In this document: positions 1 through 64,000 of the stretch, one piece after another | Layout: every line of letters begins with the position of its first letter | Numbering within the stretch: position 1 is the first letter of the stretch | NCBI RefSeq assembly: GCF_014647375.1 | Contig: NZ_BMPB01000005.1 | Location: forward strand, 186,001-250,000 | Direction: 5' to 3' | DNA: 64,000 nucleotides | Source of the DNA: Parabacteroides faecis | Lineage (GTDB): Bacteria > Bacteroidota > Bacteroidia > Bacteroidales > Tannerellaceae | Program-made: the position numbers and the translations under genes | The notes under the pieces: generated by a model | Database searches by the model: none | Told to the model about the DNA's origin: nothing | Seen by the model: the letters and a program-made list of their open reading frames with translations, nothing else

Positions 1-353
1 GTTTTCTTACCTAACAAATTACCTTTCTTTGCCTGATATTCGTACGATACGGCTTGGATAACGAAGCAAAGCAGGATGAGCATCCATACCCAGTATGCCC
101 CACCGAAGCTGGTCGAATAGAACAGGGGAAATGATGCAAAGAACGCACCACCGAAAGTCACTAGTGTCGTAAAGGTAAACTCCCATTTACGCCCGGTGGA
201 GTTTATTAACATTTTTTGTTCCAACTCAGTCTTTCCGATCGAGAAGAGTAACGACTGACCTCCCTGGACAAAGAGCAGGAATACTAACAGTGCTCCCAGC
301 AGGGATACAAGGAACCACCAGTAATGTTGTAATAATATATATGTACTATCCAT
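1..353 (-). CDS. cydB: Cytochrome bd oxidase subunit II (N-terminal part)
   Basis: Reads from an ATG (complement of 351-353) leftwards off the window edge, so only about 117 residues are present. It begins MDSTYILLQHYWW and continues into hydrophobic helices with a VQGGQ motif, typical of CydB from Bacteroidetes. With CydA it forms the quinol-oxidising, oxygen-reducing inner-membrane bd oxidase that lets these anaerobes use or detoxify nanomolar oxygen. It lies 11 nt downstream of cydA on the same strand, so the two are surely one operon. The C-terminus is not visible. Confidence 0.93.
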   Translation of the reverse strand, partial: MDSTYILLQHYWWFLVSLLGALLVFLLFVQGGQSLLFSIGKTELEQKMLINSTGRKWEFTFTTLVTFGGAFFASFPLFYSTSFGGAYWVWMLILLCFVIQAVSYEYQAKKGNLLGKK

Positions 354-364
354 GGTGTATATTT

Positions 365-1930
365 TTAGTTTTCATTGTTAGTAGATACGGCGGGACCTTT
401 CTTGATGGCTTTCACCATAATGCCTATCTCTGCGATCAGCAGGATCGTGAAGAGGATCAGGAACAAGAAGAAAGTGGTCTGCACGGACGATGTGGCGAGT
501 TTGGAAATAGAAGCACTTGTCGGAAGGATATCCTGTATCGCCCAGGGTTGACGTCCCACCTCGGCTACAATCCATCCGGCCTGTCCGGCGATATATCCCA
601 GCGGGATAGACCACAGGCATACTTTTTGCAGCCAGCGTGCATCCTGGAATTTATCTTTCTTATTCCATACTAAAGCAATGATAAAGAGCAGGATGAAATA
701 TCCCCCTAGAATAACCATGATGCGGAACGAATAGAATGTCATGCCGACATGAGGAACCAGGTCGCCCGGATCTTTGATATAGCCGTAACCAAAATAGGGG
801 AAGTTTTCTTCCAGCGTAGCCCGGTATTGCTTGGCGGCTGTTTCGTCTTTATCTTTCTTTGCTTGGCGGTAATTGGCCAATGCCTGGATAGCCTGTTGGC
901 CTTTCTCGATCTTTTCGGCAGCAGAGAGGGCAGGGGTGCCTTCTTTCGTTGTGTAACCTCCTTCGATCAGGTTATTGATGCCCGGAACGTAGCCGTTGAG
1001 GTCACGTTCTGCCAGGAAAGATAACATCCCCGGTATCTTTATATCGAAAATAAAAGGATCGGCATTGTCTTTATAACTGGTTTTGTCCGGATTCAGCACA
1101 CCTATGCCGACCAGTCCGACTTTGTTTCCTCCTTCATAGAGACCTTCCATTGCCGCCAGTTTCATTGGCTGTTTCTGTGCTACCTGGTAAGCAGAACCGT
1201 CACCCGTCCAAACGATCAGGATAGATGCGACCAGACCGAATATGGCGCTTATCTTAATGCTCTCCAGGGCAAAGCGTGTGTTCCGTTTCTTCAACAGGTA
1301 CCAGCTGCTGATGCCGATAACGAACAAGGCCCCCACGATCCAGCCGGATAATACAGTATGGAAGAATTTATTGATGGCAACCGGCGACAGAGCAACCGCC
1401 CAGAAGTCGAACATTTCATTGCGGACCGTATCCGGGTTGAAATGCATGCCTGCCGGATGCTGCATCCATGCGTTGGCGATCAGAATCCATAAGGCTGATA
1501 AAGTCGCACCGATAATAGTTAGCCAGGTGGAAGCCAGGTGGAAACGTTTGCTCACCTTGTCCCATCCAAAGAACATTACGGCAATGAATGTAGCTTCCAT
1601 GAAGAAAGCAAGGATACCTTCGATGGCCAGTGGCGCTCCGAAAATATCTCCGACGAACCAGCTGTAGTTCGACCAGTTCGTTCCGAATTCAAATTCGAGG
1701 ATCAGACCGGTGGCAACACCGATCGCGAAGTTAATACCAAACAGCTTCATCCAGAACTGCGCTGTCTTTTTCCAGAATTCGTCACCTGTTTTGTAATAAA
1801 TGGTTTCCAGGATAGCCTGGATCACACCAAGCCCTAAAGTCAGGGGTACAAAAAGCCAGTGATACATGGCCGTAAGAGCGAACTGCGCCCTAGACCAGTC
1901 AATCAAAGAAGTGTCAATGCTTTCGATCAT
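365..1930 (-). CDS. cydA: Cytochrome bd ubiquinol oxidase subunit I
   Basis: 521 aa, full length for Bacteroidetes CydA. It carries the quinol site and the haem ligands of the bd-type oxidase in the inner membrane. An N-terminal His at residue 24 (context MYHWLFVPLTLG) corresponds to a conserved haem ligand, and the GRQPW motif at about 459-463 is diagnostic. Many transmembrane segments are visible, and a soluble stretch around 240-370 fits the quinol-binding Q-loop. It lies between the small DUF4492 gene upstream and cydB downstream, with short gaps, as one transcription unit. ATG start at 1930. Confidence 0.97.
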   Translation of the reverse strand: MIESIDTSLIDWSRAQFALTAMYHWLFVPLTLGLGVIQAILETIYYKTGDEFWKKTAQFWMKLFGINFAIGVATGLILEFEFGTNWSNYSWFVGDIFGAPLAIEGILAFFMEATFIAVMFFGWDKVSKRFHLASTWLTIIGATLSALWILIANAWMQHPAGMHFNPDTVRNEMFDFWAVALSPVAINKFFHTVLSGWIVGALFVIGISSWYLLKKRNTRFALESIKISAIFGLVASILIVWTGDGSAYQVAQKQPMKLAAMEGLYEGGNKVGLVGIGVLNPDKTSYKDNADPFIFDIKIPGMLSFLAERDLNGYVPGINNLIEGGYTTKEGTPALSAAEKIEKGQQAIQALANYRQAKKDKDETAAKQYRATLEENFPYFGYGYIKDPGDLVPHVGMTFYSFRIMVILGGYFILLFIIALVWNKKDKFQDARWLQKVCLWSIPLGYIAGQAGWIVAEVGRQPWAIQDILPTSASISKLATSSVQTTFFLFLILFTILLIAEIGIMVKAIKKGPAVSTNNEN

Positions 1931-1941
1931 AACTATATTAA

Positions 1942-2175
1942 TTAAGGAGTAATTGCTCGATTGATCAATTCACCCGATACGTGTTCTTCTTTCTCGGAAT
2001 TGCTGTCAAACTGTCCCAGGTAATTAGGAAAGAAAAACAGTTTTAATATAAAAAACATAATGAAGAGTTTGACCAATATAATCAGCCATAGGGTTTTACC
2101 TAGCTTCATCTCACGAAAACCTTCCAGGTAAAATTGGTATATTCGAACAAGTATTGGTTTCTTTTTCATGTTCAT
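1942..2175 (-). CDS. DUF4492 small membrane protein, first gene of the cyd operon
   Basis: 77 aa with a basic N-terminus (MNMKKKP) and one strong transmembrane segment at about residues 28-50 (LWLIILVKLFIMFFILKLFF). The DUF4492 family is commonly found just before cydAB in Bacteroidetes, and the order here is the same, 11 nt before cydA. By position it is probably a small accessory or assembly subunit of the bd oxidase, but no function is proven by sequence. The start could also be the second Met (2169). Confidence 0.8.
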   Translation of the reverse strand: MNMKKKPILVRIYQFYLEGFREMKLGKTLWLIILVKLFIMFFILKLFFFPNYLGQFDSNSEKEEHVSGELINRAITP

Positions 2176-2222
2176 CTCTTCATTTATATAACAGAAATCA
2201 GGTGAATATGTTTTGTGTTAGA

Positions 2223-2230
2223 CAAATATA
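2223..2230 (-). promoter_or_regulatory. -7 element of the DUF4492-cydAB promoter
   Basis: The minus strand reads TATATTTG here, a perfect match to the Bacteroides -7 consensus TAnnTTTG, about 50 nt before the DUF4492 start. No good TTTG lies 19 nt upstream, so the -33 element is weak or replaced by an activator site. Confidence 0.6.
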
Positions 2231-2284
2231 AAAGAAACAACGACTTTTCATGCGCCTAGTTTCATAGATAATATTTATGAAAAA

Positions 2285-2299
2285 ATAGACATTGTCTAT
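2285..2299. repeat. 15-bp palindrome upstream of cyd operon
   Basis: ATAGACA-T-TGTCTAT is a perfect 7-bp dyad with a single central base. It sits about 55 bp upstream of the cyd -7 element and 50 bp upstream of the -33 element of the divergent oxidoreductase gene. It could be an operator for either gene. No regulator is identified from sequence. Confidence 0.4.
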
Positions 2300-2348
2300 A
2301 AGGTCTGTTAAAAAAAACTATTTTAAAAAAGAAAGCCGGAGGTTCAGG

Positions 2349-2379
2349 CTTGTTGTTATTTTCGCATTGGCTATATTTG
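2349..2379 (+). promoter_or_regulatory. Promoter of the Gfo/Idh oxidoreductase gene
   Basis: CTTG (2349-2352), 19 nt, then TATATTTG (2372-2379): a one-mismatch -33 and a perfect -7 of the Bacteroides type. Predicted start is near 2386, giving a leader of about 70 nt before the ATG at 2458. Confidence 0.65.
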
Positions 2380-2457
2380 CGTCAGTTTGTGTTTTTAAGC
2401 TGTGAATTTTGAATTAGAATATTATTATTAAGTGCTAATCTATAAAAAGTTATTACT

Positions 2458-3930
2458 ATGTCAAACATCACTAGAAGATCATTTCTTCAAAGAGGAGCAG
2501 CTGCTGCAGCTGCATTGACCATTGTACCGGGTTCTGTTTTAGGAAAAAGTCATGGATATGTGGCTCCTACAGATAAATTGAATATTGCCGCTGTCGGTAT
2601 CGGTGGTATGGGCCATGCCAATATTAATAATGTAAAAGGAACTGAAAACATCGTTGCGCTTTGTGACGTGGATTGGAAATATGCGAAAGGCGTATTTGGG
2701 GAACATCCGAATGCAAAAAAATATTGGGACTATCGCAAGATGTACGATGAGATGGGTAAATCTATCGATGCCGTTATTATTGCTACAGCCGACCATACAC
2801 ACGCTATGATTACAGGAGATGCGATGACATTGGGCAAGCATGTTTATTGTCAGAAACCGTTGACACACTCTGTGTACGAATCTCGTTTGTTAACTAAGCT
2901 GGCTGCTTCTACAAATGTGGCAACTCAGATGGGTAACCAAGGTTCTTCTTCCGAAGATACTGATTTGGTTTGCGAATGGATTTGGAATGGCGAAATCGGT
3001 GATATCACAAAGGTAGAATGTGCAACTGACCGTCCTATCTGGCCGCAAGGTTTGAATACTCCGGATAAAGCAGATAAGATTCCTTCTACATTGAACTGGG
3101 ATCTGTTTACCGGTCCTGCAGAATTGAAACCTTTCAATAACATTTATCATCCTTGGAACTGGCGCGGATGGTGGGCTTATGGTACAGGTGCATTGGGCGA
3201 TATGGCTTGTCATATTATGCACACTCCGTTTAAGGCTTTGAAATTAGGATATCCAACAAGCGTTGAAGCATCTTCTACTCTGTTGCTCCGCGATTGTGCT
3301 CCTAATGCACAGCATGTGAAATTTATTTTCCCTGCTCGTGAAAATATGCCGAAATTGGCTCTGCCGGAAGTTGAAATTCATTGGTATGACGGTGGTATGA
3401 TGCCGAACCGTCCGGAAGGTTTCCCGGAAGGAAAAGAATTAATGGGGCCTGGTGGCGGTCTGACTATTTTCCACGGTACGAAAGATACATTGATTTGTGG
3501 TTGCTACGGACAGCAGCCGTTCTTGTTGTCAGGTCGCGTTCCTAATGCTCCTAAAGTATGTCGTCGTGTAAACGGACATGAAATGGACTGGGTACGTGCT
3601 TGTAAAGAAAATCCATCCAGCCGTGTACAAACAAAGTCTAATTTCTCGGAAGCCGGTCCGTTCAACGAAATGATCGTGATGGGCGTATTGGCTGTTCGTT
3701 TACAGAGTCTGAACAGAACATTGAAATGGGATGGCAATAATATGCAATTCACGAACATTGGTGATAATGAGATGATAAAGACTTGTATCAAAGATGGTTT
3801 CACTATCAAGGATGGTCATCCTTCATTTGCAAAAGACTGGACAGATCCTGTTAATGCAAAACAGTTTGCAGCAGAACTGATCAAGCATAACTATCGCGAT
3901 GGATGGAAATTGCCTGATATGCCTAGATAA
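2458..3930 (+). CDS. Exported Gfo/Idh/MocA-family oxidoreductase
   Basis: 490 aa. A twin-arginine signal (RRSFLQ, residues 6-11, then an Ala-rich h-region) suggests Tat export with cofactor already bound. The Rossmann motif GIGGMG is at about 47-52 and the family's EKP signature appears as QKP at about 132-134. The family oxidises or reduces sugars and inositols with NAD(P); the substrate cannot be told from sequence. The next gene, 21 nt downstream, encodes a DUF1080 (3-keto-disaccharide hydrolase) lipoprotein. This pairing fits periplasmic 3-keto-glycoside processing, in which a dehydrogenase makes a 3-keto sugar that DUF1080 enzymes cleave. That pathway role is inference. Confidence 0.9.
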   Translation: MSNITRRSFLQRGAAAAAALTIVPGSVLGKSHGYVAPTDKLNIAAVGIGGMGHANINNVKGTENIVALCDVDWKYAKGVFGEHPNAKKYWDYRKMYDEMGKSIDAVIIATADHTHAMITGDAMTLGKHVYCQKPLTHSVYESRLLTKLAASTNVATQMGNQGSSSEDTDLVCEWIWNGEIGDITKVECATDRPIWPQGLNTPDKADKIPSTLNWDLFTGPAELKPFNNIYHPWNWRGWWAYGTGALGDMACHIMHTPFKALKLGYPTSVEASSTLLLRDCAPNAQHVKFIFPARENMPKLALPEVEIHWYDGGMMPNRPEGFPEGKELMGPGGGLTIFHGTKDTLICGCYGQQPFLLSGRVPNAPKVCRRVNGHEMDWVRACKENPSSRVQTKSNFSEAGPFNEMIVMGVLAVRLQSLNRTLKWDGNNMQFTNIGDNEMIKTCIKDGFTIKDGHPSFAKDWTDPVNAKQFAAELIKHNYRDGWKLPDMPR

Positions 3931-3951
3931 CAGTTTTAAACTACATAAAAA

Positions 3952-4806
3952 ATGAAGAAGTCAGTATTATTTGCCAGTGCCGCGCTGATGATGTGTTATT
4001 TCACCTCTTGTGGCGGCGGAAAGAAAACAGAAGAAGCTGCTGCGGATGCAACAGTCGAAACAAAAACAGAAGCAGCCGTGCCTGAATACAAATTATTGGA
4101 TTTACCGACAGTAGACCTGTCTACATTCCCGAAAGATGCCGATGGTTGGATTACTATGTTTGATGGTAAGACACTGAATGGCTGGAGAGGTTATGATCGT
4201 ACAGATGTTCCTAATGCATGGGAAGTGAACGATGGCGCAATCCATATCAAAGGTTCCGGAGCCGGTGAAGCTGGTGCTAAAGACGGTGGTGACTTGGTTT
4301 TTGCTCATAAGTTCAAAAATTTCGAATTGGAATGGGAATGGAAAGTAGCGAAAGGCGCCAACTCTGGTGTGTTTATCCTGATCCAGGAAGTAGAAGGACA
4401 ACCTTCTTACATCTCTTCTCCTGAATATCAGATATTGGACAATGCAAACCACCCGGATGCTAAGTTAGGTAAGGATGGTAACCGTATGTCTGCTTCCCTG
4501 TATGACATGATTCCGGCTAAACCGCAGAACTCTAAACCGTTCGGCGAATGGAACAAGTCAAAGATTATGTGTTACAAAGGTACAGTTGTTCATTATCAGA
4601 ACGACGAACCGGTTGTTGAATATCATTTGTGGACTCAGCAGTGGAAAGAAATGCTGGATGCAAGTAAGTTCAGCAAAGATAAATGGCCGTTGGCTTACGA
4701 ACTGCTGTTGAACTGTGGTGGACCTAACAAAGAAGGTTTCATCGGTCTGCAGGATCATGGCGACGACGTTTGGTATCGTAACATCAAGATTAAAGTATTA
4801 GATTAA
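3952..4806 (+). CDS. DUF1080 (3-keto-disaccharide hydrolase-like) lipoprotein
   Basis: 284 aa. Signal peptide ending in a lipobox (FTSC, Cys20), then a low-complexity Ala/Glu/Lys linker to about residue 45. The DUF1080 domain follows, starting near residue 64 with GWITMFDGKTLNGW and ending with VWYRNIKIKVL, both typical. The domain is a concanavalin-like sandwich, and some members hydrolyse 3-keto-disaccharides. It is cotranscribed with the Tat-exported oxidoreductase just upstream. A strong terminator follows at 4835-4879. Confidence 0.88.
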   Translation: MKKSVLFASAALMMCYFTSCGGGKKTEEAAADATVETKTEAAVPEYKLLDLPTVDLSTFPKDADGWITMFDGKTLNGWRGYDRTDVPNAWEVNDGAIHIKGSGAGEAGAKDGGDLVFAHKFKNFELEWEWKVAKGANSGVFILIQEVEGQPSYISSPEYQILDNANHPDAKLGKDGNRMSASLYDMIPAKPQNSKPFGEWNKSKIMCYKGTVVHYQNDEPVVEYHLWTQQWKEMLDASKFSKDKWPLAYELLLNCGGPNKEGFIGLQDHGDDVWYRNIKIKVLD

Positions 4807-4834
4807 TTTAATCGATTTGCGCATAATTAATAGT

Positions 4835-4879
4835 AATACCCGGAATCGGCGGTTTGTCCGATTTCCGGGTATTTTTTTT
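4835..4879 (+). terminator. Intrinsic terminator after the DUF1080 gene
   Basis: AATACCCGGAATCGG (4835-4849) pairs with CCGATTTCCGGGTATT from 4858, with a single bulge, and is followed by a run of eight T. Confidence 0.9.
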
Positions 4880-4970
4880 GAAAAAAGTTTCATATTCCTG
4901 TAACCTTCCCGCCGAAGTGTTAGTCTTATCTGTAAACAAAACAATTAGAAACATTTTAAATATTGAAATT

Positions 4971-5342
4971 ATGGATGGTGGAGAGATGTTAATAGCTTTT
5001 ACTGCGATTATTTGTGCAGTGGGGCTGCCCGTATTATTGCTTATTGTATTGGTCGTAAGGACTACCCGGACAAAGCATGAAGAGCGTATGGCAATGATCG
5101 AAAAGGGTATAGTTTTGGAAGAACCGGAAAAGAAGACGAATAAATTCAATGCTTTACGTAATGGATTGCTGATGATCGGGCTGGCGTTGGGTGCCATGTC
5201 TGGAGTTTTCCTGGACGCTACGATGCCAAGTGACTGGACTGGTTTTCCGGTTGTTATCTTTACAGTTCTGGGCGGAGGTATCGCTTATTTAATCTATTTC
5301 TTTATCGTTCTCAAAATGATAGAGAAGGAGAAAGAGCAATAA
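4971..5342 (+). CDS. DUF6249-like small membrane protein
   Basis: About 123 aa from the ATG at 4971 (MDGGEMLIAFTAI). The reading frame is open further upstream, but that part runs back into the terminator region, so it is unlikely to be coding. Transmembrane segments at about 6-28, 62-80 and 90-112. A short basic/acidic stretch RTTRTKHEERMAMIEKG after the first helix is the signature of this family, often found beside ECF sigma genes in Bacteroidetes. It lies 10 nt before the ECF sigma gene, so the three genes 4971-6296 probably form one operon. Function unknown; a role in sensing or sigma-factor control is only positional inference. Confidence 0.75.
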   Translation: MDGGEMLIAFTAIICAVGLPVLLLIVLVVRTTRTKHEERMAMIEKGIVLEEPEKKTNKFNALRNGLLMIGLALGAMSGVFLDATMPSDWTGFPVVIFTVLGGGIAYLIYFFIVLKMIEKEKEQ

Positions 5343-5352
5343 AACAGGATTG

Positions 5353-5916
5353 ATGGACGAACAGAAGTGGATAAAAAGTATTCTGGCAGGAGATACCAAG
5401 AGTTTCTCCTGCCTCGTCACGAAGTACCAGCAGATGGCTTTTACGATTGCCTTCCGCATATTGGAGAATCGTGAGGAGGCAGAAGAAGTTGTGCAGGACG
5501 CTTTTGTGAAGATGTATCGTGCGCTTCCGTCTTTCCAGTTTGGCAGTAAGTTCTCTACCTGGTTCTATAAGATTGTTTACAATACAGCGATAACGGCGCA
5601 AAGGAAACAGTCTGTTTTTGAAAGTTATGATGATGCTATTGCAACCGATCTGACAACGAGTGAAGTGGATAGTGCAACTGCTATCCTGGAACGGGAAGAC
5701 CGGAAAGAAATAATTACCCGCGTACTGAAAAAGTTACCGGCTGACGAAAGCCTGGTGCTTAATCTCTTTTATCTGGAAGAGTGTTCCATTGCTGATATCG
5801 CTCAGATCACGGAAATGACTCCTTCCAATATTAAAATAAAATTGTTTCGGGGACGTAAACACTTCTACGAAACATTGCAGTTAATGATGCAGAACGAAAC
5901 AGCGAATGTGTTATGA
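5353..5916 (+). CDS. ECF-type RNA polymerase sigma factor
   Basis: 187 aa. Region 2 is seen at about 20-90 (EEAEEVVQDAFVKMYRALPSF and STWFYKIVYNTA). Region 4 is at about 130-180 (LPADESLVLNLFYLEECSIADIA, then a helix-turn-helix with SNIKIKLFRGRK). The start is taken at the ATG (5353); the preceding in-frame TTG is not needed. Its stop overlaps the next start (ATGA, 5913-5916), so it is translationally coupled to the small membrane protein that probably acts as anti-sigma. It likely redirects polymerase in response to an envelope signal. Confidence 0.92.
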   Translation: MDEQKWIKSILAGDTKSFSCLVTKYQQMAFTIAFRILENREEAEEVVQDAFVKMYRALPSFQFGSKFSTWFYKIVYNTAITAQRKQSVFESYDDAIATDLTTSEVDSATAILEREDRKEIITRVLKKLPADESLVLNLFYLEECSIADIAQITEMTPSNIKIKLFRGRKHFYETLQLMMQNETANVL

Positions 5917-6296
5917 ATACATCGGATAAAGATATAAATCGGTTGACCAAAAAGATCCTGAAAGAGAGTATGGTCGAGCCGTCTCCGGAGTTGAGTATGA
6001 AGATTATGGATCTGATCATGCAGGAGGAACCCTTGAAAGTACCGGAAGTGAAAAAGGTAAAGCTGGAATCCGGAATGCCGCCTTTTATGATTGTTGGTAT
6101 AATCATTGTATATCTGGTGGTATTTGCCGGATTACTGATGCTTATCGGTCAGCTTCCCGCAGGAAACGTTAGCCATATACTGAGCGGCCTAAAAGAGAAG
6201 TTACCGTATATTCTAACGGTGGCAGCGATTGCCGGATCGTTGATATTTTATTCGGCATTGGATAAAATATTGGCATTGCGGTATTTTGGTAGATGA
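5913..6296 (+). CDS. Probable anti-sigma membrane protein
   Basis: 127 aa, overlapping the ECF sigma gene by 4 nt (ATGA). The N-terminal ~55 residues are soluble (NRLTKKILKESMVEPSPEL). Two transmembrane helices follow at about 56-78 and 96-116, with a short basic C-terminus. There is no zinc-binding HxxxCxxC motif, so it is not a classic ZAS-type anti-sigma. The call rests on size, topology and coupling to the sigma gene. Confidence 0.65.
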   Translation: MNTSDKDINRLTKKILKESMVEPSPELSMKIMDLIMQEEPLKVPEVKKVKLESGMPPFMIVGIIIVYLVVFAGLLMLIGQLPAGNVSHILSGLKEKLPYILTVAAIAGSLIFYSALDKILALRYFGR

Positions 6297-6389
6297 CAGT
6301 TGACAAGTGACAGTTGACAGTTATTTCCTCTTTCAGTCGATTTATTTACTGAGTGCGAAGCCTAATTGTCAACTGTCACTTGTCAACTG
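6297..6389. repeat. Perfect 23-bp inverted repeat between convergent operons
   Basis: The arm at 6297-6319 is the exact reverse complement of 6367-6389, with a 47-nt spacer. The arm itself contains two copies of TGACAGTTGACA (6294-6305, 6308-6319). It lies between the stops of two convergent operons and probably acts as a bidirectional transcription end, although no U-tract follows directly. It may also be a dispersed intergenic repeat element. Confidence 0.85.
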
Positions 6390-6411
6390 AAAAATGTTTC
6401 ACATTTTTCCT

Positions 6412-7488
6412 TTATAACGCTTTCACCCGTATATTGCTATAATTATTCCCGTCGAAATAAATTCGTCCTTTGTTTCCACCATTAATCTCATAATAATGGT
6501 TTGTCTTGTCCTCTGTTGAAGTTTTCGTGATATTAAAGCCTTTGACATCCTGGTTGCCATATTTCATGCTTTCGGCAGCCACCTTGAAAGATGCATTCGA
6601 CGAAATATTCACATTCAGGTTTCCGTAGCGGGCTTCAACATTCAGACTCTTGAAATTTGCAGAAAGTTCTTTTATGTTCAATGTGCTGTAGGCCAGTTCG
6701 CTGATATCCAGTGATTCCTTAACGGAGCCGATTGTCGCCTCACTGTATTTGATCTCCAGACTACCTTTGTCAAGTCCTTGTATCTTTACATTCCCATATT
6801 TATTTTCCAGATTGATCTGTGTACATTCTTTGACTTCCATATTGGAATACTTATTATCGGCATTCAGCAGATCCGCATTACCGACTGAAACTTTGCCACA
6901 GTAACCCAGATCCAGATTAGCCTTTGTTACATTATTAATATCCACATTCCCGTATTTCACTTCCAGGTTAAGAGGCTCTGTGAAACTTCCGGCATTCAGG
7001 TTTCCGTATTTTACCTGTATGGTGCTCTTTCCTTCGTTTTTATCCGGGAGATTGATATTTCCGTATTTCTGTGTCAGGTTGATCGCCAGTTTGGACGGTA
7101 TGCTGATGAAATAGTTGATCGTGAAACGTTCGTTCCTGTTTCCATTCCAGTTCTGCTGTTTGAGTGAGGTAACGGCAGAAACAATACTTCCGGTTTTCTT
7201 TATATCGATCTGTACACGATCGATCGTAGCCTGTGCAGCTTCTGTACTCTCCGCTTTCGCCTCAATCTCGACACGAATCGAAACCTCGTTCTTGTTCCAA
7301 TGGGTGATTGTGGTATTACCATAACGATTGTCTGTCTGTAACAGGTCGCTCAGACTTACGTTGAATGAACGGCTGATCTCTTTCTTTTTAATACTTTCGG
7401 GTTTTGCGGCCCAACCGAGAGCTGTACTTGCAATAAGTAATACAGCCAGAAGTAATAATGAACGGCTTCTTGTTTGTTTTGTATTCAT
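6412..7488 (-). CDS. DUF4097-like exported repeat protein
   Basis: 358 aa with an N-terminal signal peptide (RSRSLLLLAVLLIASTALGWA). The rest is made of short beta-type repeats about 20 residues apart, many containing KYGN or YGN (e.g. TQKYGNINL, VKYGNLNA, VKYGNVDI, NKYGNVKI, ARYGNLNV). This is typical of the DUF4097/DUF2807 class, predicted to fold as a right-handed beta-solenoid in the periplasm or on the surface. It is the last gene of a sigma, anti-sigma, DUF4097 operon (8580 down to 6412), so it is either a target or a sensor of that sigma system. Confidence 0.78.
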   Translation of the reverse strand: MNTKQTRSRSLLLLAVLLIASTALGWAAKPESIKKKEISRSFNVSLSDLLQTDNRYGNTTITHWNKNEVSIRVEIEAKAESTEAAQATIDRVQIDIKKTGSIVSAVTSLKQQNWNGNRNERFTINYFISIPSKLAINLTQKYGNINLPDKNEGKSTIQVKYGNLNAGSFTEPLNLEVKYGNVDINNVTKANLDLGYCGKVSVGNADLLNADNKYSNMEVKECTQINLENKYGNVKIQGLDKGSLEIKYSEATIGSVKESLDISELAYSTLNIKELSANFKSLNVEARYGNLNVNISSNASFKVAAESMKYGNQDVKGFNITKTSTEDKTNHYYEINGGNKGRIYFDGNNYSNIRVKAL

Positions 7489-7499
7489 GATATATATTT

Positions 7500-8048
7500 T
7501 TATTTGTTGTCATTCTCGTTTTCATTTGTAACCCGTTCCATCTGCTTCAGCATGATGTTCAGGCTTTCCACACTGGCACTGTAATGCTGGTTCATAGCAA
7601 ACAAGCCGTCGTTGGAGCAGGGGAGTGTCGGAAGGATCGTCTTTTCAAACATGTAATTGTCTTTCAGTATTCTTTTGCTTTCTTGCAACAGATCTGCACT
7701 TCCCGTAGTTTTGTCCTGTTTGTATAACGTCTCCATTTGTGCCATGATGTCATTGATCTGCATCTTGTAATACATCTGCAGCTCGTTGAATTCCTTTTGC
7801 TCACTACACTGTTTCTGTATGGATGCTTTCTGATTGTTCGTCGGAACAGGCGTTCCGCCCGGCATCCGTAACAAGAGGAGCAGAGCGATGGATGCTGCTG
7901 CTGCGAAAGCGCATAAGCTATATAGCTTGAAATGTTTCCTGCGTGCAGGCGGCAGTTTCTTTTCGAAGCGATCGAAATGACCTTCCGGCAGAAGGTCATC
8001 TTCAAAAGCTTCTCTGTTGGTGTCTATGAATTTCTTTAATTTGTCCAT
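7500..8048 (-). CDS. Probable anti-sigma factor, single-pass membrane protein
   Basis: 182 aa. The N-terminal ~40 residues are charged, with LPEGHFDRFEKKLP, a motif often seen at the start of Bacteroidetes sigma-coupled membrane proteins. One transmembrane helix lies at about 41-60 (LYSLCAFAAAASIALLLLL). An approximately 120-residue extracytoplasmic part, largely helical, follows. It begins 1 nt after the ECF sigma stop and ends 11 nt before the DUF4097 gene. I infer an anti-sigma role from position and topology; there is no recognised anti-sigma motif. Confidence 0.62.
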   Translation of the reverse strand: MDKLKKFIDTNREAFEDDLLPEGHFDRFEKKLPPARRKHFKLYSLCAFAAAASIALLLLLRMPGGTPVPTNNQKASIQKQCSEQKEFNELQMYYKMQINDIMAQMETLYKQDKTTGSADLLQESKRILKDNYMFEKTILPTLPCSNDGLFAMNQHYSASVESLNIMLKQMERVTNENENDNK

Positions 8049-8049
8049 G

Positions 8050-8580
8050 TCAATTAGCTGCTATAATATCTAACAATTTGCGCTTCGCCCGCAGATACTG
8101 GCTGCGTACGCTTGGCGGCTGAATGTGCAGGATAGAGGCAATCTCTTCCATATCATATCCCTCAAAGAGGTAGAGTGAGAGAATCACGCGGTAACCGGTC
8201 GGCAGTTTATTGGTCGCTTCTTTGACCTGTTTCACGGAATATTGTATTTCTTCCTCGTCGGGTCCGTCTGACTCCGGTGCGGCATAGTTGTCGGACAACT
8301 CTTCCCATTCCGGGCTTTGGCGGCGAACATAGTCGATGGCCGTATGAACGGCTATCCGGTGGATCCAGGCTTCGAAACACTGATCGTCCTTATATTGGTC
8401 GATGCGGGTGAAGATTTTCAGGAATGCGTCCTGCATGGCTTCTTCCGCTTCGCCGCTGTTACCGACAATACGCAGGCAAGCTATGTACAATCGCCGGGCG
8501 AATTGTTTGTACAAGGCCAGTTGCGCATTTCGTTTCCCTTTGCGGCAACCCTCTATCAGTTGTACTGTTGTTTCGTTCAT
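8050..8580 (-). CDS. ECF-type RNA polymerase sigma factor
   Basis: About 176 aa from MNETTVQLIEG (ATG at 8580). The frame is open 27 codons further upstream, but that part overlaps a hairpin terminator of the preceding gene and looks non-coding. Region 2 shows GEAEEAMQDAFLKIF and AWIHRIAVHTAIDYVRR; region 4 shows LPTGYRVILSLYLFEGYDMEEIA and a helix-turn-helix with SVRSQYLRAKRKL. It heads an operon with a membrane protein and a DUF4097 protein. Confidence 0.9.
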   Translation of the reverse strand: MNETTVQLIEGCRKGKRNAQLALYKQFARRLYIACLRIVGNSGEAEEAMQDAFLKIFTRIDQYKDDQCFEAWIHRIAVHTAIDYVRRQSPEWEELSDNYAAPESDGPDEEEIQYSVKQVKEATNKLPTGYRVILSLYLFEGYDMEEIASILHIQPPSVRSQYLRAKRKLLDIIAAN

Positions 8581-8644
8581 CTGTTTATATAAACGAGAGC
8601 AAGCGGCCGACCGTTGCATCTGCGCTACGAATTTATACAAAAAA

Positions 8645-8670
8645 AAGAAAGGCATCATCACGATGCCTCT
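8645..8670 (-). terminator. Terminator of the NigD-like gene
   Basis: On the minus strand AGGCATC-GTGAT-GATGCCT is followed by TTTCTTTTTTTT. It ends the NigD-like gene just before the ECF sigma operon and argues for the shorter sigma start at 8580. Confidence 0.8.
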
Positions 8671-8713
8671 CTCCCTGAACTAAATGATAAAAATAAAAGT
8701 TATGTGGGAAGGT

Positions 8714-9448
8714 TTAATTTGTCGAATGAAAATTCTCTTCTCCCATCATCGGTGCTTTACCGGCGGGGGAGCCAGATTTATAGTTGAGTTCAAACGTCTT
8801 GTCACCTTCATACGATTTGTATTTGATCTTCATCGTCACTATCTCGCCATTTGTATCCGGCAGGCTGTTCAGTCTGAATGAGGCCAACCCCCATCCCTGT
8901 CCGCCTGACAGGTTATCGTATGCATTATGACGGAACTCTAGTTCATAAGTACCCGTATTGTTCATCTTCACCAGGTTGAGGAAATGTTTGGTATGTCCGT
9001 CGAAATAAGATTCGAACTGGAAATTGATGTAACCGTCCTCAATCCATACAGACTTCATCCATATGGGATCATTGCCATAATATTCATCATTCTTTTCACC
9101 CAGATCGGCAACGATCGATTTAGTCAATACGCTATCTATTTTGTTGACACGGATTATATAATCGTATCCTGGAATGCCACTACTGATAGAATCGCCTAAT
9201 AAGGTAAAGTTTATAAATGCACGTCTTTCTTTGTCTACTCCGAAATCAGGAGTAACGCCGGAAGCCGGCCATAAAGTAGTGGAATCATCCCATTGCAAGT
9301 AATAGTTGTTATTACCCAGCGGCTTGATCGTCGCTATTCCAAAACTATATTTATTGGGCGAATATCCGTCATCATCCAAACAAGAATACAGGGTAGAGGT
9401 CGCTAAAACAGTCCCCAGGACCAGTATAAAAGTTCTCAACGTCTTCAT
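8714..9448 (-). CDS. NigD-like surface lipoprotein
   Basis: About 244 aa from MKTLRTF (an ATG three codons earlier is also possible). Lipobox TLYSC is followed at once by LDDD, an Asp-rich stretch that acts as a surface-export signal in Bacteroidetes lipoproteins. The N-terminal ~80 residues form a small beta domain and the C-terminal part contains YELEFRHNAYDN, typical of NigD-like proteins, first named in the nigrescin bacteriocin cluster. The molecular role is unknown. It is monocistronic with its own terminator. Confidence 0.8.
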   Translation of the reverse strand: MKTLRTFILVLGTVLATSTLYSCLDDDGYSPNKYSFGIATIKPLGNNNYYLQWDDSTTLWPASGVTPDFGVDKERRAFINFTLLGDSISSGIPGYDYIIRVNKIDSVLTKSIVADLGEKNDEYYGNDPIWMKSVWIEDGYINFQFESYFDGHTKHFLNLVKMNNTGTYELEFRHNAYDNLSGGQGWGLASFRLNSLPDTNGEIVTMKIKYKSYEGDKTFELNYKSGSPAGKAPMMGEENFHSTN

Positions 9449-9542
9449 CACACTCATATCGCTAAAAATTGCTTATTTCCCATTCTATAAATGTAGATGG
9501 AGAAAAAACGGAAAATGCTGCAAAAGAAGATGATAAAAGATG

Positions 9543-10676
9543 TTAATGCCTTAGTGACTGATAAATAAGTTCGGCGGTACGTTGTGAAGCCCCAGGTTTT
9601 CCGAGTAGCTGGATGATCTCGTCGTAACCCCCGAGCATTTGTTGGCGATAGGCGGCATCGTGAAGTATTTTGCCTAGCTCATCGTGTATCTGCTGATAAG
9701 AGAATCGGGCGCCGAACAATTCCTGTACGACTTCGCGTCCGGCAATCAGGTTCACCAACGAGATATATTTGGTATGGAAGAAATTGCGGAAGATAAAACT
9801 GGCCAACGGTCCGGCCACGACATAATAACAGACTACCTGCGGAACGCGGAAAAGCGATGTTTCAAGCGTTGCCGTACCCGAAGTAACCAGGGCAGCCCGG
9901 CTGTTTTGCAACAGGTCGTATGTCTTGCCGAAGACGATTTTGGCAGGATGGTTTCCTATATATTGTTTGTAATATTCCGGTTCCAGTCCGGGAGCTCCGG
10001 CTATAACCGGCTGATAGTCGGGATAGGCGGCTGCGACCTCCAGCATGGTTGGAAGATTATCTTTGATTTCCTGCCGGCGGCTTCCGGCCAGGAGGGCCAG
10101 GATAGGTTTATCCGGCAGTCCTTCATCTGCCATAAATGTATCGGGGTGGCTGGCTTGCTTTTCTTTATATTGGGCAACCGAGTCGACAGAAGGATTTCCT
10201 ACGTAATCGACTGAGTAATCGAGCTTGCGGAAAAACTCAGTTTCAAAAGGTAGGATGCAGAACATCCGGTCTACATAACGGCGGAAATCCTTGATGCGAT
10301 ATTGTTTCCATGCCCATATTTTGGGTGAGATATAATAGTAGACGGGTAAATGAAGTACGGTCTTTACGAATTTGGCTATTTTCAGATTGAAGCCGGGATA
10401 ATCGATCAGGATTACCACGTCCGGCCGGTATTGTCGGATATCTTCCTGGCAGGTCTTCATATTATTCAGGATCGTACGCAGATTGAGCAGTACCGGGATA
10501 AAACCCATAAAGGCCATTTCCCTGTAATGTTTCACCAAGGTGCCGCCTACAGCCTGCATCAAATCTCCTCCGAAGAAACGGAAGTCTGCCTCCGGATCTT
10601 TTTCTTTTAATGCCGCCATCAGGTTCGACGCATGTAAATCGCCCGAAGCTTCACCTGCTATCAGAAAATATTTCAT
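9543..10676 (-). CDS. lpxB: Lipid-A-disaccharide synthase
   Basis: 377 aa, the normal length. It is a GT19-family enzyme that joins lipid X and UDP-2,3-diacylglucosamine to make lipid A disaccharide at the inner face of the cytoplasmic membrane. Motifs: YFLIAGEASGDLHASNL at the N-terminus, DYPGFNLKIAK, YYISPKIWAWK, LPFE near 170 and LALLAGSRRQEI, all conserved in LpxB. It lies 10 nt downstream of surE, a common pairing in Bacteroidetes. Confidence 0.97.
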   Translation of the reverse strand: MKYFLIAGEASGDLHASNLMAALKEKDPEADFRFFGGDLMQAVGGTLVKHYREMAFMGFIPVLLNLRTILNNMKTCQEDIRQYRPDVVILIDYPGFNLKIAKFVKTVLHLPVYYYISPKIWAWKQYRIKDFRRYVDRMFCILPFETEFFRKLDYSVDYVGNPSVDSVAQYKEKQASHPDTFMADEGLPDKPILALLAGSRRQEIKDNLPTMLEVAAAYPDYQPVIAGAPGLEPEYYKQYIGNHPAKIVFGKTYDLLQNSRAALVTSGTATLETSLFRVPQVVCYYVVAGPLASFIFRNFFHTKYISLVNLIAGREVVQELFGARFSYQQIHDELGKILHDAAYRQQMLGGYDEIIQLLGKPGASQRTAELIYQSLRH

Positions 10677-10686
10677 AAAGAGTAAT

Positions 10687-11454
10687 TTATTTTACTTCCC
10701 ATTCCTTACATTTCTCCATCCACTCGTAATCTGTTACATCGAGTTTACAGGGAACCAGCGAAGCATATCCGCTATCGAGTGCCAGCATATCGTTATCTGA
10801 ATGGATCGGTTTGGCATTCTCAAAAGAACCTGTCAACCAAAATACCGGTTTGCCTGCTCCGTCCTCCGAACGCTTATACTCCTTAACCCACTTTCCGGCA
10901 GCCTGACGGCATATCTTCATACCTTTTACTGTCTCTACTTTCGGCACATTCAGATTCAGATAAGTCCCGGCAGGCAATCCTTCTTTTAGTACACGGCGGG
11001 CTACCATACGTCCCAGGCGACAGCATTCTGTGAAATCTGCATCCGGATGATGGTCGAGCAGTGAGACACCCATCGAAGGTACACCGAATACACAGCCTTC
11101 GGCGGCAGCCCCCATGGTTCCTGAATAAAGAACGGCTATTGCCATATTTCCTCCGTGATTAATACCGGAAACAAGCAGATCCGGTTTACGGTCGAGTACT
11201 TCATTAATGGACAGTTTTACACAATCCACCGGTGTTCCCGTACATTTATATATTGTCAGTCCTTTTTCTTTTTTCACCAGACTGTATTTGATCGGATTCT
11301 CAGATGTAATCGCACTACTCATACCCGAACGTGGGCCGTCAGGAGCAAATACAACCAGATCTCCCAGGTCTCTCAGGCATTCTGTCAACTCTTTGATACC
11401 TTTGGCATCTACGCCATCGTCATTTGTAATCAGGATAAGCGGTCTATCGTTCAT
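10687..11454 (-). CDS. surE: 5'/3'-nucleotidase SurE
   Basis: 255 aa. Metal-dependent nucleoside monophosphate phosphatase. The metal-binding N-D-D motif is at residues 11-13 ([14 protein letters not shown]), a [11 protein letters not shown] loop at about 40-50, and [10 protein letters not shown] near residue 95; all are diagnostic. It is first in an operon with lpxB. A -7 element lies 27 nt before the ATG. Confidence 0.96.
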
Positions 11455-11480
11455 TGCAACTTATTTTTGTAATACCACTA

Positions 11481-11488
11481 CAAATGTA
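11481..11488 (-). promoter_or_regulatory. -7 element of the surE-lpxB promoter
   Basis: Minus strand TACATTTG, a perfect TAnnTTTG, just upstream of surE. No good -33 match at 19 nt. Confidence 0.5.
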
Positions 11489-12210
11489 ACGATAATCTTT
11501 TGACGGAGGATGCTTTTAATTTTTTCTTAACGTTCTTCCGGGTTGTTTGTCTTTTATGTCTTTTCATGCAGAGAAGTCTGGTTGTTTCAGGAATTATGTA
11601 GGGGGCCGTTTATCTTCTTTTGTTTGACTTATGGGAGGAGTAAGTTCTCCTTTCGGAGACTCAAGGGGAGAGCTTTGCTAATCTAAACAATTAACTCTAA
11701 TATATTATATCTGTAATATATTCTTTTCTAAAAAGTAAGCTATACATTACATATTAGAATACAATACTTTACTTTTAAGTAAGGCATGGCTTACATATAT
11801 ATAGCATAGGAAAAATATATTAAATTCTTGGTTTTGATGGATTATTTCTCTTAGAGAAATTTCTTGGTGTATTAGATGTTGTTGAAACAGATTTCCCTGT
11901 GTAGACAATTATGGAAAAATAACTTGATGAAGTTGTTTTATATAGTTGGTTTTGTCGTTAATGGGTTGATTAATAAGTTATAATGTTGTTGCTTGAAAAA
12001 AGATGCTACTGATTTGCGTTATCTTTTGATTATAATTGGATGTTTTTGAAGGAAGTATAAAATGAAAGTAGGAGCTTCTGGTGGCGGAGGTGGTTGAAAT
12101 CCAGGGATATACTGTTTATTTATATTAATGTACGCATGTACATTAATATATTTGATCGATATTGTTCTTTAATTGAGTGAGTAAATTATAGCTTAAATAA
12201 AGTGAAATGT
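11489..12210. other. AT-rich intergenic stretch without recognisable gene
   Basis: Very AT-rich, with no credible ORF on either strand. It contains many TATA/ATAT runs around 11700-11830 and a perfect AT-rich hairpin at 12121-12150. It precedes the invertible-promoter-like element and probably serves as regulatory spacer for the large surface gene downstream, or carries an unrecognised leader or small RNA. Confidence 0.5.
12121..12150. repeat. Perfect 13-bp hairpin
   Basis: TATATTAATGTAC - GCAT - GTACATTAATATA. It is a symmetrical AT-rich dyad 60 bp outside the left arm of the invertible element. There is no GC-rich stem or T-tract, so an operator or recombination accessory site is as likely as a terminator. 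Confidence 0.6.
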
Positions 12211-12408
12211 ATGACTAGCTAAAACGATCGTTTTTTCTCGTCAACAAAAGTAAGCATTTGTTTGATTTCGGCAATTCTTTTTCGATTATTTTTTTCAACC
12301 TTATGTTCTTTCTTATCAATTGAATAGCATCGTTTGTATGAATCTCCCGTTTTAAGGGACGAACCCTCCAAGTCATGACGAGAAAAAACGATCGATTAAT
12401 TTAGTCAT
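12211..12408. promoter_or_regulatory. Putative invertible promoter element (phase switch) of the 12490 gene
   Basis: Arms 12211-12243 and 12376-12408 are inverted copies of each other (29 of 33 identical). They share a perfect 19-bp core at 12225-12243 and 12376-12394, and flank 132 bp. The core holds AAACGATCGT, close to the inverted-repeat consensus I recall for Mpi-type switched promoters of Bacteroides. The enclosed segment has a good promoter only on the minus strand (12245-12275), so the sequenced phase looks OFF for the gene at 12490. No invertase gene lies in this window. Confidence 0.72.
12245..12275 (-). promoter_or_regulatory. Promoter inside the invertible segment, pointing left
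   Basis: Minus strand: ATTG (12272-12275), 19 nt, TACTTTTG (12245-12252). This is a perfect TAnnTTTG with a one-mismatch -33 at exact spacing. It fires out through the left arm, away from the surface-protein gene. After inversion it would read into it with a leader of about 100 nt. Confidence 0.68.
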
Positions 12409-12489
12409 AGGACAAGAAGTGTTTTTTGATAGCGATCGTGTTGAATAAGAACTTATTACACTTTAGTATTAATATTAAATTTTAGAATT

Positions 12490-15400
12490 ATGAACAAAAA
12501 GTTTTCTACTCTGGTAGGATGCTTGGCTTTGGGAACGTTGTTTTCGGCAAATGCAACAGTACAAGATGCTTATCGTACATTTGCAACAACTTCCGTATCC
12601 AAAACATCTACAGGTAATGCTGGTCTATCTGCTTTGACTGGTGGTGCAACATTCAATGGGGCTGCTTGGTCGCAGGATGTTTACCATATCCAAGACAATC
12701 TTCTTTATCAATTACAGGTAACTGCCGGTGACAATATTCAGGATGATGGTACAGACCCTTATGTATTGATTCAGGAAAGAAATTACGAAACAGGTAAGAT
12801 CTATCTGAAAGCAGTTAAATCCAGTGAAGCTCCTCTGAATGCTTCTTTGTGGACAATCAAGTATGACAAACAAGATGGTGTAAGCGGTGGTAAATTTACT
12901 TATGTAAATAAAGAAACCGGTTTCGCTTTGACGTTTGATCATGATCGTGCTGCAAAAACTGTTGGTACAGCTGCAAATGCTAAAGCAACAGCTGCTGTAG
13001 AAATGAATGGTTGTACTGACAACTGGTCATGGTATACAGTAAACAGCAATACTGTTGCTTTTACTTATTCTCCTGTGTTCTCTTATCTTCATAATCAGGC
13101 GAATAATCAGGTGATGTGTTTGGTTGTTGCTGATGATGCAACAGTAACCGCTGATTTGGCTGCTAATGGTATGAATAAGACAGGTGTTCTGTTAACTTCA
13201 GCTGTATATGATTCAAATGTAGCAGGTCCGTCAATGGGTAATATCCCTACTATTGCAGTAAATCTTAAGCCAGTGGTTGCTAACCCGATCATCATGACTG
13301 CAAACGATTTGAATGCTCGTATGGATGCTGATTTCCATGCAACTAACTTCGAATTTTTGATTAATCCGAATACTTTGGAAGGAACAACCCCTTTCACTGG
13401 ATCATTCGTTGCTGAAGAAAATGCTTTAAGCTTGCCGACAGCGATGGGTATCGATAAGAAATTTAATTTGAACTTCAAGCTTGGAAATGGTTATCTGTTG
13501 GCAGATACAGCTCGTTACCAGGAAGAGAACTATGCTCCTTCGGTTTCTCCTTCTGTTAAGTTTGCCGTAAAGACTCCGGTTGCTGCAGATAATGATTATA
13601 TGAAGGCTCGTTACTACTTCAAAGCGACTTATTTCCCGACAAACGACAGCTTGCTGATTGAACCGTTGAATGCTGCTGTTCAGGATGATGATGAATTCAA
13701 TGCTAAAGATGCATGGAAAGATTCAAAAGCTTGTACTTCATACTTCCAGAACGATTATACCGTATCAAATACGTTTACTAATCTAAAACCGTATGCTGGT
13801 TCAACAACAGTTTCTTTGACTGCTGCAACAATTCCGGGTCAGACAAATCCGGTGTTGACAGTTGCTAAAGACAACCGTGATGAATTTAAGGTAAAGACAT
13901 CTGTTGTACGTCCGTTCGATTATCTGACTCGTGGTACAGTTGCTGATGGCTTGTATTTCATCAATCTGTATACAACTAAATCTTCTGTAGAACGTGCCAA
14001 CGGTATGTATATCGTTGAAAACATGGAAGGTAACATGATGTATGACAACCAGGCTATGGATCAGGACTTCTCTTTGATGCCTGCTACACAGTGGGTTGTT
14101 GAACAGTTGGATTGCAACGATGCTTCAAGCGTAGCACGTCGTGTGAAGATTCACAACCGTGAATATGCTGATCAGGTATTTGAAGGTCAGTTATATAATA
14201 TGGGTACTACTGCTGCTGGTCAAACAATCTACCGCTTTATCGACCGTACTTATGTAGGTGGAAATGATAACAAGGGTATGTTCAATAACCAGAATCTGGG
14301 TGTTCAGGATTCTATCATCTTCACTGCAGTAACTTCTCCGATCGCTAAAACAGCTTACCACGGATACAAGAAGTTCACCGTTGACGAACTGAGCAATGGT
14401 ATTGAAAACAACTATACTATCAAGTATTATCATTTCAATAACGATAATCTGTATTTGCAGAGTGAAGTAGGTAAAATCTCTAAAGCTGAAGAAGCTACAG
14501 ATCCTACAATCTACGAAATCGCTGAAGCAACATTGCCTAACAATGGTGGTGCTATTGTAAACAATTTTGGTTATTCGTTGACAGGTTATCAGGATTTGGA
14601 AAGAACAGCTTATGTTCTGAAACTGAAAGATGCTAATTTATTAGACAACGATAAGAAGTATATTGCATTGGTTAAAAATACACAGGATAACAACTATTAT
14701 TACGAAGCAGTTAAGAAAGCTGATATCGATGGTGTAAACGCTAAATGGGCTTACTTCTATCTGAAAGCAGATCAGGTTCGTTCTGATGCTAACAATGCAG
14801 TAACTGATACTTGTTATGTATTGGTAGACATTCAGAATACCAATGGTGTATTAGAAACTTCTAATGGTTGGAATAAGGCTAATGTTGTAGATGGTCTGGG
14901 TACATTACGTTTCTCAAGCCTGAACGACAATCCTGAAGATCGTGCTTCTGCATTCTATTTCCAGCATAAGATACGTCCGCAGTATATCGATATGACTGCT
15001 GATTATGACATGCCGATGAACAATGTAGTGAAGATCTACAGAAAGAGCGGTAATGCAAATGAATATCTGTTTGAAGATAGCGGTGACAGTAAGAACGTGA
15101 GCGCTTCTCAGCCGATCGCCGATGTTAACTTCCTGGGTATTGAAAGTAAGGGCGTTTCAACTGACGCAGCTGCTATGTATGTTGACAAAGTTCTGTCTTC
15201 TAATAAATTTATGCCTCAGTATCTGTTTGCTGTTGATGTTGATTCTATTCCTGACGGATTCTTGTGCGGAAGTAAAACTCATGGTTATTGGGAAACTGAA
15301 GCTGAAGCAAAAGCAGCTGATGACAATCATTATGTAGCTTACAATGGTTACCTGGCAGGTCGTTTCTTAGTTAATTATACTGATTCTGTTCAGCCTAATA

Positions 15401-16137
15401 ATAATGTAATGACTGATGCTGATAAATTCAAGTTCGAAAATTACACTCGCTTAGGATTTGTAGAAGGTGTTCATCAGGTGACAACTGATGCTAACGGTAA
15501 TATTACTGCTGAAACTCTTTATATCCTGAAGAACGGTAAGACTTTAGCAGATGTTACAACTATCGTTAATAATTCGGAAACAGGAACAAAAGTAATTGAT
15601 TTCGATTTGCTTCGTGCTAATTCTGTGGCAAATGTACTTGACGGTGCTCATAAGAACTATGCATTCTCTCTGAGAAAGATCAATGACCAGGCTGATGAAA
15701 CTGCTGATGCAAGTGAAGGCTTCCTTCTGGAATCTAATGGTCAGGGTTCTGCTATCGGTTCATTCGCAGGTGCTTGGGTGAAAGTTCATAACGGTATTCC
15801 TGTATTGGCTCAGATTACACCGACAGGTGATCATGAAGACATTTCAGCTTCTATCAACGAAGTAATCAACCAGTCTCAGGTATTCCACTTCGGTCAGACA
15901 GACGAAACTCCGACAGAAAACGAAGGTGTTAAAACTACCGAAGTATCTGTATCTGTAATTCCTGGTGCTGTTGTAGTGAAGGGAGCTGAAGGTAAGACTG
16001 TTGCTATCAGCAATGTTCTTGGTCAAACCATTGCTAACACAGTAATCACTTCCAGTGAAACTACAATCTCTGTTCCTTCAGGTATTGTATTCGTAGCTGT
16101 AGAAGGTGAAAGTGCTGTTAAAGCAGTTATCAAATAA
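12490..16137 (+). CDS. Large secreted surface protein with DUF6383-like C-terminus
   Basis: 1215 aa. Signal peptide MNKKFSTLVGCLALGTLFSANA, cut before TVQD. The long body is rich in Asn, Asp, Ala and Thr with no enzyme motif that I recognise. The last ~65 residues (TEVSVSVIPGAVVVKG ... GKTVAISNVLGQTIANTV ... VKAVIK) form a small beta-sandwich like DUF6383 or a type IX secretion sorting tail. Codon use is strongly biased to a few codons, suggesting high expression. Size, secretion signal and the putative invertible promoter upstream recall the phase-variable S-layer glycoprotein family described in Parabacteroides distasonis; that identity is inference. It stands alone and ends at hairpins at 16170 and 16299. 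Confidence 0.8.
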   Translation: MNKKFSTLVGCLALGTLFSANATVQDAYRTFATTSVSKTSTGNAGLSALTGGATFNGAAWSQDVYHIQDNLLYQLQVTAGDNIQDDGTDPYVLIQERNYETGKIYLKAVKSSEAPLNASLWTIKYDKQDGVSGGKFTYVNKETGFALTFDHDRAAKTVGTAANAKATAAVEMNGCTDNWSWYTVNSNTVAFTYSPVFSYLHNQANNQVMCLVVADDATVTADLAANGMNKTGVLLTSAVYDSNVAGPSMGNIPTIAVNLKPVVANPIIMTANDLNARMDADFHATNFEFLINPNTLEGTTPFTGSFVAEENALSLPTAMGIDKKFNLNFKLGNGYLLADTARYQEENYAPSVSPSVKFAVKTPVAADNDYMKARYYFKATYFPTNDSLLIEPLNAAVQDDDEFNAKDAWKDSKACTSYFQNDYTVSNTFTNLKPYAGSTTVSLTAATIPGQTNPVLTVAKDNRDEFKVKTSVVRPFDYLTRGTVADGLYFINLYTTKSSVERANGMYIVENMEGNMMYDNQAMDQDFSLMPATQWVVEQLDCNDASSVARRVKIHNREYADQVFEGQLYNMGTTAAGQTIYRFIDRTYVGGNDNKGMFNNQNLGVQDSIIFTAVTSPIAKTAYHGYKKFTVDELSNGIENNYTIKYYHFNNDNLYLQSEVGKISKAEEATDPTIYEIAEATLPNNGGAIVNNFGYSLTGYQDLERTAYVLKLKDANLLDNDKKYIALVKNTQDNNYYYEAVKKADIDGVNAKWAYFYLKADQVRSDANNAVTDTCYVLVDIQNTNGVLETSNGWNKANVVDGLGTLRFSSLNDNPEDRASAFYFQHKIRPQYIDMTADYDMPMNNVVKIYRKSGNANEYLFEDSGDSKNVSASQPIADVNFLGIESKGVSTDAAAMYVDKVLSSNKFMPQYLFAVDVDSIPDGFLCGSKTHGYWETEAEAKAADDNHYVAYNGYLAGRFLVNYTDSVQPNNNVMTDADKFKFENYTRLGFVEGVHQVTTDANGNITAETLYILKNGKTLADVTTIVNNSETGTKVIDFDLLRANSVANVLDGAHKNYAFSLRKINDQADETADASEGFLLESNGQGSAIGSFAGAWVKVHNGIPVLAQITPTGDHEDISASINEVINQSQVFHFGQTDETPTENEGVKTTEVSVSVIPGAVVVKGAEGKTVAISNVLGQTIANTVITSSETTISVPSGIVFVAVEGESAVKAVIK

Positions 16138-16169
16138 GAAATTTATAATCAAAATAAATCATTCTGCGT

Positions 16170-16195
16170 AATGGTTCTCCTTCGGGAGAACCATT
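16170..16195 (+). terminator. UUCG-capped hairpin after the surface-protein gene
   Basis: AATGGTTCTCC-TTCG-GGAGAACCATT, an 11-bp perfect stem with a stable TTCG loop, 32 nt after the stop. There is no T-tract, so it may protect or process the 3' end, with true termination at 16299. Confidence 0.7.
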
Positions 16196-16298
16196 CAGTA
16201 GTCCGTGACGGACGAACAAGTAGAGTGATGAATATTAAGTAATGAAATAAAGTTCTTCTGTCGAGTACTCCTGCGAAGGAGGAAAGCAGACAAAAAAC

Positions 16299-16336
16299 AA
16301 GCCTCTCCGGCATCAACCGGAGAGGCTTTGTGTTTT
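16299..16336 (+). terminator. Strong intrinsic terminator
   Basis: AAGCCTCTCCGG - CATCAA - CCGGAGAGGCTT followed by TGTGTTTTTT. It separates the surface-protein gene from the parAB block. Confidence 0.92.
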
Positions 16337-16382
16337 TTAAACTTTCGTTATCATTTCCAAAAAAGTATATGCATATTCCTCA

Positions 16383-16418
16383 TTTGGAACAAGTTATTAA
16401 ATATTCTGTTTATATTTG
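16383..16418 (+). promoter_or_regulatory. Likely parA operon promoter
   Basis: TATATTTG at 16411-16418 is a perfect -7. The nearest TTTG (16383-16386) is 24 nt upstream, longer than the usual 19. ParA starts 112 nt after the -7 element. Confidence 0.5.
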
Positions 16419-16530
16419 CAAGTTATCAACAGTTAGGGCGACTTTTCAACAAAACGAGCATTGTTTTGCTTAAACCTGATTTCGTTAGGTTTTTAATGTT
16501 TAGTTTTGCCGCTGAATTAATAGACGAAGT

Positions 16531-17295
16531 ATGGGAAAGATTATCGCTTTAGCAAATCAGAAAGGTGGAGTTGGTAAGACAACGACCACGATTAATCTGG
16601 CTGCATCCCTCGCTGCACTCGAAAAGAAAGTGCTTGTTGTTGATGCGGACCCGCAGGCAAATGCCTCCTCCGGACTGGGTGTGGATATTCGGAATGTCGA
16701 GTTGTCTATCTATGAATGCCTGGTGAATGGTGAGGATGCCAAAGGAGCCATTATCCCTACCGAGGTAGAAGGACTGGATATTATCCCGTCACATATCGAC
16801 CTGGTTGGTGCGGAGATTGAAATGCTGAACATGGAGAACCGTGAACAAATTCTGAAACAGATTCTCGTTCCCCTCAAGGATATGTACGATTTTATCCTGA
16901 TTGACTGTTCTCCTTCTCTGGGGCTGATCACAGTAAATGCCCTTACTGCAGCCGATTCGGTCATGATCCCCGTTCAATGCGAGTATTTTGCACTGGAAGG
17001 TATCAGTAAACTGTTGAATACGATAAAGATTATTAAATCGAAGCTGAATCCGGCTTTGGAAATCGAGGGATTCTTGCTGACGATGTACGATTCGCGCCTT
17101 CGTCTGGCCAACCAGATATACGAAGAGGTGAAACGTCCGTTCCGCGATCTCGTTTTTACAACCGTTATCCAGCGTAATGTGAAACTGAGCGAAGCCTCCA
17201 GCTACGGTAAACCGGTCTTACTTTACGATGCCGAATCGAAAGGAGCGCTTAACCATATGCAGTTGGCACAGGAGCTGATAGACAAAAACAAATAA
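16531..17295 (+). CDS. parA: Chromosome partitioning ATPase ParA/Soj
   Basis: 254 aa. The deviant Walker A motif KGGVGKTT is at residues 11-18, the switch DADPQAN near 41, and the Walker B region FILIDCSPSLG near 117; all mark a chromosomal ParA. It forms ATP-dependent gradients on the nucleoid that separate ParB-bound origin regions. parB starts 8 nt after its stop. Length and context are typical of a chromosomal rather than plasmid system. Confidence 0.96.
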   Translation: MGKIIALANQKGGVGKTTTTINLAASLAALEKKVLVVDADPQANASSGLGVDIRNVELSIYECLVNGEDAKGAIIPTEVEGLDIIPSHIDLVGAEIEMLNMENREQILKQILVPLKDMYDFILIDCSPSLGLITVNALTAADSVMIPVQCEYFALEGISKLLNTIKIIKSKLNPALEIEGFLLTMYDSRLRLANQIYEEVKRPFRDLVFTTVIQRNVKLSEASSYGKPVLLYDAESKGALNHMQLAQELIDKNK

Positions 17296-17303
17296 GTAGA
17301 ATT

Positions 17304-18188
17304 ATGGCAGTAATGAAAAGATCGGCACTTGGCCGTGGATTGGATGCTTTGATCACGATGGACGATCTGAAGACAGGTGGTTCGTCTTCTATCAGCGAGA
17401 TAGAATTGAGCAAGATTCAACCCAATCCGGAGCAACCCCGTTCTATATTTGAGGAAGAAGCACTGGAAGAACTGGCGACTTCTATTCGTTCCCTGGGTGT
17501 TATCCAGCCGATAACCCTGAAAGAGATGGGACCGGAGAAGTACATGATCATCTCCGGTGAACGCCGCTATCGTGCCTCCCTGATGGCAGGTCTGGAGCAG
17601 ATCCCTGCCTATATCAAGACAGCCGCCGACGAGAATGTAGTCGAGATGGCGCTGATCGAAAATATACAGCGTGAAGACCTTAACTCGATAGAAATTGCGT
17701 TGGCCTATCAGAAGCTGATAGATAGTTATGGTCTGACCCAGGAAAAACTCAGCGAACGGGTAGGAAAGAAGCGGGCGACTATCGCCAATTACCTTCGCCT
17801 ACTGAAGTTACCGGCTGAGATACAAATGGGGTTGAAAGACAAAAAGATAGATATGGGACATGCACGTGCCCTGCTACCGGTAGAAGATCCGGAAGTGCAG
17901 CTGGCATTGTATGAACAGATACTGGCAGAAGGACTTTCCGTTCGTAATGTGGAAGAGATCGTCCGTAACGGGGCGGAGGCTGTAACTCCGGAAAAGAAGG
18001 AGAAGGCAGCAGGACGCAAGCAGATGCTTCCCGAAGAATTTAATCTGCTGAAAGATCATTTGTCCCGGTTCTTTAATACAAAAGTACAACTGGCATGCAA
18101 CGAGAAGGGGAAAGGACGTATCACGATTCCTTTTACCTCGGAAGAAGAATTGGAAAGACTGATCGGTCTGTTGGATAAATTGAAATAA
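17304..18188 (+). CDS. parB: Chromosome partitioning protein ParB
   Basis: 294 aa. N-terminal RSALGRGLDALI; the CTPase/clamp domain with GERRYRAS near residue 80 and ENIQREDLNSIE near 115; a helix-turn-helix (TQEKLSERVGKKRATIANYLRLLKLP) near 145-170; and a C-terminal dimerisation part. It binds parS sites and loads SMC. Operon with parA and the downstream DUF5683 and transglycosylase genes. Confidence 0.96.
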   Translation: MAVMKRSALGRGLDALITMDDLKTGGSSSISEIELSKIQPNPEQPRSIFEEEALEELATSIRSLGVIQPITLKEMGPEKYMIISGERRYRASLMAGLEQIPAYIKTAADENVVEMALIENIQREDLNSIEIALAYQKLIDSYGLTQEKLSERVGKKRATIANYLRLLKLPAEIQMGLKDKKIDMGHARALLPVEDPEVQLALYEQILAEGLSVRNVEEIVRNGAEAVTPEKKEKAAGRKQMLPEEFNLLKDHLSRFFNTKVQLACNEKGKGRITIPFTSEEELERLIGLLDKLK

Positions 18189-18209
18189 GTTGACGGTATA
18201 TTCGTGAGG

Positions 18210-18935
18210 ATGAAATTAAAAATAAGCAGGATACTGTGCTTACTGATGGTGCTGACAGGTATCTCTTTATATTCGAAAGCACAAGGTAAGGCAGTTATAC
18301 TTGACGCCGATACGGTGGTTGTTGCGCCACCTGACTCTACTGTGCAGGCTGTACTTCAGTCTGCCGATTCGGCAAGCCAGGTCAACAAGGTGAAGGAAGT
18401 CGATATGAAACCGTTCAAACCCAATCCGACAAAGGCGGTCATCTTTTCGGCTATTTTGCCGGGGTTGGGGCAGATATATAACAGGGCATACTGGAAACTT
18501 CCTATTGTATATGGCGGTTTTATGGGATGTATCTACGCGATTACCTGGAATAATAAAAACTATAAGGATTATTCGTCGGCTTATTTTGATTTGATGTATG
18601 ATGTGAAGAATAATCCGGATGATCCGAAGAAATGGAGTGAATCGTGGGTGTCCATAGCCAAGAAGAACGGATATGAACCCGAAAAATTCATTACGGACAC
18701 ACGGTGGCAGGATAATATCAAACGCCGTAAAGATTATTTTCGTCGTTACAGGGACTTGAGTATTATCATTACAGCCGGTGTTTATGCTATCTGTATGATC
18801 GATGCTTATGTGGATGCCCAGTTGTTCGACTTCGACATATCGCCTGATCTGAGTATGCGGCTGGAACCGATGGTTATGCCAAAGACCAGCTTCAGCGAGC
18901 GTATATATGGCCTGAATTGCAGTATAAAATTCTAA
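18210..18935 (+). CDS. DUF5683 membrane protein
   Basis: 241 aa from the ATG at 18210 (a GTG two codons earlier is an unlikely start). A signal-like N-terminus is followed by a low-complexity region. The DUF5683 core is FSAILPGLGQIYNRAYWKLPIVYGG (about 86-110), with further membrane-associated segments near 185-200 and a C-terminal SERIYGLNC. DUF5683 is widespread in Bacteroidetes, usually right after parAB and before the lytic transglycosylase as here. Function unknown; the context suggests a cell-envelope or division role. Confidence 0.85.
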   Translation: MKLKISRILCLLMVLTGISLYSKAQGKAVILDADTVVVAPPDSTVQAVLQSADSASQVNKVKEVDMKPFKPNPTKAVIFSAILPGLGQIYNRAYWKLPIVYGGFMGCIYAITWNNKNYKDYSSAYFDLMYDVKNNPDDPKKWSESWVSIAKKNGYEPEKFITDTRWQDNIKRRKDYFRRYRDLSIIITAGVYAICMIDAYVDAQLFDFDISPDLSMRLEPMVMPKTSFSERIYGLNCSIKF

Positions 18936-18941
18936 TAACAC

Positions 18942-20468
18942 ATGAAATACTTATTATCATTACTCTGTTTCTGCTGTTTCGTTACTGTTGCCCATGCACA
19001 GGAAACAATAACTGAAAATGAAGAACCTCAGTATTCGGACCTCTCTGCCGATTCTTTGTCGGTCGATGTGGGCTTGATACCCGAAAGTCTGGATGCAGAT
19101 GTCGACAGTCTGCTTCGTTCCTGGCATGTGCAATATTTCTCCAAACGGGATGAATACTGCCATGACGATGAAGCAAATGTGTGGTTCCCTGACTCTGTCT
19201 ACCGGGAACGTCTGGAAAGTTTGCCGCGTGTTATTTCTTTACCTTATAATAAGGTAGTACGCGATTGTATCGATTTATATGCCGACCGCCGCCGTAACCT
19301 CGTACGCTATATGCTGGGTATGGCGGATTTTTATTTTCCTATTATCGAGCAGGTGCTGGATGAACATGGTTTACCTATTGAACTGAAATATCTGGCTGTA
19401 GTGGAAAGTGCCTTGAATCCGGTCGCTTTATCCCGTGTCGGTGCCTGCGGCTTGTGGCAGTTCATGCTTCCGACTGGTAAGATTTACGGTTTGGAGATCA
19501 ATAGCCTTGTCGACGATCGCCGCGATCCGGTAAAAGCCACTCATGCTGCCTGCCGTTATTTTAAAGATATGTATGCCATCTACGGTGACTGGAATCTCGT
19601 GCTGGCTTCTTATAACTGTGGCCCGGGTAATGTGAATAAAGCGATACGTCGCTCGGGAGGTAAGACTGATTTCTGGGAGATATTCCCTTATCTGCCCAAA
19701 GAAACCCGGTCGTATGTCCCCCTGTTCATTGCAGCCAATTATATTATGAACTACTATTGCGATCATAATATTTGCCCGATGCAAACAAGTATGCCATTGG
19801 CTACCGATACGGTTGTGGTTACAAAAGCATTGCATCTGGAGCAGGTGGCGGAAGTGTTGCAAATGGATATAGAGCAGGTCCGTGCCTTGAATCCGCAATA
19901 TAAGCGCGATATCATTCCCGGAAACACAGAACCATCCGTACTGAAGTTGCCGGTAAACCAGACATATGCTTTTATTGATAAAGAAGATACGATTTACACT
20001 CACCGTGCGGAAGATTTGCTGGAGAATTGCCTGGCCTATAATCCGAATGGAACCGAGAGCGGAAAATCATCTAATCGTGAAAAGATAACCCATCGTGTAG
20101 CTTCCGGTGAAAATATTTATACAATATCCGATCGCTATGGCGTGACACCGAAAGAAGTGCGCCAGTGGAACGGATTGAAGTCAAATCGTTTGGCTAGTGG
20201 TCGCCGCCTGACTTTGTATGTTGATAACGGAGGTGTGGCTTTTGCTTCCGCAACGAAGTCTAAAACGACACAGAAGACGACTTCTTCATCCGAAATTGTT
20301 GAAAAACAGAGTAATGGCTTTATCTCTTATAAGGTTAAATCGGGAGATTCACTGTATACGATCTCTAAAAAGTATCCAGGTGTATCCGCCGCTTTGATAC
20401 AAAAGGCGAACGGATTATCGAATGCAAATATTCGTCCCGGTCAGGTTCTGAAAATTCCTGTGGGATAA
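18942..20468 (+). CDS. mltD: Membrane-bound lytic murein transglycosylase D-like, SLT plus two LysM
   Basis: 508 aa. Signal peptide ending at AHAQ (about 20). The SLT domain runs about 130-280, with catalytic Glu155 in AVVESALNPVALS and the conserved GLWQFMLPTGKIYGL and NCGPGNVNKAI motifs. Two LysM peptidoglycan-binding repeats follow, at about 385-430 (HRVASGENIYTIS) and 461-507 (YKVKSGDSLYTIS). It cleaves glycan strands to make 1,6-anhydroMurNAc in the periplasm. There is no lipobox, so it is soluble or held by LysM. Seven nt after the DUF5683 gene. Confidence 0.93.
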   Translation: MKYLLSLLCFCCFVTVAHAQETITENEEPQYSDLSADSLSVDVGLIPESLDADVDSLLRSWHVQYFSKRDEYCHDDEANVWFPDSVYRERLESLPRVISLPYNKVVRDCIDLYADRRRNLVRYMLGMADFYFPIIEQVLDEHGLPIELKYLAVVESALNPVALSRVGACGLWQFMLPTGKIYGLEINSLVDDRRDPVKATHAACRYFKDMYAIYGDWNLVLASYNCGPGNVNKAIRRSGGKTDFWEIFPYLPKETRSYVPLFIAANYIMNYYCDHNICPMQTSMPLATDTVVVTKALHLEQVAEVLQMDIEQVRALNPQYKRDIIPGNTEPSVLKLPVNQTYAFIDKEDTIYTHRAEDLLENCLAYNPNGTESGKSSNREKITHRVASGENIYTISDRYGVTPKEVRQWNGLKSNRLASGRRLTLYVDNGGVAFASATKSKTTQKTTSSSEIVEKQSNGFISYKVKSGDSLYTISKKYPGVSAALIQKANGLSNANIRPGQVLKIPVG

Positions 20469-20515
20469 AACATGCTATTTTCCCGGCTTCCGTGCTGATG
20501 TTTCATGAATATTTG

Positions 20516-20523
20516 TATATTTG
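20516..20523 (+). promoter_or_regulatory. -7 element before the rel gene
   Basis: TATATTTG, 41 nt upstream of the ATG at 20564. The -33 is not evident. Confidence 0.5.
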
Positions 20524-20563
20524 TGGTTACAGACGTTAGATATAAAAAGAAGAGGTTGTAACC

Positions 20564-22852
20564 ATGAGCGATGCGATAGACACAAAAGACACAAAGGATG
20601 CAGGTGAAATGACACCGGCTATGTTGGCGGATGAAAAGATGATCCAGGACGGTTTTAATGAGTTGCTGGACGACTATCTGAAATCGAACCACCGGAGAAA
20701 AGTGGAGCGCATTACCAAAGCGTTTAACTTTGCCAACCAGGCACATGCAGGCGTGAAACGTCGTTCCGGTGAACCTTATATCATGCACCCTATCGCTGTT
20801 GCACGGATTGTTTGCCGTGAGATGGGATTGGGGTCTACCTCTATTTGTTCGGCATTGCTCCATGATGTGGTGGAAGATACGGAGTATACCGTACAGGATA
20901 TCAGCGATATGTTTGGTCCGAAGATCGCACAGATCGTAGACGGACTGACTAAGATCTCCGGAGGTATCTTTGGAGAACAGGCCTCCGCCCAGGCGGAAAA
21001 CTTCCGTAAGCTGTTGCTTACCATGAGTGACGATATCCGTGTGATCCTGATCAAAATAGCCGACCGTCTGCATAATATGCGAACCTTGGGTTCCATGCTT
21101 CCCGCCAAACAATTCAAGATTGCCGGAGAAACACTTTATCTCTATGCTCCTTTAGCGCATCGTCTGGGTCTTTTTACTATCAAAACGGAACTGGAAGACC
21201 TGAGTTTCAAATATGAACATCCCCAGGAATATGATTTTATCGAACAGAAACTGAAGTCTACGGAAGAAAGTCGTAATACTTTATTCGAGCACTTTGCAAT
21301 CCCAGTCGATAAAAAGTTGAAGGATATGGGCTTGAATTATGAAATGAAAGCCCGTGTGAAATCAGCCTATTCCATCTGGAACAAGATGGAAAGTAAAGGA
21401 ATCACTTTTGAGGATATCTATGATCTGTATGCCGTCCGTATCATTTTCGACCCGCTGCCGGGTGTGGATGAAAAAAATATGTGCTGGGATATCTACTCGG
21501 CTATTACCGATATTTACCGTATCCGTCCCGACCGTATCCGCGACTGGGTGAGCCGTCCGAAAGCGAACGGATATCAGGCTCTTCACCTGACGGTTATGGG
21601 ACCTGACGGACAATGGGTGGAAATACAGATCCGCAGCCGCCGTATGGACGATATCGCCGAGAAGGGATTTGCCGCACACTGGAAATATAAAGAACACAGT
21701 GTGGAGGAAGATACCGAACTCGACAAATGGCTTCAGACAATTACTGAGATCCTCGAAAGTCCGGACCCGAATGCACTCGACTTCTTGGATACGATCAAAC
21801 TGAACTTGTTTACTTCTGAGATATTCGTATTTACTCCGAAAGGAGATATCAAGACGTTGCCACAAGGTGCAACAGCGCTTGACTTTGCTTATGCACTACA
21901 TACCAATATCGGCAATAAATGTATCGGGGCGAAAGTAAATCATCGTCTGGTGCCTCTCAGTCATCCGCTGGCCAGTGGAGACCAGGTGGAGATATTGACT
22001 TCCCGTTCCCAGGAACCGCAGGCAGAATGGCTTAATTTTGTCACGACGGCAAAAGCCCGTTCGAAGATCGATGCCGTACTAAAACGTGCCCGTAAGGATG
22101 CCGCCAGGCTGGGAGAGGAAAAGGTTATTGTTGCCTTCAAGCGTTCGGAAATGGAGCCGAGTACTTCCAATCTGGATAAGCTCTGTATGTATTTCGGTTT
22201 CTCCAAACGTGAAGAGTTTTATTATGCTGTAGAAAAAGGAGATGTAGCCTTACCCGATAACATAAAGAAATTATTGAAAGAGAAGACTGACAATGTCTTA
22301 TTCAAATATGTAAAGCAGGCACTGGGTGTCGGCTCTAAGAATAATAAGTCGAAAGAGGAAACAGCGCAGGAAGAAAAGCCGAAAGTAAAATATGATAAGT
22401 CGAAACCTTATATTTTGCGCGAAGAAGCTTTTGAACGTAACTATGTGATTGCAGAATGCTGTAAGCCGATTCCGGGTGATGAAGCGCTGGGCTTTATCAA
22501 CGACGACGGAAATGTCGTTGTTCATAAACGTTCCTGTCCGATCGCCATGCGGTTGAAGAGTAGTTTTGGCGAACGTATCCTGAATACGGAATGGAGTAGC
22601 CATAAGAATGCTTCTTTCGAAGCTACTTTGGAGGTGAAAGGTATCGACTCGATCGGCGTTCTGAATACGATCACCAAGACGATTGCCGATGATTTCAGTG
22701 TAAATATCATGCGTCTGCTTATTGAAGCGAAAGACGGTGTGTTTGAAGGAAAGATTAAGATGAAAGTACACGATGTGGAAGATATCCAGAAAATGTGTGT
22801 GACGCTTTCAAAGATCAAGAACATTAAGTCAGTCGGTCGTGTGGCAGACTAA
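20564..22852 (+). CDS. Bifunctional (p)ppGpp synthetase/hydrolase (Rel/SpoT)
   Basis: 762 aa. The HD hydrolase domain has H61 and H100-D101 in LLHDVVEDTEYT and RLHNMRTL near 170. The synthetase domain contains YDLYAVRIIFD, GYQALHLTVMGPDG and VEIQIRSRRMD. Next come TGS (FVFTPKGDIKTLP), an alpha-helical middle with CCKPIPGDE, and a C-terminal ACT domain. Both halves keep their catalytic motifs, so it should both make and degrade the stringent-response alarmone. It has its own promoter downstream of the par block. Confidence 0.96.
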   Translation: MSDAIDTKDTKDAGEMTPAMLADEKMIQDGFNELLDDYLKSNHRRKVERITKAFNFANQAHAGVKRRSGEPYIMHPIAVARIVCREMGLGSTSICSALLHDVVEDTEYTVQDISDMFGPKIAQIVDGLTKISGGIFGEQASAQAENFRKLLLTMSDDIRVILIKIADRLHNMRTLGSMLPAKQFKIAGETLYLYAPLAHRLGLFTIKTELEDLSFKYEHPQEYDFIEQKLKSTEESRNTLFEHFAIPVDKKLKDMGLNYEMKARVKSAYSIWNKMESKGITFEDIYDLYAVRIIFDPLPGVDEKNMCWDIYSAITDIYRIRPDRIRDWVSRPKANGYQALHLTVMGPDGQWVEIQIRSRRMDDIAEKGFAAHWKYKEHSVEEDTELDKWLQTITEILESPDPNALDFLDTIKLNLFTSEIFVFTPKGDIKTLPQGATALDFAYALHTNIGNKCIGAKVNHRLVPLSHPLASGDQVEILTSRSQEPQAEWLNFVTTAKARSKIDAVLKRARKDAARLGEEKVIVAFKRSEMEPSTSNLDKLCMYFGFSKREEFYYAVEKGDVALPDNIKKLLKEKTDNVLFKYVKQALGVGSKNNKSKEETAQEEKPKVKYDKSKPYILREEAFERNYVIAECCKPIPGDEALGFINDDGNVVVHKRSCPIAMRLKSSFGERILNTEWSSHKNASFEATLEVKGIDSIGVLNTITKTIADDFSVNIMRLLIEAKDGVFEGKIKMKVHDVEDIQKMCVTLSKIKNIKSVGRVAD

Positions 22853-22860
22853 CAAGGTAG

Positions 22861-22882
22861 GTATTTTAACCCCTTAAAATAC
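22861..22882. repeat. Hairpin between rel and flavodoxin genes
   Basis: GTATTTTAA-CCCC-TTAAAATAC, a 9-bp perfect dyad 8 nt after the rel stop, overlapping the left edge of the dyad operator at 22879. AT-rich with no T-tract, so more likely regulatory than a terminator. Confidence 0.5.
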
Positions 22883-22897
22883 ACATTTCTAGGTATT
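22879..22897. promoter_or_regulatory. Dyad operator candidate at the flavodoxin promoter
   Basis: ATACACATTTCTAGGTATT: the ATACC-N8-GGTATT dyad with one mismatch in the left half. Its right half overlaps the presumptive -33 (ATTG, 22895-22898). A -7-like GACCTTTG follows at 22919-22926. Confidence 0.55.
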
Positions 22898-22952
22898 GCC
22901 TTTATACCGGAGATATATGACCTTTGTCTTCATCAATTAAATTATAAAACAG

Positions 22953-23462
22953 ATGAAGACAATTGGTATTTTTTACGGTTCTTCAACCGGGACAACAGAA
23001 GATATTGCAAAACGTATAGCAGCCAAATTAGGTGTGGATGCTTCTAACCTGTATGATGTAGCGAAGGCTTCTCCTTCGGATCTGGGTAATTATGAAGCGT
23101 TAATTCTAGGTAGCTCTACCTGGGGAGCCGGCGATTTGCAGGATGACTGGTATGATTTCCTTGCTAAGATAAAAAAGTTGGATTTATCCGGTAAGCTCGT
23201 GGCTATTTTCGGTTGCGGCGACTCTTCCTCTTTCAGCGACACCTTCTGTGACGCTATCGGAACGATCTATACTGATTTGCAGGGTACAGGATGCACATTT
23301 ATCGGAAATGTGGCAACAGACGGTTATTCCTACGATGATTCGACAGCTGTTGTCGACGGGCAGTTCGTCGGTCTTCCGCTGGATGAGCTGAATGAAGACG
23401 ACCAGACCGAATCCCGCCTCGATGCATGGATCGCCTCTTTGAAGAAAGAAGGATTGGAGTAA
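22953..23462 (+). CDS. fldA: Flavodoxin
   Basis: 169 aa, long-chain type. The FMN phosphate loop GSSTGTTE is at residues 9-16 and the flavin-flanking loops are STWGAGDLQDDWYDF and FGCGDSSSFSDTFCDA. It is a low-potential electron carrier that replaces ferredoxin when iron is scarce. It is followed by a DUF2023 gene, its usual partner in Bacteroidetes. The upstream dyad shared with the hmu and siderophore loci suggests iron-dependent control (inference). Confidence 0.95.
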   Translation: MKTIGIFYGSSTGTTEDIAKRIAAKLGVDASNLYDVAKASPSDLGNYEALILGSSTWGAGDLQDDWYDFLAKIKKLDLSGKLVAIFGCGDSSSFSDTFCDAIGTIYTDLQGTGCTFIGNVATDGYSYDDSTAVVDGQFVGLPLDELNEDDQTESRLDAWIASLKKEGLE

Positions 23463-23505
23463 TTGATTTCAAACGTATATTATTAAGATACTATCAGTCA
23501 GCATC

Positions 23506-23892
23506 ATGGTAATGGCCAGAGATAATAAAATTCCCGGAGAGGTAAAGGTTTTTCTGAATCATATCTACGAATATAAAAAAGGGGTACGAAGCATGGTTTT
23601 GTGCACGATCAATAAATCTTATGAGCGGATTGCAACCGATCGTCTGGAAAGCCAGCAGATTTGTTATGTGAAGCAGGATGCCGGTGAGCGGAGCGTCAAT
23701 ATCTATTTCGGCAGGCCCGAATGTATTGAAGCCATCCGTTTACTGGTTACCCGGCCTTTGAATTTGCTTACTCCGGAAGAGGATTTTATTCTCGGTGCTT
23801 TACTGGGATATGATATTTGTATGCAGTGTGAACGTTTCTGTACTAAGAAGAAACAGGCATTATCATCTGACCTGGCTGGTATGGTAGGATAG
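23506..23892 (+). CDS. DUF2023 protein, flavodoxin partner
   Basis: 128 aa (a second ATG two codons later is also possible). No signal peptide. The middle has ERSVNIYFGRPECIEAIRLL, and near the C-terminus lies a Cys cluster CMQCERFC. DUF2023 genes are found beside flavodoxin genes across Bacteroidales, as here with 43 nt between. Function unknown; the Cys cluster suggests metal or redox chemistry. A terminator follows. Confidence 0.83.
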   Translation: MVMARDNKIPGEVKVFLNHIYEYKKGVRSMVLCTINKSYERIATDRLESQQICYVKQDAGERSVNIYFGRPECIEAIRLLVTRPLNLLTPEEDFILGALLGYDICMQCERFCTKKKQALSSDLAGMVG

Positions 23893-23919
23893 TTTTCCCT
23901 AAAATTGTTTATTTACAGA

Positions 23920-23953
23920 AGAGTGTCATACTTTGGTATGGCGCTCTTTTTGT
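23920..23953 (+). terminator. Terminator of the fldA-DUF2023 operon
   Basis: AGAGTGTCATAC - TTTG - GTATGGCGCTCT, 12 pairs with two G-T, followed by TTTTTG. Confidence 0.85.
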
Positions 23954-24170
23954 TTGCCCAGCACGACCATATTCTATCGGATACAAGTCTCTAACGCACC
24001 CTAACAGCGGGAAGCGTCCAGTCGCAGTAACGGTAACCCCTCAATCCTTGGGTTATACAGCCAATTGCATCGTGGTTGAAGAACCGCTATATGCTGAACG
24101 GCACGTACAGTGGTGTGAGAGGTCGGAAAATGAAGTAGGAGGAAAATGAAGAAGTTTTCCTCCTACTCGA
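23954..24170 (+). mobile_element. 3' remnant of a group II intron (domains V and VI)
   Basis: 24081-24114 is exactly 34 nt long and folds as domain V. It has a lower helix of ACCGCT with AGTGGT, a CG bulge on the 3' side, an upper TATGC/GCA-CG-TA helix and a TGAACG-like loop. The following GTGTGAGAGG is typical of bacterial introns. 24134-24167 is a domain VI hairpin, a perfect 13-bp stem (AGTAGGAGGAAAA with its complement). No reverse-transcriptase frame or domain I is left; the 127 nt before domain V look degenerate. It starts right after a transcription terminator. Confidence 0.7.
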
Positions 24171-24233
24171 TTGTTGAGACACCGAGAAGTCATCATTAGT
24201 ATCTTTTTTCCCCTATGCTTAAAATTTGATTTG

Positions 24234-24264
24234 TTTGTCTAACCAATAACTTTTAATATATTTG
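24234..24264 (+). promoter_or_regulatory. Promoter of the ECF sigma/FecR operon
   Basis: TTTG (24234-24237), 19 nt, TATATTTG (24257-24264): perfect match and spacing for a Bacteroides housekeeping promoter. The leader to the sigma ATG (24495) is about 220 nt with nothing else recognisable in it. Confidence 0.82.
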
Positions 24265-24494
24265 CGTTGTTTAACTGATTCTTTCGGATAAAATCTGGTA
24301 AATTTATAGAAGAAGATGGGTTAACGTATTCCGCATCGTATTTGTAAATATGGTATGGGGGTATGTTGCTTATTTACTTCTACGGTATTCCAGAGCTTTC
24401 CGATAGATAAGTTACTGCTCTCACACTTCATATATAATTAAAAAAGTATTATTTGGAGATCGAGAAGCCGTGATTTAATTTACACAGAAGAAAG

Positions 24495-25064
24495 ATGCTG
24501 GCTGAAAAGAAAATACTATCTGACCATTTTGAAGAAATATATGTCTCCTGGTTTTCCCGGATGAAGTATTTCGCATTGGAGTATGTCGTGTCGGAAGAAG
24601 ACGCCGAGAATGTCGTGCAAGACGTATTTACCGAGCTATGGGAAAGAAAAGAAATCCTGGCATATGATGTGAACCTGGTCGCCCTGCTCTTTACTTCGAT
24701 TAAGAACCGTAGTATCGACCTCTTACGCCACCGCATTGTTGTGAGGGAGGCTGTCAACCTGATGCAGGAAGAATATCAGGCTACTTTGCGGATGAAACTT
24801 ACCTCTCTGGAATTATTCGATCAGTCCCTACTCTCCGAGCAAGATATCGAACGGATTATTACCGAAGTAATAGATTCTCTGCCAGAAAAATGTCGGAAAA
24901 TTTTTATCAAAAGTAAGATAGAGGGTAAAAAGCAGAAAGACATAGCTGTCGAATTGAATATTTCCCTTAAAACCGTTGAAAACCAAATGGCTATCGCTTA
25001 TAAGAAAATTAAAAGCGAATTGAAAGACTATCTCCCCTTATTAATATTTTTGCTCGCTAATTAA
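24495..25064 (+). CDS. ECF sigma factor of the polysaccharide utilisation locus
   Basis: 189 aa, Bacteroidetes expansion-family sigma-70. Region 2 has YVVSEEDAENVVQDVFTELWE and FTSIKNRSIDLLRHR; region 4 has LPEKCRKIFIKSKIEGKKQKDIA and SLKTVENQMAIAYKKIK. Upstream of a FecR anti-sigma and a SusC with an STN domain, it completes a trans-envelope relay: substrate at SusC signals through FecR and frees the sigma factor to transcribe the susCD-GH43 genes. Confidence 0.94.
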   Translation: MLAEKKILSDHFEEIYVSWFSRMKYFALEYVVSEEDAENVVQDVFTELWERKEILAYDVNLVALLFTSIKNRSIDLLRHRIVVREAVNLMQEEYQATLRMKLTSLELFDQSLLSEQDIERIITEVIDSLPEKCRKIFIKSKIEGKKQKDIAVELNISLKTVENQMAIAYKKIKSELKDYLPLLIFLLAN

Positions 25065-25131
25065 AAAAAACGTTTATCCTCTTGGGGGTTTTGGTTTCCT
25101 GATCCGTTTATTAATAACAAAAGCGGAAAAT

Positions 25132-26112
25132 ATGAACGAACGGATACATAAATACTTTTATGAGGAACTTTCCACGGAAGAGCGACTATCCCTGCTGCGC
25201 GATGTCGAGGCGAGCGAAGAACTCAAAAAAGAATTTGCGGAATATCAAAATCTATATGCCTTGTTGAACTTAGGATATCAGGTACAGGATAAAGCAATCG
25301 GCAAACAGAAATACGATCGCTTTATTTTGCAGAAGCAACACGCTATAATGTGGAAGCGTTGGACACGCCGGATTGGGTATGCGGCTGCTATTCTGATATT
25401 AGTCGTTTCAACAAGTATATTGACATATTGGTATGCACAGCCTGAGCAAACGGAGTTTTTATCGGAGAATGTGATGAATACTGTGTACGCTCCTGCCGGA
25501 CAGCGGGCACAACTGGTCTTGCAGGATGGGACGGAAGTCTGGTTGAATGCAGGATCTCGACTTGATTATCCTTCTGCTTTTGCAGAAGAGAGGAGAGTCT
25601 ATCTTACAGGTGAGGGATTTTTTAAAGTTGCTAAGGATAAAACAAGACCATTTGTTGTCTCTACACAGACGATTGACATAAAGGCTTTAGGTACGGAGTT
25701 CAATGTACTTAGCTATCCAAAATCAAAATATGCGGAGGTTTCTTTACAAGAAGGTTCTGTCAAAGCTTATTTTCCTGAATCTGAATCTGAAGGATTGATT
25801 TTGTCTCCGGGACAATTGTTGGTGCAAAAGGGAGATTCATTAAAGCTAGAGAATATGAATTGGGATGAGTTGCTTTGGAAAAAGGGAATTTATGTTTTTA
25901 GAAAGCAAAAATTGGAGACTATAATAGAAAAGCTGGCATTGTATTTTAATGTAGATATAATTGTCCGGAATCCAGAAATACTGGAGTATGAATATGTCGG
26001 TAAATTTCGTCAAAGGGATGGTATTATGACTATTTTGAAGGTGATTCAAGATATTCATCATTTTAAGATTGAGAAAAATGATGAGTTGAATCAAATCGTT
26101 TTATCTAAATAA
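25132..26112 (+). CDS. FecR-type anti-sigma regulator
   Basis: 326 aa. Cytoplasmic N-terminus about 1-80, one transmembrane helix at about 82-102 (IGYAAAILILVVSTSILTYW), then the periplasmic FecR domain (VYAPAGQRAQLVLQDGTEVWLNAGSRLDYP near 122-150) and the C-terminal DUF4974 domain (IEKLALYFNVDI). It holds the upstream sigma factor until the STN domain of SusC signals. Base composition shifts inside the gene: the 5' part is GC-richer and the part after about 25600 is AT-rich like the genes downstream. A hairpin follows before susC. Confidence 0.93.
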   Translation: MNERIHKYFYEELSTEERLSLLRDVEASEELKKEFAEYQNLYALLNLGYQVQDKAIGKQKYDRFILQKQHAIMWKRWTRRIGYAAAILILVVSTSILTYWYAQPEQTEFLSENVMNTVYAPAGQRAQLVLQDGTEVWLNAGSRLDYPSAFAEERRVYLTGEGFFKVAKDKTRPFVVSTQTIDIKALGTEFNVLSYPKSKYAEVSLQEGSVKAYFPESESEGLILSPGQLLVQKGDSLKLENMNWDELLWKKGIYVFRKQKLETIIEKLALYFNVDIIVRNPEILEYEYVGKFRQRDGIMTILKVIQDIHHFKIEKNDELNQIVLSK

Positions 26113-26162
26113 TGTGTTTAATATTTTAAAATAAATGTATCTATGAGCCCATGAAAAAATGT

Positions 26163-26194
26163 AAATCGGCAGATATTGCAGTATCTGCCGATTT
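26163..26194 (+). terminator. Hairpin between FecR and SusC genes
   Basis: AAATCGGCAGATA - TTGCAG - TATCTGCCGATTT, 13-bp perfect stem followed by TTAG. Probably ends the regulator transcript, so that susC expression depends on the sigma factor. Confidence 0.75.
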
Positions 26195-26244
26195 TAGAAA
26201 GTAAACCTGTTAGAATAATTAGTATTTACTTAATTTACAAATGT

Positions 26245-29200
26245 ATGAAAAAATCCTTGTTAATATATGGGGAATACCCCAAAATAGTAAAAAAAACGTT
26301 CAGAGTTATGAAAGCAGCTTTCTTTTGCATGTTCGTTTTTGTTTTGCATTCTTTTGCTTTTGACAGTAATGCACAAGATGCAGTGGTAGAACTTCGGTCA
26401 GAAAATCTTTCGATAGAAGAACTGTTTAAGGAAATCGAAAAGCAGACAGATTATTTGATAGTTTATAGTACAAGTGAAATAAACTCTAATTTTAATGTGT
26501 CGCTAAGTAAGAGAAAGGCAGTAGTTGCGGACTTATTGAATGAAGCGCTGAAAGGGCAAAACTTGCAGTATAAGTTTTCTGATAATTATATCGTTTTACG
26601 GCTTGCTCAAGCGATAGAAGAAAAGAAACCAGGAAAATATATAGAAATTTCCGGTACTGTTTATGATAAGAATCGGGAAATTCTTCCGGGTGTAAATATC
26701 AGTGTTATTACGGATTCTTCTATTGCTGGGACTATAACGGATGCAGATGGGCATTTCTATTTAAAAGTTCCTGATAAGAATACAGTGATTGAAATTTCTT
26801 ATATAGGGTTTAAATCTCAACAGATAAAAATTGGAGATAAGATAAATTTCGATATTGTATTGGAAGAGGACGTGACGGAATTAGGTGAAGTTGTTGTTAC
26901 AGGGTATGGCAGTCAGAAAAAAGCTTCGGTTATTGGTGCGATCGAGACAATACAACCTACAAAATTGCAATATGGTTCCACCCGTTCATTCTCTAACAAT
27001 TTGGCGGGTCAGGTTGCTGGTGTGATTGCCGTACAACGTACTGGTGAACCGGGATCGGACAATTCTCAGTTTTGGATTCGTGGTCTTTCTTCTTTTGCCG
27101 GTAATACAAATCCTTTAGTTTTGGTTGATGGTGTTGAACGGGATCTGAATAATATTGATCCGGCCGAAATCGAATCTTTTTCGGTATTGAAAGATGCATC
27201 TGCTAGTGCCATGTATGGTGTACGTGGTGCAAATGGGGTTGTTGTTATTACGACTAAACGTGGACAAGTTGGCGCTCCTTCAGTGAATTTTCGAATAGAA
27301 CATGCGATTTCGACTCCGACGAAATTGCCGGACTATATTGGTGCTGCAGACTGGATGACGCTAAGGAACGAATTGTCGGATCCATCAAGTTTACCTTATA
27401 CACAGGAACAGATAGATAGAACTCGGAATGGATATGATCCGGAACTTTATCCAGACGTGAACTGGATAGATGAAGTGACAAAAGATTATGCTTATTCTAC
27501 TCGTGCCAATTTGACGGTTAACGGAGGATCTACATTTTTACGTTATGCGTTGGTCGCTTCTTATTATAATGAAAAAGGAATTATAGAGACAGACCCTTCT
27601 CTGACTTATGATACGGATATTAAGTTAAACCGATATAATGTGCGTGCTAATGTGGATGTGGATATTACGAAGAGTACCACTTTGCGTATAAATATCGGAG
27701 GATATATGCAGGAACATAGGGGACCTTTTTATTCAACCAATGATATTTTATTTAACGCATTTAGTAGAAGACCATGGGAATATGCTGTTCGTTACTCTAA
27801 TGGGGCAATTCCTCATATTGAAGCATCGGGTACAGGTATCAATAATCCTTGGGCTATGGCTACGCAGTATGGATATAAAACAAATACACAGTCCCAGATT
27901 CAATCGTTGGCGACTTTAGAACAGGATCTGAAAATGTTGACTCCCGGCTTAAAAGCCAAACTTAGTTTTTCGTTTGACTCCTATAATTATTCATGGCGAG
28001 ATAGGAGTGCGGATCCAGCACGTTATACTCCGGCTACTGGGCGTGATGATGATGGTAACTTGATAATAAACCAGTCTCATTATGGGAGTGAGTCATTGGG
28101 ACTTGGATCGGGTGGTGATTATGGAACCAAACAGACTTATATGGAAGCAACGATGACTTATCATCGTTTGTTTGGGGACATACATGATGTGGATGGCTTA
28201 TTCCTGTATAATCAACAAAGTTATGATAATGGATCTGTACAACCTTTCCGTAAGCAAGGTATAGCCGGACGTTTGTCTTATATGTATGATAGCCGCTATA
28301 TTGGGGAGTTTAATTTTGGTTACAATGGTTCTGAAAACTTTGCCAAAGGCCAGCGTTTTGGTTTTTTCCCGTCAGTAGCTTTAGGGTGGCTTGCGTCGGA
28401 AGAACCGTTTATGGAATCTACAAAAAGTGTTATTCATAAATTGAAGGTTAAAGCCTCATATGGAAAATCTGGAAATGATAACATCGGTGGCCGTCGTTTT
28501 GCTTATATCACAACGGTGAATTCAGGGAATGGATATGTTTTCGGGGAAAACAAAAATTATACAACATCCGGATATACAGAAGGAGAAATCGGTACAAATG
28601 ATTTGACATGGGAAGTATCTTGGAAGTCAAATGTGGGTTTTGAATTGGGACTTTGGGAAGCTTTAAACTTGAATGTTGATGTTTTCCACGAATGGCGTTC
28701 TAATATATTTATGCAACGTCAGACGATTCCTAACCTCACCGGTTTTATATCATTGCCGTATGGTAATTTGGGAAAAATGGAAAATCAAGGAGTGGATCTG
28801 TCTTTAGGTTTCCAAAAACAACTGAACAAAGATTGGTCCGTCACATTTAATTCAACTTTTACTTATGCCAAAAATAAAGTGACAGAGTATGATGAACCGG
28901 CAAGTTTAGCAGGAACGTATCGTTCTAAAACAGGAGGTGGTTCTATCAATACGTTATGGGGATTGATTGCTGATAGGTTATTTACTGAAAATGATTTTAA
29001 TCCAGATGGGAGTTTGAAAGAAGGGATCCCTAACCAGTTGGTTGGTTCTGGCAACCTTCGCCCTGGTGATATTAAGTATGTGGATCGTAATGAGGATGGA
29101 GTTGTTACGACGGAAGATGAAGGTTATATTGGTGGCACCGTCGATCCGCGTATCGTTTATGGCTTTGGTGCATCAGTAATCTATCGCAATTGGGATTTAA

Positions 29201-29628
29201 ATGTCTTCTTTCAGGGAATGGGTGACACTCATAGAATAATAGGAGGGGGAAATGCTTGGTTGCCGGGAACAGGTAATAGTGCAAACATTTTTACCAATTA
29301 TCAAGATCGCTGGACAGAGGAGAATCCTTCACAAGATGTTTTTTATCCTCGTTTAGATGCTTCTCCTAATGAAAACAATTATCGTGCTTCTACTTGGTGG
29401 AAAAAGGATATGAGTTTTTTGCGTTGCAAAACGATTGAGTTAGGATACAATTTACCTAAAACCTTTTTAAGTAAAGCTCGCTTAAAGAGTTTGCGCGTTT
29501 ATGTAAGCTGTAATAATCCATTTTATTTCTCCAAATTTAAACTTTGGGACCCGGAATTAAATACGTCTAATGGTACTATATACCCACAGATGGCTTCGGT
29601 ACAAATGGGGCTGGATTTAAATTTTTAA
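26245..29628 (+). CDS. SusC/RagA-family TonB-dependent transporter with STN domain
   Basis: 1127 aa from MKKSLLIYG (the upstream extension of the frame crosses a hairpin and is unlikely). Order: signal anchor (AAFFCMFVFVLHSFAFDSNAQ); STN signalling domain about 47-125 (LRSENLSIEELFKEIEKQTDYL); CarboxypepD_reg-like domain about 130-215 (ISGTVYDKNREILPGVN); TonB plug (VVTGYGSQKKASVIGA, then LVLVDGVERDLNNIDPAEIES); and a 22-strand barrel to the C-terminal phenylalanine. With SusD it imports an oligosaccharide; the STN domain pairs with FecR and the ECF sigma. The coding sequence is clearly AT-richer than the housekeeping genes, which suggests acquisition by transfer. Confidence 0.95.
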   Translation: MKKSLLIYGEYPKIVKKTFRVMKAAFFCMFVFVLHSFAFDSNAQDAVVELRSENLSIEELFKEIEKQTDYLIVYSTSEINSNFNVSLSKRKAVVADLLNEALKGQNLQYKFSDNYIVLRLAQAIEEKKPGKYIEISGTVYDKNREILPGVNISVITDSSIAGTITDADGHFYLKVPDKNTVIEISYIGFKSQQIKIGDKINFDIVLEEDVTELGEVVVTGYGSQKKASVIGAIETIQPTKLQYGSTRSFSNNLAGQVAGVIAVQRTGEPGSDNSQFWIRGLSSFAGNTNPLVLVDGVERDLNNIDPAEIESFSVLKDASASAMYGVRGANGVVVITTKRGQVGAPSVNFRIEHAISTPTKLPDYIGAADWMTLRNELSDPSSLPYTQEQIDRTRNGYDPELYPDVNWIDEVTKDYAYSTRANLTVNGGSTFLRYALVASYYNEKGIIETDPSLTYDTDIKLNRYNVRANVDVDITKSTTLRINIGGYMQEHRGPFYSTNDILFNAFSRRPWEYAVRYSNGAIPHIEASGTGINNPWAMATQYGYKTNTQSQIQSLATLEQDLKMLTPGLKAKLSFSFDSYNYSWRDRSADPARYTPATGRDDDGNLIINQSHYGSESLGLGSGGDYGTKQTYMEATMTYHRLFGDIHDVDGLFLYNQQSYDNGSVQPFRKQGIAGRLSYMYDSRYIGEFNFGYNGSENFAKGQRFGFFPSVALGWLASEEPFMESTKSVIHKLKVKASYGKSGNDNIGGRRFAYITTVNSGNGYVFGENKNYTTSGYTEGEIGTNDLTWEVSWKSNVGFELGLWEALNLNVDVFHEWRSNIFMQRQTIPNLTGFISLPYGNLGKMENQGVDLSLGFQKQLNKDWSVTFNSTFTYAKNKVTEYDEPASLAGTYRSKTGGGSINTLWGLIADRLFTENDFNPDGSLKEGIPNQLVGSGNLRPGDIKYVDRNEDGVVTTEDEGYIGGTVDPRIVYGFGASVIYRNWDLNVFFQGMGDTHRIIGGGNAWLPGTGNSANIFTNYQDRWTEENPSQDVFYPRLDASPNENNYRASTWWKKDMSFLRCKTIELGYNLPKTFLSKARLKSLRVYVSCNNPFYFSKFKLWDPELNTSNGTIYPQMASVQMGLDLNF

Positions 29629-29655
29629 TAATGAAAATGTTATAAAATAAATAAG

Positions 29656-31587
29656 ATGAAAAGATTGAAATCAAAATATCTGGTAGTTGCAGCTTTTGCT
29701 TTACTTTCATTTATGTCTTGTGATTTTTTGGAAAAGGAACCAGATACAGAATTGACGATGGACATTGTCTTTGATGATAAAAATAAGGTAGAAGGTGTAT
29801 TAGGCTATGTATATAATGGCTTGCCTACTCCTGGCGATTATACACATGGATTAGGCTGGAGCGTTTGGGGAGATGAACTCGTGTGGAATCGATTAGTAAA
29901 TTGGGGAGTACTCTCTGTGCAAGAAAGGTTATTCAATGGAACCTGGAATGTTGCTACTGCGCCGAGTTGGAATATGTGGAATGAATACCCTAAACGGATT
30001 CGTCATGCTTATCTGTTTCAGGAAAAAGCTCATGAAATTGCAGGTTTACCTCAAGAAACAATAGATCGGATGAAAGCCGAATGCCGTTATTTAGCTTGTT
30101 ATTATTGGTGGCATTTGACTGAAAATTATGGCCCTATCCCTTTTATACCCGAAATGTTTTCAACAGATGTACCATTGGCAGAAATGCAGAAAGCGCGTAC
30201 TTCTTTTGATGATATAGTTTCGTATTTAGATAAAGAATTGTTGGCTGTTTCAGAGTTGCTACCCGATAAGTATACTGCTACTAATGAATATGGGCATGCT
30301 ACTTCAATTATGGCGTTAACTACTCGTGCTCGTATGCTGCTTTTTGCGGCCAGTCCGTTGGTAAATGGTAATTCTTGGTATAAGGATTGGACTAATGTTG
30401 ATGGAAGTCAGTTGTTTAGTCCTGTTTATGACCAGCAGAAATGGATAAAAGCAGCTGAGGCTTGCAAACTTGTGATTGATAGAGCAGAGGCTGCTGGACA
30501 TGCTTTGTTTATCGCTTATAATAAGGATGGGTCTATAGATCCTTTTCGGTCTACGAGAGATCTTTTTTTTACAACAGAGTCTGCTGGGAATCCAGAGATA
30601 ACATTTCCTATGACAAATGATTTGGGTCATACGAATTTTGAGGGTTACGAAGATCTTTGTATTACTCCTGAATTTGGAGATGCAGGATGTTTAGGGGTAT
30701 ATCAAGGTTTAGTGGATGCTTACTTTATGAGTAATGGATTACCTGCTATTACAGGGTATAAGGCAGACGGGAACCCGATAATTAATGAAGAGTCTGGATA
30801 TTCCGAGGAAGGATTTACAACAGAAGTTACGAAACGTGCCGATACTTCTTGGGATGAAGGTACAGGAGTAGCGGGCGAAGTTACACCAGCAGGAATTTGG
30901 AAGATGTATTATAATCGTGAGCCTCGTTTTTATACATCTGTAAGTTATCATGGTTCATGGTATAAAGTGGCAGAACGTCCTTTTGATTTTTTGTGTTATG
31001 GAAAAGATAACAATCATCAGTGGAATTCACCGCGTAATGGTTATTTGGTACGTCGTAAAGTTTATCAAGGGGATAATAGTAAAAATGGGATATGGTATCG
31101 AAATCGGACTGAATGGCTTTATCGTTTGGGTACTAGTTATTTGGATTATGCAGAGGCTGTTAACGAGGCTTACGATAACGCAACGGGACGATTGGAGGCT
31201 TTGAAATATCTCAATCATATACGTCTGCGTGCTGGCTTACGTCAATATACAATTAACGCTGTTGCTGCAAATAACCCAGACTATATTCACGTAGATAATA
31301 CGCAAGATGCTATTCGTAATGTTGTACGCATGGAACGGCGTGTAGAATTCGTTTCAGAGGGTATTCGTTGGTTTGATATACGTCGTTGGAAAATTGCTGA
31401 AAGTATACCGGAGATGAATGGCTATTTAATGGGCTTAGACTGGGATTGCACGGACATTAATAATTTCTATAAACGGGTGGGAGATCCGGAACATAATCGT
31501 GTATGGAAAAAAGCCTACTATTGGATGAATATTGAAATTTCAGAATTAGAGAAAAATCCGAATTTAGTACAAGCTCCTTATTGGTAA
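29656..31587 (+). CDS. SusD/RagB-family glycan-binding lipoprotein
   Basis: 643 aa. Lipobox SFMSC followed by DFLEKEPDTEL, the classic SusD start. It has TPR-like helices and the C-terminal RagB/SusD signature (YLDYAEAVNEAYDN, LNHIRLRAGL, RRVEFVSEGIRWFDIRRWK). It caps the SusC pore and binds the target glycan on the cell surface. 27 nt after susC. A hairpin (31594-31636) separates it from the GH43 gene. Confidence 0.95.
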   Translation: MKRLKSKYLVVAAFALLSFMSCDFLEKEPDTELTMDIVFDDKNKVEGVLGYVYNGLPTPGDYTHGLGWSVWGDELVWNRLVNWGVLSVQERLFNGTWNVATAPSWNMWNEYPKRIRHAYLFQEKAHEIAGLPQETIDRMKAECRYLACYYWWHLTENYGPIPFIPEMFSTDVPLAEMQKARTSFDDIVSYLDKELLAVSELLPDKYTATNEYGHATSIMALTTRARMLLFAASPLVNGNSWYKDWTNVDGSQLFSPVYDQQKWIKAAEACKLVIDRAEAAGHALFIAYNKDGSIDPFRSTRDLFFTTESAGNPEITFPMTNDLGHTNFEGYEDLCITPEFGDAGCLGVYQGLVDAYFMSNGLPAITGYKADGNPIINEESGYSEEGFTTEVTKRADTSWDEGTGVAGEVTPAGIWKMYYNREPRFYTSVSYHGSWYKVAERPFDFLCYGKDNNHQWNSPRNGYLVRRKVYQGDNSKNGIWYRNRTEWLYRLGTSYLDYAEAVNEAYDNATGRLEALKYLNHIRLRAGLRQYTINAVAANNPDYIHVDNTQDAIRNVVRMERRVEFVSEGIRWFDIRRWKIAESIPEMNGYLMGLDWDCTDINNFYKRVGDPEHNRVWKKAYYWMNIEISELEKNPNLVQAPYW

Positions 31588-31593
31588 AAAAGA

Positions 31594-31636
31594 AATGAGA
31601 GTGTATAAGATACAACTGCGGGAGGACACTCTCATT
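31594..31636 (+). terminator. Hairpin between susD and GH43 genes
   Basis: AATGAGAGTGT and ACACTCTCATT, 11-bp perfect arms, 21-nt loop, no long T-tract. It may attenuate GH43 expression relative to susCD. Confidence 0.6.
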
Positions 31637-31658
31637 CAATTATGAAACTTTATAGATC

Positions 31659-32684
31659 ATGATAAAGAAAAAATATATATATGTTATTTACTTATTCCTT
31701 TTTTTGGTGGTTTGTCATGGCAGACCACTAAAAGGGAGTTGTAATAAGCATTTAAATCCTTTAAAAACAACAGATAGTGTGGCATTGTCTGTTGCAGATC
31801 CTTTTGTTTATAAATTTGATAGTTTATACTATCTGACTGGTACGACATCTTTACCGGAGGGAATGGGATTTGCTTATTATACTTCTACGGATTTAATCAC
31901 ATGGGAGTATAAAGGCCTTTTGTATCGTAAACCGGAAAATCATATTGGCAGTCATGCTTTTTGGGCACCAGAAGTGGAGTATTATAAAGGAAAATTTTAT
32001 ATGACGTATAGTTGCTACGTGGAAGAGCGAGGTTTAATGCTTACTTGCCTGGCCTCCAGCGAAAAACCGGATGGTCCTTTTGTTGATCTTTACACTCCTT
32101 GGTTCGACTTAGGATATTCTGCAATAGATGCTGATATTTTTGTAGATGATGATGGGACTCCTTATGTCTATTATAGTAAAAATAGAATACAAGAGACATT
32201 GGCTGTAGGCGAGCTTTATGCCGCACGATTGGCAACAGACCTTTCGGGGCTTGACGGAAATCCTGTTTTTATTTCAGGGGCTTCCCAATCATGGGAAAAA
32301 GTAAATTGGGATAAAAATCGATGTAATGAGGGAGCTTATGTATTTAAAAGAAATGGGATTTATTATATGACTTACTCTGCGAATGATACAGGATATGGAC
32401 ATTATGGGATAGGGGTCTCTCATTCAAAAAGCCCTTTAGGTCCTTGGACTAAAAGTCTTAATAACCCTCTTTTGACGACTAATCTTTCAAAAGGCATTTC
32501 TTCGCCGGGACATAATTCAATAGTAGAGGCACCTGATGGTAGATTTTGTATGATCTATCATCGTCATGCTGACCCATATTGCCAGAAACCAAATTGGGAT
32601 AGAGTTGTTTGTATGGATCGCTTGTTCTTCGATGAACAAGGCGAATTGCAGATTGAAGATTCTTTACATTATTTATTGCCATGA
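31659..32684 (+). CDS. Glycoside hydrolase family 43 (arabinosidase/xylosidase-like)
   Basis: 341 aa. N-terminal signal with a possible lipobox at FLVVC. Five-bladed propeller motifs of GH43: the catalytic base Asp in VADPFVYKF, the pKa-modulating Asp in SAIDADIFVDDDGTPYVYYS, and the general acid Glu in CNEGAYVFKRNGIYYMTYS. HNSIVEAPDGRFCMIYHRH is another family landmark. The family mostly removes alpha-L-arabinofuranose or beta-D-xylose from plant polysaccharides. Its place after susCD implies an arabinan- or arabinoxylan-like target, but the exact linkage cannot be read from sequence. It lacks the second beta-sandwich domain of longer members. Confidence 0.9.
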   Translation: MIKKKYIYVIYLFLFLVVCHGRPLKGSCNKHLNPLKTTDSVALSVADPFVYKFDSLYYLTGTTSLPEGMGFAYYTSTDLITWEYKGLLYRKPENHIGSHAFWAPEVEYYKGKFYMTYSCYVEERGLMLTCLASSEKPDGPFVDLYTPWFDLGYSAIDADIFVDDDGTPYVYYSKNRIQETLAVGELYAARLATDLSGLDGNPVFISGASQSWEKVNWDKNRCNEGAYVFKRNGIYYMTYSANDTGYGHYGIGVSHSKSPLGPWTKSLNNPLLTTNLSKGISSPGHNSIVEAPDGRFCMIYHRHADPYCQKPNWDRVVCMDRLFFDEQGELQIEDSLHYLLP

Positions 32685-32852
32685 GTGGATACAAATTGTA
32701 GATGGAAGTATTAAATTGATGAAACTTATTTTCCATAGACCGAATTCTCCTTATGGATCGGAAAGAGCTTGTATTTATGAATTGGAAGATATGGGGGATA
32801 TGTTGGTTCTGAAAGATGAGCATATTGTTTAGTGATTCTTTTTCAATTCATG

Positions 32853-32889
32853 GGGGTATACTATTTTTTTCAAAAAAATAGTATACCCC
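32853..32889 (+). terminator. Terminator of the susCD-GH43 operon
   Basis: GGGGTATACTATTTTTTT, one base, then the exact complement, giving an almost loopless 18-bp arm dyad. The inner part is A/T, so it works in both directions. Confidence 0.88.
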
Positions 32890-32966
32890 TTATTTATTAT
32901 AAAGAAATTATTTCCGAGTGGGGATGATTTATGTTTTTCTCTTATAACCGTTGAAAAGAAAGGTGA

Positions 32967-33138
32967 GTCTTGGTAGAACTATGGTGTTTGTGTTTAACCT
33001 CTATTAGTAGAAAGCTGTGAAATACCTCTCCGATAGTTTAAAATCCGTCGTAAAATTAATATAAATAAAGTAACAAACAAATAATATTCAGCATATTTTT
33101 ACTCAAACCTCCTATATGCACCATAGTCCTACCAAGAC
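32967..33138. promoter_or_regulatory. Putative invertible promoter element of the second susCD pair
   Basis: GTCTTGGTAGAACTATGGTG (32967-32986) and the reverse complement at 33119-33138 differ at one base. They flank 132 bp, the same spacer length as the element at 12.2 kb, but the arm sequence is different. The best promoter inside lies on the minus strand (33051-33081), pointing away from susC, so the sequenced phase appears OFF. Confidence 0.72.
33051..33081 (-). promoter_or_regulatory. Promoter inside the second invertible segment, pointing left
   Basis: Minus strand: TTTG (33078-33081), 19 nt, TAATTTTA (33051-33058). Perfect -33, one mismatch in the -7, correct spacing. No comparable match exists on the plus strand of the segment. 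Confidence 0.6.
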
Positions 33139-33298
33139 GATGTTTAAATCCTAATAAGTGTTTTTATTTCCAGTTTCGTTAACTTTTAATAGGAGGACAT
33201 ACATATGACGTGAGACCAATACAAAGGATGGTAAGTAAGCCATCACAGAAGAGAATAAGTTACTTGAATCTTTATTATCAACTAATCTATTAATATTC

Positions 33299-36200
33299 AT
33301 GAAAATACAGCAACAAGAGAATTTTCATATACTTTCTCAATTATATAAACCGCATTATTGTGCGGTAGCTATAACTTTAGGCTTGTTTCTGTTTTGTTCG
33401 GTTCCGATCTCTGCGACAGACGGGAATAAAGAAGAAATAACAGTTGCGGAAAACGGATCGTCCATGCAGAAAGGACGGACAGTAACAATAACGGTAACGG
33501 ATGAATCCGGTCCGCTGATCGGTGCAAATGTAACGGTCAAGGGAACGACAAACGGGAATGTTACGGATGCAAACGGATATGTCATATTGCAGAATGTTCC
33601 TGATGATGCAGTTCTTTCTGTTTCCTATATAGGATATGTTTCAAAGGAAATACCCTTAGGTAATCAGAGCTCATTGCGTGTCCGGTTGGCTGAAGATACC
33701 AAAACGCTGGATGAGGTCGTTGTGATCGGCTATGGAACGATGGAAAAGAAACAGGTGACGAGTGCCGTTACCTCTCTTTCTGCTGATGATCTGATGGTCG
33801 GAGTGAGTGGTTCGGATATCTCTTCCGCTTTACAAGGTAAGATCGGAGGATTGATCATGACCAATCTGGGCAGTGCAAACTCAAGTACGACCTTCCAGTT
33901 ACGCGGTATGACTTCGATAAATGCCGGTAGAGCCCCTTTGGTTGTTATCGATGGTTTTCCCGGGGGCGATATTCGTTCGCTTACTCAGGACGATATAAAA
34001 TCCATCGACGTCTTGAAGGATGCTTCGGCCGGAGCTATCTACGGAACCCGTGCTGCTTCCGGAGTGATCCTGATCACGACTAAGAGCGGTTCCAATACGG
34101 ATGGAAAGGTGAAGTTGACGTATAGTTCTGAGTTTACAAAGAAGCAGAATTATAATGCCCCTGAAATGCTTTCCGGCCGAGAATATGCGGAACATGAGAT
34201 AGGGACCGACTACGGTTCGGATGTCGACTGGTGGGACGAACTGATCAACCACAACAACTTCTCCCAAAAGCACCACCTGGCTCTTGAAATGGGAACGGAG
34301 AAAGCGCAGGTCTATACCTCTTTCTTCTATGAGAAGAATCAGGGAATCGCCCATCAGGATGAACGGCAGGATTATGGTGGACGTGTGAATGCAAACTTTA
34401 AATTGTTCGACGATTGGTTGGAAGTACGTCCGAATGTCGATTACCGGCAAGCGATGCGTAACAATCATTATCCGAATTTCCAGCAGGCATTGCGTAATAA
34501 CCCGACCCGTTCACCCTATGATCCGGAGAATGAGACCGGTTATAATGTCTGGCTGAACGAACAGTTGGATTATAATGTAGTAGCCGATGCCATGCTGAGT
34601 ACCTATGAAGGGCTGGATAAATGGTTCAAACCGGAGGTGACTTTCAAGTTGAATATAAAGCCTGTTCCCGGACTTTCCTATCAGCAAGTGCTAGGATATG
34701 AAAACCGGCAATGGGAACATCATTTCTATAATTCCCGCAACCACCGGGATGAACTGGAAGAATCGCGGAAAGGCTATGCCCATCTGGCTTTCAGTAAAAC
34801 AGAGAACCTCACTTCGGAAGGATATGCAACCTATATCAAAGAATTTAAGGGCGGTCATAACCTGAATGCGGTAGCCGGTTATTCCTATTTTGAAAACAAC
34901 GGCGAGAGCTTCAATATGTCCAATTATAATTTTGCTGTAGATGGTGTAAAGTTCTGGGATATAGGTGCCGGTTCCTATTTGAGTGACGGTAAGGCAGCAA
35001 TGAGTTCCGGTAAAAATATTACCGAACGTTTGTTCTCCCTGTTTGCCCGTGCGAATTATTCTTATCAGGATAAATATCTGTTGCAGGCATCTATCCGCCA
35101 TGAAGGTTCGTCCAAGTTCGCAGCAGATAATCGCTGGGCTAACTTCTGGTCTGTATCTGCCGGCTGGCGTATTTCCAATGAAAAGTTTATGGAAGATATC
35201 AAATGGATAGACGACCTGAAGGTTCGTTTCGGTTATGGAGTAACCGGAAATAATGACTTTAGTGCTTCCTATATGGCCAATATGCTTGGCTCCGATACAT
35301 ATTGGATGCTTCCTGATGGTGAATGGGCCTATTCCTACGGAAAGACACAGAATGTGAACCAGAGTCTGGGTTGGGAGGAAAAGAAGGAATGGAACCTGGG
35401 GCTCGATTTCTCGCTCTTTGACAATCGTTTATATGGTAAATTCGATTATTATCGCCGTAAGGTAGACAATCTGATTTATAGTGTAAAAGTACCTCAACCA
35501 CCTTATACACAGGGCTCTCAATGGCAGAATATCGGAAGTATGGAAAGTAAGGGATGGGAGTTTGAAGTAGGCGGAGATATTATCCGAACAAAAGATTTTG
35601 TGTGGACCTCCAGCCTGAACCTGAGCCATAATACAGGCAAGATACTGACATTATGGGGGAATAATACCTATTATAATGGGAATGGCTTTCCTGCTCCGGG
35701 TTCTCCCGGGGATGCAGCCCGTATGGAAGAAGGTTCGACGATCGGTTCGTTCTATTTGTGGAAGTTTGCCGGTTTTGACGATGACGGAGGTTTCCTTCTT
35801 TACAATAAAGACGGTGAAGTGATCCCGGCCGCACAAAAAACGGAGAACGATAAACAGTACATGGGAAATTATACCCCCAAACTTGTGGTCGGTTGGAGCC
35901 ATACGCTGGCTTATAAGAATTTCGATCTGGGGATCAACCTGCGCAGTTGGATCGATTTCGATGTTTACAACACGATAAATATGTACTTCGGCATCCAAGG
36001 ACAGGGAAATACCAATGTATTGAAAGCAGCCTATGGAAAATTCAGCCATATCAAAGGGGAGAAACAGATTTGTGATTATTACCTGGAAGACGGTACCTTT
36101 CTGAAAATCGATGCTATCACATTGGGATATACGCTGCCGATGAAGAAATACACCAAGTTCATCGATCGTATCCGCCTCTACGGGACAGTAGGAAATGTAT

Positions 36201-36334
36201 GCACTATTACCGGCTATAGCGGCATGAACCCCGAAGTAAATATTACCGGCTGGGAAGGTGGTACGGAAAAGTTCTGGTCGGATTTCTATCCGGTGGTACG
36301 TACTTATACTTTAGGTCTTCAGTTAAACTTCTAA
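33299..36334 (+). CDS. SusC/RagA-family TonB-dependent transporter, no STN domain
   Basis: 1011 aa. Signal sequence about 20-40, CarboxypepD_reg-like domain about 60-135 (VTDESGPLIGANVTVKGTTNG), TonB-linking EVVVIGYGTMEKKQVTSAV, plug with LVVIDGFPGGDIRSLTQDDIKS and YGTRAASGVILITTK, then the barrel ending in LGLQLNF. Unlike the first SusC it has no STN domain and no linked sigma/FecR pair, and it is preceded by an invertible-promoter-like element. It is followed 11 nt later by its SusD. No glycan-degrading enzyme is linked, so the substrate is unknown. Confidence 0.95.
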   Translation: MKIQQQENFHILSQLYKPHYCAVAITLGLFLFCSVPISATDGNKEEITVAENGSSMQKGRTVTITVTDESGPLIGANVTVKGTTNGNVTDANGYVILQNVPDDAVLSVSYIGYVSKEIPLGNQSSLRVRLAEDTKTLDEVVVIGYGTMEKKQVTSAVTSLSADDLMVGVSGSDISSALQGKIGGLIMTNLGSANSSTTFQLRGMTSINAGRAPLVVIDGFPGGDIRSLTQDDIKSIDVLKDASAGAIYGTRAASGVILITTKSGSNTDGKVKLTYSSEFTKKQNYNAPEMLSGREYAEHEIGTDYGSDVDWWDELINHNNFSQKHHLALEMGTEKAQVYTSFFYEKNQGIAHQDERQDYGGRVNANFKLFDDWLEVRPNVDYRQAMRNNHYPNFQQALRNNPTRSPYDPENETGYNVWLNEQLDYNVVADAMLSTYEGLDKWFKPEVTFKLNIKPVPGLSYQQVLGYENRQWEHHFYNSRNHRDELEESRKGYAHLAFSKTENLTSEGYATYIKEFKGGHNLNAVAGYSYFENNGESFNMSNYNFAVDGVKFWDIGAGSYLSDGKAAMSSGKNITERLFSLFARANYSYQDKYLLQASIRHEGSSKFAADNRWANFWSVSAGWRISNEKFMEDIKWIDDLKVRFGYGVTGNNDFSASYMANMLGSDTYWMLPDGEWAYSYGKTQNVNQSLGWEEKKEWNLGLDFSLFDNRLYGKFDYYRRKVDNLIYSVKVPQPPYTQGSQWQNIGSMESKGWEFEVGGDIIRTKDFVWTSSLNLSHNTGKILTLWGNNTYYNGNGFPAPGSPGDAARMEEGSTIGSFYLWKFAGFDDDGGFLLYNKDGEVIPAAQKTENDKQYMGNYTPKLVVGWSHTLAYKNFDLGINLRSWIDFDVYNTINMYFGIQGQGNTNVLKAAYGKFSHIKGEKQICDYYLEDGTFLKIDAITLGYTLPMKKYTKFIDRIRLYGTVGNVCTITGYSGMNPEVNITGWEGGTEKFWSDFYPVVRTYTLGLQLNF

Positions 36335-36345
36335 ATACAGGCAGA

Positions 36346-38055
36346 ATGAAAAAGAATAAGATAATAAATTATATATGTTCGGGTATCGCTTGTTTACTGG
36401 CAGCAACATCCTGCGATGTGGAACCGACATTTTATTCGCAGGTAGTTCCCGAAACTTTTTATACCTCTCAGGATGCGGTATGGGAACGTTTTAACCGTCC
36501 GTTTACCCATTGGCGCTGGTATGTGGGGCATAACGAACCCCGTTGGATGCTTCAGGAACTGGGGACGGACGAGTTCTGTCTGCCAACCCGGGGTAGTGAC
36601 TGGTATAACGGGGCTATGTATCAGAAATTCCATCACCATGACTATACGGAGGATATGGCATTTGTGGAAACAGGATGGACGAACTTCGCTATGGGAGTCG
36701 CGCTCTCCTGGGATGCGTTGGAAGATCTGGAAAACATTGATTTCGATGCTTTGGGGTTTGAAGAAGGGACAAAAGAGTCAATGCTTAACCAACAGAAAGC
36801 TCTGGTTGCCTCTTTTTATCTGGACGGACTGGATCTTTTCGGCGGGGTTCCCCTTTATGAGACGACACAGAGCGATGTAAAAGGTCGCTCTACCGACCAG
36901 GAAACATTCGATTTTGTAGAAAATCTCTTGAATGAAGCAATACCCAATTTACCGGTTAAAGAGGAGTTGGGCGCTATGGAGAACGGAAGTCTTCACCGGG
37001 CAACTGGTGCAGCTTTACTGGCCCGGCTTTATTTCAATGCAAAGCCTTATATCGGAAAAGAGATGTACACTGAAGCTGCCGCCATCTGTCAGGACATTAT
37101 CGACGGGAAATATGGTAAGTATGCGCTGGATACGGACTGGACGAATATTTTCGGTTTTGACAACGAAACTTGCCCTGAGATAATCTGGTCGGTTCCCAGT
37201 GAGAATGCTAAACTGGAAACGGATGGAATGTATTGGAGTTATATGGTCCCTTACAATTATAAAAACTATCTTGGCGGCTTGGAAGGTTCCGGCTCTAATA
37301 ATGGTATCGGGTTGATTCCCAGTCTGGACCCGACAGGAAAGAAGTATCCTTATAAGTTGGGAGGTGCTTACTCCAAATTCAATGATAAAGATATCCGCAA
37401 ACAACCTTATGTGTATGAAGGAAGTGGTAAATACCGGGGAATGTTTATCGTCGGTGAATTGATCAATCCTTTGAATCCGGAGTGGGTTTGTACGGGCAGC
37501 AGGGAATATAATGGCCAGCCGTTAGTAGTCCGTGATCAGGTAGCCTATTTTGCAAAAGTCGGATCGGCGGATTACCCGACATTGGAATCTTTACTTTCAA
37601 CTATTGCTACGGCCGAAGAATCTTCTTGTGTACGTGTTACCAAACGGAGTCCGCGTCCGAATCAGGATGAGAAAACCCGGAAGTTCGACCCGGATGTGCC
37701 TATTATCCGTTTGGCTGAAATCTATTATATGCTGGCTGAATGTAAAATGCGTTCAGGAGATAAGGAAGGAGCTGCCCGGTTGATAAATACGGTTCGTCAA
37801 CGATATTTTGAGAATGGAAATGATCCTGATCCGGTTACGGTAGCCAATCTGGATAAATACCGTATGCTGGATGAATGGTTGCAGGAATTCCTGGGTGAAG
37901 GACGCCGGCGTACCGATCTGGTACGGTGGGATGCTTATGTGACCGAAAACTGGTGGGATCATCAGGCTACTAATAATACGAACCTAAACCGTTTCCCTAT
38001 TCATTATAGTCTTATAGGTGCCAATAATTTGCTGGAACAGAATCCTGGGTATTGA
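36346..38055 (+). CDS. SusD/RagB-family lipoprotein
   Basis: 569 aa. Lipobox AATSC, then DVEPTFYSQ. SusD landmarks: LNQQKALVASFYLDGLDLFGGVPL, GAALLARLYFNAKPYIG, and the C-terminal IRLAEIYYMLAECKMRSGD, INTVRQRYF and WLQEFLGEGRRRTDLVRW. It forms the surface lid of the SusC just upstream. A long stem-loop at 38155-38244 ends the operon. Confidence 0.94.
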   Translation: MKKNKIINYICSGIACLLAATSCDVEPTFYSQVVPETFYTSQDAVWERFNRPFTHWRWYVGHNEPRWMLQELGTDEFCLPTRGSDWYNGAMYQKFHHHDYTEDMAFVETGWTNFAMGVALSWDALEDLENIDFDALGFEEGTKESMLNQQKALVASFYLDGLDLFGGVPLYETTQSDVKGRSTDQETFDFVENLLNEAIPNLPVKEELGAMENGSLHRATGAALLARLYFNAKPYIGKEMYTEAAAICQDIIDGKYGKYALDTDWTNIFGFDNETCPEIIWSVPSENAKLETDGMYWSYMVPYNYKNYLGGLEGSGSNNGIGLIPSLDPTGKKYPYKLGGAYSKFNDKDIRKQPYVYEGSGKYRGMFIVGELINPLNPEWVCTGSREYNGQPLVVRDQVAYFAKVGSADYPTLESLLSTIATAEESSCVRVTKRSPRPNQDEKTRKFDPDVPIIRLAEIYYMLAECKMRSGDKEGAARLINTVRQRYFENGNDPDPVTVANLDKYRMLDEWLQEFLGEGRRRTDLVRWDAYVTENWWDHQATNNTNLNRFPIHYSLIGANNLLEQNPGY

Positions 38056-38154
38056 TTGGCAGGAATGTCTAGGTTATCTGTTTTGTAGAAAGAGTGTTGG
38101 TAGCGGATTGGTGGGTGGGGTAATTTATGAGTTGTGTTTTAATAGATAGAACGG

Positions 38155-38244
38155 AATGACCGGACTTTTCCTTTTACCCCGGCGATGCTGTCTCCATAGG
38201 GTGAGGGAGCTTGCCGAACGGGTAAAAGGAAAAGACGGATCATT
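38155..38244. terminator. Long stem-loop between convergent genes
   Basis: The arm at 38155-38179 pairs with 38220-38244 (imperfect 25 bp; the inner CTTTTCCTTTTACCC is perfect) around a 40-nt loop. It likely ends both susD (plus) and the TonB receptor (minus). Confidence 0.7.
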
Positions 38245-38247
38245 CTT

Positions 38248-40557
38248 TTAGTAACTGATCTTGATACCGGCGAAATAACTTCTCGGTGTTGCCGGCCCGT
38301 AGATATAAGCAGAGTCACGGTTCGGACCCTGGTCGAAGTCGGACTGGTAGGCTTCGAAGATATTCTGTACACCGGCATTTACTTCCAGGTTGATATCTTT
38401 ATAAATGTGGAAGTCATACGCCAGTTTGATATTCATATCGAAGAAGTCCGGTGTCTTAACCGCTTTATCCATTGGAATATAACCTGCCAGATGCTGAACC
38501 AGCATACTTCCGGTATAAGTGCCCGACAGGGAAGCCGTGAAATGTTTCAACGGAGTCAGTGTCGCGGTAAAGTAACCGTATGTATTGGGGGTACGGAACA
38601 TCTTCTTTTCGGTTGGCACGTTCTCATCTTCACTCCATTTCTCCGGTTCGTTGTAGCGGCTGCGTTGGAATGTGGCTCCTGCCTGTAAAGACAACCAGGA
38701 AGAAAGGACACTTTTCCCTTCCAGGGTCAGCCCCATCACTTTTGCTCCCGAACCGTTCCGGCGCTCTTTGATGATATTGCCCTGTTCGTCTTTCCCGATT
38801 TCTTCCAGCACGAATACATCGTTCAGACTCGTATAAAAGCCTTCCACCAGGAAATTTACCTGGATACCGTTCTTGAAACGGTGATAAAAGTCGACCGATG
38901 TGCTGAGGCTTTGCGATTTCTCTTCCTTCAGGTCTTTCGCCCGACGTATCATCGCTATCTCACCTCCGACGGCAGAGATGTGCATGTCTTCGTCGAAAGC
39001 CTGCGGAGCACGGAAGCCACTGGAATAGCTGGCACGTATATTGATATCTTCCGTCGGATTGAAACGAACGTTGGCACGGGGGCTGAATACCACATTATCT
39101 ATCATGTTGTGCTTGTCCATACGCGCTCCGATCAGGAAACTCCACCGTTTGTTTTTCCATTCGTTCTGCAGGAAAAGGCTTTCGATATGGACTTTCTGGT
39201 TGGTGTAGCGGTTGTAACCGATCATTTCGTCTTTCAGATGATCGTAGTTGTATTCCAATCCGGCGGTCAGGTCTGACGGCATAAAGAGGAACTGGTCGAA
39301 GCTGTACGAATACTGTGTACCGGCCATAAAGGTCAGGTCGGTTGTCTTTCCATACGCATTCGGGTCCTGTCCGGTGCCGTAATAGCTGTCGCGGTCGGTG
39401 TTTTGGGCCGAGGTAAAGACACTGAACCTCTGTTTGTAATCGGATGAGAAAAGGTCGAACTTCAATCCTCCGCCGTCGATGGAGTGTTCCAACTGTTCGG
39501 CAATATCCGCTTCATGGGGCGGACGATCCAACAGGTTGCCGCCGCGACGGTATTCGTTCATATGGTGATATTCGAACGTCAGTTTGCTGTACGTGCTTGT
39601 TTTCAGATAGGAACGGAAACCAACCGTCTGATTCTTCAACTTTGGCAATTCGGTATAGCCGTCATTATCATGGTCGTAACCGGAACGATGGCGGTTCTGT
39701 CCGAAGATATACATTCCCGCCTTCCCGTTATCCGTTACCAGCGAAGCATTCAGTGTCGTGTTATTGTCAAAAGAGGAACTTCCTCCGATAGAAGACAAAG
39801 TATGTGTCAGTTCGCCCGAGTTACGTAACGGCTCTTTGGTTATGATATTGATCGTTCCGGCGATGGCGGAAGAACCGAACAATGCTGAACCGCCTCCACG
39901 CATCACTTCCACACGATCGATCATATTGGCCGGAATCTGTTCCAGTCCGTAAACTCCCGAAAGTGCACTGAATATGGGGCGCGAGTCGATCAGTATCTGC
40001 GTATAAGGACCGTCCAACCCATTGATACGTACCTGTTGGAAACCGCAATTCTGGCAATTCGTTTCCACACGCACACCCGGTTGGAAGTTCAATCCTTGCG
40101 CCAGGTTCACCGCATTGGTTGTCTTAAATATCTTCGAATCGATCACATTTACCAGTGTAGGAGCCAGACGCCGTGAAGTTTCACTCCGGTTTGCCGATAC
40201 GACAACGCCGTCCAGGGCGATTCTGTCTTCTTCCATCTCTACATTAATTTCCTGTGTTTTCCCCTTCTCCAGTTTTACATCGCGGGTGACAGTCTTGTAA
40301 CCGAGATACTTAAATTCGAGGGTGAACTTTCCTTCCGGCAGGTTCTTCAGGAAATAATGACCGGAGTTGTCCGTTGTCGTTCCGATGGTTGTTCCTTTTA
40401 GTATAACGGTGATAAATGGCAGATGCTCGCCGGTTTCTTTATCCAATACATGCCCGAATACGTTTGCATCCGATGCGTTCATTTTCTCTTCTTCAGTGGC
40501 CCATGCAGCCGTTAGGGTACAGCATAGGCATAGTATAAGTGTTATAATCTTATTCAT
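38248..40557 (-). CDS. TonB-dependent receptor, metal/cofactor type
   Basis: 769 aa. Signal peptide to about residue 20 (CTLTAAWATEEE), CarboxypepD_reg-like domain about 30-110 (FGHVLDKETGEHLPFITVILKG), plug about 115-240, 22-strand barrel ending in FAGIKISY. The plug carries a Cys pair, ETNCQNCGFQQVRINGL, followed by LIDSRPIFSALSGVYGLEQIP, as in a Bacteroidetes receptor group often linked to metal transport. A His-rich membrane protein is encoded just upstream, supporting a metal ligand (Zn, Cu or similar) by inference. The promoter region holds 22-bp tandem repeats. Confidence 0.9.
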   Translation of the reverse strand: MNKIITLILCLCCTLTAAWATEEEKMNASDANVFGHVLDKETGEHLPFITVILKGTTIGTTTDNSGHYFLKNLPEGKFTLEFKYLGYKTVTRDVKLEKGKTQEINVEMEEDRIALDGVVVSANRSETSRRLAPTLVNVIDSKIFKTTNAVNLAQGLNFQPGVRVETNCQNCGFQQVRINGLDGPYTQILIDSRPIFSALSGVYGLEQIPANMIDRVEVMRGGGSALFGSSAIAGTINIITKEPLRNSGELTHTLSSIGGSSSFDNNTTLNASLVTDNGKAGMYIFGQNRHRSGYDHDNDGYTELPKLKNQTVGFRSYLKTSTYSKLTFEYHHMNEYRRGGNLLDRPPHEADIAEQLEHSIDGGGLKFDLFSSDYKQRFSVFTSAQNTDRDSYYGTGQDPNAYGKTTDLTFMAGTQYSYSFDQFLFMPSDLTAGLEYNYDHLKDEMIGYNRYTNQKVHIESLFLQNEWKNKRWSFLIGARMDKHNMIDNVVFSPRANVRFNPTEDINIRASYSSGFRAPQAFDEDMHISAVGGEIAMIRRAKDLKEEKSQSLSTSVDFYHRFKNGIQVNFLVEGFYTSLNDVFVLEEIGKDEQGNIIKERRNGSGAKVMGLTLEGKSVLSSWLSLQAGATFQRSRYNEPEKWSEDENVPTEKKMFRTPNTYGYFTATLTPLKHFTASLSGTYTGSMLVQHLAGYIPMDKAVKTPDFFDMNIKLAYDFHIYKDINLEVNAGVQNIFEAYQSDFDQGPNRDSAYIYGPATPRSYFAGIKISY

Positions 40558-40637
40558 ATTGATTTAATCTGATAAATAGGTAATACAATAATTGAATGCC
40601 CGGTATTTTCCGGGACTCTTCTTCCCATGTTGAAGGG

Positions 40638-40703
40638 TTTGCCACAAGCATGGCATAGCTTTGCCATAGGCATGGCAGGACTTTGCCATAGGCGTGGCAG
40701 AAC
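40638..40703. repeat. Three 22-bp tandem repeats, each self-complementary
   Basis: Units at 40638-40659, 40660-40681 and 40682-40703 follow TTTGCCATAGGCATGGCAGGAC with 2-5 changes, and a broken fourth unit starts at 40704 (TTTGCCA). Each holds TGCCAT-AGGC-ATGGCA or a variant, so each can fold as a hairpin. They lie 80-145 bp upstream of the TonB receptor start. Confidence 0.85.
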
Positions 40704-40752
40704 TTTGCCAACGTGATGAAAAAGGTTGGCAAACTGCATGGGGACATATTTA

Positions 40753-41103
40753 TCAGGCTACAGGAGGGGCGCGAAGAGACGGTTCCCCTTGTATGGGGAC
40801 CAGATAATCCGGGTAGACCGGATTGCAGGATAATCTGAATAATACTGTAAGAAAAGCGGCAAGCAATAAAGAGACAAATGCAGCACCGCTGATCTGAATA
40901 GTCGATAGTTGATGAAGTAACTGGAACTCGGCATAACCATGTTCATGGTCCGGGCGTCCGTCGTCTGTCTTATGGTATGGGTGCGAATGTACAATCGTTA
41001 CCCCATTCACAATATGAACGTGGGTAAACGCAATCAAGCATCCCAGATACGCTATGAACAGTGCGGGGAGCGCTATACGCAGATATTTCCTAAACTTCTC
41101 CAT
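40753..41103 (-). CDS. Small His-rich membrane protein
   Basis: 116 aa from the ATG at 41103 (an in-frame TTG four codons earlier is less likely). First transmembrane helix about 10-27 (IALPALFIAYLGCLIAFTH). A His-rich loop holds HVHIVNGVTIVHSHPYH and DHEHGYAEFQLLHQL. A second helix is at about 70-92 and the tail is Pro-rich. It lies upstream of a TonB receptor on the same strand, so it probably buffers or passes a metal in the envelope. A perfect -7 (TATATTTG, complement of 41113-41120) sits so close to the ATG that the mRNA would be nearly leaderless. Confidence 0.68.
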   Translation of the reverse strand: MEKFRKYLRIALPALFIAYLGCLIAFTHVHIVNGVTIVHSHPYHKTDDGRPDHEHGYAEFQLLHQLSTIQISGAAFVSLLLAAFLTVLFRLSCNPVYPDYLVPIQGEPSLRAPPVA

Positions 41104-41169
41104 CACCTTTTGCAAATATAAGGCTTTATTTATATATAAAAGAAGGGTATGATATTAAATCTGTATTAA

Positions 41170-41188
41170 ATACCTACTGTAAGGTATG
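41170..41188. promoter_or_regulatory. Dyad operator candidate (ATACC-N8-GG)
   Basis: ATACCTACTGTAAGGTATG, with perfect 6-bp arms ATACCT/AGGTAT. It lies about 65 bp upstream of the His-rich gene, and just after the DUF6686 gene's terminator. Confidence 0.5.
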
Positions 41189-41216
41189 AAAAAAGCCTCT
41201 CCTCGCAGAGAAGCTT
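41187..41216 (-). terminator. Terminator of the DUF6686 gene
   Basis: Minus strand AAGCTTCTCT-GCGAGG-AGAGGCTT with a TT bulge, then TTTTC. Confidence 0.7.
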
Positions 41217-41264
41217 CTCTTCAATTCTTTAGTTGTGCAAATTAGTTATTATATATCTAGTATG

Positions 41265-41594
41265 TCAGTTCAGTGAATAGTTCTGTGCCAGATAAGGGGA
41301 CTTCTTGCCGTTTCTCCGGGCGGAAAGAAGTTCTTTCAACTCTTCCAGTTCCATTTTATTCAGGCAGAAGTAGATGCTTTCCGATTGTATCTTTATACAT
41401 ATTTTCCGGTTAGAGGCAAAATGTTGGTTGTTCTGTATGGACAGGTCGCCGTCGATACTGTTTACATATCTTCTGAAGTTCTGGTAGCCGGCTTCGGTGA
41501 AGCAGAAAAAGAAATTACCGAATTCGAGACTATATGTATTGCAACATTCGCAGAATGTGAGTTGACCGTTGAAAGTTTTATTTAATATCTTCAT
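41265..41594 (-). CDS. DUF6686-like small Cys-containing protein
   Basis: 109 aa, cytosolic. N-terminal FNGQLTFCECCNTYSLEFGNFFF, with a C-x-C-C group, resembles the DUF6686 family of Bacteroidetes; the C-terminal ~20 residues are basic (ARRNGKK). Function unknown. It stands alone between its own terminator and the end of the enolase gene. Confidence 0.68.
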   Translation of the reverse strand: MKILNKTFNGQLTFCECCNTYSLEFGNFFFCFTEAGYQNFRRYVNSIDGDLSIQNNQHFASNRKICIKIQSESIYFCLNKMELEELKELLSARRNGKKSPYLAQNYSLN

Positions 41595-41691
41595 AATGGA
41601 TAGCTGGAATATCTTGTTAATTACTTTCCAAAGGTCTTCATTCTTTGACAGATATACAATCGCAATAAGATGGTAAAACTCGGGTATTGAA

Positions 41692-41710
41692 TACCTATAA
41701 AAAGGTAAGA
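41692..41710. promoter_or_regulatory. Dyad operator candidate overlapping enolase terminator tail
   Basis: ATACCTATAAAAAGGTAAG. The AAAAAGGTAAG half is also the T-tract side of the enolase terminator on the minus strand, so the match may be partly coincidental. It lies about 98 bp upstream of the DUF6686 gene. Confidence 0.4.
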
Positions 41711-41734
41711 GCCTCTCCTCACGGGGAAGCTCTT
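41702..41734 (-). terminator. Terminator of the enolase gene
   Basis: Minus strand AGAGCTTCCCC-GTGA-GGAGAGGCTCT followed by TACCTTTTT. Confidence 0.7.
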
Positions 41735-41785
41735 TACTTTAATCCTAGTTTTGGTAAATTAGCGATTATGATTTATTTTATGAGA

Positions 41786-43156
<1,371 letters not shown>

Positions 43157-43171
<15 letters not shown>

Positions 43172-43543
43172 GTAGATCTTCGATAGGAACTTCTCTTTGT
43201 CTACGATGAAACGGATATGCGTCCCTTCGCCGATCGTCCCCTTTGAGTCTTGTGCCACAACGCTGAAAGTGAGTTTGCGGTCATCCGCTTCCTGTAAGGT
43301 TGCCGTGGCGGAAATTGTTTCTCCCAGCGGGGACGGTTTGATATGTGACGTGTTCATCTGTGCACCTACGGTTGTCGAGCCTTCCGGCAGTTTGGCGGCA
43401 ACAGCCAGCATGGCTGCGTTTTCCATTAAAGCCACCATCGACGGTGTGGCGAATACATCCAGGTCGCCCGATCCCATGGTACGGGCTGAGTTAGCGGCAC
43501 TGACTACGGTACTGCTTGTGTGTTGTAATCCTTTTTCCAGCAT
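43157..43543 (-). CDS. Hotdog-fold thioesterase (FlK-like)
   Basis: 128 aa. Resembles fluoroacetyl-CoA-thioesterase-type hotdog proteins: SARTMGSGDLDVFATPSMVALMENAA, GAQMNTSHIKPSPLGETISATA, and GEGTHIRFIVDKEKF. The conserved His of TSHIKPSPLG and the Glu of LMENAA match family positions. It likely hydrolyses a small acyl-CoA in the cytosol; the natural substrate is unknown. A promoter (43571-43602) overlaps a dyad operator candidate. Confidence 0.83.
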
Positions 43544-43570
43544 TTTTTATTGAGTTCTCGAATTGTGTCG

Positions 43571-43602
43571 CAAAAGTAAGTACTTTCCGGCTGGCTATCA
43601 AT
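43571..43602 (-). promoter_or_regulatory. Thioesterase promoter
   Basis: Minus strand: ATTG (43599-43602), 20 nt, TACTTTTG (43571-43578). The -33 overlaps the end of the dyad at 43601-43619. Confidence 0.65.
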
Positions 43603-43619
43603 ACCCATAAGATGGGATT
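43601..43619. promoter_or_regulatory. Dyad operator candidate between thioesterase and DUF362 genes
   Basis: ATACCCATAAGATGGGATT, with dyad core CCCAT-AAG-ATGGG. The reverse complement ends GGGTATTG, overlapping the thioesterase -33 in the same way as at the flavodoxin promoter. Confidence 0.55.
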
Positions 43620-43702
43620 TATTAGGAAATAACCGGATAAAACGGACAATGCACCGGATAAAATCAATATCTTAGCACCTTGAAGACTTAATCAGTAATA
43701 CC

Positions 43703-44857
43703 ATGAAAAGAAGAAACTTTTTCCGTTCGCTGGCCCTTGGTGGGGCAAGTGTCGCTTTTTCTCCCATCGTAAAGGCTGTTCCCGTGGTGCAGGCAGATAA
43801 AGAGAAACCGGCAACCAATATAAAGGATGCTCTGGCTGTTCCCAGAAAGGAAAATTCCATGCCGGGTAAATATCCCGGAAAAGTAGCCCGTACAACTCAT
43901 CCTGGCTGCATTGTCGACGGACAGCCTTCCGAAGAAGCTGCTTATGAAATGCTTAGGAGCTGTATGTTGAATCTGACCGGAAAGAGTAATCTGAAAGAAG
44001 CCTGGCTACAGTTTGTCGGTCCTGACGATGTGATCGGATTAAAAGTAAATCCGATAGCAGGGAAACTGTTGTCTACTTCACATGCGTTGACGCAATCCAT
44101 TATCAACCAGTTGGAGGAAGCCGGTATTTCCCGGAAGAATGTCATTATCTGGGACAGGCGAGAAGCGGACCTGAAGGAATCTGGTTTTACCACAGAGAAC
44201 TATCCGGATATAAAGATCATCGGGACAGAGTATCAGGATGAGAAAGGCAGTTATATCAATGCCGAAGGCAAATTCTATGGGGAAGCACGGATCGATAAGG
44301 AGCAGTACTTTTCCGTTGACCTCGAAGGAGAATACGATGCCTATACGATGCCTTTCATGATCAATGGCGGAAAAAACTCTTATTTCACGAAGATATGTAC
44401 GGAGATGGTAACGAAGATCATCAATGTGCCGGTTCTGAAGAATGCCGGAACAACAATCACTTGCTGCATGAAGAATCTGGCTTTCGGTTCTATCACGAAT
44501 ACGGCCCGACTTCACGGACCGATGTGGCATGATACCTGTGCTTCGGTTTGTGCTTTCCCACCGTTACGGGATAAGGTGGTGTTGAATATTGTCGACGGAA
44601 TGATCGGTTGCTTCGACGGCGGACCGGCTGCCAATCCGCAATTTATCTGCCATTATAATACTATCCTGGCTGGAAGTGATGCGGTGGCAGTCGACCGTAT
44701 CAGTTACGATATAGTGATCGCCAAGCGTATTGAAGAGGGATTGCAGGAAGAAGAGAAAGCCGGGGCACGTACCTTTATGGATATGGCGCAGGAATTTCAA
44801 CTCGGTGTAGCTGATAAGGATAAAATCGAACTGATAGAAACTACGTTGCAGGCATGA
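43703..44857 (+). CDS. DUF362 protein with Tat-like signal
   Basis: 384 aa. N-terminal MKRRNFFRSLALGGASVAFSP resembles a twin-arginine signal. The DUF362 domain covers about 90-370: DVIGLKVNPIAGKLLSTSHAL, NVIIWDRREADLKESG, INVPVLKNAGTTITCCMKNLAFG and IVDGMIGCFDGGPAANPQF. DUF362 proteins are often fused or linked to iron-sulfur proteins, but no ferredoxin motif is present here. Function unknown. It overlaps the next gene by 4 nt (ATGA), so the two act together. Confidence 0.85.
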   Translation: MKRRNFFRSLALGGASVAFSPIVKAVPVVQADKEKPATNIKDALAVPRKENSMPGKYPGKVARTTHPGCIVDGQPSEEAAYEMLRSCMLNLTGKSNLKEAWLQFVGPDDVIGLKVNPIAGKLLSTSHALTQSIINQLEEAGISRKNVIIWDRREADLKESGFTTENYPDIKIIGTEYQDEKGSYINAEGKFYGEARIDKEQYFSVDLEGEYDAYTMPFMINGGKNSYFTKICTEMVTKIINVPVLKNAGTTITCCMKNLAFGSITNTARLHGPMWHDTCASVCAFPPLRDKVVLNIVDGMIGCFDGGPAANPQFICHYNTILAGSDAVAVDRISYDIVIAKRIEEGLQEEEKAGARTFMDMAQEFQLGVADKDKIELIETTLQA

Positions 44858-45618
44858 AACATTTTATACGATGGGCAGGCTTCCTGCTGTTGATCCCCGC
44901 CTTTCTGGTTGCACAGGAGGTCGAAGTGAAAAGGGAACGGGTATTTACAGGCTCGGGACTCTACGGTTTTATGAACGGCGGGGCGGAGCAGTTCCTCGAA
45001 TACGGTGTCAGCAAACTGACGGCCCGGGATGTGGTTTACGACGGACAAGAATATACGATAGAGATTTATGAGATGCCGACACCCGAGGATGCTTTCGGTA
45101 TTTATTCGTTGCATGTGTTCCGGTGTCAGCGGGCGGATACATTGGGATGTATCGATTGTCTTTCGCCTTATCAGTTGCAAGTGGTAGCCGGGAATAAATA
45201 TGTTTCGGTTGTTTTTCCTTCCGGTTCGGCTGCTGCGAAGAATAAGGTTGACGGGTTGATCCGGCAGTATCTTCCGATGGATGGAAAGGATAATCCGGAA
45301 TTTCCGGCATTATTAAAGGAGCTATCTCCCTGGTCGGGCAAACTAAAGTTTTTCCGTGGACCGATCGGTATCTCCGGCGTTAGTACTTCATTGATGCATT
45401 ACCTGGAAGAGATTGCTTATACCGGAGTTTGGTTTATCGCAGATAAGCCTTCAAAAAGTTACCGTGCTTTGGTCTGTGTGAAAGAAGAAAAAGAGTTGGA
45501 GAAGCTGAAAGAAAAAGTTCCCGCCTCCGATATTATTCAGAGTGGGAACGATTTTATCTATATTCGTGGTAATGAAAAAGAATCGGAAGAAGAGGATCAC
45601 GGAGGGTTTGGCTTTTAA
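44854..45618 (+). CDS. DUF6599-like exported protein
   Basis: 254 aa. Signal peptide FLLLIPAFLVAQ, cut near residue 20. Conserved start GSGLYGFMNGGAEQFLEYGV and EIYEMPTPEDAFGIYSLHVF, seen in DUF6599-type proteins encoded next to DUF362 genes. The C-terminus is acidic (EKESEEEDHGG). It is coupled by a 4-nt overlap to the DUF362 gene. Role unknown, probably periplasmic partner of that protein. Confidence 0.75.
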   Translation: MKHFIRWAGFLLLIPAFLVAQEVEVKRERVFTGSGLYGFMNGGAEQFLEYGVSKLTARDVVYDGQEYTIEIYEMPTPEDAFGIYSLHVFRCQRADTLGCIDCLSPYQLQVVAGNKYVSVVFPSGSAAAKNKVDGLIRQYLPMDGKDNPEFPALLKELSPWSGKLKFFRGPIGISGVSTSLMHYLEEIAYTGVWFIADKPSKSYRALVCVKEEKELEKLKEKVPASDIIQSGNDFIYIRGNEKESEEEDHGGFGF

Positions 45619-45660
45619 CTTACGCGCCTCCGGTTCCTCTCGGGAGGGGAGAAGATACTT

Positions 45661-47391
45661 TTAGAGTTTCCACCCGATCGTCTTTTCCTGGATCGTCCAT
45701 AGTTTGTGATACAATCCCTGATTGCGGAGCAGTTCGTCGTGTGTACCTTGTTCAGCGATATAACCGTCTTCCAGCACGATGATCTTGTCGGCGTTGCGGA
45801 TCGTCTTTAGCCGGTGGGCGATGACGATGACTGTGCGTCCTTCGATCAAGGTATTGATGGCTTTTTGCACTTCCACTTCATTCTCGGGATCGAGGGAGGC
45901 GGTAGCTTCATCCAGCAGAACGATGGGGGCCTCTTTCAGTATGGCACGGGCGATGGAAAGACGTTGCTTTTCACCACCTGACAGTGTACAACCGCCTTCC
46001 CCCACCATTGTATCGTAACCATCCGGCAGACGCATAATGAAGTCATGACAGCAAGCCTTGCGGGCAGCGGCTTCTATTTCGGAGTCAGTCGCATTGCTTT
46101 TGCCGAAACGGATATTGTTCTTGATTGTGTCTTGGAAGAGGTAGACGTCCTGAAAGACCATCGATATATGTTTCATTAGTGACTCGGGTTCCAGTTCCTT
46201 CATATCCTGTCCGTTCAACAGGACTTTCCCTTTTTGCGGATCGTAGAAACGGGCGCATAACTTCATCAGCGTGCTCTTACCGCTTCCCGATGGACCGACC
46301 AATGCGGTCAGCGAGCCTTGTCTCAGCGTCAGCGATACATCATGCAGTATCTCTTTCTCACCGTAACCGAACGATACCTTTTCGAAAGTGATATCCCCGT
46401 GTTCCGGGCTTTCCTTTTTTCCTGTCATTTCCGGTTCACGCATCAGGTTGAGGATACGGCCACCGGCAATGGAGAAATAGCGGAACTCAGCGAAATTGGT
46501 CAGTGCCGAGGTCAGCGGGTCGAAGACGCGAGAGCCGACAATCAGGAACATGACGAAAGTAAGCAGGTCGAGTTGGCCGCCTACCAGCAGATAGGCACCG
46601 CAAAGGATCATCAGGGTCAGTCCGGCACGTACCAGGGTGATGGACAGCAGGATGAACGGGCCCATCAGGGCTTCCAGGCGCAGGCTGGCCCGACGCAGGT
46701 CGGCAAACGCTTTTTGCAGGCGTTCGAATTTACCTCCCAGCAGGTTATATGCTTTTATGACGCGAATGCCTTGCAGGTATTCTTCCAGGCGGCTGCCCGC
46801 ATTCACTTTCGCTTCTATCTGCTTTCGACTCAGGCTGTATTGTATGCGGGTACTTCCTGTCAGGACCAGAACCGCCAGCGGAAGAGCGATGAACATGGCT
46901 ACCGACATCCGCCAGTCGATCCATAATAACCCGAAGAAAGCGAGTACAGGCATAACCAATGCACCCATCAGCTGGGGAAGATGGTGGGAGATACCGGTCT
47001 CCGCCAACGTAAAGTCACTGATCATCATGCTGGCAAGGTCGCCCGGATCATGCCGGAAGAGGGAGCCTAAGGGCAAGCGGCGCAGATGTTCCGCCAACCG
47101 TATCCGGCCGTCGGCACTCATTTCGTAAGCGCCGCGGAAATTGTGCCGGTACGACTGGCGTTCGGCAACGGCCATCACCAGCATATAAGCGGCGAGGATG
47201 CCGAAGATAACCCACAGGCGGGTCGTGTCGAGTCCGCTGCCACTGCCGTCGAAGGCTTTAAAGATGATGTTCACTGCCTCTATCGAAAGCATGAAAGGAA
47301 CGATATTAACCAGGTTGGCGAGGATGGTGAATCCGACCGGTTTCCTGAGCCGTTCGGTGTGGCCGATCGTTATATTTTGAAGTGCATTCAT
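45661..47391 (-). CDS. ABC transporter, fused permease/ATPase, siderophore-type pair member 1
   Basis: 576 aa. N-terminal six-helix exporter-type transmembrane domain (about 1-310), then a nucleotide-binding domain with Walker A GPSGSGKST, signature TLSGGEKQRLSIARAIL and Walker B IVLLDEATASLD. Partner gene 15 nt upstream. With an adjacent methyltransferase and PchR-like regulator, and a Xus-like operon beyond, the pair resembles YbtPQ/IrtAB siderophore importers that use the exporter fold. Import of an iron-siderophore is inference; export is the main alternative. Confidence 0.87.
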   Translation of the reverse strand: MNALQNITIGHTERLRKPVGFTILANLVNIVPFMLSIEAVNIIFKAFDGSGSGLDTTRLWVIFGILAAYMLVMAVAERQSYRHNFRGAYEMSADGRIRLAEHLRRLPLGSLFRHDPGDLASMMISDFTLAETGISHHLPQLMGALVMPVLAFFGLLWIDWRMSVAMFIALPLAVLVLTGSTRIQYSLSRKQIEAKVNAGSRLEEYLQGIRVIKAYNLLGGKFERLQKAFADLRRASLRLEALMGPFILLSITLVRAGLTLMILCGAYLLVGGQLDLLTFVMFLIVGSRVFDPLTSALTNFAEFRYFSIAGGRILNLMREPEMTGKKESPEHGDITFEKVSFGYGEKEILHDVSLTLRQGSLTALVGPSGSGKSTLMKLCARFYDPQKGKVLLNGQDMKELEPESLMKHISMVFQDVYLFQDTIKNNIRFGKSNATDSEIEAAARKACCHDFIMRLPDGYDTMVGEGGCTLSGGEKQRLSIARAILKEAPIVLLDEATASLDPENEVEVQKAINTLIEGRTVIVIAHRLKTIRNADKIIVLEDGYIAEQGTHDELLRNQGLYHKLWTIQEKTIGWKL

Positions 47392-47405
47392 TCTTGTTTA
47401 TCTCC

Positions 47406-49202
47406 TTATTTCTTTAATGTCCATTGAAAAGCGTCGGTATAGGCATCCCACATCTGTTTATAGAGTCCTTCGTTTACCGAAAGTTCCCTGTGGACGCCTT
47501 GCTGGGCGATCTCTCCCTCTTTTAAAACAATGATCTGGTTGGCCGAAATGATCGACGACAGGCGGTGGGCGATGATGATGACTGTCTTTTCCCTGATCAG
47601 TTCCTGGATGGCTAGTTGCATCTTGTATTCATTTTCGGGGTCGGCAAATGCGGTAGCTTCGTCCAGTACCAGGATCGGGGAGTTTTTCAGGATGGCACGT
47701 GCCACGGCTACCCGTTGCGCTTCTCCACCGGAGAGGTAAACGCCGCCTTCACCGATTAGTGTCTGATACCCTTGCGGTAACCGGCGGATGAAATCGTCAC
47801 ATTGGGCAGCACGGGCAGCGGCTATCACCTGTTCCTCGGTGGCATCGGGTTTACCGACACGGATATTCTCGTATAAGGTATCGAAAAAGAGGAAGGTATC
47901 CTGGAAAACGAAAGATACCTGGTCCATCAATAATTCGGAAGGGATATTCCGGATATCTGCGCCACCGATCTTGATCGTCCCTTCGGTAACGTCCCAGAAA
48001 CGGGGAATCAGGTTGGCAATGGTGGATTTGCCGGAGCCGGAAGGACCGACCAATGCGGTTATCTCACCGGCACGGGCGGTAAAACTTATATGTTTCAGAG
48101 CTTCGGTACGAGTCTTCTCTTTGGCGTTTTCATAGGAGAAACTGACATTTTCAAAACAGATGTCATGTCCTTTCGGTTGTTGAGGGGTCGCGGGTTCCGG
48201 TACAGGTTTTTCTGCAAAGATGGCATCGATACGATGAACGCCTTCATCTATTTCCCGTGTGTTAGATGCCAGGAAAGTTAATTTATAGAAAGGGGAGGCG
48301 ACACCGGGACCTAATATAATAAAGAATAGGTAGACGGTTGCCAATGCTATATTTCCCGGCTGACCATCCAGTAGTAATAAACCGACAGGAATAATAAAGG
48401 TGACGATTGAGTTCAGCAATACGATAAACGTGACCATTCCCGGTTGATAAGTATCGCAGACATTCAGTGCATATTCCTTAAACCGGTAGATCGATTTACT
48501 GAACTGGCGGAACGACTCCACCGTCTGCCCGAATATTTTCACAACGGGCATTCCCCTGACATACTGGACGGCTGAGGCACTCATCTGTTCCGATGTATCG
48601 AAATACATTTTGAAGAACTCCTGCGCTTTCTTACCAAACATCATGGAGAACTGGACGGATATACCGATTACGATCGCCAGCAGGCAGACTGCCGCCATCC
48701 AGCCATTCAGACTAAAGAAGATGACGAACATAACAATAACGGTCGTTGCTGCATTTACCAGATCAGGGATGGTATGCGCCACGAAGTTCTCGATCTTTTC
48801 CACATTCTGTTCCAGGGCTTTCTTAATCGCTCCGATCGATGTGCCGTTCAGATAACCCAGCGGTAACCGTCCGATATGTTCCGAAAGCCTGACACGCAGG
48901 CCGTATAAGATACGGAACGCTGCCACATGGGATGCCATCAGTCCGCCATAGAGTAACAACAAGGCAGCTGCCAGTCCGATAAAGGCGATCCATGCCCATC
49001 GGATCATGTATCCGCTGTCCGAAGCCGTTACGTTTCCGGCATTTTTCAACAACTCATCCAGTACCTGATAGACCGACAGATAAGGAACCAGCATACAGCA
49101 GGCACTTAACGCCGACAAGAATCCCGCCAGGATCAGTAGTCCTTTCTTTTCGCCTGCGATCTCAAACAGGCGCGATAACCCTTTTTTCTTTTGCTCTTTC
49201 AT
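47406..49202 (-). CDS. ABC transporter, fused permease/ATPase, siderophore-type pair member 2
   Basis: 598 aa. Six-helix domain (about 1-325), ATPase domain with Walker A GPSGSGKST, signature LSGGEAQRVAVARAIL, and Walker B ILVLDEATAFADPENEYKM. The FADPENE sequence after Walker B, instead of the usual SLDxxxE, is a feature I associate with the YbtPQ/IrtAB siderophore group. It is coupled with the downstream ABC gene and lies 12 nt after the methyltransferase gene. Confidence 0.87.
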   Translation of the reverse strand: MKEQKKKGLSRLFEIAGEKKGLLILAGFLSALSACCMLVPYLSVYQVLDELLKNAGNVTASDSGYMIRWAWIAFIGLAAALLLLYGGLMASHVAAFRILYGLRVRLSEHIGRLPLGYLNGTSIGAIKKALEQNVEKIENFVAHTIPDLVNAATTVIVMFVIFFSLNGWMAAVCLLAIVIGISVQFSMMFGKKAQEFFKMYFDTSEQMSASAVQYVRGMPVVKIFGQTVESFRQFSKSIYRFKEYALNVCDTYQPGMVTFIVLLNSIVTFIIPVGLLLLDGQPGNIALATVYLFFIILGPGVASPFYKLTFLASNTREIDEGVHRIDAIFAEKPVPEPATPQQPKGHDICFENVSFSYENAKEKTRTEALKHISFTARAGEITALVGPSGSGKSTIANLIPRFWDVTEGTIKIGGADIRNIPSELLMDQVSFVFQDTFLFFDTLYENIRVGKPDATEEQVIAAARAAQCDDFIRRLPQGYQTLIGEGGVYLSGGEAQRVAVARAILKNSPILVLDEATAFADPENEYKMQLAIQELIREKTVIIIAHRLSSIISANQIIVLKEGEIAQQGVHRELSVNEGLYKQMWDAYTDAFQWTLKK

Positions 49203-49214
49203 ATTGTTTTTTCT

Positions 49215-50036
49215 TTATTCGGCTTTATAGCCTACGATCCCGAACGATTTATGCAGGGCGGGGATCAGCCACATAATCAGTCCGGGTAGTCCCCAGCGTT
49301 TTTTCTCTTCGCTAACGAAATAAAACCGTTCGATCAATTTCAGCCCCGGTACCCATTGTTCGACAGTGTGAGGATCGTTCAGTCCGAAATGGAAACGGGC
49401 TTTCGTACGTTTTACCGACTCATGTTTATCGGAGTTGCGTGCCGCCCATTTGCTGACGAAGTCGAAATAGATCTCGCAACCGGGGAAACGTTTAGCCAGA
49501 TTTTGGATAACCGATTTAACCTGTTCTTCGGAGAAATACATCATCACTCCTTCAGCAAGGAAAAGAAAGCGGCTGTGCGGATGCTTTTGTTTCAGCATAT
49601 CCATCCAATCTGTTTCGAGCATGGAGCCTTTGATGTTGATATCTCTTGTCGAGGCGGGGAATAGCTTCTCACGCAGTTCGATCACTTCGGGTAGGTCGAG
49701 TTCGTAGAAGGTCGCCTGGTCGCGGTTGGCGACGCGTTGGAAACGACTGTCAAGGCCGCAACCTATCTGCACTACTACAGGGTCTTCGGTTTCCGTGCGG
49801 TCGATGAACCAGCTAACCAGCCGGTCGTAGCGGCGCAAGCGGATGGCAGTACCGGCTGTACTCATTGAAATCTTTCCGAATTTGGCGAAGTCGTAGTCTA
49901 TTTTTTCAACCAGCTCGCAAGCCATCGGGTCTTTTAATATCGCATCTTTCCGGCGGCTTTCATAGGCGCGTGAAAGTAAGGGGATGAATAAGGTTTCTGC
50001 AACGTTGTCCTTTATCCCGGGTTTTATTTTATTCAT
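49215..50036 (-). CDS. Class I SAM-dependent methyltransferase, LCMT/Tcmp-like
   Basis: 273 aa. Similar to the leucine-carboxyl-methyltransferase/Tcmp O-methyltransferase group: DAILKDPMACELVEKIDYDF, VVQIGCGLDSRFQR (SAM-binding loop, about residue 93), YELDLPEVIELREKLFP and FLAEGVMMYFSEEQV. First gene of the ABC operon and divergent from the AraC gene. Its role in a transport operon is unknown; modifying a siderophore-like molecule is one possibility. Confidence 0.85.
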   Translation of the reverse strand: MNKIKPGIKDNVAETLFIPLLSRAYESRRKDAILKDPMACELVEKIDYDFAKFGKISMSTAGTAIRLRRYDRLVSWFIDRTETEDPVVVQIGCGLDSRFQRVANRDQATFYELDLPEVIELREKLFPASTRDINIKGSMLETDWMDMLKQKHPHSRFLFLAEGVMMYFSEEQVKSVIQNLAKRFPGCEIYFDFVSKWAARNSDKHESVKRTKARFHFGLNDPHTVEQWVPGLKLIERFYFVSEEKKRWGLPGLIMWLIPALHKSFGIVGYKAE

Positions 50037-50039
50037 AAT

Positions 50040-50058
50040 ATACCTACTTTTAGGGATT
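50040..50058. promoter_or_regulatory. Dyad operator candidate in the methyltransferase/AraC divergence
   Basis: ATACCTACTTTTAGGGATT. Its right end overlaps the presumed -33 ATTG (50056-50059) of the AraC promoter (GATATTTG -7 at 50080-50087, 20-nt spacing). Its left end lies 4 bp from the methyltransferase ATG. Confidence 0.6.
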
Positions 50059-50138
50059 GATTATCTGATACAAAGGTGGGATATTTGCTGCTGAATTATT
50101 TACGCAAGAAGGAATTGCATTTTAATCTGACGGAAAAA

Positions 50139-51143
50139 ATGATACACATCGAACTTTCATCTCGCGGAAGAGACACGATCGCCCTGGAAATGCCGGATAT
50201 AAGTTACTTTTCTACCAATGGCTCCGGTAGGCTGGAAGAGAGTAGCTGGAATATGGGGAACGAGTTGCTGACTTACAGTATTTCCGAGTTCAAATGCAGG
50301 GATTTCAATGTGGCAAAGTACCAGATACATTGTAAAGAGGATTGTTGCCTGCATTCACGGAATGCGGATTGTTCTTTTATGGGACTTTCTTTTGTCCGTC
50401 AGGGAATGGTCGAATGTTTTATGGCAGAGACACGGGATAAGCGGATCTGGGCAGAAGGATATACGAATGTCATGGTCAGCTCGGGGATCAAGGAGGAACG
50501 TAACCTATTTAGCAAAGGGGAGACTTTCAGCATGACAAATGTGCTGATATCACCTGATTTCTTCCGTCATCTGTCGGAGCGCTATCCTGAATATTTCGAG
50601 AAGGCTTATCTGCGGCTCGACAGTGGAGAGACTTTTTTCCTGGCTCCCGAAAATATACTGATCCCCGTAACTCTGGATACGGCATTGAACGATATTGAAT
50701 TATCGCGGATGATGGGGAATGCTTCGCCGATGTATCTGGAGGCAAAAGTGGTCGAATGCTTGTCCCTGTTTATGCGGGAGACGGAAGGAAAGGAAGAGAC
50801 TAAGGAAAGAGTGGTCTCCGTTTCTGACCGGGATAAGATTTACCAGGCGCGGGATATTATCTGCACCGAGTATCTGAACCCGCCGTCATTGCGTGATCTG
50901 GCTTTGCGCGTCGGGACGAATGAATGTACGTTGAAAACAGGTTTTAAACAGACGTTCCGGACGACTGTCTTTAATTATTTATTTGATTACCGAATGAATA
51001 TGGCTGTTCATTATCTGCTGGATACCAATAAGACGATAGCCGAGGTTGCCAGTCTGGTCGGGTATGATTATCAGGGACATTTTTGCACGGCATTTAAAAG
51101 GAAATTTAATATTGCTCCTTCAGAATATAGAATGAAAGCTTAA
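50139..51143 (+). CDS. AraC-family regulator, PchR-like
   Basis: About 334 aa from MIHIELSSRG (ATG at 50139). An in-frame GTG at 50076 lies before the predicted transcription start. The variable N-terminal sensor is about 1-230. The C-terminal double helix-turn-helix is at about 245-330: IICTEYLNPPSLRDLALRVG, NECTLKTGFKQTFRTTVFNY, and TIAEVASLVGYDYQGHFCTAF. The NECTLKTGFKQTF helix is typical of PchR/YbtA-type siderophore-responsive activators. It likely controls the divergent methyltransferase-ABC operon, perhaps with the Xus-like genes. Confidence 0.88.
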   Translation: MIHIELSSRGRDTIALEMPDISYFSTNGSGRLEESSWNMGNELLTYSISEFKCRDFNVAKYQIHCKEDCCLHSRNADCSFMGLSFVRQGMVECFMAETRDKRIWAEGYTNVMVSSGIKEERNLFSKGETFSMTNVLISPDFFRHLSERYPEYFEKAYLRLDSGETFFLAPENILIPVTLDTALNDIELSRMMGNASPMYLEAKVVECLSLFMRETEGKEETKERVVSVSDRDKIYQARDIICTEYLNPPSLRDLALRVGTNECTLKTGFKQTFRTTVFNYLFDYRMNMAVHYLLDTNKTIAEVASLVGYDYQGHFCTAFKRKFNIAPSEYRMKA

Positions 51144-51174
51144 AAAGGAATATAAGTTAATTATAGAAAATAAT

Positions 51175-51243
51175 AAGGCCAGCTTAGTTGCAGGTTCATT
51201 TGATGATTGACAGCAAATGAACCTGTAATAGCCAAGCCTTTTT
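51175..51243. terminator. Bidirectional terminator between AraC and PepSY genes
   Basis: CAGGTTCATTTG (51191-51202) pairs with 51214-51225; outer AAGGC/GCCTT arms; then TTTTTG on the plus side. Confidence 0.78.
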
Positions 51244-51279
51244 GATAATGGGATAGTCTACTTTCGGTAAATCCCATCC

Positions 51280-52419
51280 TTATTTTTTCTTTCTGATTTT
51301 CTTTTTTATCCAGAAATAATAACCGGTTATGGCAAATACTGCTCCGAGGAAAGAGACCAGGCAGGACAGTATGCGGGTAGTCAGGCCTCCCCATGAGCCG
51401 ACATGTACTGAATAGATCCATCCCCTGATCTTTCCGGAATTGGGAAGATCTTTATATAATTGTACATTTGTGATCTCACCGTTTGCCGGATCGAAAGTAT
51501 AACGGTCACTTCCCCGTGTATTACCATATTGAGCAGCAGACACCGTTGCCGATCCATCCTGAATAGTAATGGAGTTGTATTGCGGATAACGATTTTGCAA
51601 ATCAGCTAAAACTGTTGCCCATTGCGTATAGTTTGTAATCTTTTCTTTGGAGCCTCTTTCACGAGTGCCTCTCTCTCCCGATTTTCCTTTTAAATCGGAC
51701 GAAGCTGGAGCCTGTGTATGCCCCTGCATTTGAGCCGTTTCGACACCGAATACGGTATAAAAAGCATCGCGATACCAACCGAAGGACCAGGTTAATCCGG
51801 TCAATGTCAGGACGAGTAATAGCAATGTTGCATAAAAGCCCCCTGAAACATGCAGATCGTAAAAGAAACGATACCAGCCCGCTTTCGTCTTTATTTTCAA
51901 ACGATTTTTTAGCGCTTTCTTATTACGAGGATACCAGATAACCAACCCGCTTATCAGGATAAAGGCAAGTACCAGCGTCGAATATCCGACAACCGCTTTA
52001 CCCAGAGCGAAACTGCCGTCCCGTTTATAGGAGTCGAGCAGCCAGCGATGCAGGCGCATCATTTGCATGAAGAATCCCTGTCCGTCGTCGATACCCGTGA
52101 TCTCTGCAGTATAGGGATCGATGAATGCCGCCGCCTTTTTACCCGGTAAGACTACCTGGTAGGTCCTTTTCGGATCCTGCATAACACGTAGACCGTTTAT
52201 CTTGACCGAGTCGGGAAGCTGCTGGCGTGCAGCGTTTAATAAGGCGGCAGGAGGAAGCGGTTCCCCTTTTACCTCCTTGACGAAATAGCGGGAAGGATAA
52301 CATATTTCCAGTATCTCTGTTTCAAATACCAATATTGCACCTGTCAGACAGACAATCGCAATGATGATGCCGAAAGGTATGGATAACCATAAATGTATTT
52401 TTGCAAATAACTTTCTCAT
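51280..52419 (-). CDS. PepSY-associated inner-membrane protein, XusC-like
   Basis: 379 aa. PepSY_TM architecture: helix 1 at about 10-35 (LWLSIPFGIIIAIVCLTGAILVF), periplasmic PepSY part, helices near 145-165 and 190-212, second PepSY part about 275-315, last helix about 345-370. Conserved histidines in KIHLW, LHRWLL, DLHVSGG and SVHVGSWGG could bind haem or iron, as in FpvG-type ferrisiderophore reductases. It is last in an operon with an esterase, DUF4374 lipoprotein and TonB receptor, the arrangement of the xenosiderophore system XusABC of Bacteroides thetaiotaomicron. Overlaps the esterase gene by 4 nt. Confidence 0.85.
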   Translation of the reverse strand: MRKLFAKIHLWLSIPFGIIIAIVCLTGAILVFETEILEICYPSRYFVKEVKGEPLPPAALLNAARQQLPDSVKINGLRVMQDPKRTYQVVLPGKKAAAFIDPYTAEITGIDDGQGFFMQMMRLHRWLLDSYKRDGSFALGKAVVGYSTLVLAFILISGLVIWYPRNKKALKNRLKIKTKAGWYRFFYDLHVSGGFYATLLLLVLTLTGLTWSFGWYRDAFYTVFGVETAQMQGHTQAPASSDLKGKSGERGTRERGSKEKITNYTQWATVLADLQNRYPQYNSITIQDGSATVSAAQYGNTRGSDRYTFDPANGEITNVQLYKDLPNSGKIRGWIYSVHVGSWGGLTTRILSCLVSFLGAVFAITGYYFWIKKKIRKKK

Positions 52420-53246
52420 TTACCAAATAGTTGTTTGATCCCGTCATATATTCCCGGAATAGCGACTGTTCCGTGGTTCTCTTCGGGAAATGATTTACTA
52501 AAAAAACGCAGGTTTTCCGCCTGCGGCAAAATCTCCTGAAGGAGATGGTTCACTTTATTAAGGTGGATATCCACCCGATCGGTACGTTTTTTGGAAGCGA
52601 CACCGATATACAGGCTTTTCCCTGCAAAGTTCTTTCCTTCGATCAGCGAAGCGGCCTCCTGTGACAGTTTGCCCTGATCCCACCACAGGCTCGGGTCGAT
52701 AGCCAGATAGGTATCGAACAGTTCCGTATGGCGGAGAAATGTATTGAGCGTAAACAGACCGGAATAAGAATGTCCGATCAACATATTCTGTCCGTTCGTC
52801 CGGTAACTACTGTCTATTACACCTCGAAGCTCTTCCGTCAGAAAACGACAGAACGACTCACTTCCACCCCCTTGCGGGAGAGTGCCCGGGCTAATCTTTC
52901 CGTCCCGTCTTGCAGCAGAAGCTGTCGGAGTGAGGTCGCGTGTACGGTCGACATTCAGCACACCGACGATGATGCTGGGAGGAAGATGTTTTCCTTTGAC
53001 AGTAGTGAATGTTTGGCTGATACCCACAACCGAATGGAAGAATGAATCCCCGTCGAGCAGATAGATCACCTGATAGCGTTGTGTCGTATCCCCTTCGTAA
53101 TTGTCGGGCAAATGTACCCAGTAGTTTCGTTCTTCCTGCAAGACCGTGGAATAAAGGCTGTATTTCTTTCCTATACAAATATCCTCCTGGCTCCGCATGG
53201 TTAGCGGGAGCAGGAGGAATACAAGAAAGATGTGAATACGAATCAT
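52416..53246 (-). CDS. Alpha/beta-hydrolase, siderophore-esterase-like
   Basis: 276 aa. Signal peptide about 1-19 (RIHIFLVFLLLPLTMRSQ), so periplasmic. Esterase-D/IroE/Fes-like fold: YQVIYLLDGDSFFHSVVGI, nucleophile elbow GHSYSGLFTLN (Ser in GHSYSG), and catalytic His in FPEENHGTVAIPGIYDGI. Placed between the XusB-like and XusC-like genes, it could hydrolyse tri-catecholate siderophores such as enterobactin to release iron; that substrate is inference from context. Overlaps the PepSY gene by 4 nt (ATGA). Confidence 0.86.
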   Translation of the reverse strand: MIRIHIFLVFLLLPLTMRSQEDICIGKKYSLYSTVLQEERNYWVHLPDNYEGDTTQRYQVIYLLDGDSFFHSVVGISQTFTTVKGKHLPPSIIVGVLNVDRTRDLTPTASAARRDGKISPGTLPQGGGSESFCRFLTEELRGVIDSSYRTNGQNMLIGHSYSGLFTLNTFLRHTELFDTYLAIDPSLWWDQGKLSQEAASLIEGKNFAGKSLYIGVASKKRTDRVDIHLNKVNHLLQEILPQAENLRFFSKSFPEENHGTVAIPGIYDGIKQLFGK

Positions 53247-53264
53247 CTTTTATCTTAACCGTTA

Positions 53265-54680
53265 TTATTTAGCGACTGTCAGTTTGCCGACACCGCTCAC
53301 CTGAGTAGCTTCGATAGTCAGACCCTTTGTTGCTACGGCTGTTGCCGGATCGATCTTGTAGATGGCAGGATTACCACCGCCTTCATTGAAGGTAACTGTT
53401 ACATAAGCACTTCCGTTTTCAACATACGGTGCATCGCCGAAACCGCTGATCTGTTCTACTGAAGGAAGACCGGTTACATATGTCAGTTTCTTATCGCCAG
53501 CTTTGAAGATTGCCAGTTGGTTCGCTACGCGGTCTGCATTGGAGAATGGTTTATCATACATCAGCAACATGAAATAGTCGCCTGTGATATGCCATGTGCG
53601 AAGGAAAGAATTTCCGTTGGTCATCGCTTCCAGATTGCAATAATAATCATCGAATTCAGTCTTTCCGGCAGGGATACGTACCACACCGGCAGGCAGTGTC
53701 GTCTGTTGGCGTGCGTCGGTCATCGTTTTGGCGAAGCTCGGAGAGAATACATACACATCGCCATTGTCGGCAGCCCAGATCATTTGATAATACTGTGATT
53801 TCATACGTCCGGCAGCATAGCTGATCTTATCTGTCCGGATCAGTTTCTTGCTGGTCATGGTGGCATCATCAAAGATGGCTACCCAACATTCGTTCGGGTA
53901 CTGAGTCCACTGCAACTCGTCTTTTTTATACGCGCTACTGTTTGAACCGCCTGATTCTTTTTTTACCAGGTCTTCGTTACCCGGCAATACCCATTTGCCA
54001 TTCTGGTCTTTTGTTCCGTACTGGCTCAGACCCATCGGAATAGCTGCCGTATAAATCTTATTGTTATGCTCCAGAAGACCTGCCAGTGTCACATATTCAC
54101 CGTTATCCAGGAAGTTTTCAGACAGATATGCTTTGTTCTGTGTATCGTTGGTCGTGAATGTTTCGGCTGCCGGATCGAGATAAGACAGCATGAATACTTT
54201 CGGAGTATAACCATTCTCGTCATTCCATTCGGTAGGGCCGTCGCCGGTTGAAGAGGTCATGATATACTTATCGTAGATGCCATAAGTAGTAAATCTCTTT
54301 ACACCGAATTCGGCGGAACGCTTCTGCAATTCACCTGCTGAATCCATGATATAGGAGCGGGTACCTCCGGCTTCGCCCTGGTTGTATGTCAATGCGTATA
54401 AATATTGATTCTTAAAGAATACCCAGTAAGTTGCACCATCGTTCACAACACCGTTGTTTTTGGTTGTAACTGTACCTTCGTCCAGGGATTCGGAGGTCAC
54501 CAATACATTGGTTGTATTTCCGGAAGCCGTTACGGAAGCAGCGATTACATATTCCGCATTTTTATCTTCTTCTCCGCCGCCGTTATCTCCGCCATTGCTC
54601 GGATCGTCATCACATGCTGTAAGTGTCAGTCCGGCCATCGCAGTTGCAAACAGGCCTGTTAAAAAGAAATTCTTCTTCAT
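53265..54680 (-). CDS. DUF4374 surface lipoprotein, XusB-like
   Basis: 471 aa. Lipobox LTAC followed by [10 protein letters not shown], an Asp-rich surface-export signal. The rest is a predicted beta-propeller with repeated YVTxx and YxxTY blades ([21 protein letters not shown] at the start, [14 protein letters not shown] at the end). DUF4374 lipoproteins next to a TonB receptor and a PepSY protein match XusB, the siderophore-binding surface protein of Bacteroides. It lies 63 nt after the receptor gene and 18 nt before the esterase gene. Confidence 0.86.
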
Positions 54681-54743
54681 GTTGTGTTTGTTTTAATATG
54701 ATTACTATTTATTGTTATTATATTGATAAAATATCTATTTCTG

Positions 54744-57131
54744 TCATCTGCCCAGATAGACACGGAACTTGCCATAAAACGCCCGTCCTGCTTTCTGAAG
54801 GCTGAAATTGTCGTAAAGTTTTTCATCGGTGAAGTTACGGCACTCGAAAGAGATGTTGTAACGTCCGTTTTGAAGGCTGTAAGACAGCGTCAGGTTATGT
54901 GAAAACTGATTGGGAACGACATATTCACCTTTGTTCGATCCGATGATGGATGAATAATAGGTAAAGCTATGCAGATATTGATTGTCATAAGTGAAGATCA
55001 ATGTATTGCCTTTCTTCCAGAGATTACGCCAGTAGAGTGTTATATCCGAATCGGCAAAACGGTAGGGCAGGTTCGGCATACGCTCTTTGTAAGCGATATT
55101 TTCCGCCCCGCTGCCGATGGCTGTTTTCTGGTTGTCACGCACATTCATCTGCGTATAATTACCTCCTACACTCAGCCAGTTTGAAAAACTGTAACGGGCG
55201 GAGAGATTGTAACCTTTCGTCAGCACCTTGCCATAGTTGATATAGCTTGCAGCTTGTTTCCCGCCACTCAGGTCGGTAATATTACGTTGGATATAATCGT
55301 TGGTATTACGATAGATCAGCCCCCCTTCGACATAAAGACCATGTTTACCCAGCGTCTTGTTGTAGCTGACATTCAAGTTCACATTGTCGCTCTTTTCCGG
55401 CTTGATGCCGATATCGCCCATTTCAAGGTCTTCATTACCGAACATCTCTTCGATGGTAGGAAGGCGGTAGGCTTTCTCGTAGGAAAGTTTAGCCTGCAAT
55501 CCCGGTAGGATGAAATAAGTACCTGCCGCACCATACCCTACCGAACTTACGCTGCGGGAAGTGCGGACATATTCAGAGCTCGTATTATCAGTTGCCATCG
55601 GCCCTGCCACATACTGATTATAGTGCTTGCCGAAAACGGACAGATTCCAGTGTTCCGACGGCATCAGGCGATAGGACAGTCCGGCAATATTCTTGCGTGT
55701 CTGCTTGTCGATCGCATCCGTCAGTTCCTCATTGGTAAGCAGCGAGGTATTGGAACGGCGGAAAGCGGTCAACACATTATTAAATGTGAAGACATGGGCA
55801 TGTCCAAGACGATAATTGACGGTTACCGTACCATTCCAGTTATTATTGTCCGACCTTGTATGCTGATAAGACTGTTCGCCACGCGAATTCATCAGATTCT
55901 TTTCGCCGCGCCAGTTATATTCGTAAGCAGACGTATCGATATTGGTCGTCATGTTCTTATTATAGTTAGCGGTGAAAACCAGGTCCAGCCCTTTGGTCAG
56001 CAAGTCGCGTTTGTTATATTCGAGCGACGGCATCAGCGAATGGCCTTTACGATGTTTATCGCCATACACCGTATTCTGACGTACACCTGTCTGTATCTCC
56101 TGATACATATTTGAATAAGTAAAACCCAGCAACAGACGGTCTGCCCAGTTTCTATTGACAAACCCCACTTTTCCGATCACCGCCTCATTATGGTAAGTAT
56201 CGTTGAAACGCTTCACACGTTCCTTTTTATCCGTATCGAGCCGTCCGGTTTCAAAATCCTTCACGGGGGCATCTACCTGATAATCGTTATCCGAATAGTT
56301 TTGGAAAGCGTTGATCTCATAGGTGAAACCATTATCCAGTGTCTGCCCGAAGTTGACATACGATTTATGTGTATTGAACGATCCGTAAGAGTAGGAAGCA
56401 TCGAGGAACCAGTTACGGCGTTTTTTATTCGTCACGATATTGACAACCCCGCCTATCGCATCCGTCCCGAATCCAACGGGTACGACTCCTTTATAGACTT
56501 CGATACGTTCGGCAAAATTGACCGGAATATTATTGAGTGCAAACGAATTTCCGACACCTTCCTGCGGTACGCCGTCGATAAACACCTTCACATGCTTCCC
56601 GCTGAAACCATCCAGCATCAGTTGCATATCCGATCCGACACCACCCGATTCACGAAGTTTCATTCCCGGCGCTTTCGACAGGGCATCGCTCAGACTCTTG
56701 GTCGAATTTTGAAGCTCTTTCGTATCTACCGCAATGGCATTGAAGGCAGAACGTTTCAGTCGGCTGATACCGTTCGATACGATAACTACTTCATCCAGTT
56801 CTTCCACCTGCGGCTTGATCGTCAGATTTTGTTTCGTACGTTCACCGGCTGTCAGGCGGACTGCTTTCTCTACGGTCGTATAGCCGATGGCCGATACCAC
56901 CAGTGTATAGTTTCCTGCAGGTGCTTTAAGATGATAGATACCTTCTTCATTTGTCGTACCTCCGTAGTTTGTCCCTTTCAGATAGACAGTCGCAAAATCA
57001 ACAATTTCTTTTTCCGTCGATAATATCTTTCCCGAGATCATCGCTTCCTGCTGTGCCTTTGCCGCCATCGCCGCAAAAACAAGGGAAAGCGTGATCATTA
57101 ATCCTCTTACAATCGCTTTCAATGTATTCAA
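54744..57131 (-). CDS. TonB-dependent siderophore receptor, XusA-like
   Basis: About 795 aa. The start is uncertain. A -7-like GACCTTTG (complement of 57159-57166) lies on the first possible start (TTG 57161), so the real start is further in. I chose TTG 57131 because it gives a normal signal peptide (NTLKAIVRGLMITLSLVFAAMAAKAQ region); ATG 57098 is the alternative. CarboxypepD_reg-like domain follows (ISGKILSTEKEIVDFATVYLKG), plug with EVVIVSNGISRLKRSAFNAIAV and GFGTDAIGGVVNIVTNKKRR, barrel ending in FRVYLGR. It heads the XusABC-like operon. The upstream region has TACCTA half-sites. Confidence 0.88.
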   Translation of the reverse strand: MNTLKAIVRGLMITLSLVFAAMAAKAQQEAMISGKILSTEKEIVDFATVYLKGTNYGGTTNEEGIYHLKAPAGNYTLVVSAIGYTTVEKAVRLTAGERTKQNLTIKPQVEELDEVVIVSNGISRLKRSAFNAIAVDTKELQNSTKSLSDALSKAPGMKLRESGGVGSDMQLMLDGFSGKHVKVFIDGVPQEGVGNSFALNNIPVNFAERIEVYKGVVPVGFGTDAIGGVVNIVTNKKRRNWFLDASYSYGSFNTHKSYVNFGQTLDNGFTYEINAFQNYSDNDYQVDAPVKDFETGRLDTDKKERVKRFNDTYHNEAVIGKVGFVNRNWADRLLLGFTYSNMYQEIQTGVRQNTVYGDKHRKGHSLMPSLEYNKRDLLTKGLDLVFTANYNKNMTTNIDTSAYEYNWRGEKNLMNSRGEQSYQHTRSDNNNWNGTVTVNYRLGHAHVFTFNNVLTAFRRSNTSLLTNEELTDAIDKQTRKNIAGLSYRLMPSEHWNLSVFGKHYNQYVAGPMATDNTSSEYVRTSRSVSSVGYGAAGTYFILPGLQAKLSYEKAYRLPTIEEMFGNEDLEMGDIGIKPEKSDNVNLNVSYNKTLGKHGLYVEGGLIYRNTNDYIQRNITDLSGGKQAASYINYGKVLTKGYNLSARYSFSNWLSVGGNYTQMNVRDNQKTAIGSGAENIAYKERMPNLPYRFADSDITLYWRNLWKKGNTLIFTYDNQYLHSFTYYSSIIGSNKGEYVVPNQFSHNLTLSYSLQNGRYNISFECRNFTDEKLYDNFSLQKAGRAFYGKFRVYLGR

Positions 57132-57275
57132 TCTTTTTACCGTTACTAAAAACCGATGCAAAGGTCGGGTGAAAATAAAAGCGCATCAATCACCGATTAT
57201 AGGTAAAAACAGAGAGGAAAAAGAGGGGTAAAAGTAGCTATATGTAGGTAGTCGGATTTTTTTAAGTATAGTCTG

Positions 57276-57974
57276 TTGGTCCATTTACACGTTAGCTATT
57301 GGCAAATCTTCGATCTCCTTTGCGAAGACGTGGACGGGACAAAATTCATCCTGGAAATGCAGAATTGCCCGCAACGTTATTTCTTTAACCGTGGATTATA
57401 TTATCTTTGCCGCATGGTCTCCCGTCAGGGAAAGACGGGACGGGATTGGCAATATGGCCTGCTTCCTGTCTATGGTATTTATCTGTTGAATTTCAGCCTG
57501 CCGGAATTCCACAACTGGAGAACAGACGTAATCCTGGCCGACGAAGCAACGGGTAAAACTTTTGGTGAGGTCAAACTGAAACAGATCTATCTGTCGTTCG
57601 ACTTGTTCAATTTAACTCAAGAGGAATGTAAGACTCCTCTTGAAAACTGGATTTATATATTGAAGAATATGAATTTATTTGATATGTCTCCGTTCAAGGA
57701 GAAAGAGGATGCCTTCAGACGTCTGCTCGATGTGGCAAACCTCAGTGCCATGACTGACCATGAGCGTGCTGTCTATGAGGAGAACCTGAAGATTTACCGC
57801 GACTGGCGCGCTACGCTGATATATGCAGTAGAAGAGGCTGAGGAGAAAGGTTTGAAGAAAGGTAAAGCGGAAGAACAGCGTCTTATTGCTGCAAACTTTA
57901 AAAAACAGGGAATAAATAGTGAAACTATAGCTCAGTGTACAGGATTATCGGTAGAAGAAATTGACGAATTGTAG
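57276..57974 (+). pseudogene. 5'-truncated PD-(D/E)XK nuclease (Rpn/transposase family)
   Basis: The frame opens with a TTG and has no normal N-terminus; about 70 residues of the family's usual start are missing. The nuclease core remains: FDLLCEDVDGTKFILEMQN (catalytic Asp and the E-x-Q) followed by FFNRGLYYLCRMVSRQG, YGLLPVYGIYLLNFSLPE, and a coiled Lys/Glu-rich region with a C-terminal helix-turn-helix-like tail (INSETIAQCTGLSVEEIDEL). Such proteins are called recombination-promoting nucleases or putative transposases. It sits alone between the two iron loci and is probably a relic. Confidence 0.75.
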
Positions 57975-57999
57975 TTTATTATTGGCTATAAAATAAATT

Positions 58000-58042
58000 A
58001 TCAGCCGGGTTGTTCAATACATAACAATCTGGCTGATTTTGT
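58000..58042 (+). terminator. Terminator after the nuclease relic
   Basis: ATCAGCCGGGTTGTT pairs (two G-T) with AACAATCTGGCTGAT across CAATACAT, followed by TTTTG. The rest of 57975-58347 holds the hmuY regulatory region and no gene. Confidence 0.8.
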
Positions 58043-58232
58043 TTCTGTCTTTATCAGAATGAAACTCCGAAATGAAATAACATATATGATAAAATCAATT
58101 TATTAATATCAACTTTAAACTTATTTATTATGGCGGAAATACAATGTCTCAAGAGGGGATAGAGATAATTTGTGTTATCTATGTGCTTATTATACACTAT
58201 TTTATTATTTCTTTTCCGCTCTTCTCCTCAAA

Positions 58233-58251
58233 ATACCTATAACTAGGTAAG
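58233..58251. promoter_or_regulatory. Distal dyad operator candidate at hmuY
   Basis: ATACCTATAACTAGGTAAG, containing perfect TACCTA-TAAC-TAGGTA. 32 bp upstream of the second copy. Confidence 0.6.
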
Positions 58252-58264
58252 ATCTCCTTTTTTT

Positions 58265-58283
58265 ATACCCCTTTTTAGGGATT
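58265..58283. promoter_or_regulatory. Proximal dyad operator candidate at hmuY
   Basis: ATACCCCTTTTTAGGGATT, 15 of 19 identical to the site at 50040. It overlaps the -33 by 2 bp. Confidence 0.62.
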
Positions 58284-58312
58284 TCACATTCTTTCAGAAA
58301 CCCGGAACTTTG
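58282..58312 (+). promoter_or_regulatory. hmuY promoter
   Basis: TTTC (58282-58285), 19 nt, GAACTTTG (58305-58312). One mismatch in each element. The ATG follows 35 nt later. Confidence 0.6.
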
Positions 58313-58347
58313 CGGTCAGAATATATTTTACTAAATAATAGAACGCA

Positions 58348-59325
58348 ATGAAAAAGAATTATTACTTATTAGCGATGCTGCTGGTCAGCTCTTTAACGTT
58401 TTTCTCGGCTTGTAGCGATGATGATGACAATGGTGGTGGCGATACCGACGAAACGGTAAAATCGGTTACTCTCGATGCTACAGCCTATGATAAATGGATG
58501 TATTTCAGCTTTAAGGATGGAAAATCGGTTGCCCATGAGATCGAACCGGCTGCCGGTACTTATAAAGGCGATATTTCACTTGATGTAACAGGAATGGGAA
58601 ATATGGGTACTGTTTCCGATCTGAACCTGGTAGTTACCCGTCTCGAAGGGGATTCCTTAACTTTTGCATTAGACGAATTCGATTTTAGCCAATATAAAGA
58701 TATCGCTTTAAAAGCCGGATTTAATATCGCTTCGGATACGATCGGCTGGACACTGACCGGCGGTACAGTCACTGCAGGCAATATCGTTATCACTCCTAAA
58801 GGAAATGTGAACGGCGATAGCATTAATCTGATCATAACAACAAGACCCGGAAGTATGCCGATGGACCTCATCGTCACGTATAAAGGCAAGCTCGAAACGC
58901 GCGGTGGTATCGATGAAACCTCTTTTGATTGGGACATCGCTTTGCATCGCTATGATGTAAAGACCAATGACGGATCGGCTCTCGATACAAAAGAAACGGA
59001 TATTACAAAAGTAACGACTGTCCCGGCCAGCGGTTATGTGGCTGATGTCAGAACAGATAGCTTGATGCTGAATACGAATGGAATGCAGTTGCCTACTCCC
59101 AAGATCGGTTATACACCCAGCTATTGGAACGAAGTACTGAATAAAGGTATCGAATTCAGTTCTGTACCTATGCCTCCTACAGCGGCAAACTGGTCGATGA
59201 GCAACATGGTATACGTCATCAAACTGAAATCCGGCGAATACGCAAAGATCAAATTCACCGATTATTCAAATGATGCTGACGTAAAAGGACATATCTCCTT
59301 CGATTACGTATATCCTTTCAAGTAA
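58348..59325 (+). CDS. hmuY: HmuY-family haem-binding lipoprotein with inserted calycin-like domain
   Basis: 325 aa. Lipobox FSAC followed by SDDDDNGG, a surface-export signal. The HmuY fold starts with VTLDATAYDKWMYFSFKDG (about 41-58) and resumes with FDWDIALHRYDVKTNDGSA (about 195) to VVYVIKLKSGEYAKIKFTDY-like and GHISFDYVYPFK at the end. Between them, about 65-180, is a repeat-like beta domain beginning AGTYKGDISLDVTGM, resembling the calycin-like family. HmuY captures haem from host proteins and hands it to HmuR. First of the hmuYRS operon. Confidence 0.87.
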   Translation: MKKNYYLLAMLLVSSLTFFSACSDDDDNGGGDTDETVKSVTLDATAYDKWMYFSFKDGKSVAHEIEPAAGTYKGDISLDVTGMGNMGTVSDLNLVVTRLEGDSLTFALDEFDFSQYKDIALKAGFNIASDTIGWTLTGGTVTAGNIVITPKGNVNGDSINLIITTRPGSMPMDLIVTYKGKLETRGGIDETSFDWDIALHRYDVKTNDGSALDTKETDITKVTTVPASGYVADVRTDSLMLNTNGMQLPTPKIGYTPSYWNEVLNKGIEFSSVPMPPTAANWSMSNMVYVIKLKSGEYAKIKFTDYSNDADVKGHISFDYVYPFK

Positions 59326-59343
59326 TAAATTCTATCTTCTTAT

Positions 59344-61476
59344 ATGAAAACGATTTTATTGATCCTGGCATCAATAGTATTATGCGGAAACCTGTCGGCG
59401 AATGAACCTCCCCGACAGGTTTCCGGCTGTATAACCGACGAAAAGGGGGAAACGTTGCCTTATGCGAATATCCTGGTAAAAGGAACGACTCACGGCACGG
59501 CTTCCGACCTCGACGGTAATTACAAACTAGACCTCTCAAAGCCCGGAGAATATCACCTTATCATTAAATACGCCGGTTTTACTCCTGTTGAGCAGCGCAT
59601 CTATTTACACGGCGATACGGTCATTAACTTTCGCCTGAAAGAAGATGCCCTTAACCTGAATGAAGTGACAGTGACAGCTACCCGTACCCCCAAACTGTTG
59701 AAAGACGCTCCTGTCATTACCCGTGTCATCACTGCTACCGATATAAAGAAACTCAATGCCGTTACCGTGCAGGACCTGTTGGAAACGGAATTGCCGGGTA
59801 TGGAGTTTACACGCCAGATGGACGGTCAGATCGCAGTCAACATGCAGGGTATGAGTGGTAAATATGTGCTTTTCCTGATCGACGGCGAACGTATGGCAGG
59901 TGAAACGCTCAACAACGTGGATTACAACCGCCTGAATGCCGATAATATCGAACGTATCGAGATCGTGAAAGGGGCCGCATCGGCTCTCTACGGCTCCAGT
60001 GCGATCGGTGGTGTAGTCAATATCATTACCAAGGAACCGTCCAAACCGCTCGAAGTCAATGTAAGTGGCTATTACGGAAGCAATAACGAACAACGTTACG
60101 GTGGAACGATCGGTACAAAGCAGAAAAATATAAGCAGCTTGACTTCCGTCATGTACAAGAACAAGGATCATTATAGCCTGTGGAGTTCCGATCGTACGGA
60201 TTCAGCGATTATCTATGGTGGAAAAGACCTGAGTGTCGATGAAAAATTATCCTGGAAAGTCTCCGATAAAATAACATTGACGGGAAAAGGTGGTTTTTAT
60301 ACCCGCCTGGCTGATATTGCGAACGATAAGAAAACAGATCGTTACCGCGATTACAACGGCAGTGTGCGAATGAACTACCTGATATCGGAAAAGCAGGATT
60401 TGACGATCTCTTACCTGTTGGACCGTTATAACAAATATGATCATTATACGAAAACAGATGCCGATTCACTGAATTACCGGAATACACAGCATACGGCACG
60501 TGCACAATACAATTACTCTTTTACCCCTAACAACACGTTGATCGGGGGAGCCGAGTTCTTTCGTGACGAACTGATGTCTTACCAGTTCAGCGGCGATACA
60601 CATTCCACCAACGATTATATTCTGTATGCCCAGCATGATTTTAATGTGACGGAACAGTTCAACCTTGTGTATGGGGGACGTATGGATTATTATAATTCAT
60701 TCGGTGCGCATATCAGTCCCAATATCTCTTTAATGTATAAACTCAAACCGTTTACGTTCCGGACTTCCTATTCGCGTGGTTTCCGTGCTCCGTCATTGAA
60801 AGAGATGTGGACTGAATGGGATATGGGCGGTATGAATATGTTTATTATTGCCGGTGATCCCAACCTGGAACCGGAGATCAGCGATAACTTTTCCGTATCT
60901 GCCGAATATAGTCGTGACCGTGTGAATTTCTCCGTGATCGGTTATTATAATAATATCAAGGATAAGATCACAACGATCTTTAGTGCGGACCGCGATACTT
61001 CTTATTACCGGAATATCGATAAATCGAAGCTGGCAGGCCTGGATGCAAACCTGGCTGTCAAATGTCCCTACGGTTTTACGGTGAAGGCGGCCTATGCTTA
61101 TGTCCATGAGAATATGAAACAGAATGGATATAATGTATCGTCTACCCGTCCTCACTCTGCCACTCTGGGTATAAATTACGAATATTCAAGAAAGAATTAT
61201 GACTTGAATGTGGCATTGAACGGCCGTTTCCTCGGTAAGCTGGACACCTACGAGGCGAACAGTACGGGCGATACCTTTACGCCGGTGCATTATTCCGGTT
61301 ATCAGAACTGGAAGATAACAGTTTCACAACGTCTGTTCGGGGCTTACCTGCTTCAGGCAACGGTAGATAATATCTTTAATTACAAACCGGATATTATAGC
61401 CTCCAATTCGCCGATGTCGCCGGGTACAACCTTCATGATCGGCCTATCTGTTAACATCGACGAGATATTCAAATAA
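59344..61476 (+). CDS. hmuR: TonB-dependent haem receptor
   Basis: 710 aa. Signal peptide to about 20 (ILASIVLCGNLSAN), CarboxypepD_reg-like domain about 28-100 (GCITDEKGETLPYANILVKGTTHG), TonB box region NEVTVTATRTPKLLKDAPVI, plug with QDLLETELPGMEF and YGSSAIGGVVNIITKEP, barrel with FRTSYSRGFRAPSLKEMW, end IGLSVNIDEIFK. It lies 18 nt after hmuY and 25 nt before hmuS. It moves haem across the outer membrane using TonB. Confidence 0.92.
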   Translation: MKTILLILASIVLCGNLSANEPPRQVSGCITDEKGETLPYANILVKGTTHGTASDLDGNYKLDLSKPGEYHLIIKYAGFTPVEQRIYLHGDTVINFRLKEDALNLNEVTVTATRTPKLLKDAPVITRVITATDIKKLNAVTVQDLLETELPGMEFTRQMDGQIAVNMQGMSGKYVLFLIDGERMAGETLNNVDYNRLNADNIERIEIVKGAASALYGSSAIGGVVNIITKEPSKPLEVNVSGYYGSNNEQRYGGTIGTKQKNISSLTSVMYKNKDHYSLWSSDRTDSAIIYGGKDLSVDEKLSWKVSDKITLTGKGGFYTRLADIANDKKTDRYRDYNGSVRMNYLISEKQDLTISYLLDRYNKYDHYTKTDADSLNYRNTQHTARAQYNYSFTPNNTLIGGAEFFRDELMSYQFSGDTHSTNDYILYAQHDFNVTEQFNLVYGGRMDYYNSFGAHISPNISLMYKLKPFTFRTSYSRGFRAPSLKEMWTEWDMGGMNMFIIAGDPNLEPEISDNFSVSAEYSRDRVNFSVIGYYNNIKDKITTIFSADRDTSYYRNIDKSKLAGLDANLAVKCPYGFTVKAAYAYVHENMKQNGYNVSSTRPHSATLGINYEYSRKNYDLNVALNGRFLGKLDTYEANSTGDTFTPVHYSGYQNWKITVSQRLFGAYLLQATVDNIFNYKPDIIASNSPMSPGTTFMIGLSVNIDEIFK

Positions 61477-61501
61477 GCAAACAACAACAAACCAATAAAT
61501 A

Positions 61502-64000
61502 ATGAAACGGAATTTAATCATTGCAGGAGCAATAATCGCTGTCGTATTGATAGCCTGGTTTATCTGGGCGAAGGTAGCCGGCACGACCAAGGTGGCTCTT
61601 GTGAACTTCCCCAACTATCAGGTTGCCCGCATGGCAAAATCCCTGGATACTGGTTTTATCGACCTGAAACAATTGTCGATCGACGATTTCGACAAACTAA
61701 ACCGCTACGATGCGATCCTGATCTTCGGTATGGGTATCCGGATGACAGACGAACATCGTGCCGTACTCGAAAAGATGAAGGAAAAGAATGTACCTGTCTT
61801 TTCAACAGCTGTGACCGATCCGGTGAACAATATCAGCAGCCTCGATTCCATTCAGAATAAACGGGTGGCGGACTACCTCACGAATGGTGGTTCCGTTAAC
61901 TACCGGAGCCTGTTTAACTATATCCGCAAGGAGCTGACAGGCAAGAGTGCCTTTACCGGAGAGATCAAAGAGCCGGTGGAGATAAGCTCCGACGTCCTGT
62001 TCCATCTGGATGACGAACGGGTATTCGACACGGTCGCCGATTTTGAGAAATATTATAAGGAAAAAGGCTTTTATAAAGAGAAGGCTCCGAAAGTGGCTCT
62101 TATCGTTGGGATGGCGGGACCGTTCGATACGAACAAGGATCATCTGGATTCATTGATCGTTAGCCTCGAACGGCGCAATATGAATGTCTATCCTGTCTCC
62201 GGCTTCGCCAGCCGTCTGAAAATGCTGGAAGAGATCGATCCGGCAGCCGTGATTTATATGCCGCACGGCCGTTTGCTGATGGGGCAGGGCGAAAAGGCTG
62301 TGGAATGGCTGAAAGCACATAATGTGCCCATGTTCTGTCCGATCACGATCAATGATACGTATGATAACTGGATGGCAGACAAGCGCGGTATGGCAGGAGG
62401 CTTTATGAGCCAGAGTATCGTGATGCCCGAACTGGATGGCGGTATCGTTCCGTTCGCCCTGAATGCACAGTTTATCGATGATGACGGGTTGTACCTGTTT
62501 AAGAATATCCCCGGGCGTCTGGCGCAATTCTCCGATATGGTTGCCAATTACCTGCGGTTGCAATCGCTTCCGAATAAAGACAAGAAAGTTGCTATCTATT
62601 ATTATAAAGGTCCGGGAAAGAATGCCATGACGGCAGCCGGACTGGAAGTGCTTCCTTCTCTCTATAATTTCCTGAAAGCACTGAAAGCGGAAGGATACGA
62701 TCTCTCTGCTTTGCCGGCTACGGAAAAGGACTTCGAAGCTCTGATCAATGAACAAGGTCCGGTATTCAATGCTTATGCTGAAGGGAACATACAAAAATAT
62801 CTGAATTCTGGTTATCCCGCCTGGGTATCATCTCCGCAATACAGTACCTGGTTGGAAGATATATTCAGTCCGGCGATGCAGGATACGTTGATTCATAAAT
62901 ATGGAAGAGGTCTGGGAGATTATTATACTCGTGAAGTGGATGGTATCGAACAGATTGCTGTTACCCGTATCGATCTGGGTAATGTGGTCTTATTGCCTCA
63001 GCCTACTCAGGGAACGGGGGATAACTCTTTCGCTGCCGTCCATGGTTCGAACGAGATACCACCTCATCATTATATTGCTTCTTATCTATGGGTACAGAAG
63101 GATTTCAAGGCGGATGCCATGATCCATTTCGGTACGCACGGTAGCCTGGAGTTCATTCCCGGCAAGCAGGTTGCCCTGTCGTCCGACGACTGGACCGACC
63201 GCCTGGTGGGTTCGCTTCCTCATTTCTATCTTTATACGATCAGTGACGTGGGAGAAGGACTGATCGCCAAGCGCCGCAGCTATGCCGCAACCATCTCTCA
63301 CCTTACACCGCCTTTCATTGAAACCGGCCTTCGCCGCGAAGTGGACGATCTGTTGAACGATATCAAGCGTTATCTGGCAACCGACCTGCGCGACGAATCC
63401 CTCAACCTGAAGATCAAGAACAAAGCGATCGGGATGGGATTACACCGCGACCTTCAACTGGACAGCATCCGTACACAAGCTTATTCTGATACCGAGATCG
63501 AAAAGATCGAGAACTTCGCAGAAGAGCTATGTGCCGAAAAGATCGTAGGCGGCCAATATACCTTAGGCGTTCCGTACGATGAATCGAAGATCGCTTCTTC
63601 TGTAAAACTGATGTGTACCGAACCGATCGCCTTCAGTCTGGCTAACCTGGATGAGGTACAGAAGAAAGTTACACGGAAGCAAATCGAGAACCAGGCTTTC
63701 TTTAATGATAACTATCGTACGAAGGCACAGCAGGCTGTTAAACGGGTCATGGATAATCCGGCTATGGCAGACGACCCGGCTTTGCTGGCTCAATTGGGTG
63801 TCTCTCCTGCCACTGTCGCTAAAGCACAAGCTATCAAGAAGGCATCCGAACCGAAGATGAACCGGATGATGGCTATGATGATGGCCAAAATGTCGGAAGA
63901 ATCCAAAGACGGCAAGAAACCGAAAATGGGACACGGCCATCCTGCCGGTATTCCCAAGACTGGTAAAATGCCGGATGCTGTAAAGAAGATGCTTGCCTCT
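61502..64000 (+). CDS. hmuS: HmuS, CobN/BchH-like chelatase homologue (C-terminus cut off)
   Basis: 833 codons are present from the ATG at 61502 and the frame is open to the window end. An N-terminal membrane anchor (RNLIIAGAIIAVVLIAWFIW) is followed by a large CobN-type chelatase fold. HFGTHGSLEFIPGKQ at about 541-555 is the family signature, and PPHHYIASYLWVQKDF precedes it. In Bacteroidetes hmu operons this gene encodes a membrane-anchored protein thought to remove iron from haem (dechelatase), rather than the cobalt-inserting CobN. A Met-, Lys- and His-rich stretch (MMAMMMAKMSEE, KMGHGHPAG) lies near residues 785-815. Long antisense frames here are shadows. Confidence 0.9.
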   Translation, partial: MKRNLIIAGAIIAVVLIAWFIWAKVAGTTKVALVNFPNYQVARMAKSLDTGFIDLKQLSIDDFDKLNRYDAILIFGMGIRMTDEHRAVLEKMKEKNVPVFSTAVTDPVNNISSLDSIQNKRVADYLTNGGSVNYRSLFNYIRKELTGKSAFTGEIKEPVEISSDVLFHLDDERVFDTVADFEKYYKEKGFYKEKAPKVALIVGMAGPFDTNKDHLDSLIVSLERRNMNVYPVSGFASRLKMLEEIDPAAVIYMPHGRLLMGQGEKAVEWLKAHNVPMFCPITINDTYDNWMADKRGMAGGFMSQSIVMPELDGGIVPFALNAQFIDDDGLYLFKNIPGRLAQFSDMVANYLRLQSLPNKDKKVAIYYYKGPGKNAMTAAGLEVLPSLYNFLKALKAEGYDLSALPATEKDFEALINEQGPVFNAYAEGNIQKYLNSGYPAWVSSPQYSTWLEDIFSPAMQDTLIHKYGRGLGDYYTREVDGIEQIAVTRIDLGNVVLLPQPTQGTGDNSFAAVHGSNEIPPHHYIASYLWVQKDFKADAMIHFGTHGSLEFIPGKQVALSSDDWTDRLVGSLPHFYLYTISDVGEGLIAKRRSYAATISHLTPPFIETGLRREVDDLLNDIKRYLATDLRDESLNLKIKNKAIGMGLHRDLQLDSIRTQAYSDTEIEKIENFAEELCAEKIVGGQYTLGVPYDESKIASSVKLMCTEPIAFSLANLDEVQKKVTRKQIENQAFFNDNYRTKAQQAVKRVMDNPAMADDPALLAQLGVSPATVAKAQAIKKASEPKMNRMMAMMMAKMSEESKDGKKPKMGHGHPAGIPKTGKMPDAVKKMLAS

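Follow-up and report, generated by a model that had tools for sequence, protein, structure and literature searches.

Parabacteroides distasonis reportedly carries a phase-variable S-layer/glycoprotein family (Fletcher et al. 2007, PNAS). One account of this species describes promoter inversion upstream of an S-layer glycoprotein (PMC8400631), and in Bacteroides fragilis many promoter inversions are placed under one global invertase (PMC12632263). Phase-variable S-layer/OmpA loci of B. thetaiotaomicron carry the repeats CCGTTACCTABVRAGTAAC beside site-specific integrases (PMC12118408). TfsA/TfsB carry T9SS-type C-terminal domains (PMC4175972), and DUF6383 is called a putative T9SS targeting domain (PMC9722745).

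The window analysed here, a 64,000-nucleotide stretch of the Parabacteroides faecis genome, contains a promoter-bearing segment between inverted repeats upstream of a 1215-aa surface protein gene (Table 1). This is very probably a site-specific invertible promoter that a small serine invertase flips, with the gene at 12490 OFF as sequenced. The switch points to a possible route by which a gut commensal could alter its protein coat.

Table 1. Features of the switch locus in the window, and the candidate invertase gene elsewhere in the genome
Feature	Coordinates	Strand	Description
surE	10687..11454	-	Left neighbour, synteny anchor; on the side that the promoter faces in the sequenced phase
Distal arm	12212..12243	.	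32-bp dyad, TGACTAGCTAAAACG-AT-CGTTTTTTCTCGTCA
Invertible segment	12244..12375	.	132 bp; inverted at the G038 syntenic locus, direct in G013/G009/G022
Promoter within segment	12245..12274	-	TTG at 12272-12274, 19-nt spacer, -7 box TACTTTTG at 12245-12252; directed away from the 12490 gene
Gene-proximal arm	12376..12407	.	32-bp dyad, TGACGAGAAAAAACG-AT-CGATTAATTTAGTCA
Conserved 5' leader	12408..12489	+	82 bp, arm to start codon; 82-89% identical at four sister loci
Surface protein gene	12490..16137	+	1215 aa; N-terminus MNKKFSTL..., DUF6383 C-terminus at residues 1141-1214
parA-parB	16531..18188	+	Right neighbours, synteny anchor
Serine invertase candidate	G000:C13:214213-214815		200 aa

The window switch and its syntenic counterparts

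An inverted-repeat search of the window returned arms at 12210-12243 and 12376-12409, 34 nt long, 88% complementary and separated by 132 nt, within which fall both the 33-bp arms and the 19-bp perfect core TGACGAGAAAAAACGATCG reported in the first-pass annotation. Each arm is laid out as two 15-bp half-sites (consensus CGTTTTTTCTAGTCA) with a 2-bp core between them; the window core, AT, is palindromic, so that inversion rather than deletion is not dictated by the core alone. The exact 22-base arm pattern had 0 matches in IMG/VR, and phage-borne copies therefore show no sign at this exact-pattern stringency. An AT-rich near-perfect palindrome (TATATTAATGTACgcatGTACATTAATATA) lies 5' of the switch at 12121-12150 and also before an armless gene copy (L032); it was considered as a shared operator and rejected, as this form is present only at these two among 18 loci.

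The sole Bacteroides-type promoter found in the segment lies on its minus strand and points away from the 12490 gene, as had been proposed, and a scan of the plus strand of the 132 bp found none, in agreement with the earlier claim that nothing comparable faces the gene. The locus accordingly has the inverted repeats around a short promoter-bearing segment by which Bacteroidales invertible promoters are recognised. Promoter polarity suggests that the gene is OFF in the sequenced phase, and this reading draws support from the same promoter module standing fixed and gene-facing in armless paralogues and before a Tannerella gene: TTG-N19-TAnnTTTG faces the gene from 102-107 bp upstream of the ATG at the armless loci L032, L174, L186 and L204 (four genomes) and 108 bp before it at L075 of T. 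forsythia. It is mainly because of these gene-facing modules that a promoter directed toward its gene is read as ON.

The order lpxB-surE, switch, surface gene, parA-parB is kept in three sister genomes (G009, G022 and G038), and in a fourth (G013) lpxB-surE is present and the contig ends past the surface gene. Against a shuffle baseline with a mean of 51-53%, the inner segment matches that of the window in direct orientation in G013 (78%), G009 (77%) and G022 (73.5%), with 45-49% inverted in these three, whereas in G038 it matches at 79.5% inverted and 50% direct. The gene-side leader is direct in all four sister loci, at the identities given in Table 1, and the far flank retains 60-68%. At one syntenic locus, then, both orientations of the segment are found within the same pair of arms, a comparison between species, and one of the four sister loci stands in the ON arrangement, its segment being inverted and its leader direct. 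The first-pass annotation had called the locus an invertible switch and had suggested looking in related genomes for the 132-bp segment inverted between intact arms; one of the four, G038, has it, which bears the call out.

Should the arms instead be a relic, with flipping lost in this strain and the gene permanently silent, the single orientation in this genome would be expected, as would the degenerate outer half of the gene-proximal arm, which differs from the half-site set applied at 3 positions. However, the inner halves and cores of both arms are intact, the inverted state is present in a sister species and the gene still has a complete 1215-codon open frame, so that we consider this explanation highly improbable. 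For the functional switch, the proposed sequence of events begins with the pairing of the two dyad sites by a small serine invertase, for which the 200-aa enzyme encoded on contig C13 is the likeliest candidate; strand exchange at the 2-bp cores would then invert the 132-bp segment. In the sequenced phase the promoter would read away from the S-layer-type gene and leave it OFF; in the inverted phase, judging from polarity, the -7 box would abut the gene-proximal arm, and transcripts would pass through that arm and the 82-bp leader before reaching the gene.

The protein encoded behind the switch ends in DUF6383 (family search, E=2e-24), and its N-terminus, judged by eye, resembles a signal peptide; a large secreted surface protein gene thus lies behind the switch, as in the phase-variable S-layer glycoproteins of Parabacteroides. 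Alignment reveals a C-terminal domain common to the window protein and the Tannerella loci L075, L084 and L090, a relationship of the TfsA/TfsB type, and two adjacent T. forsythia genes (L075 and L090), which from their adjacency and sizes look like tfsA/tfsB, end in sequence closely similar to that of the window protein. The description of the gene as S-layer-like is supported by the DUF6383 C-terminus and by these adjacent Tannerella genes sharing that end. Searches of the 1215-aa protein gave 0 PDB matches up to E=1 and 0 NCBIfam families, and the O-glycosylation motifs D(S/T)(A/I/L/V/M/T) are not enriched in it (5, against 5.3 in shuffles). When the window gene (12490-16137) is compared with its counterparts at this site in G013, G009, G022 and G038, locus and switch are the same and the coding bodies are strongly diverged: the window protein can be aligned with the other four only over the last 259-400 residues, at 30-32%, and the four share 34-74% among themselves over longer stretches. 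It is as if the coding part at this site were exchanged or evolving very fast.

Sites and candidate invertase across the genome

A 20-bp arm core, searched with up to three mismatches through all 6.66 Mb of the genome, had 62 matches; its reversed pattern had 0, and the arms are therefore not due to chance. In total, 24 arm pairs were counted, 23 from a scan plus that of the window. The scan covered stretches around earlier search matches, ignored the core and printed 25 pairs, of which two, spurious calls in L042 that share one poor site at 3869, with 8 mismatches, and have non-complementary cores, were removed; a single weak site in L038 was left out of the counts. Reverse-complementary 2-bp cores are a requirement of serine invertases with a 2-bp crossover. 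The 24 pairs all have half-sites around a 2-bp core, as expected of serine-invertase sites, and the cores of every pair are reverse-complementary (AT/AT in 9, TT/AA in 9, GT/AC in 3, AA/TT in 2 and TC/GA in 1).

Half of the pairs (12 of 24) precede DUF6383-type surface genes, one of them, L036, only a remnant gene. This locus (L036:4117-4613, from G000:C5:163616) holds a complete OFF-oriented switch before a short piece of DUF6383 gene. The other 12 pairs adjoin different genes. The family search covered ten of these, placing capsule or glycan genes at L028, L029, L040, L043 and L046, sigma-factor genes at L037 and L041, a TonB-receptor-type gene at L027, DUF3575 at L039 and an NHL/TIG protein at L050; L047 and L048 are known by open frames alone. 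When promoters at these 12 pairs were read as a -7 box with TTTG 18-22 nt upstream, 7 pointed away from the assigned gene (L027, L028, L029, L039, L040, L043 and L047), the gene of L028 being assigned by homology to L040 and a second gene lying on its promoter-facing side, and 4 gave no readable direction (L037, L041, L048 and L050). The only one of the 12 read as gene-facing, L046:4455-4636 (from G000:C13:233954), precedes a capsule-type gene, and the other four capsule or glycan switches (L028, L029, L040 and L043) are read as directed away.

Matches to serine recombinases number 4 in the genome and those to tyrosine recombinases 23, of which 22 lie above the cut-off. The solved structures closest to the 200-aa C13 protein are two DNA-invertases (best E=5.7e-14), followed by resolvases. 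A lone dyad, TGACGATAAAAAACG-TT-GGTTTTTACTAATCA, begins 89 bp before the start codon of its gene; it has 4 mismatches to the half-site set, was equalled in 0 of 200 shuffles and is identical in G000 (the window genome), G009, G013 and G038. Across 30 invertase orthologue loci, this strong site was found in 4 and a weaker one in the same place at L214, L222 and L220 (with 2, 6 and 10 of 200 shuffles as good, respectively), while L229 has a different good match (0/200). Most remaining loci were indistinguishable from shuffles by the window-type half-site, and the middle of the promoter block is still alignable in many of the 16 orthologue loci that were aligned. Such a site in its own promoter suggests that the C13 invertase may regulate its own expression. 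A small open frame on contig C12 begins about 70 bp past the end of a near-perfect arm site for which no partner was found (L044:2687-2718 in G000); this site may be a further single-site target for the enzyme.

On this sequence-based evidence, the C13 enzyme is the most likely agent to flip the window segment. Throughout the genus, the invertase is detected at E<=1e-20 in 35 of 39 genomes, lower matches possibly being other serine recombinases, and window-type half-sites occur in 18 of the 39, with five or more in 10 (reversed control, 0-5 per genome). As the enzyme is nearly genus-wide and the arm sequence variable, co-occurrence across the 39 genomes does not prove a match between enzyme and site. 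A different recombinase, of the serine or the tyrosine type, might act here, given the three further serine and 23 tyrosine-recombinase matches in the genome and the tyrosine recombinases reported beside capsule loci of P. distasonis in the available part of PMC8400631. Half-sites around a 2-bp core, complementary in 24 pairs, nevertheless fit serine enzymes, and an arm-like site stands in the promoter of the C13 gene, in a scan that among the serine recombinases covered this gene and its orthologues; we therefore regard a different enzyme as rather unlikely.

Orientation and armless copies of DUF6383-type genes

In the window genome, the promoter points away from the gene in all 12 DUF6383-type pairs. 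At the window locus this orientation could belong to a two-way switch, in which the sequenced state drives surE-lpxB and what is OFF for the surface gene is ON for its neighbour. These genes are on the minus strand, in the direction of the promoter and about 790 bp off. A scan for terminator-like sites in the interval found none, an observation of little weight with only 0.5 expected by chance. Over the 12 DUF6383-type switches, however, the nearest long frame on the far side runs with the promoter in 8 and in the opposite direction in the other 4 (the ambiguous L036 being scored as opposite), which is no general rule of these switches, and a two-way function appears improbable.

Orientation was also read in a locus-by-locus survey of DUF6383 matches, comprising all 16 of G000, the strongest 27 of 38 in G009 and the strongest 24 of 31 in G038. 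Arm pairs are present at 49 of the 67 loci, with the promoter directed away from the gene in 48 (11 in G000, 20 in G009 and 17 in G038) and toward it in 1, the G038 orthologue of the window switch. Three further loci, one per genome, are armless with the module facing the gene (L032, L174 and L186), and 15 are without the module. A script-based classification of 83 loci, which accepted only complementary cores and genes with an identifiable MNKK start and missed some loci readable individually, returned 59 with a pair and promoter away, 2 with a pair and promoter toward (L169 and L093), 3 with a pair and undecided, 15 without a pair and toward, and 4 without a pair and away. The arm sequence differs in other clades. 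A motif-free inverted-repeat test was given 33 loci and returned 26 rows, equivalent to 23 distinct loci, the other 7 lacking a readable start, a marker or a long enough upstream stretch; it found 8 away and 1 toward (L157) with repeats, and 0 away and 14 toward without, the best scores of these 14 being equal to or within one of those of shuffles. Since assemblies give the majority orientation, this OFF bias concerns the consensus and not rates.

The armless copy occupies one conserved locus in G000, G009, G013 and G038. In G004, G005, G018, G024 and G036 it precedes parA-parB, the right neighbours of the window gene, and in G001, G012 and G014 it lies in a third context. The G036 copy (L251, G036:C11:159000-178000) is gene-facing and stands between lpxB-surE and parA-parB, the exact site of the window; lpxB-surE was not found within the stretches fetched from G004, G005, G018 and G024. 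The site that is switchable in the window is therefore fixed in at least one relative, and it has switched between fixed and switchable states.

A second class of DUF6383 genes (L070, L082 and L171 in G009; L183 and L194 in G038) has no arm pair; here the promoter is fixed and lies about 407-412 nt upstream of the ATG. Its leader of roughly 400 nt shows 88% mean column identity; Rfam gave no match for the leaders of L171, L183 and L194, and in the predicted fold 8 of 123 pairs are changed on both sides. It is a candidate structured leader.

With 48 of 49 armed loci OFF and one armless gene-facing copy per genome, the arrangement is suggestive of a default coat backed by silent reserves. Tentatively, and with somewhat more reservation than confidence, we propose one always-on armless S-layer-type gene at a clade-specific locus, together with 10-20 invertible paralogues that share its promoter module, are nearly all OFF and have coding bodies that differ widely even at one locus, and a single serine invertase, checked by the lone site in its own promoter, that would set the rate at which they are sampled. 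A default coat with silent reserves would bear on phage resistance and antibody recognition in a common gut genus.

Relation to described systems

For the armless default copy, the OFF bias and the lone site before the invertase, no description was found among the titles and abstract openings of a literature search whose coverage excluded most subscription papers, which makes this weak evidence of novelty. The window switch itself is of an already known kind, S-layer promoter inversion and multi-promoter invertases both being described. The phase-variable family of P. distasonis belongs to the same genus, and in both cases promoter inversion takes place before surface (glyco)proteins. As with the Mpi-controlled capsule promoters of B. 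fragilis, many loci here share one site type; unlike them, half of the 24 pairs are at DUF6383-type surface genes and the rest at capsule-type, sigma-factor and other genes. The label "Mpi-type" would suit the window arms only insofar as they are sites of the serine-invertase type. In contrast to the window, the T. forsythia locus L075 has the module fixed and facing its gene, with no window-type arm pair found there. At the S-layer/OmpA loci of B. thetaiotaomicron, S-layer promoters are flanked by inverted repeats as they are here, but the sequence of the site is different.
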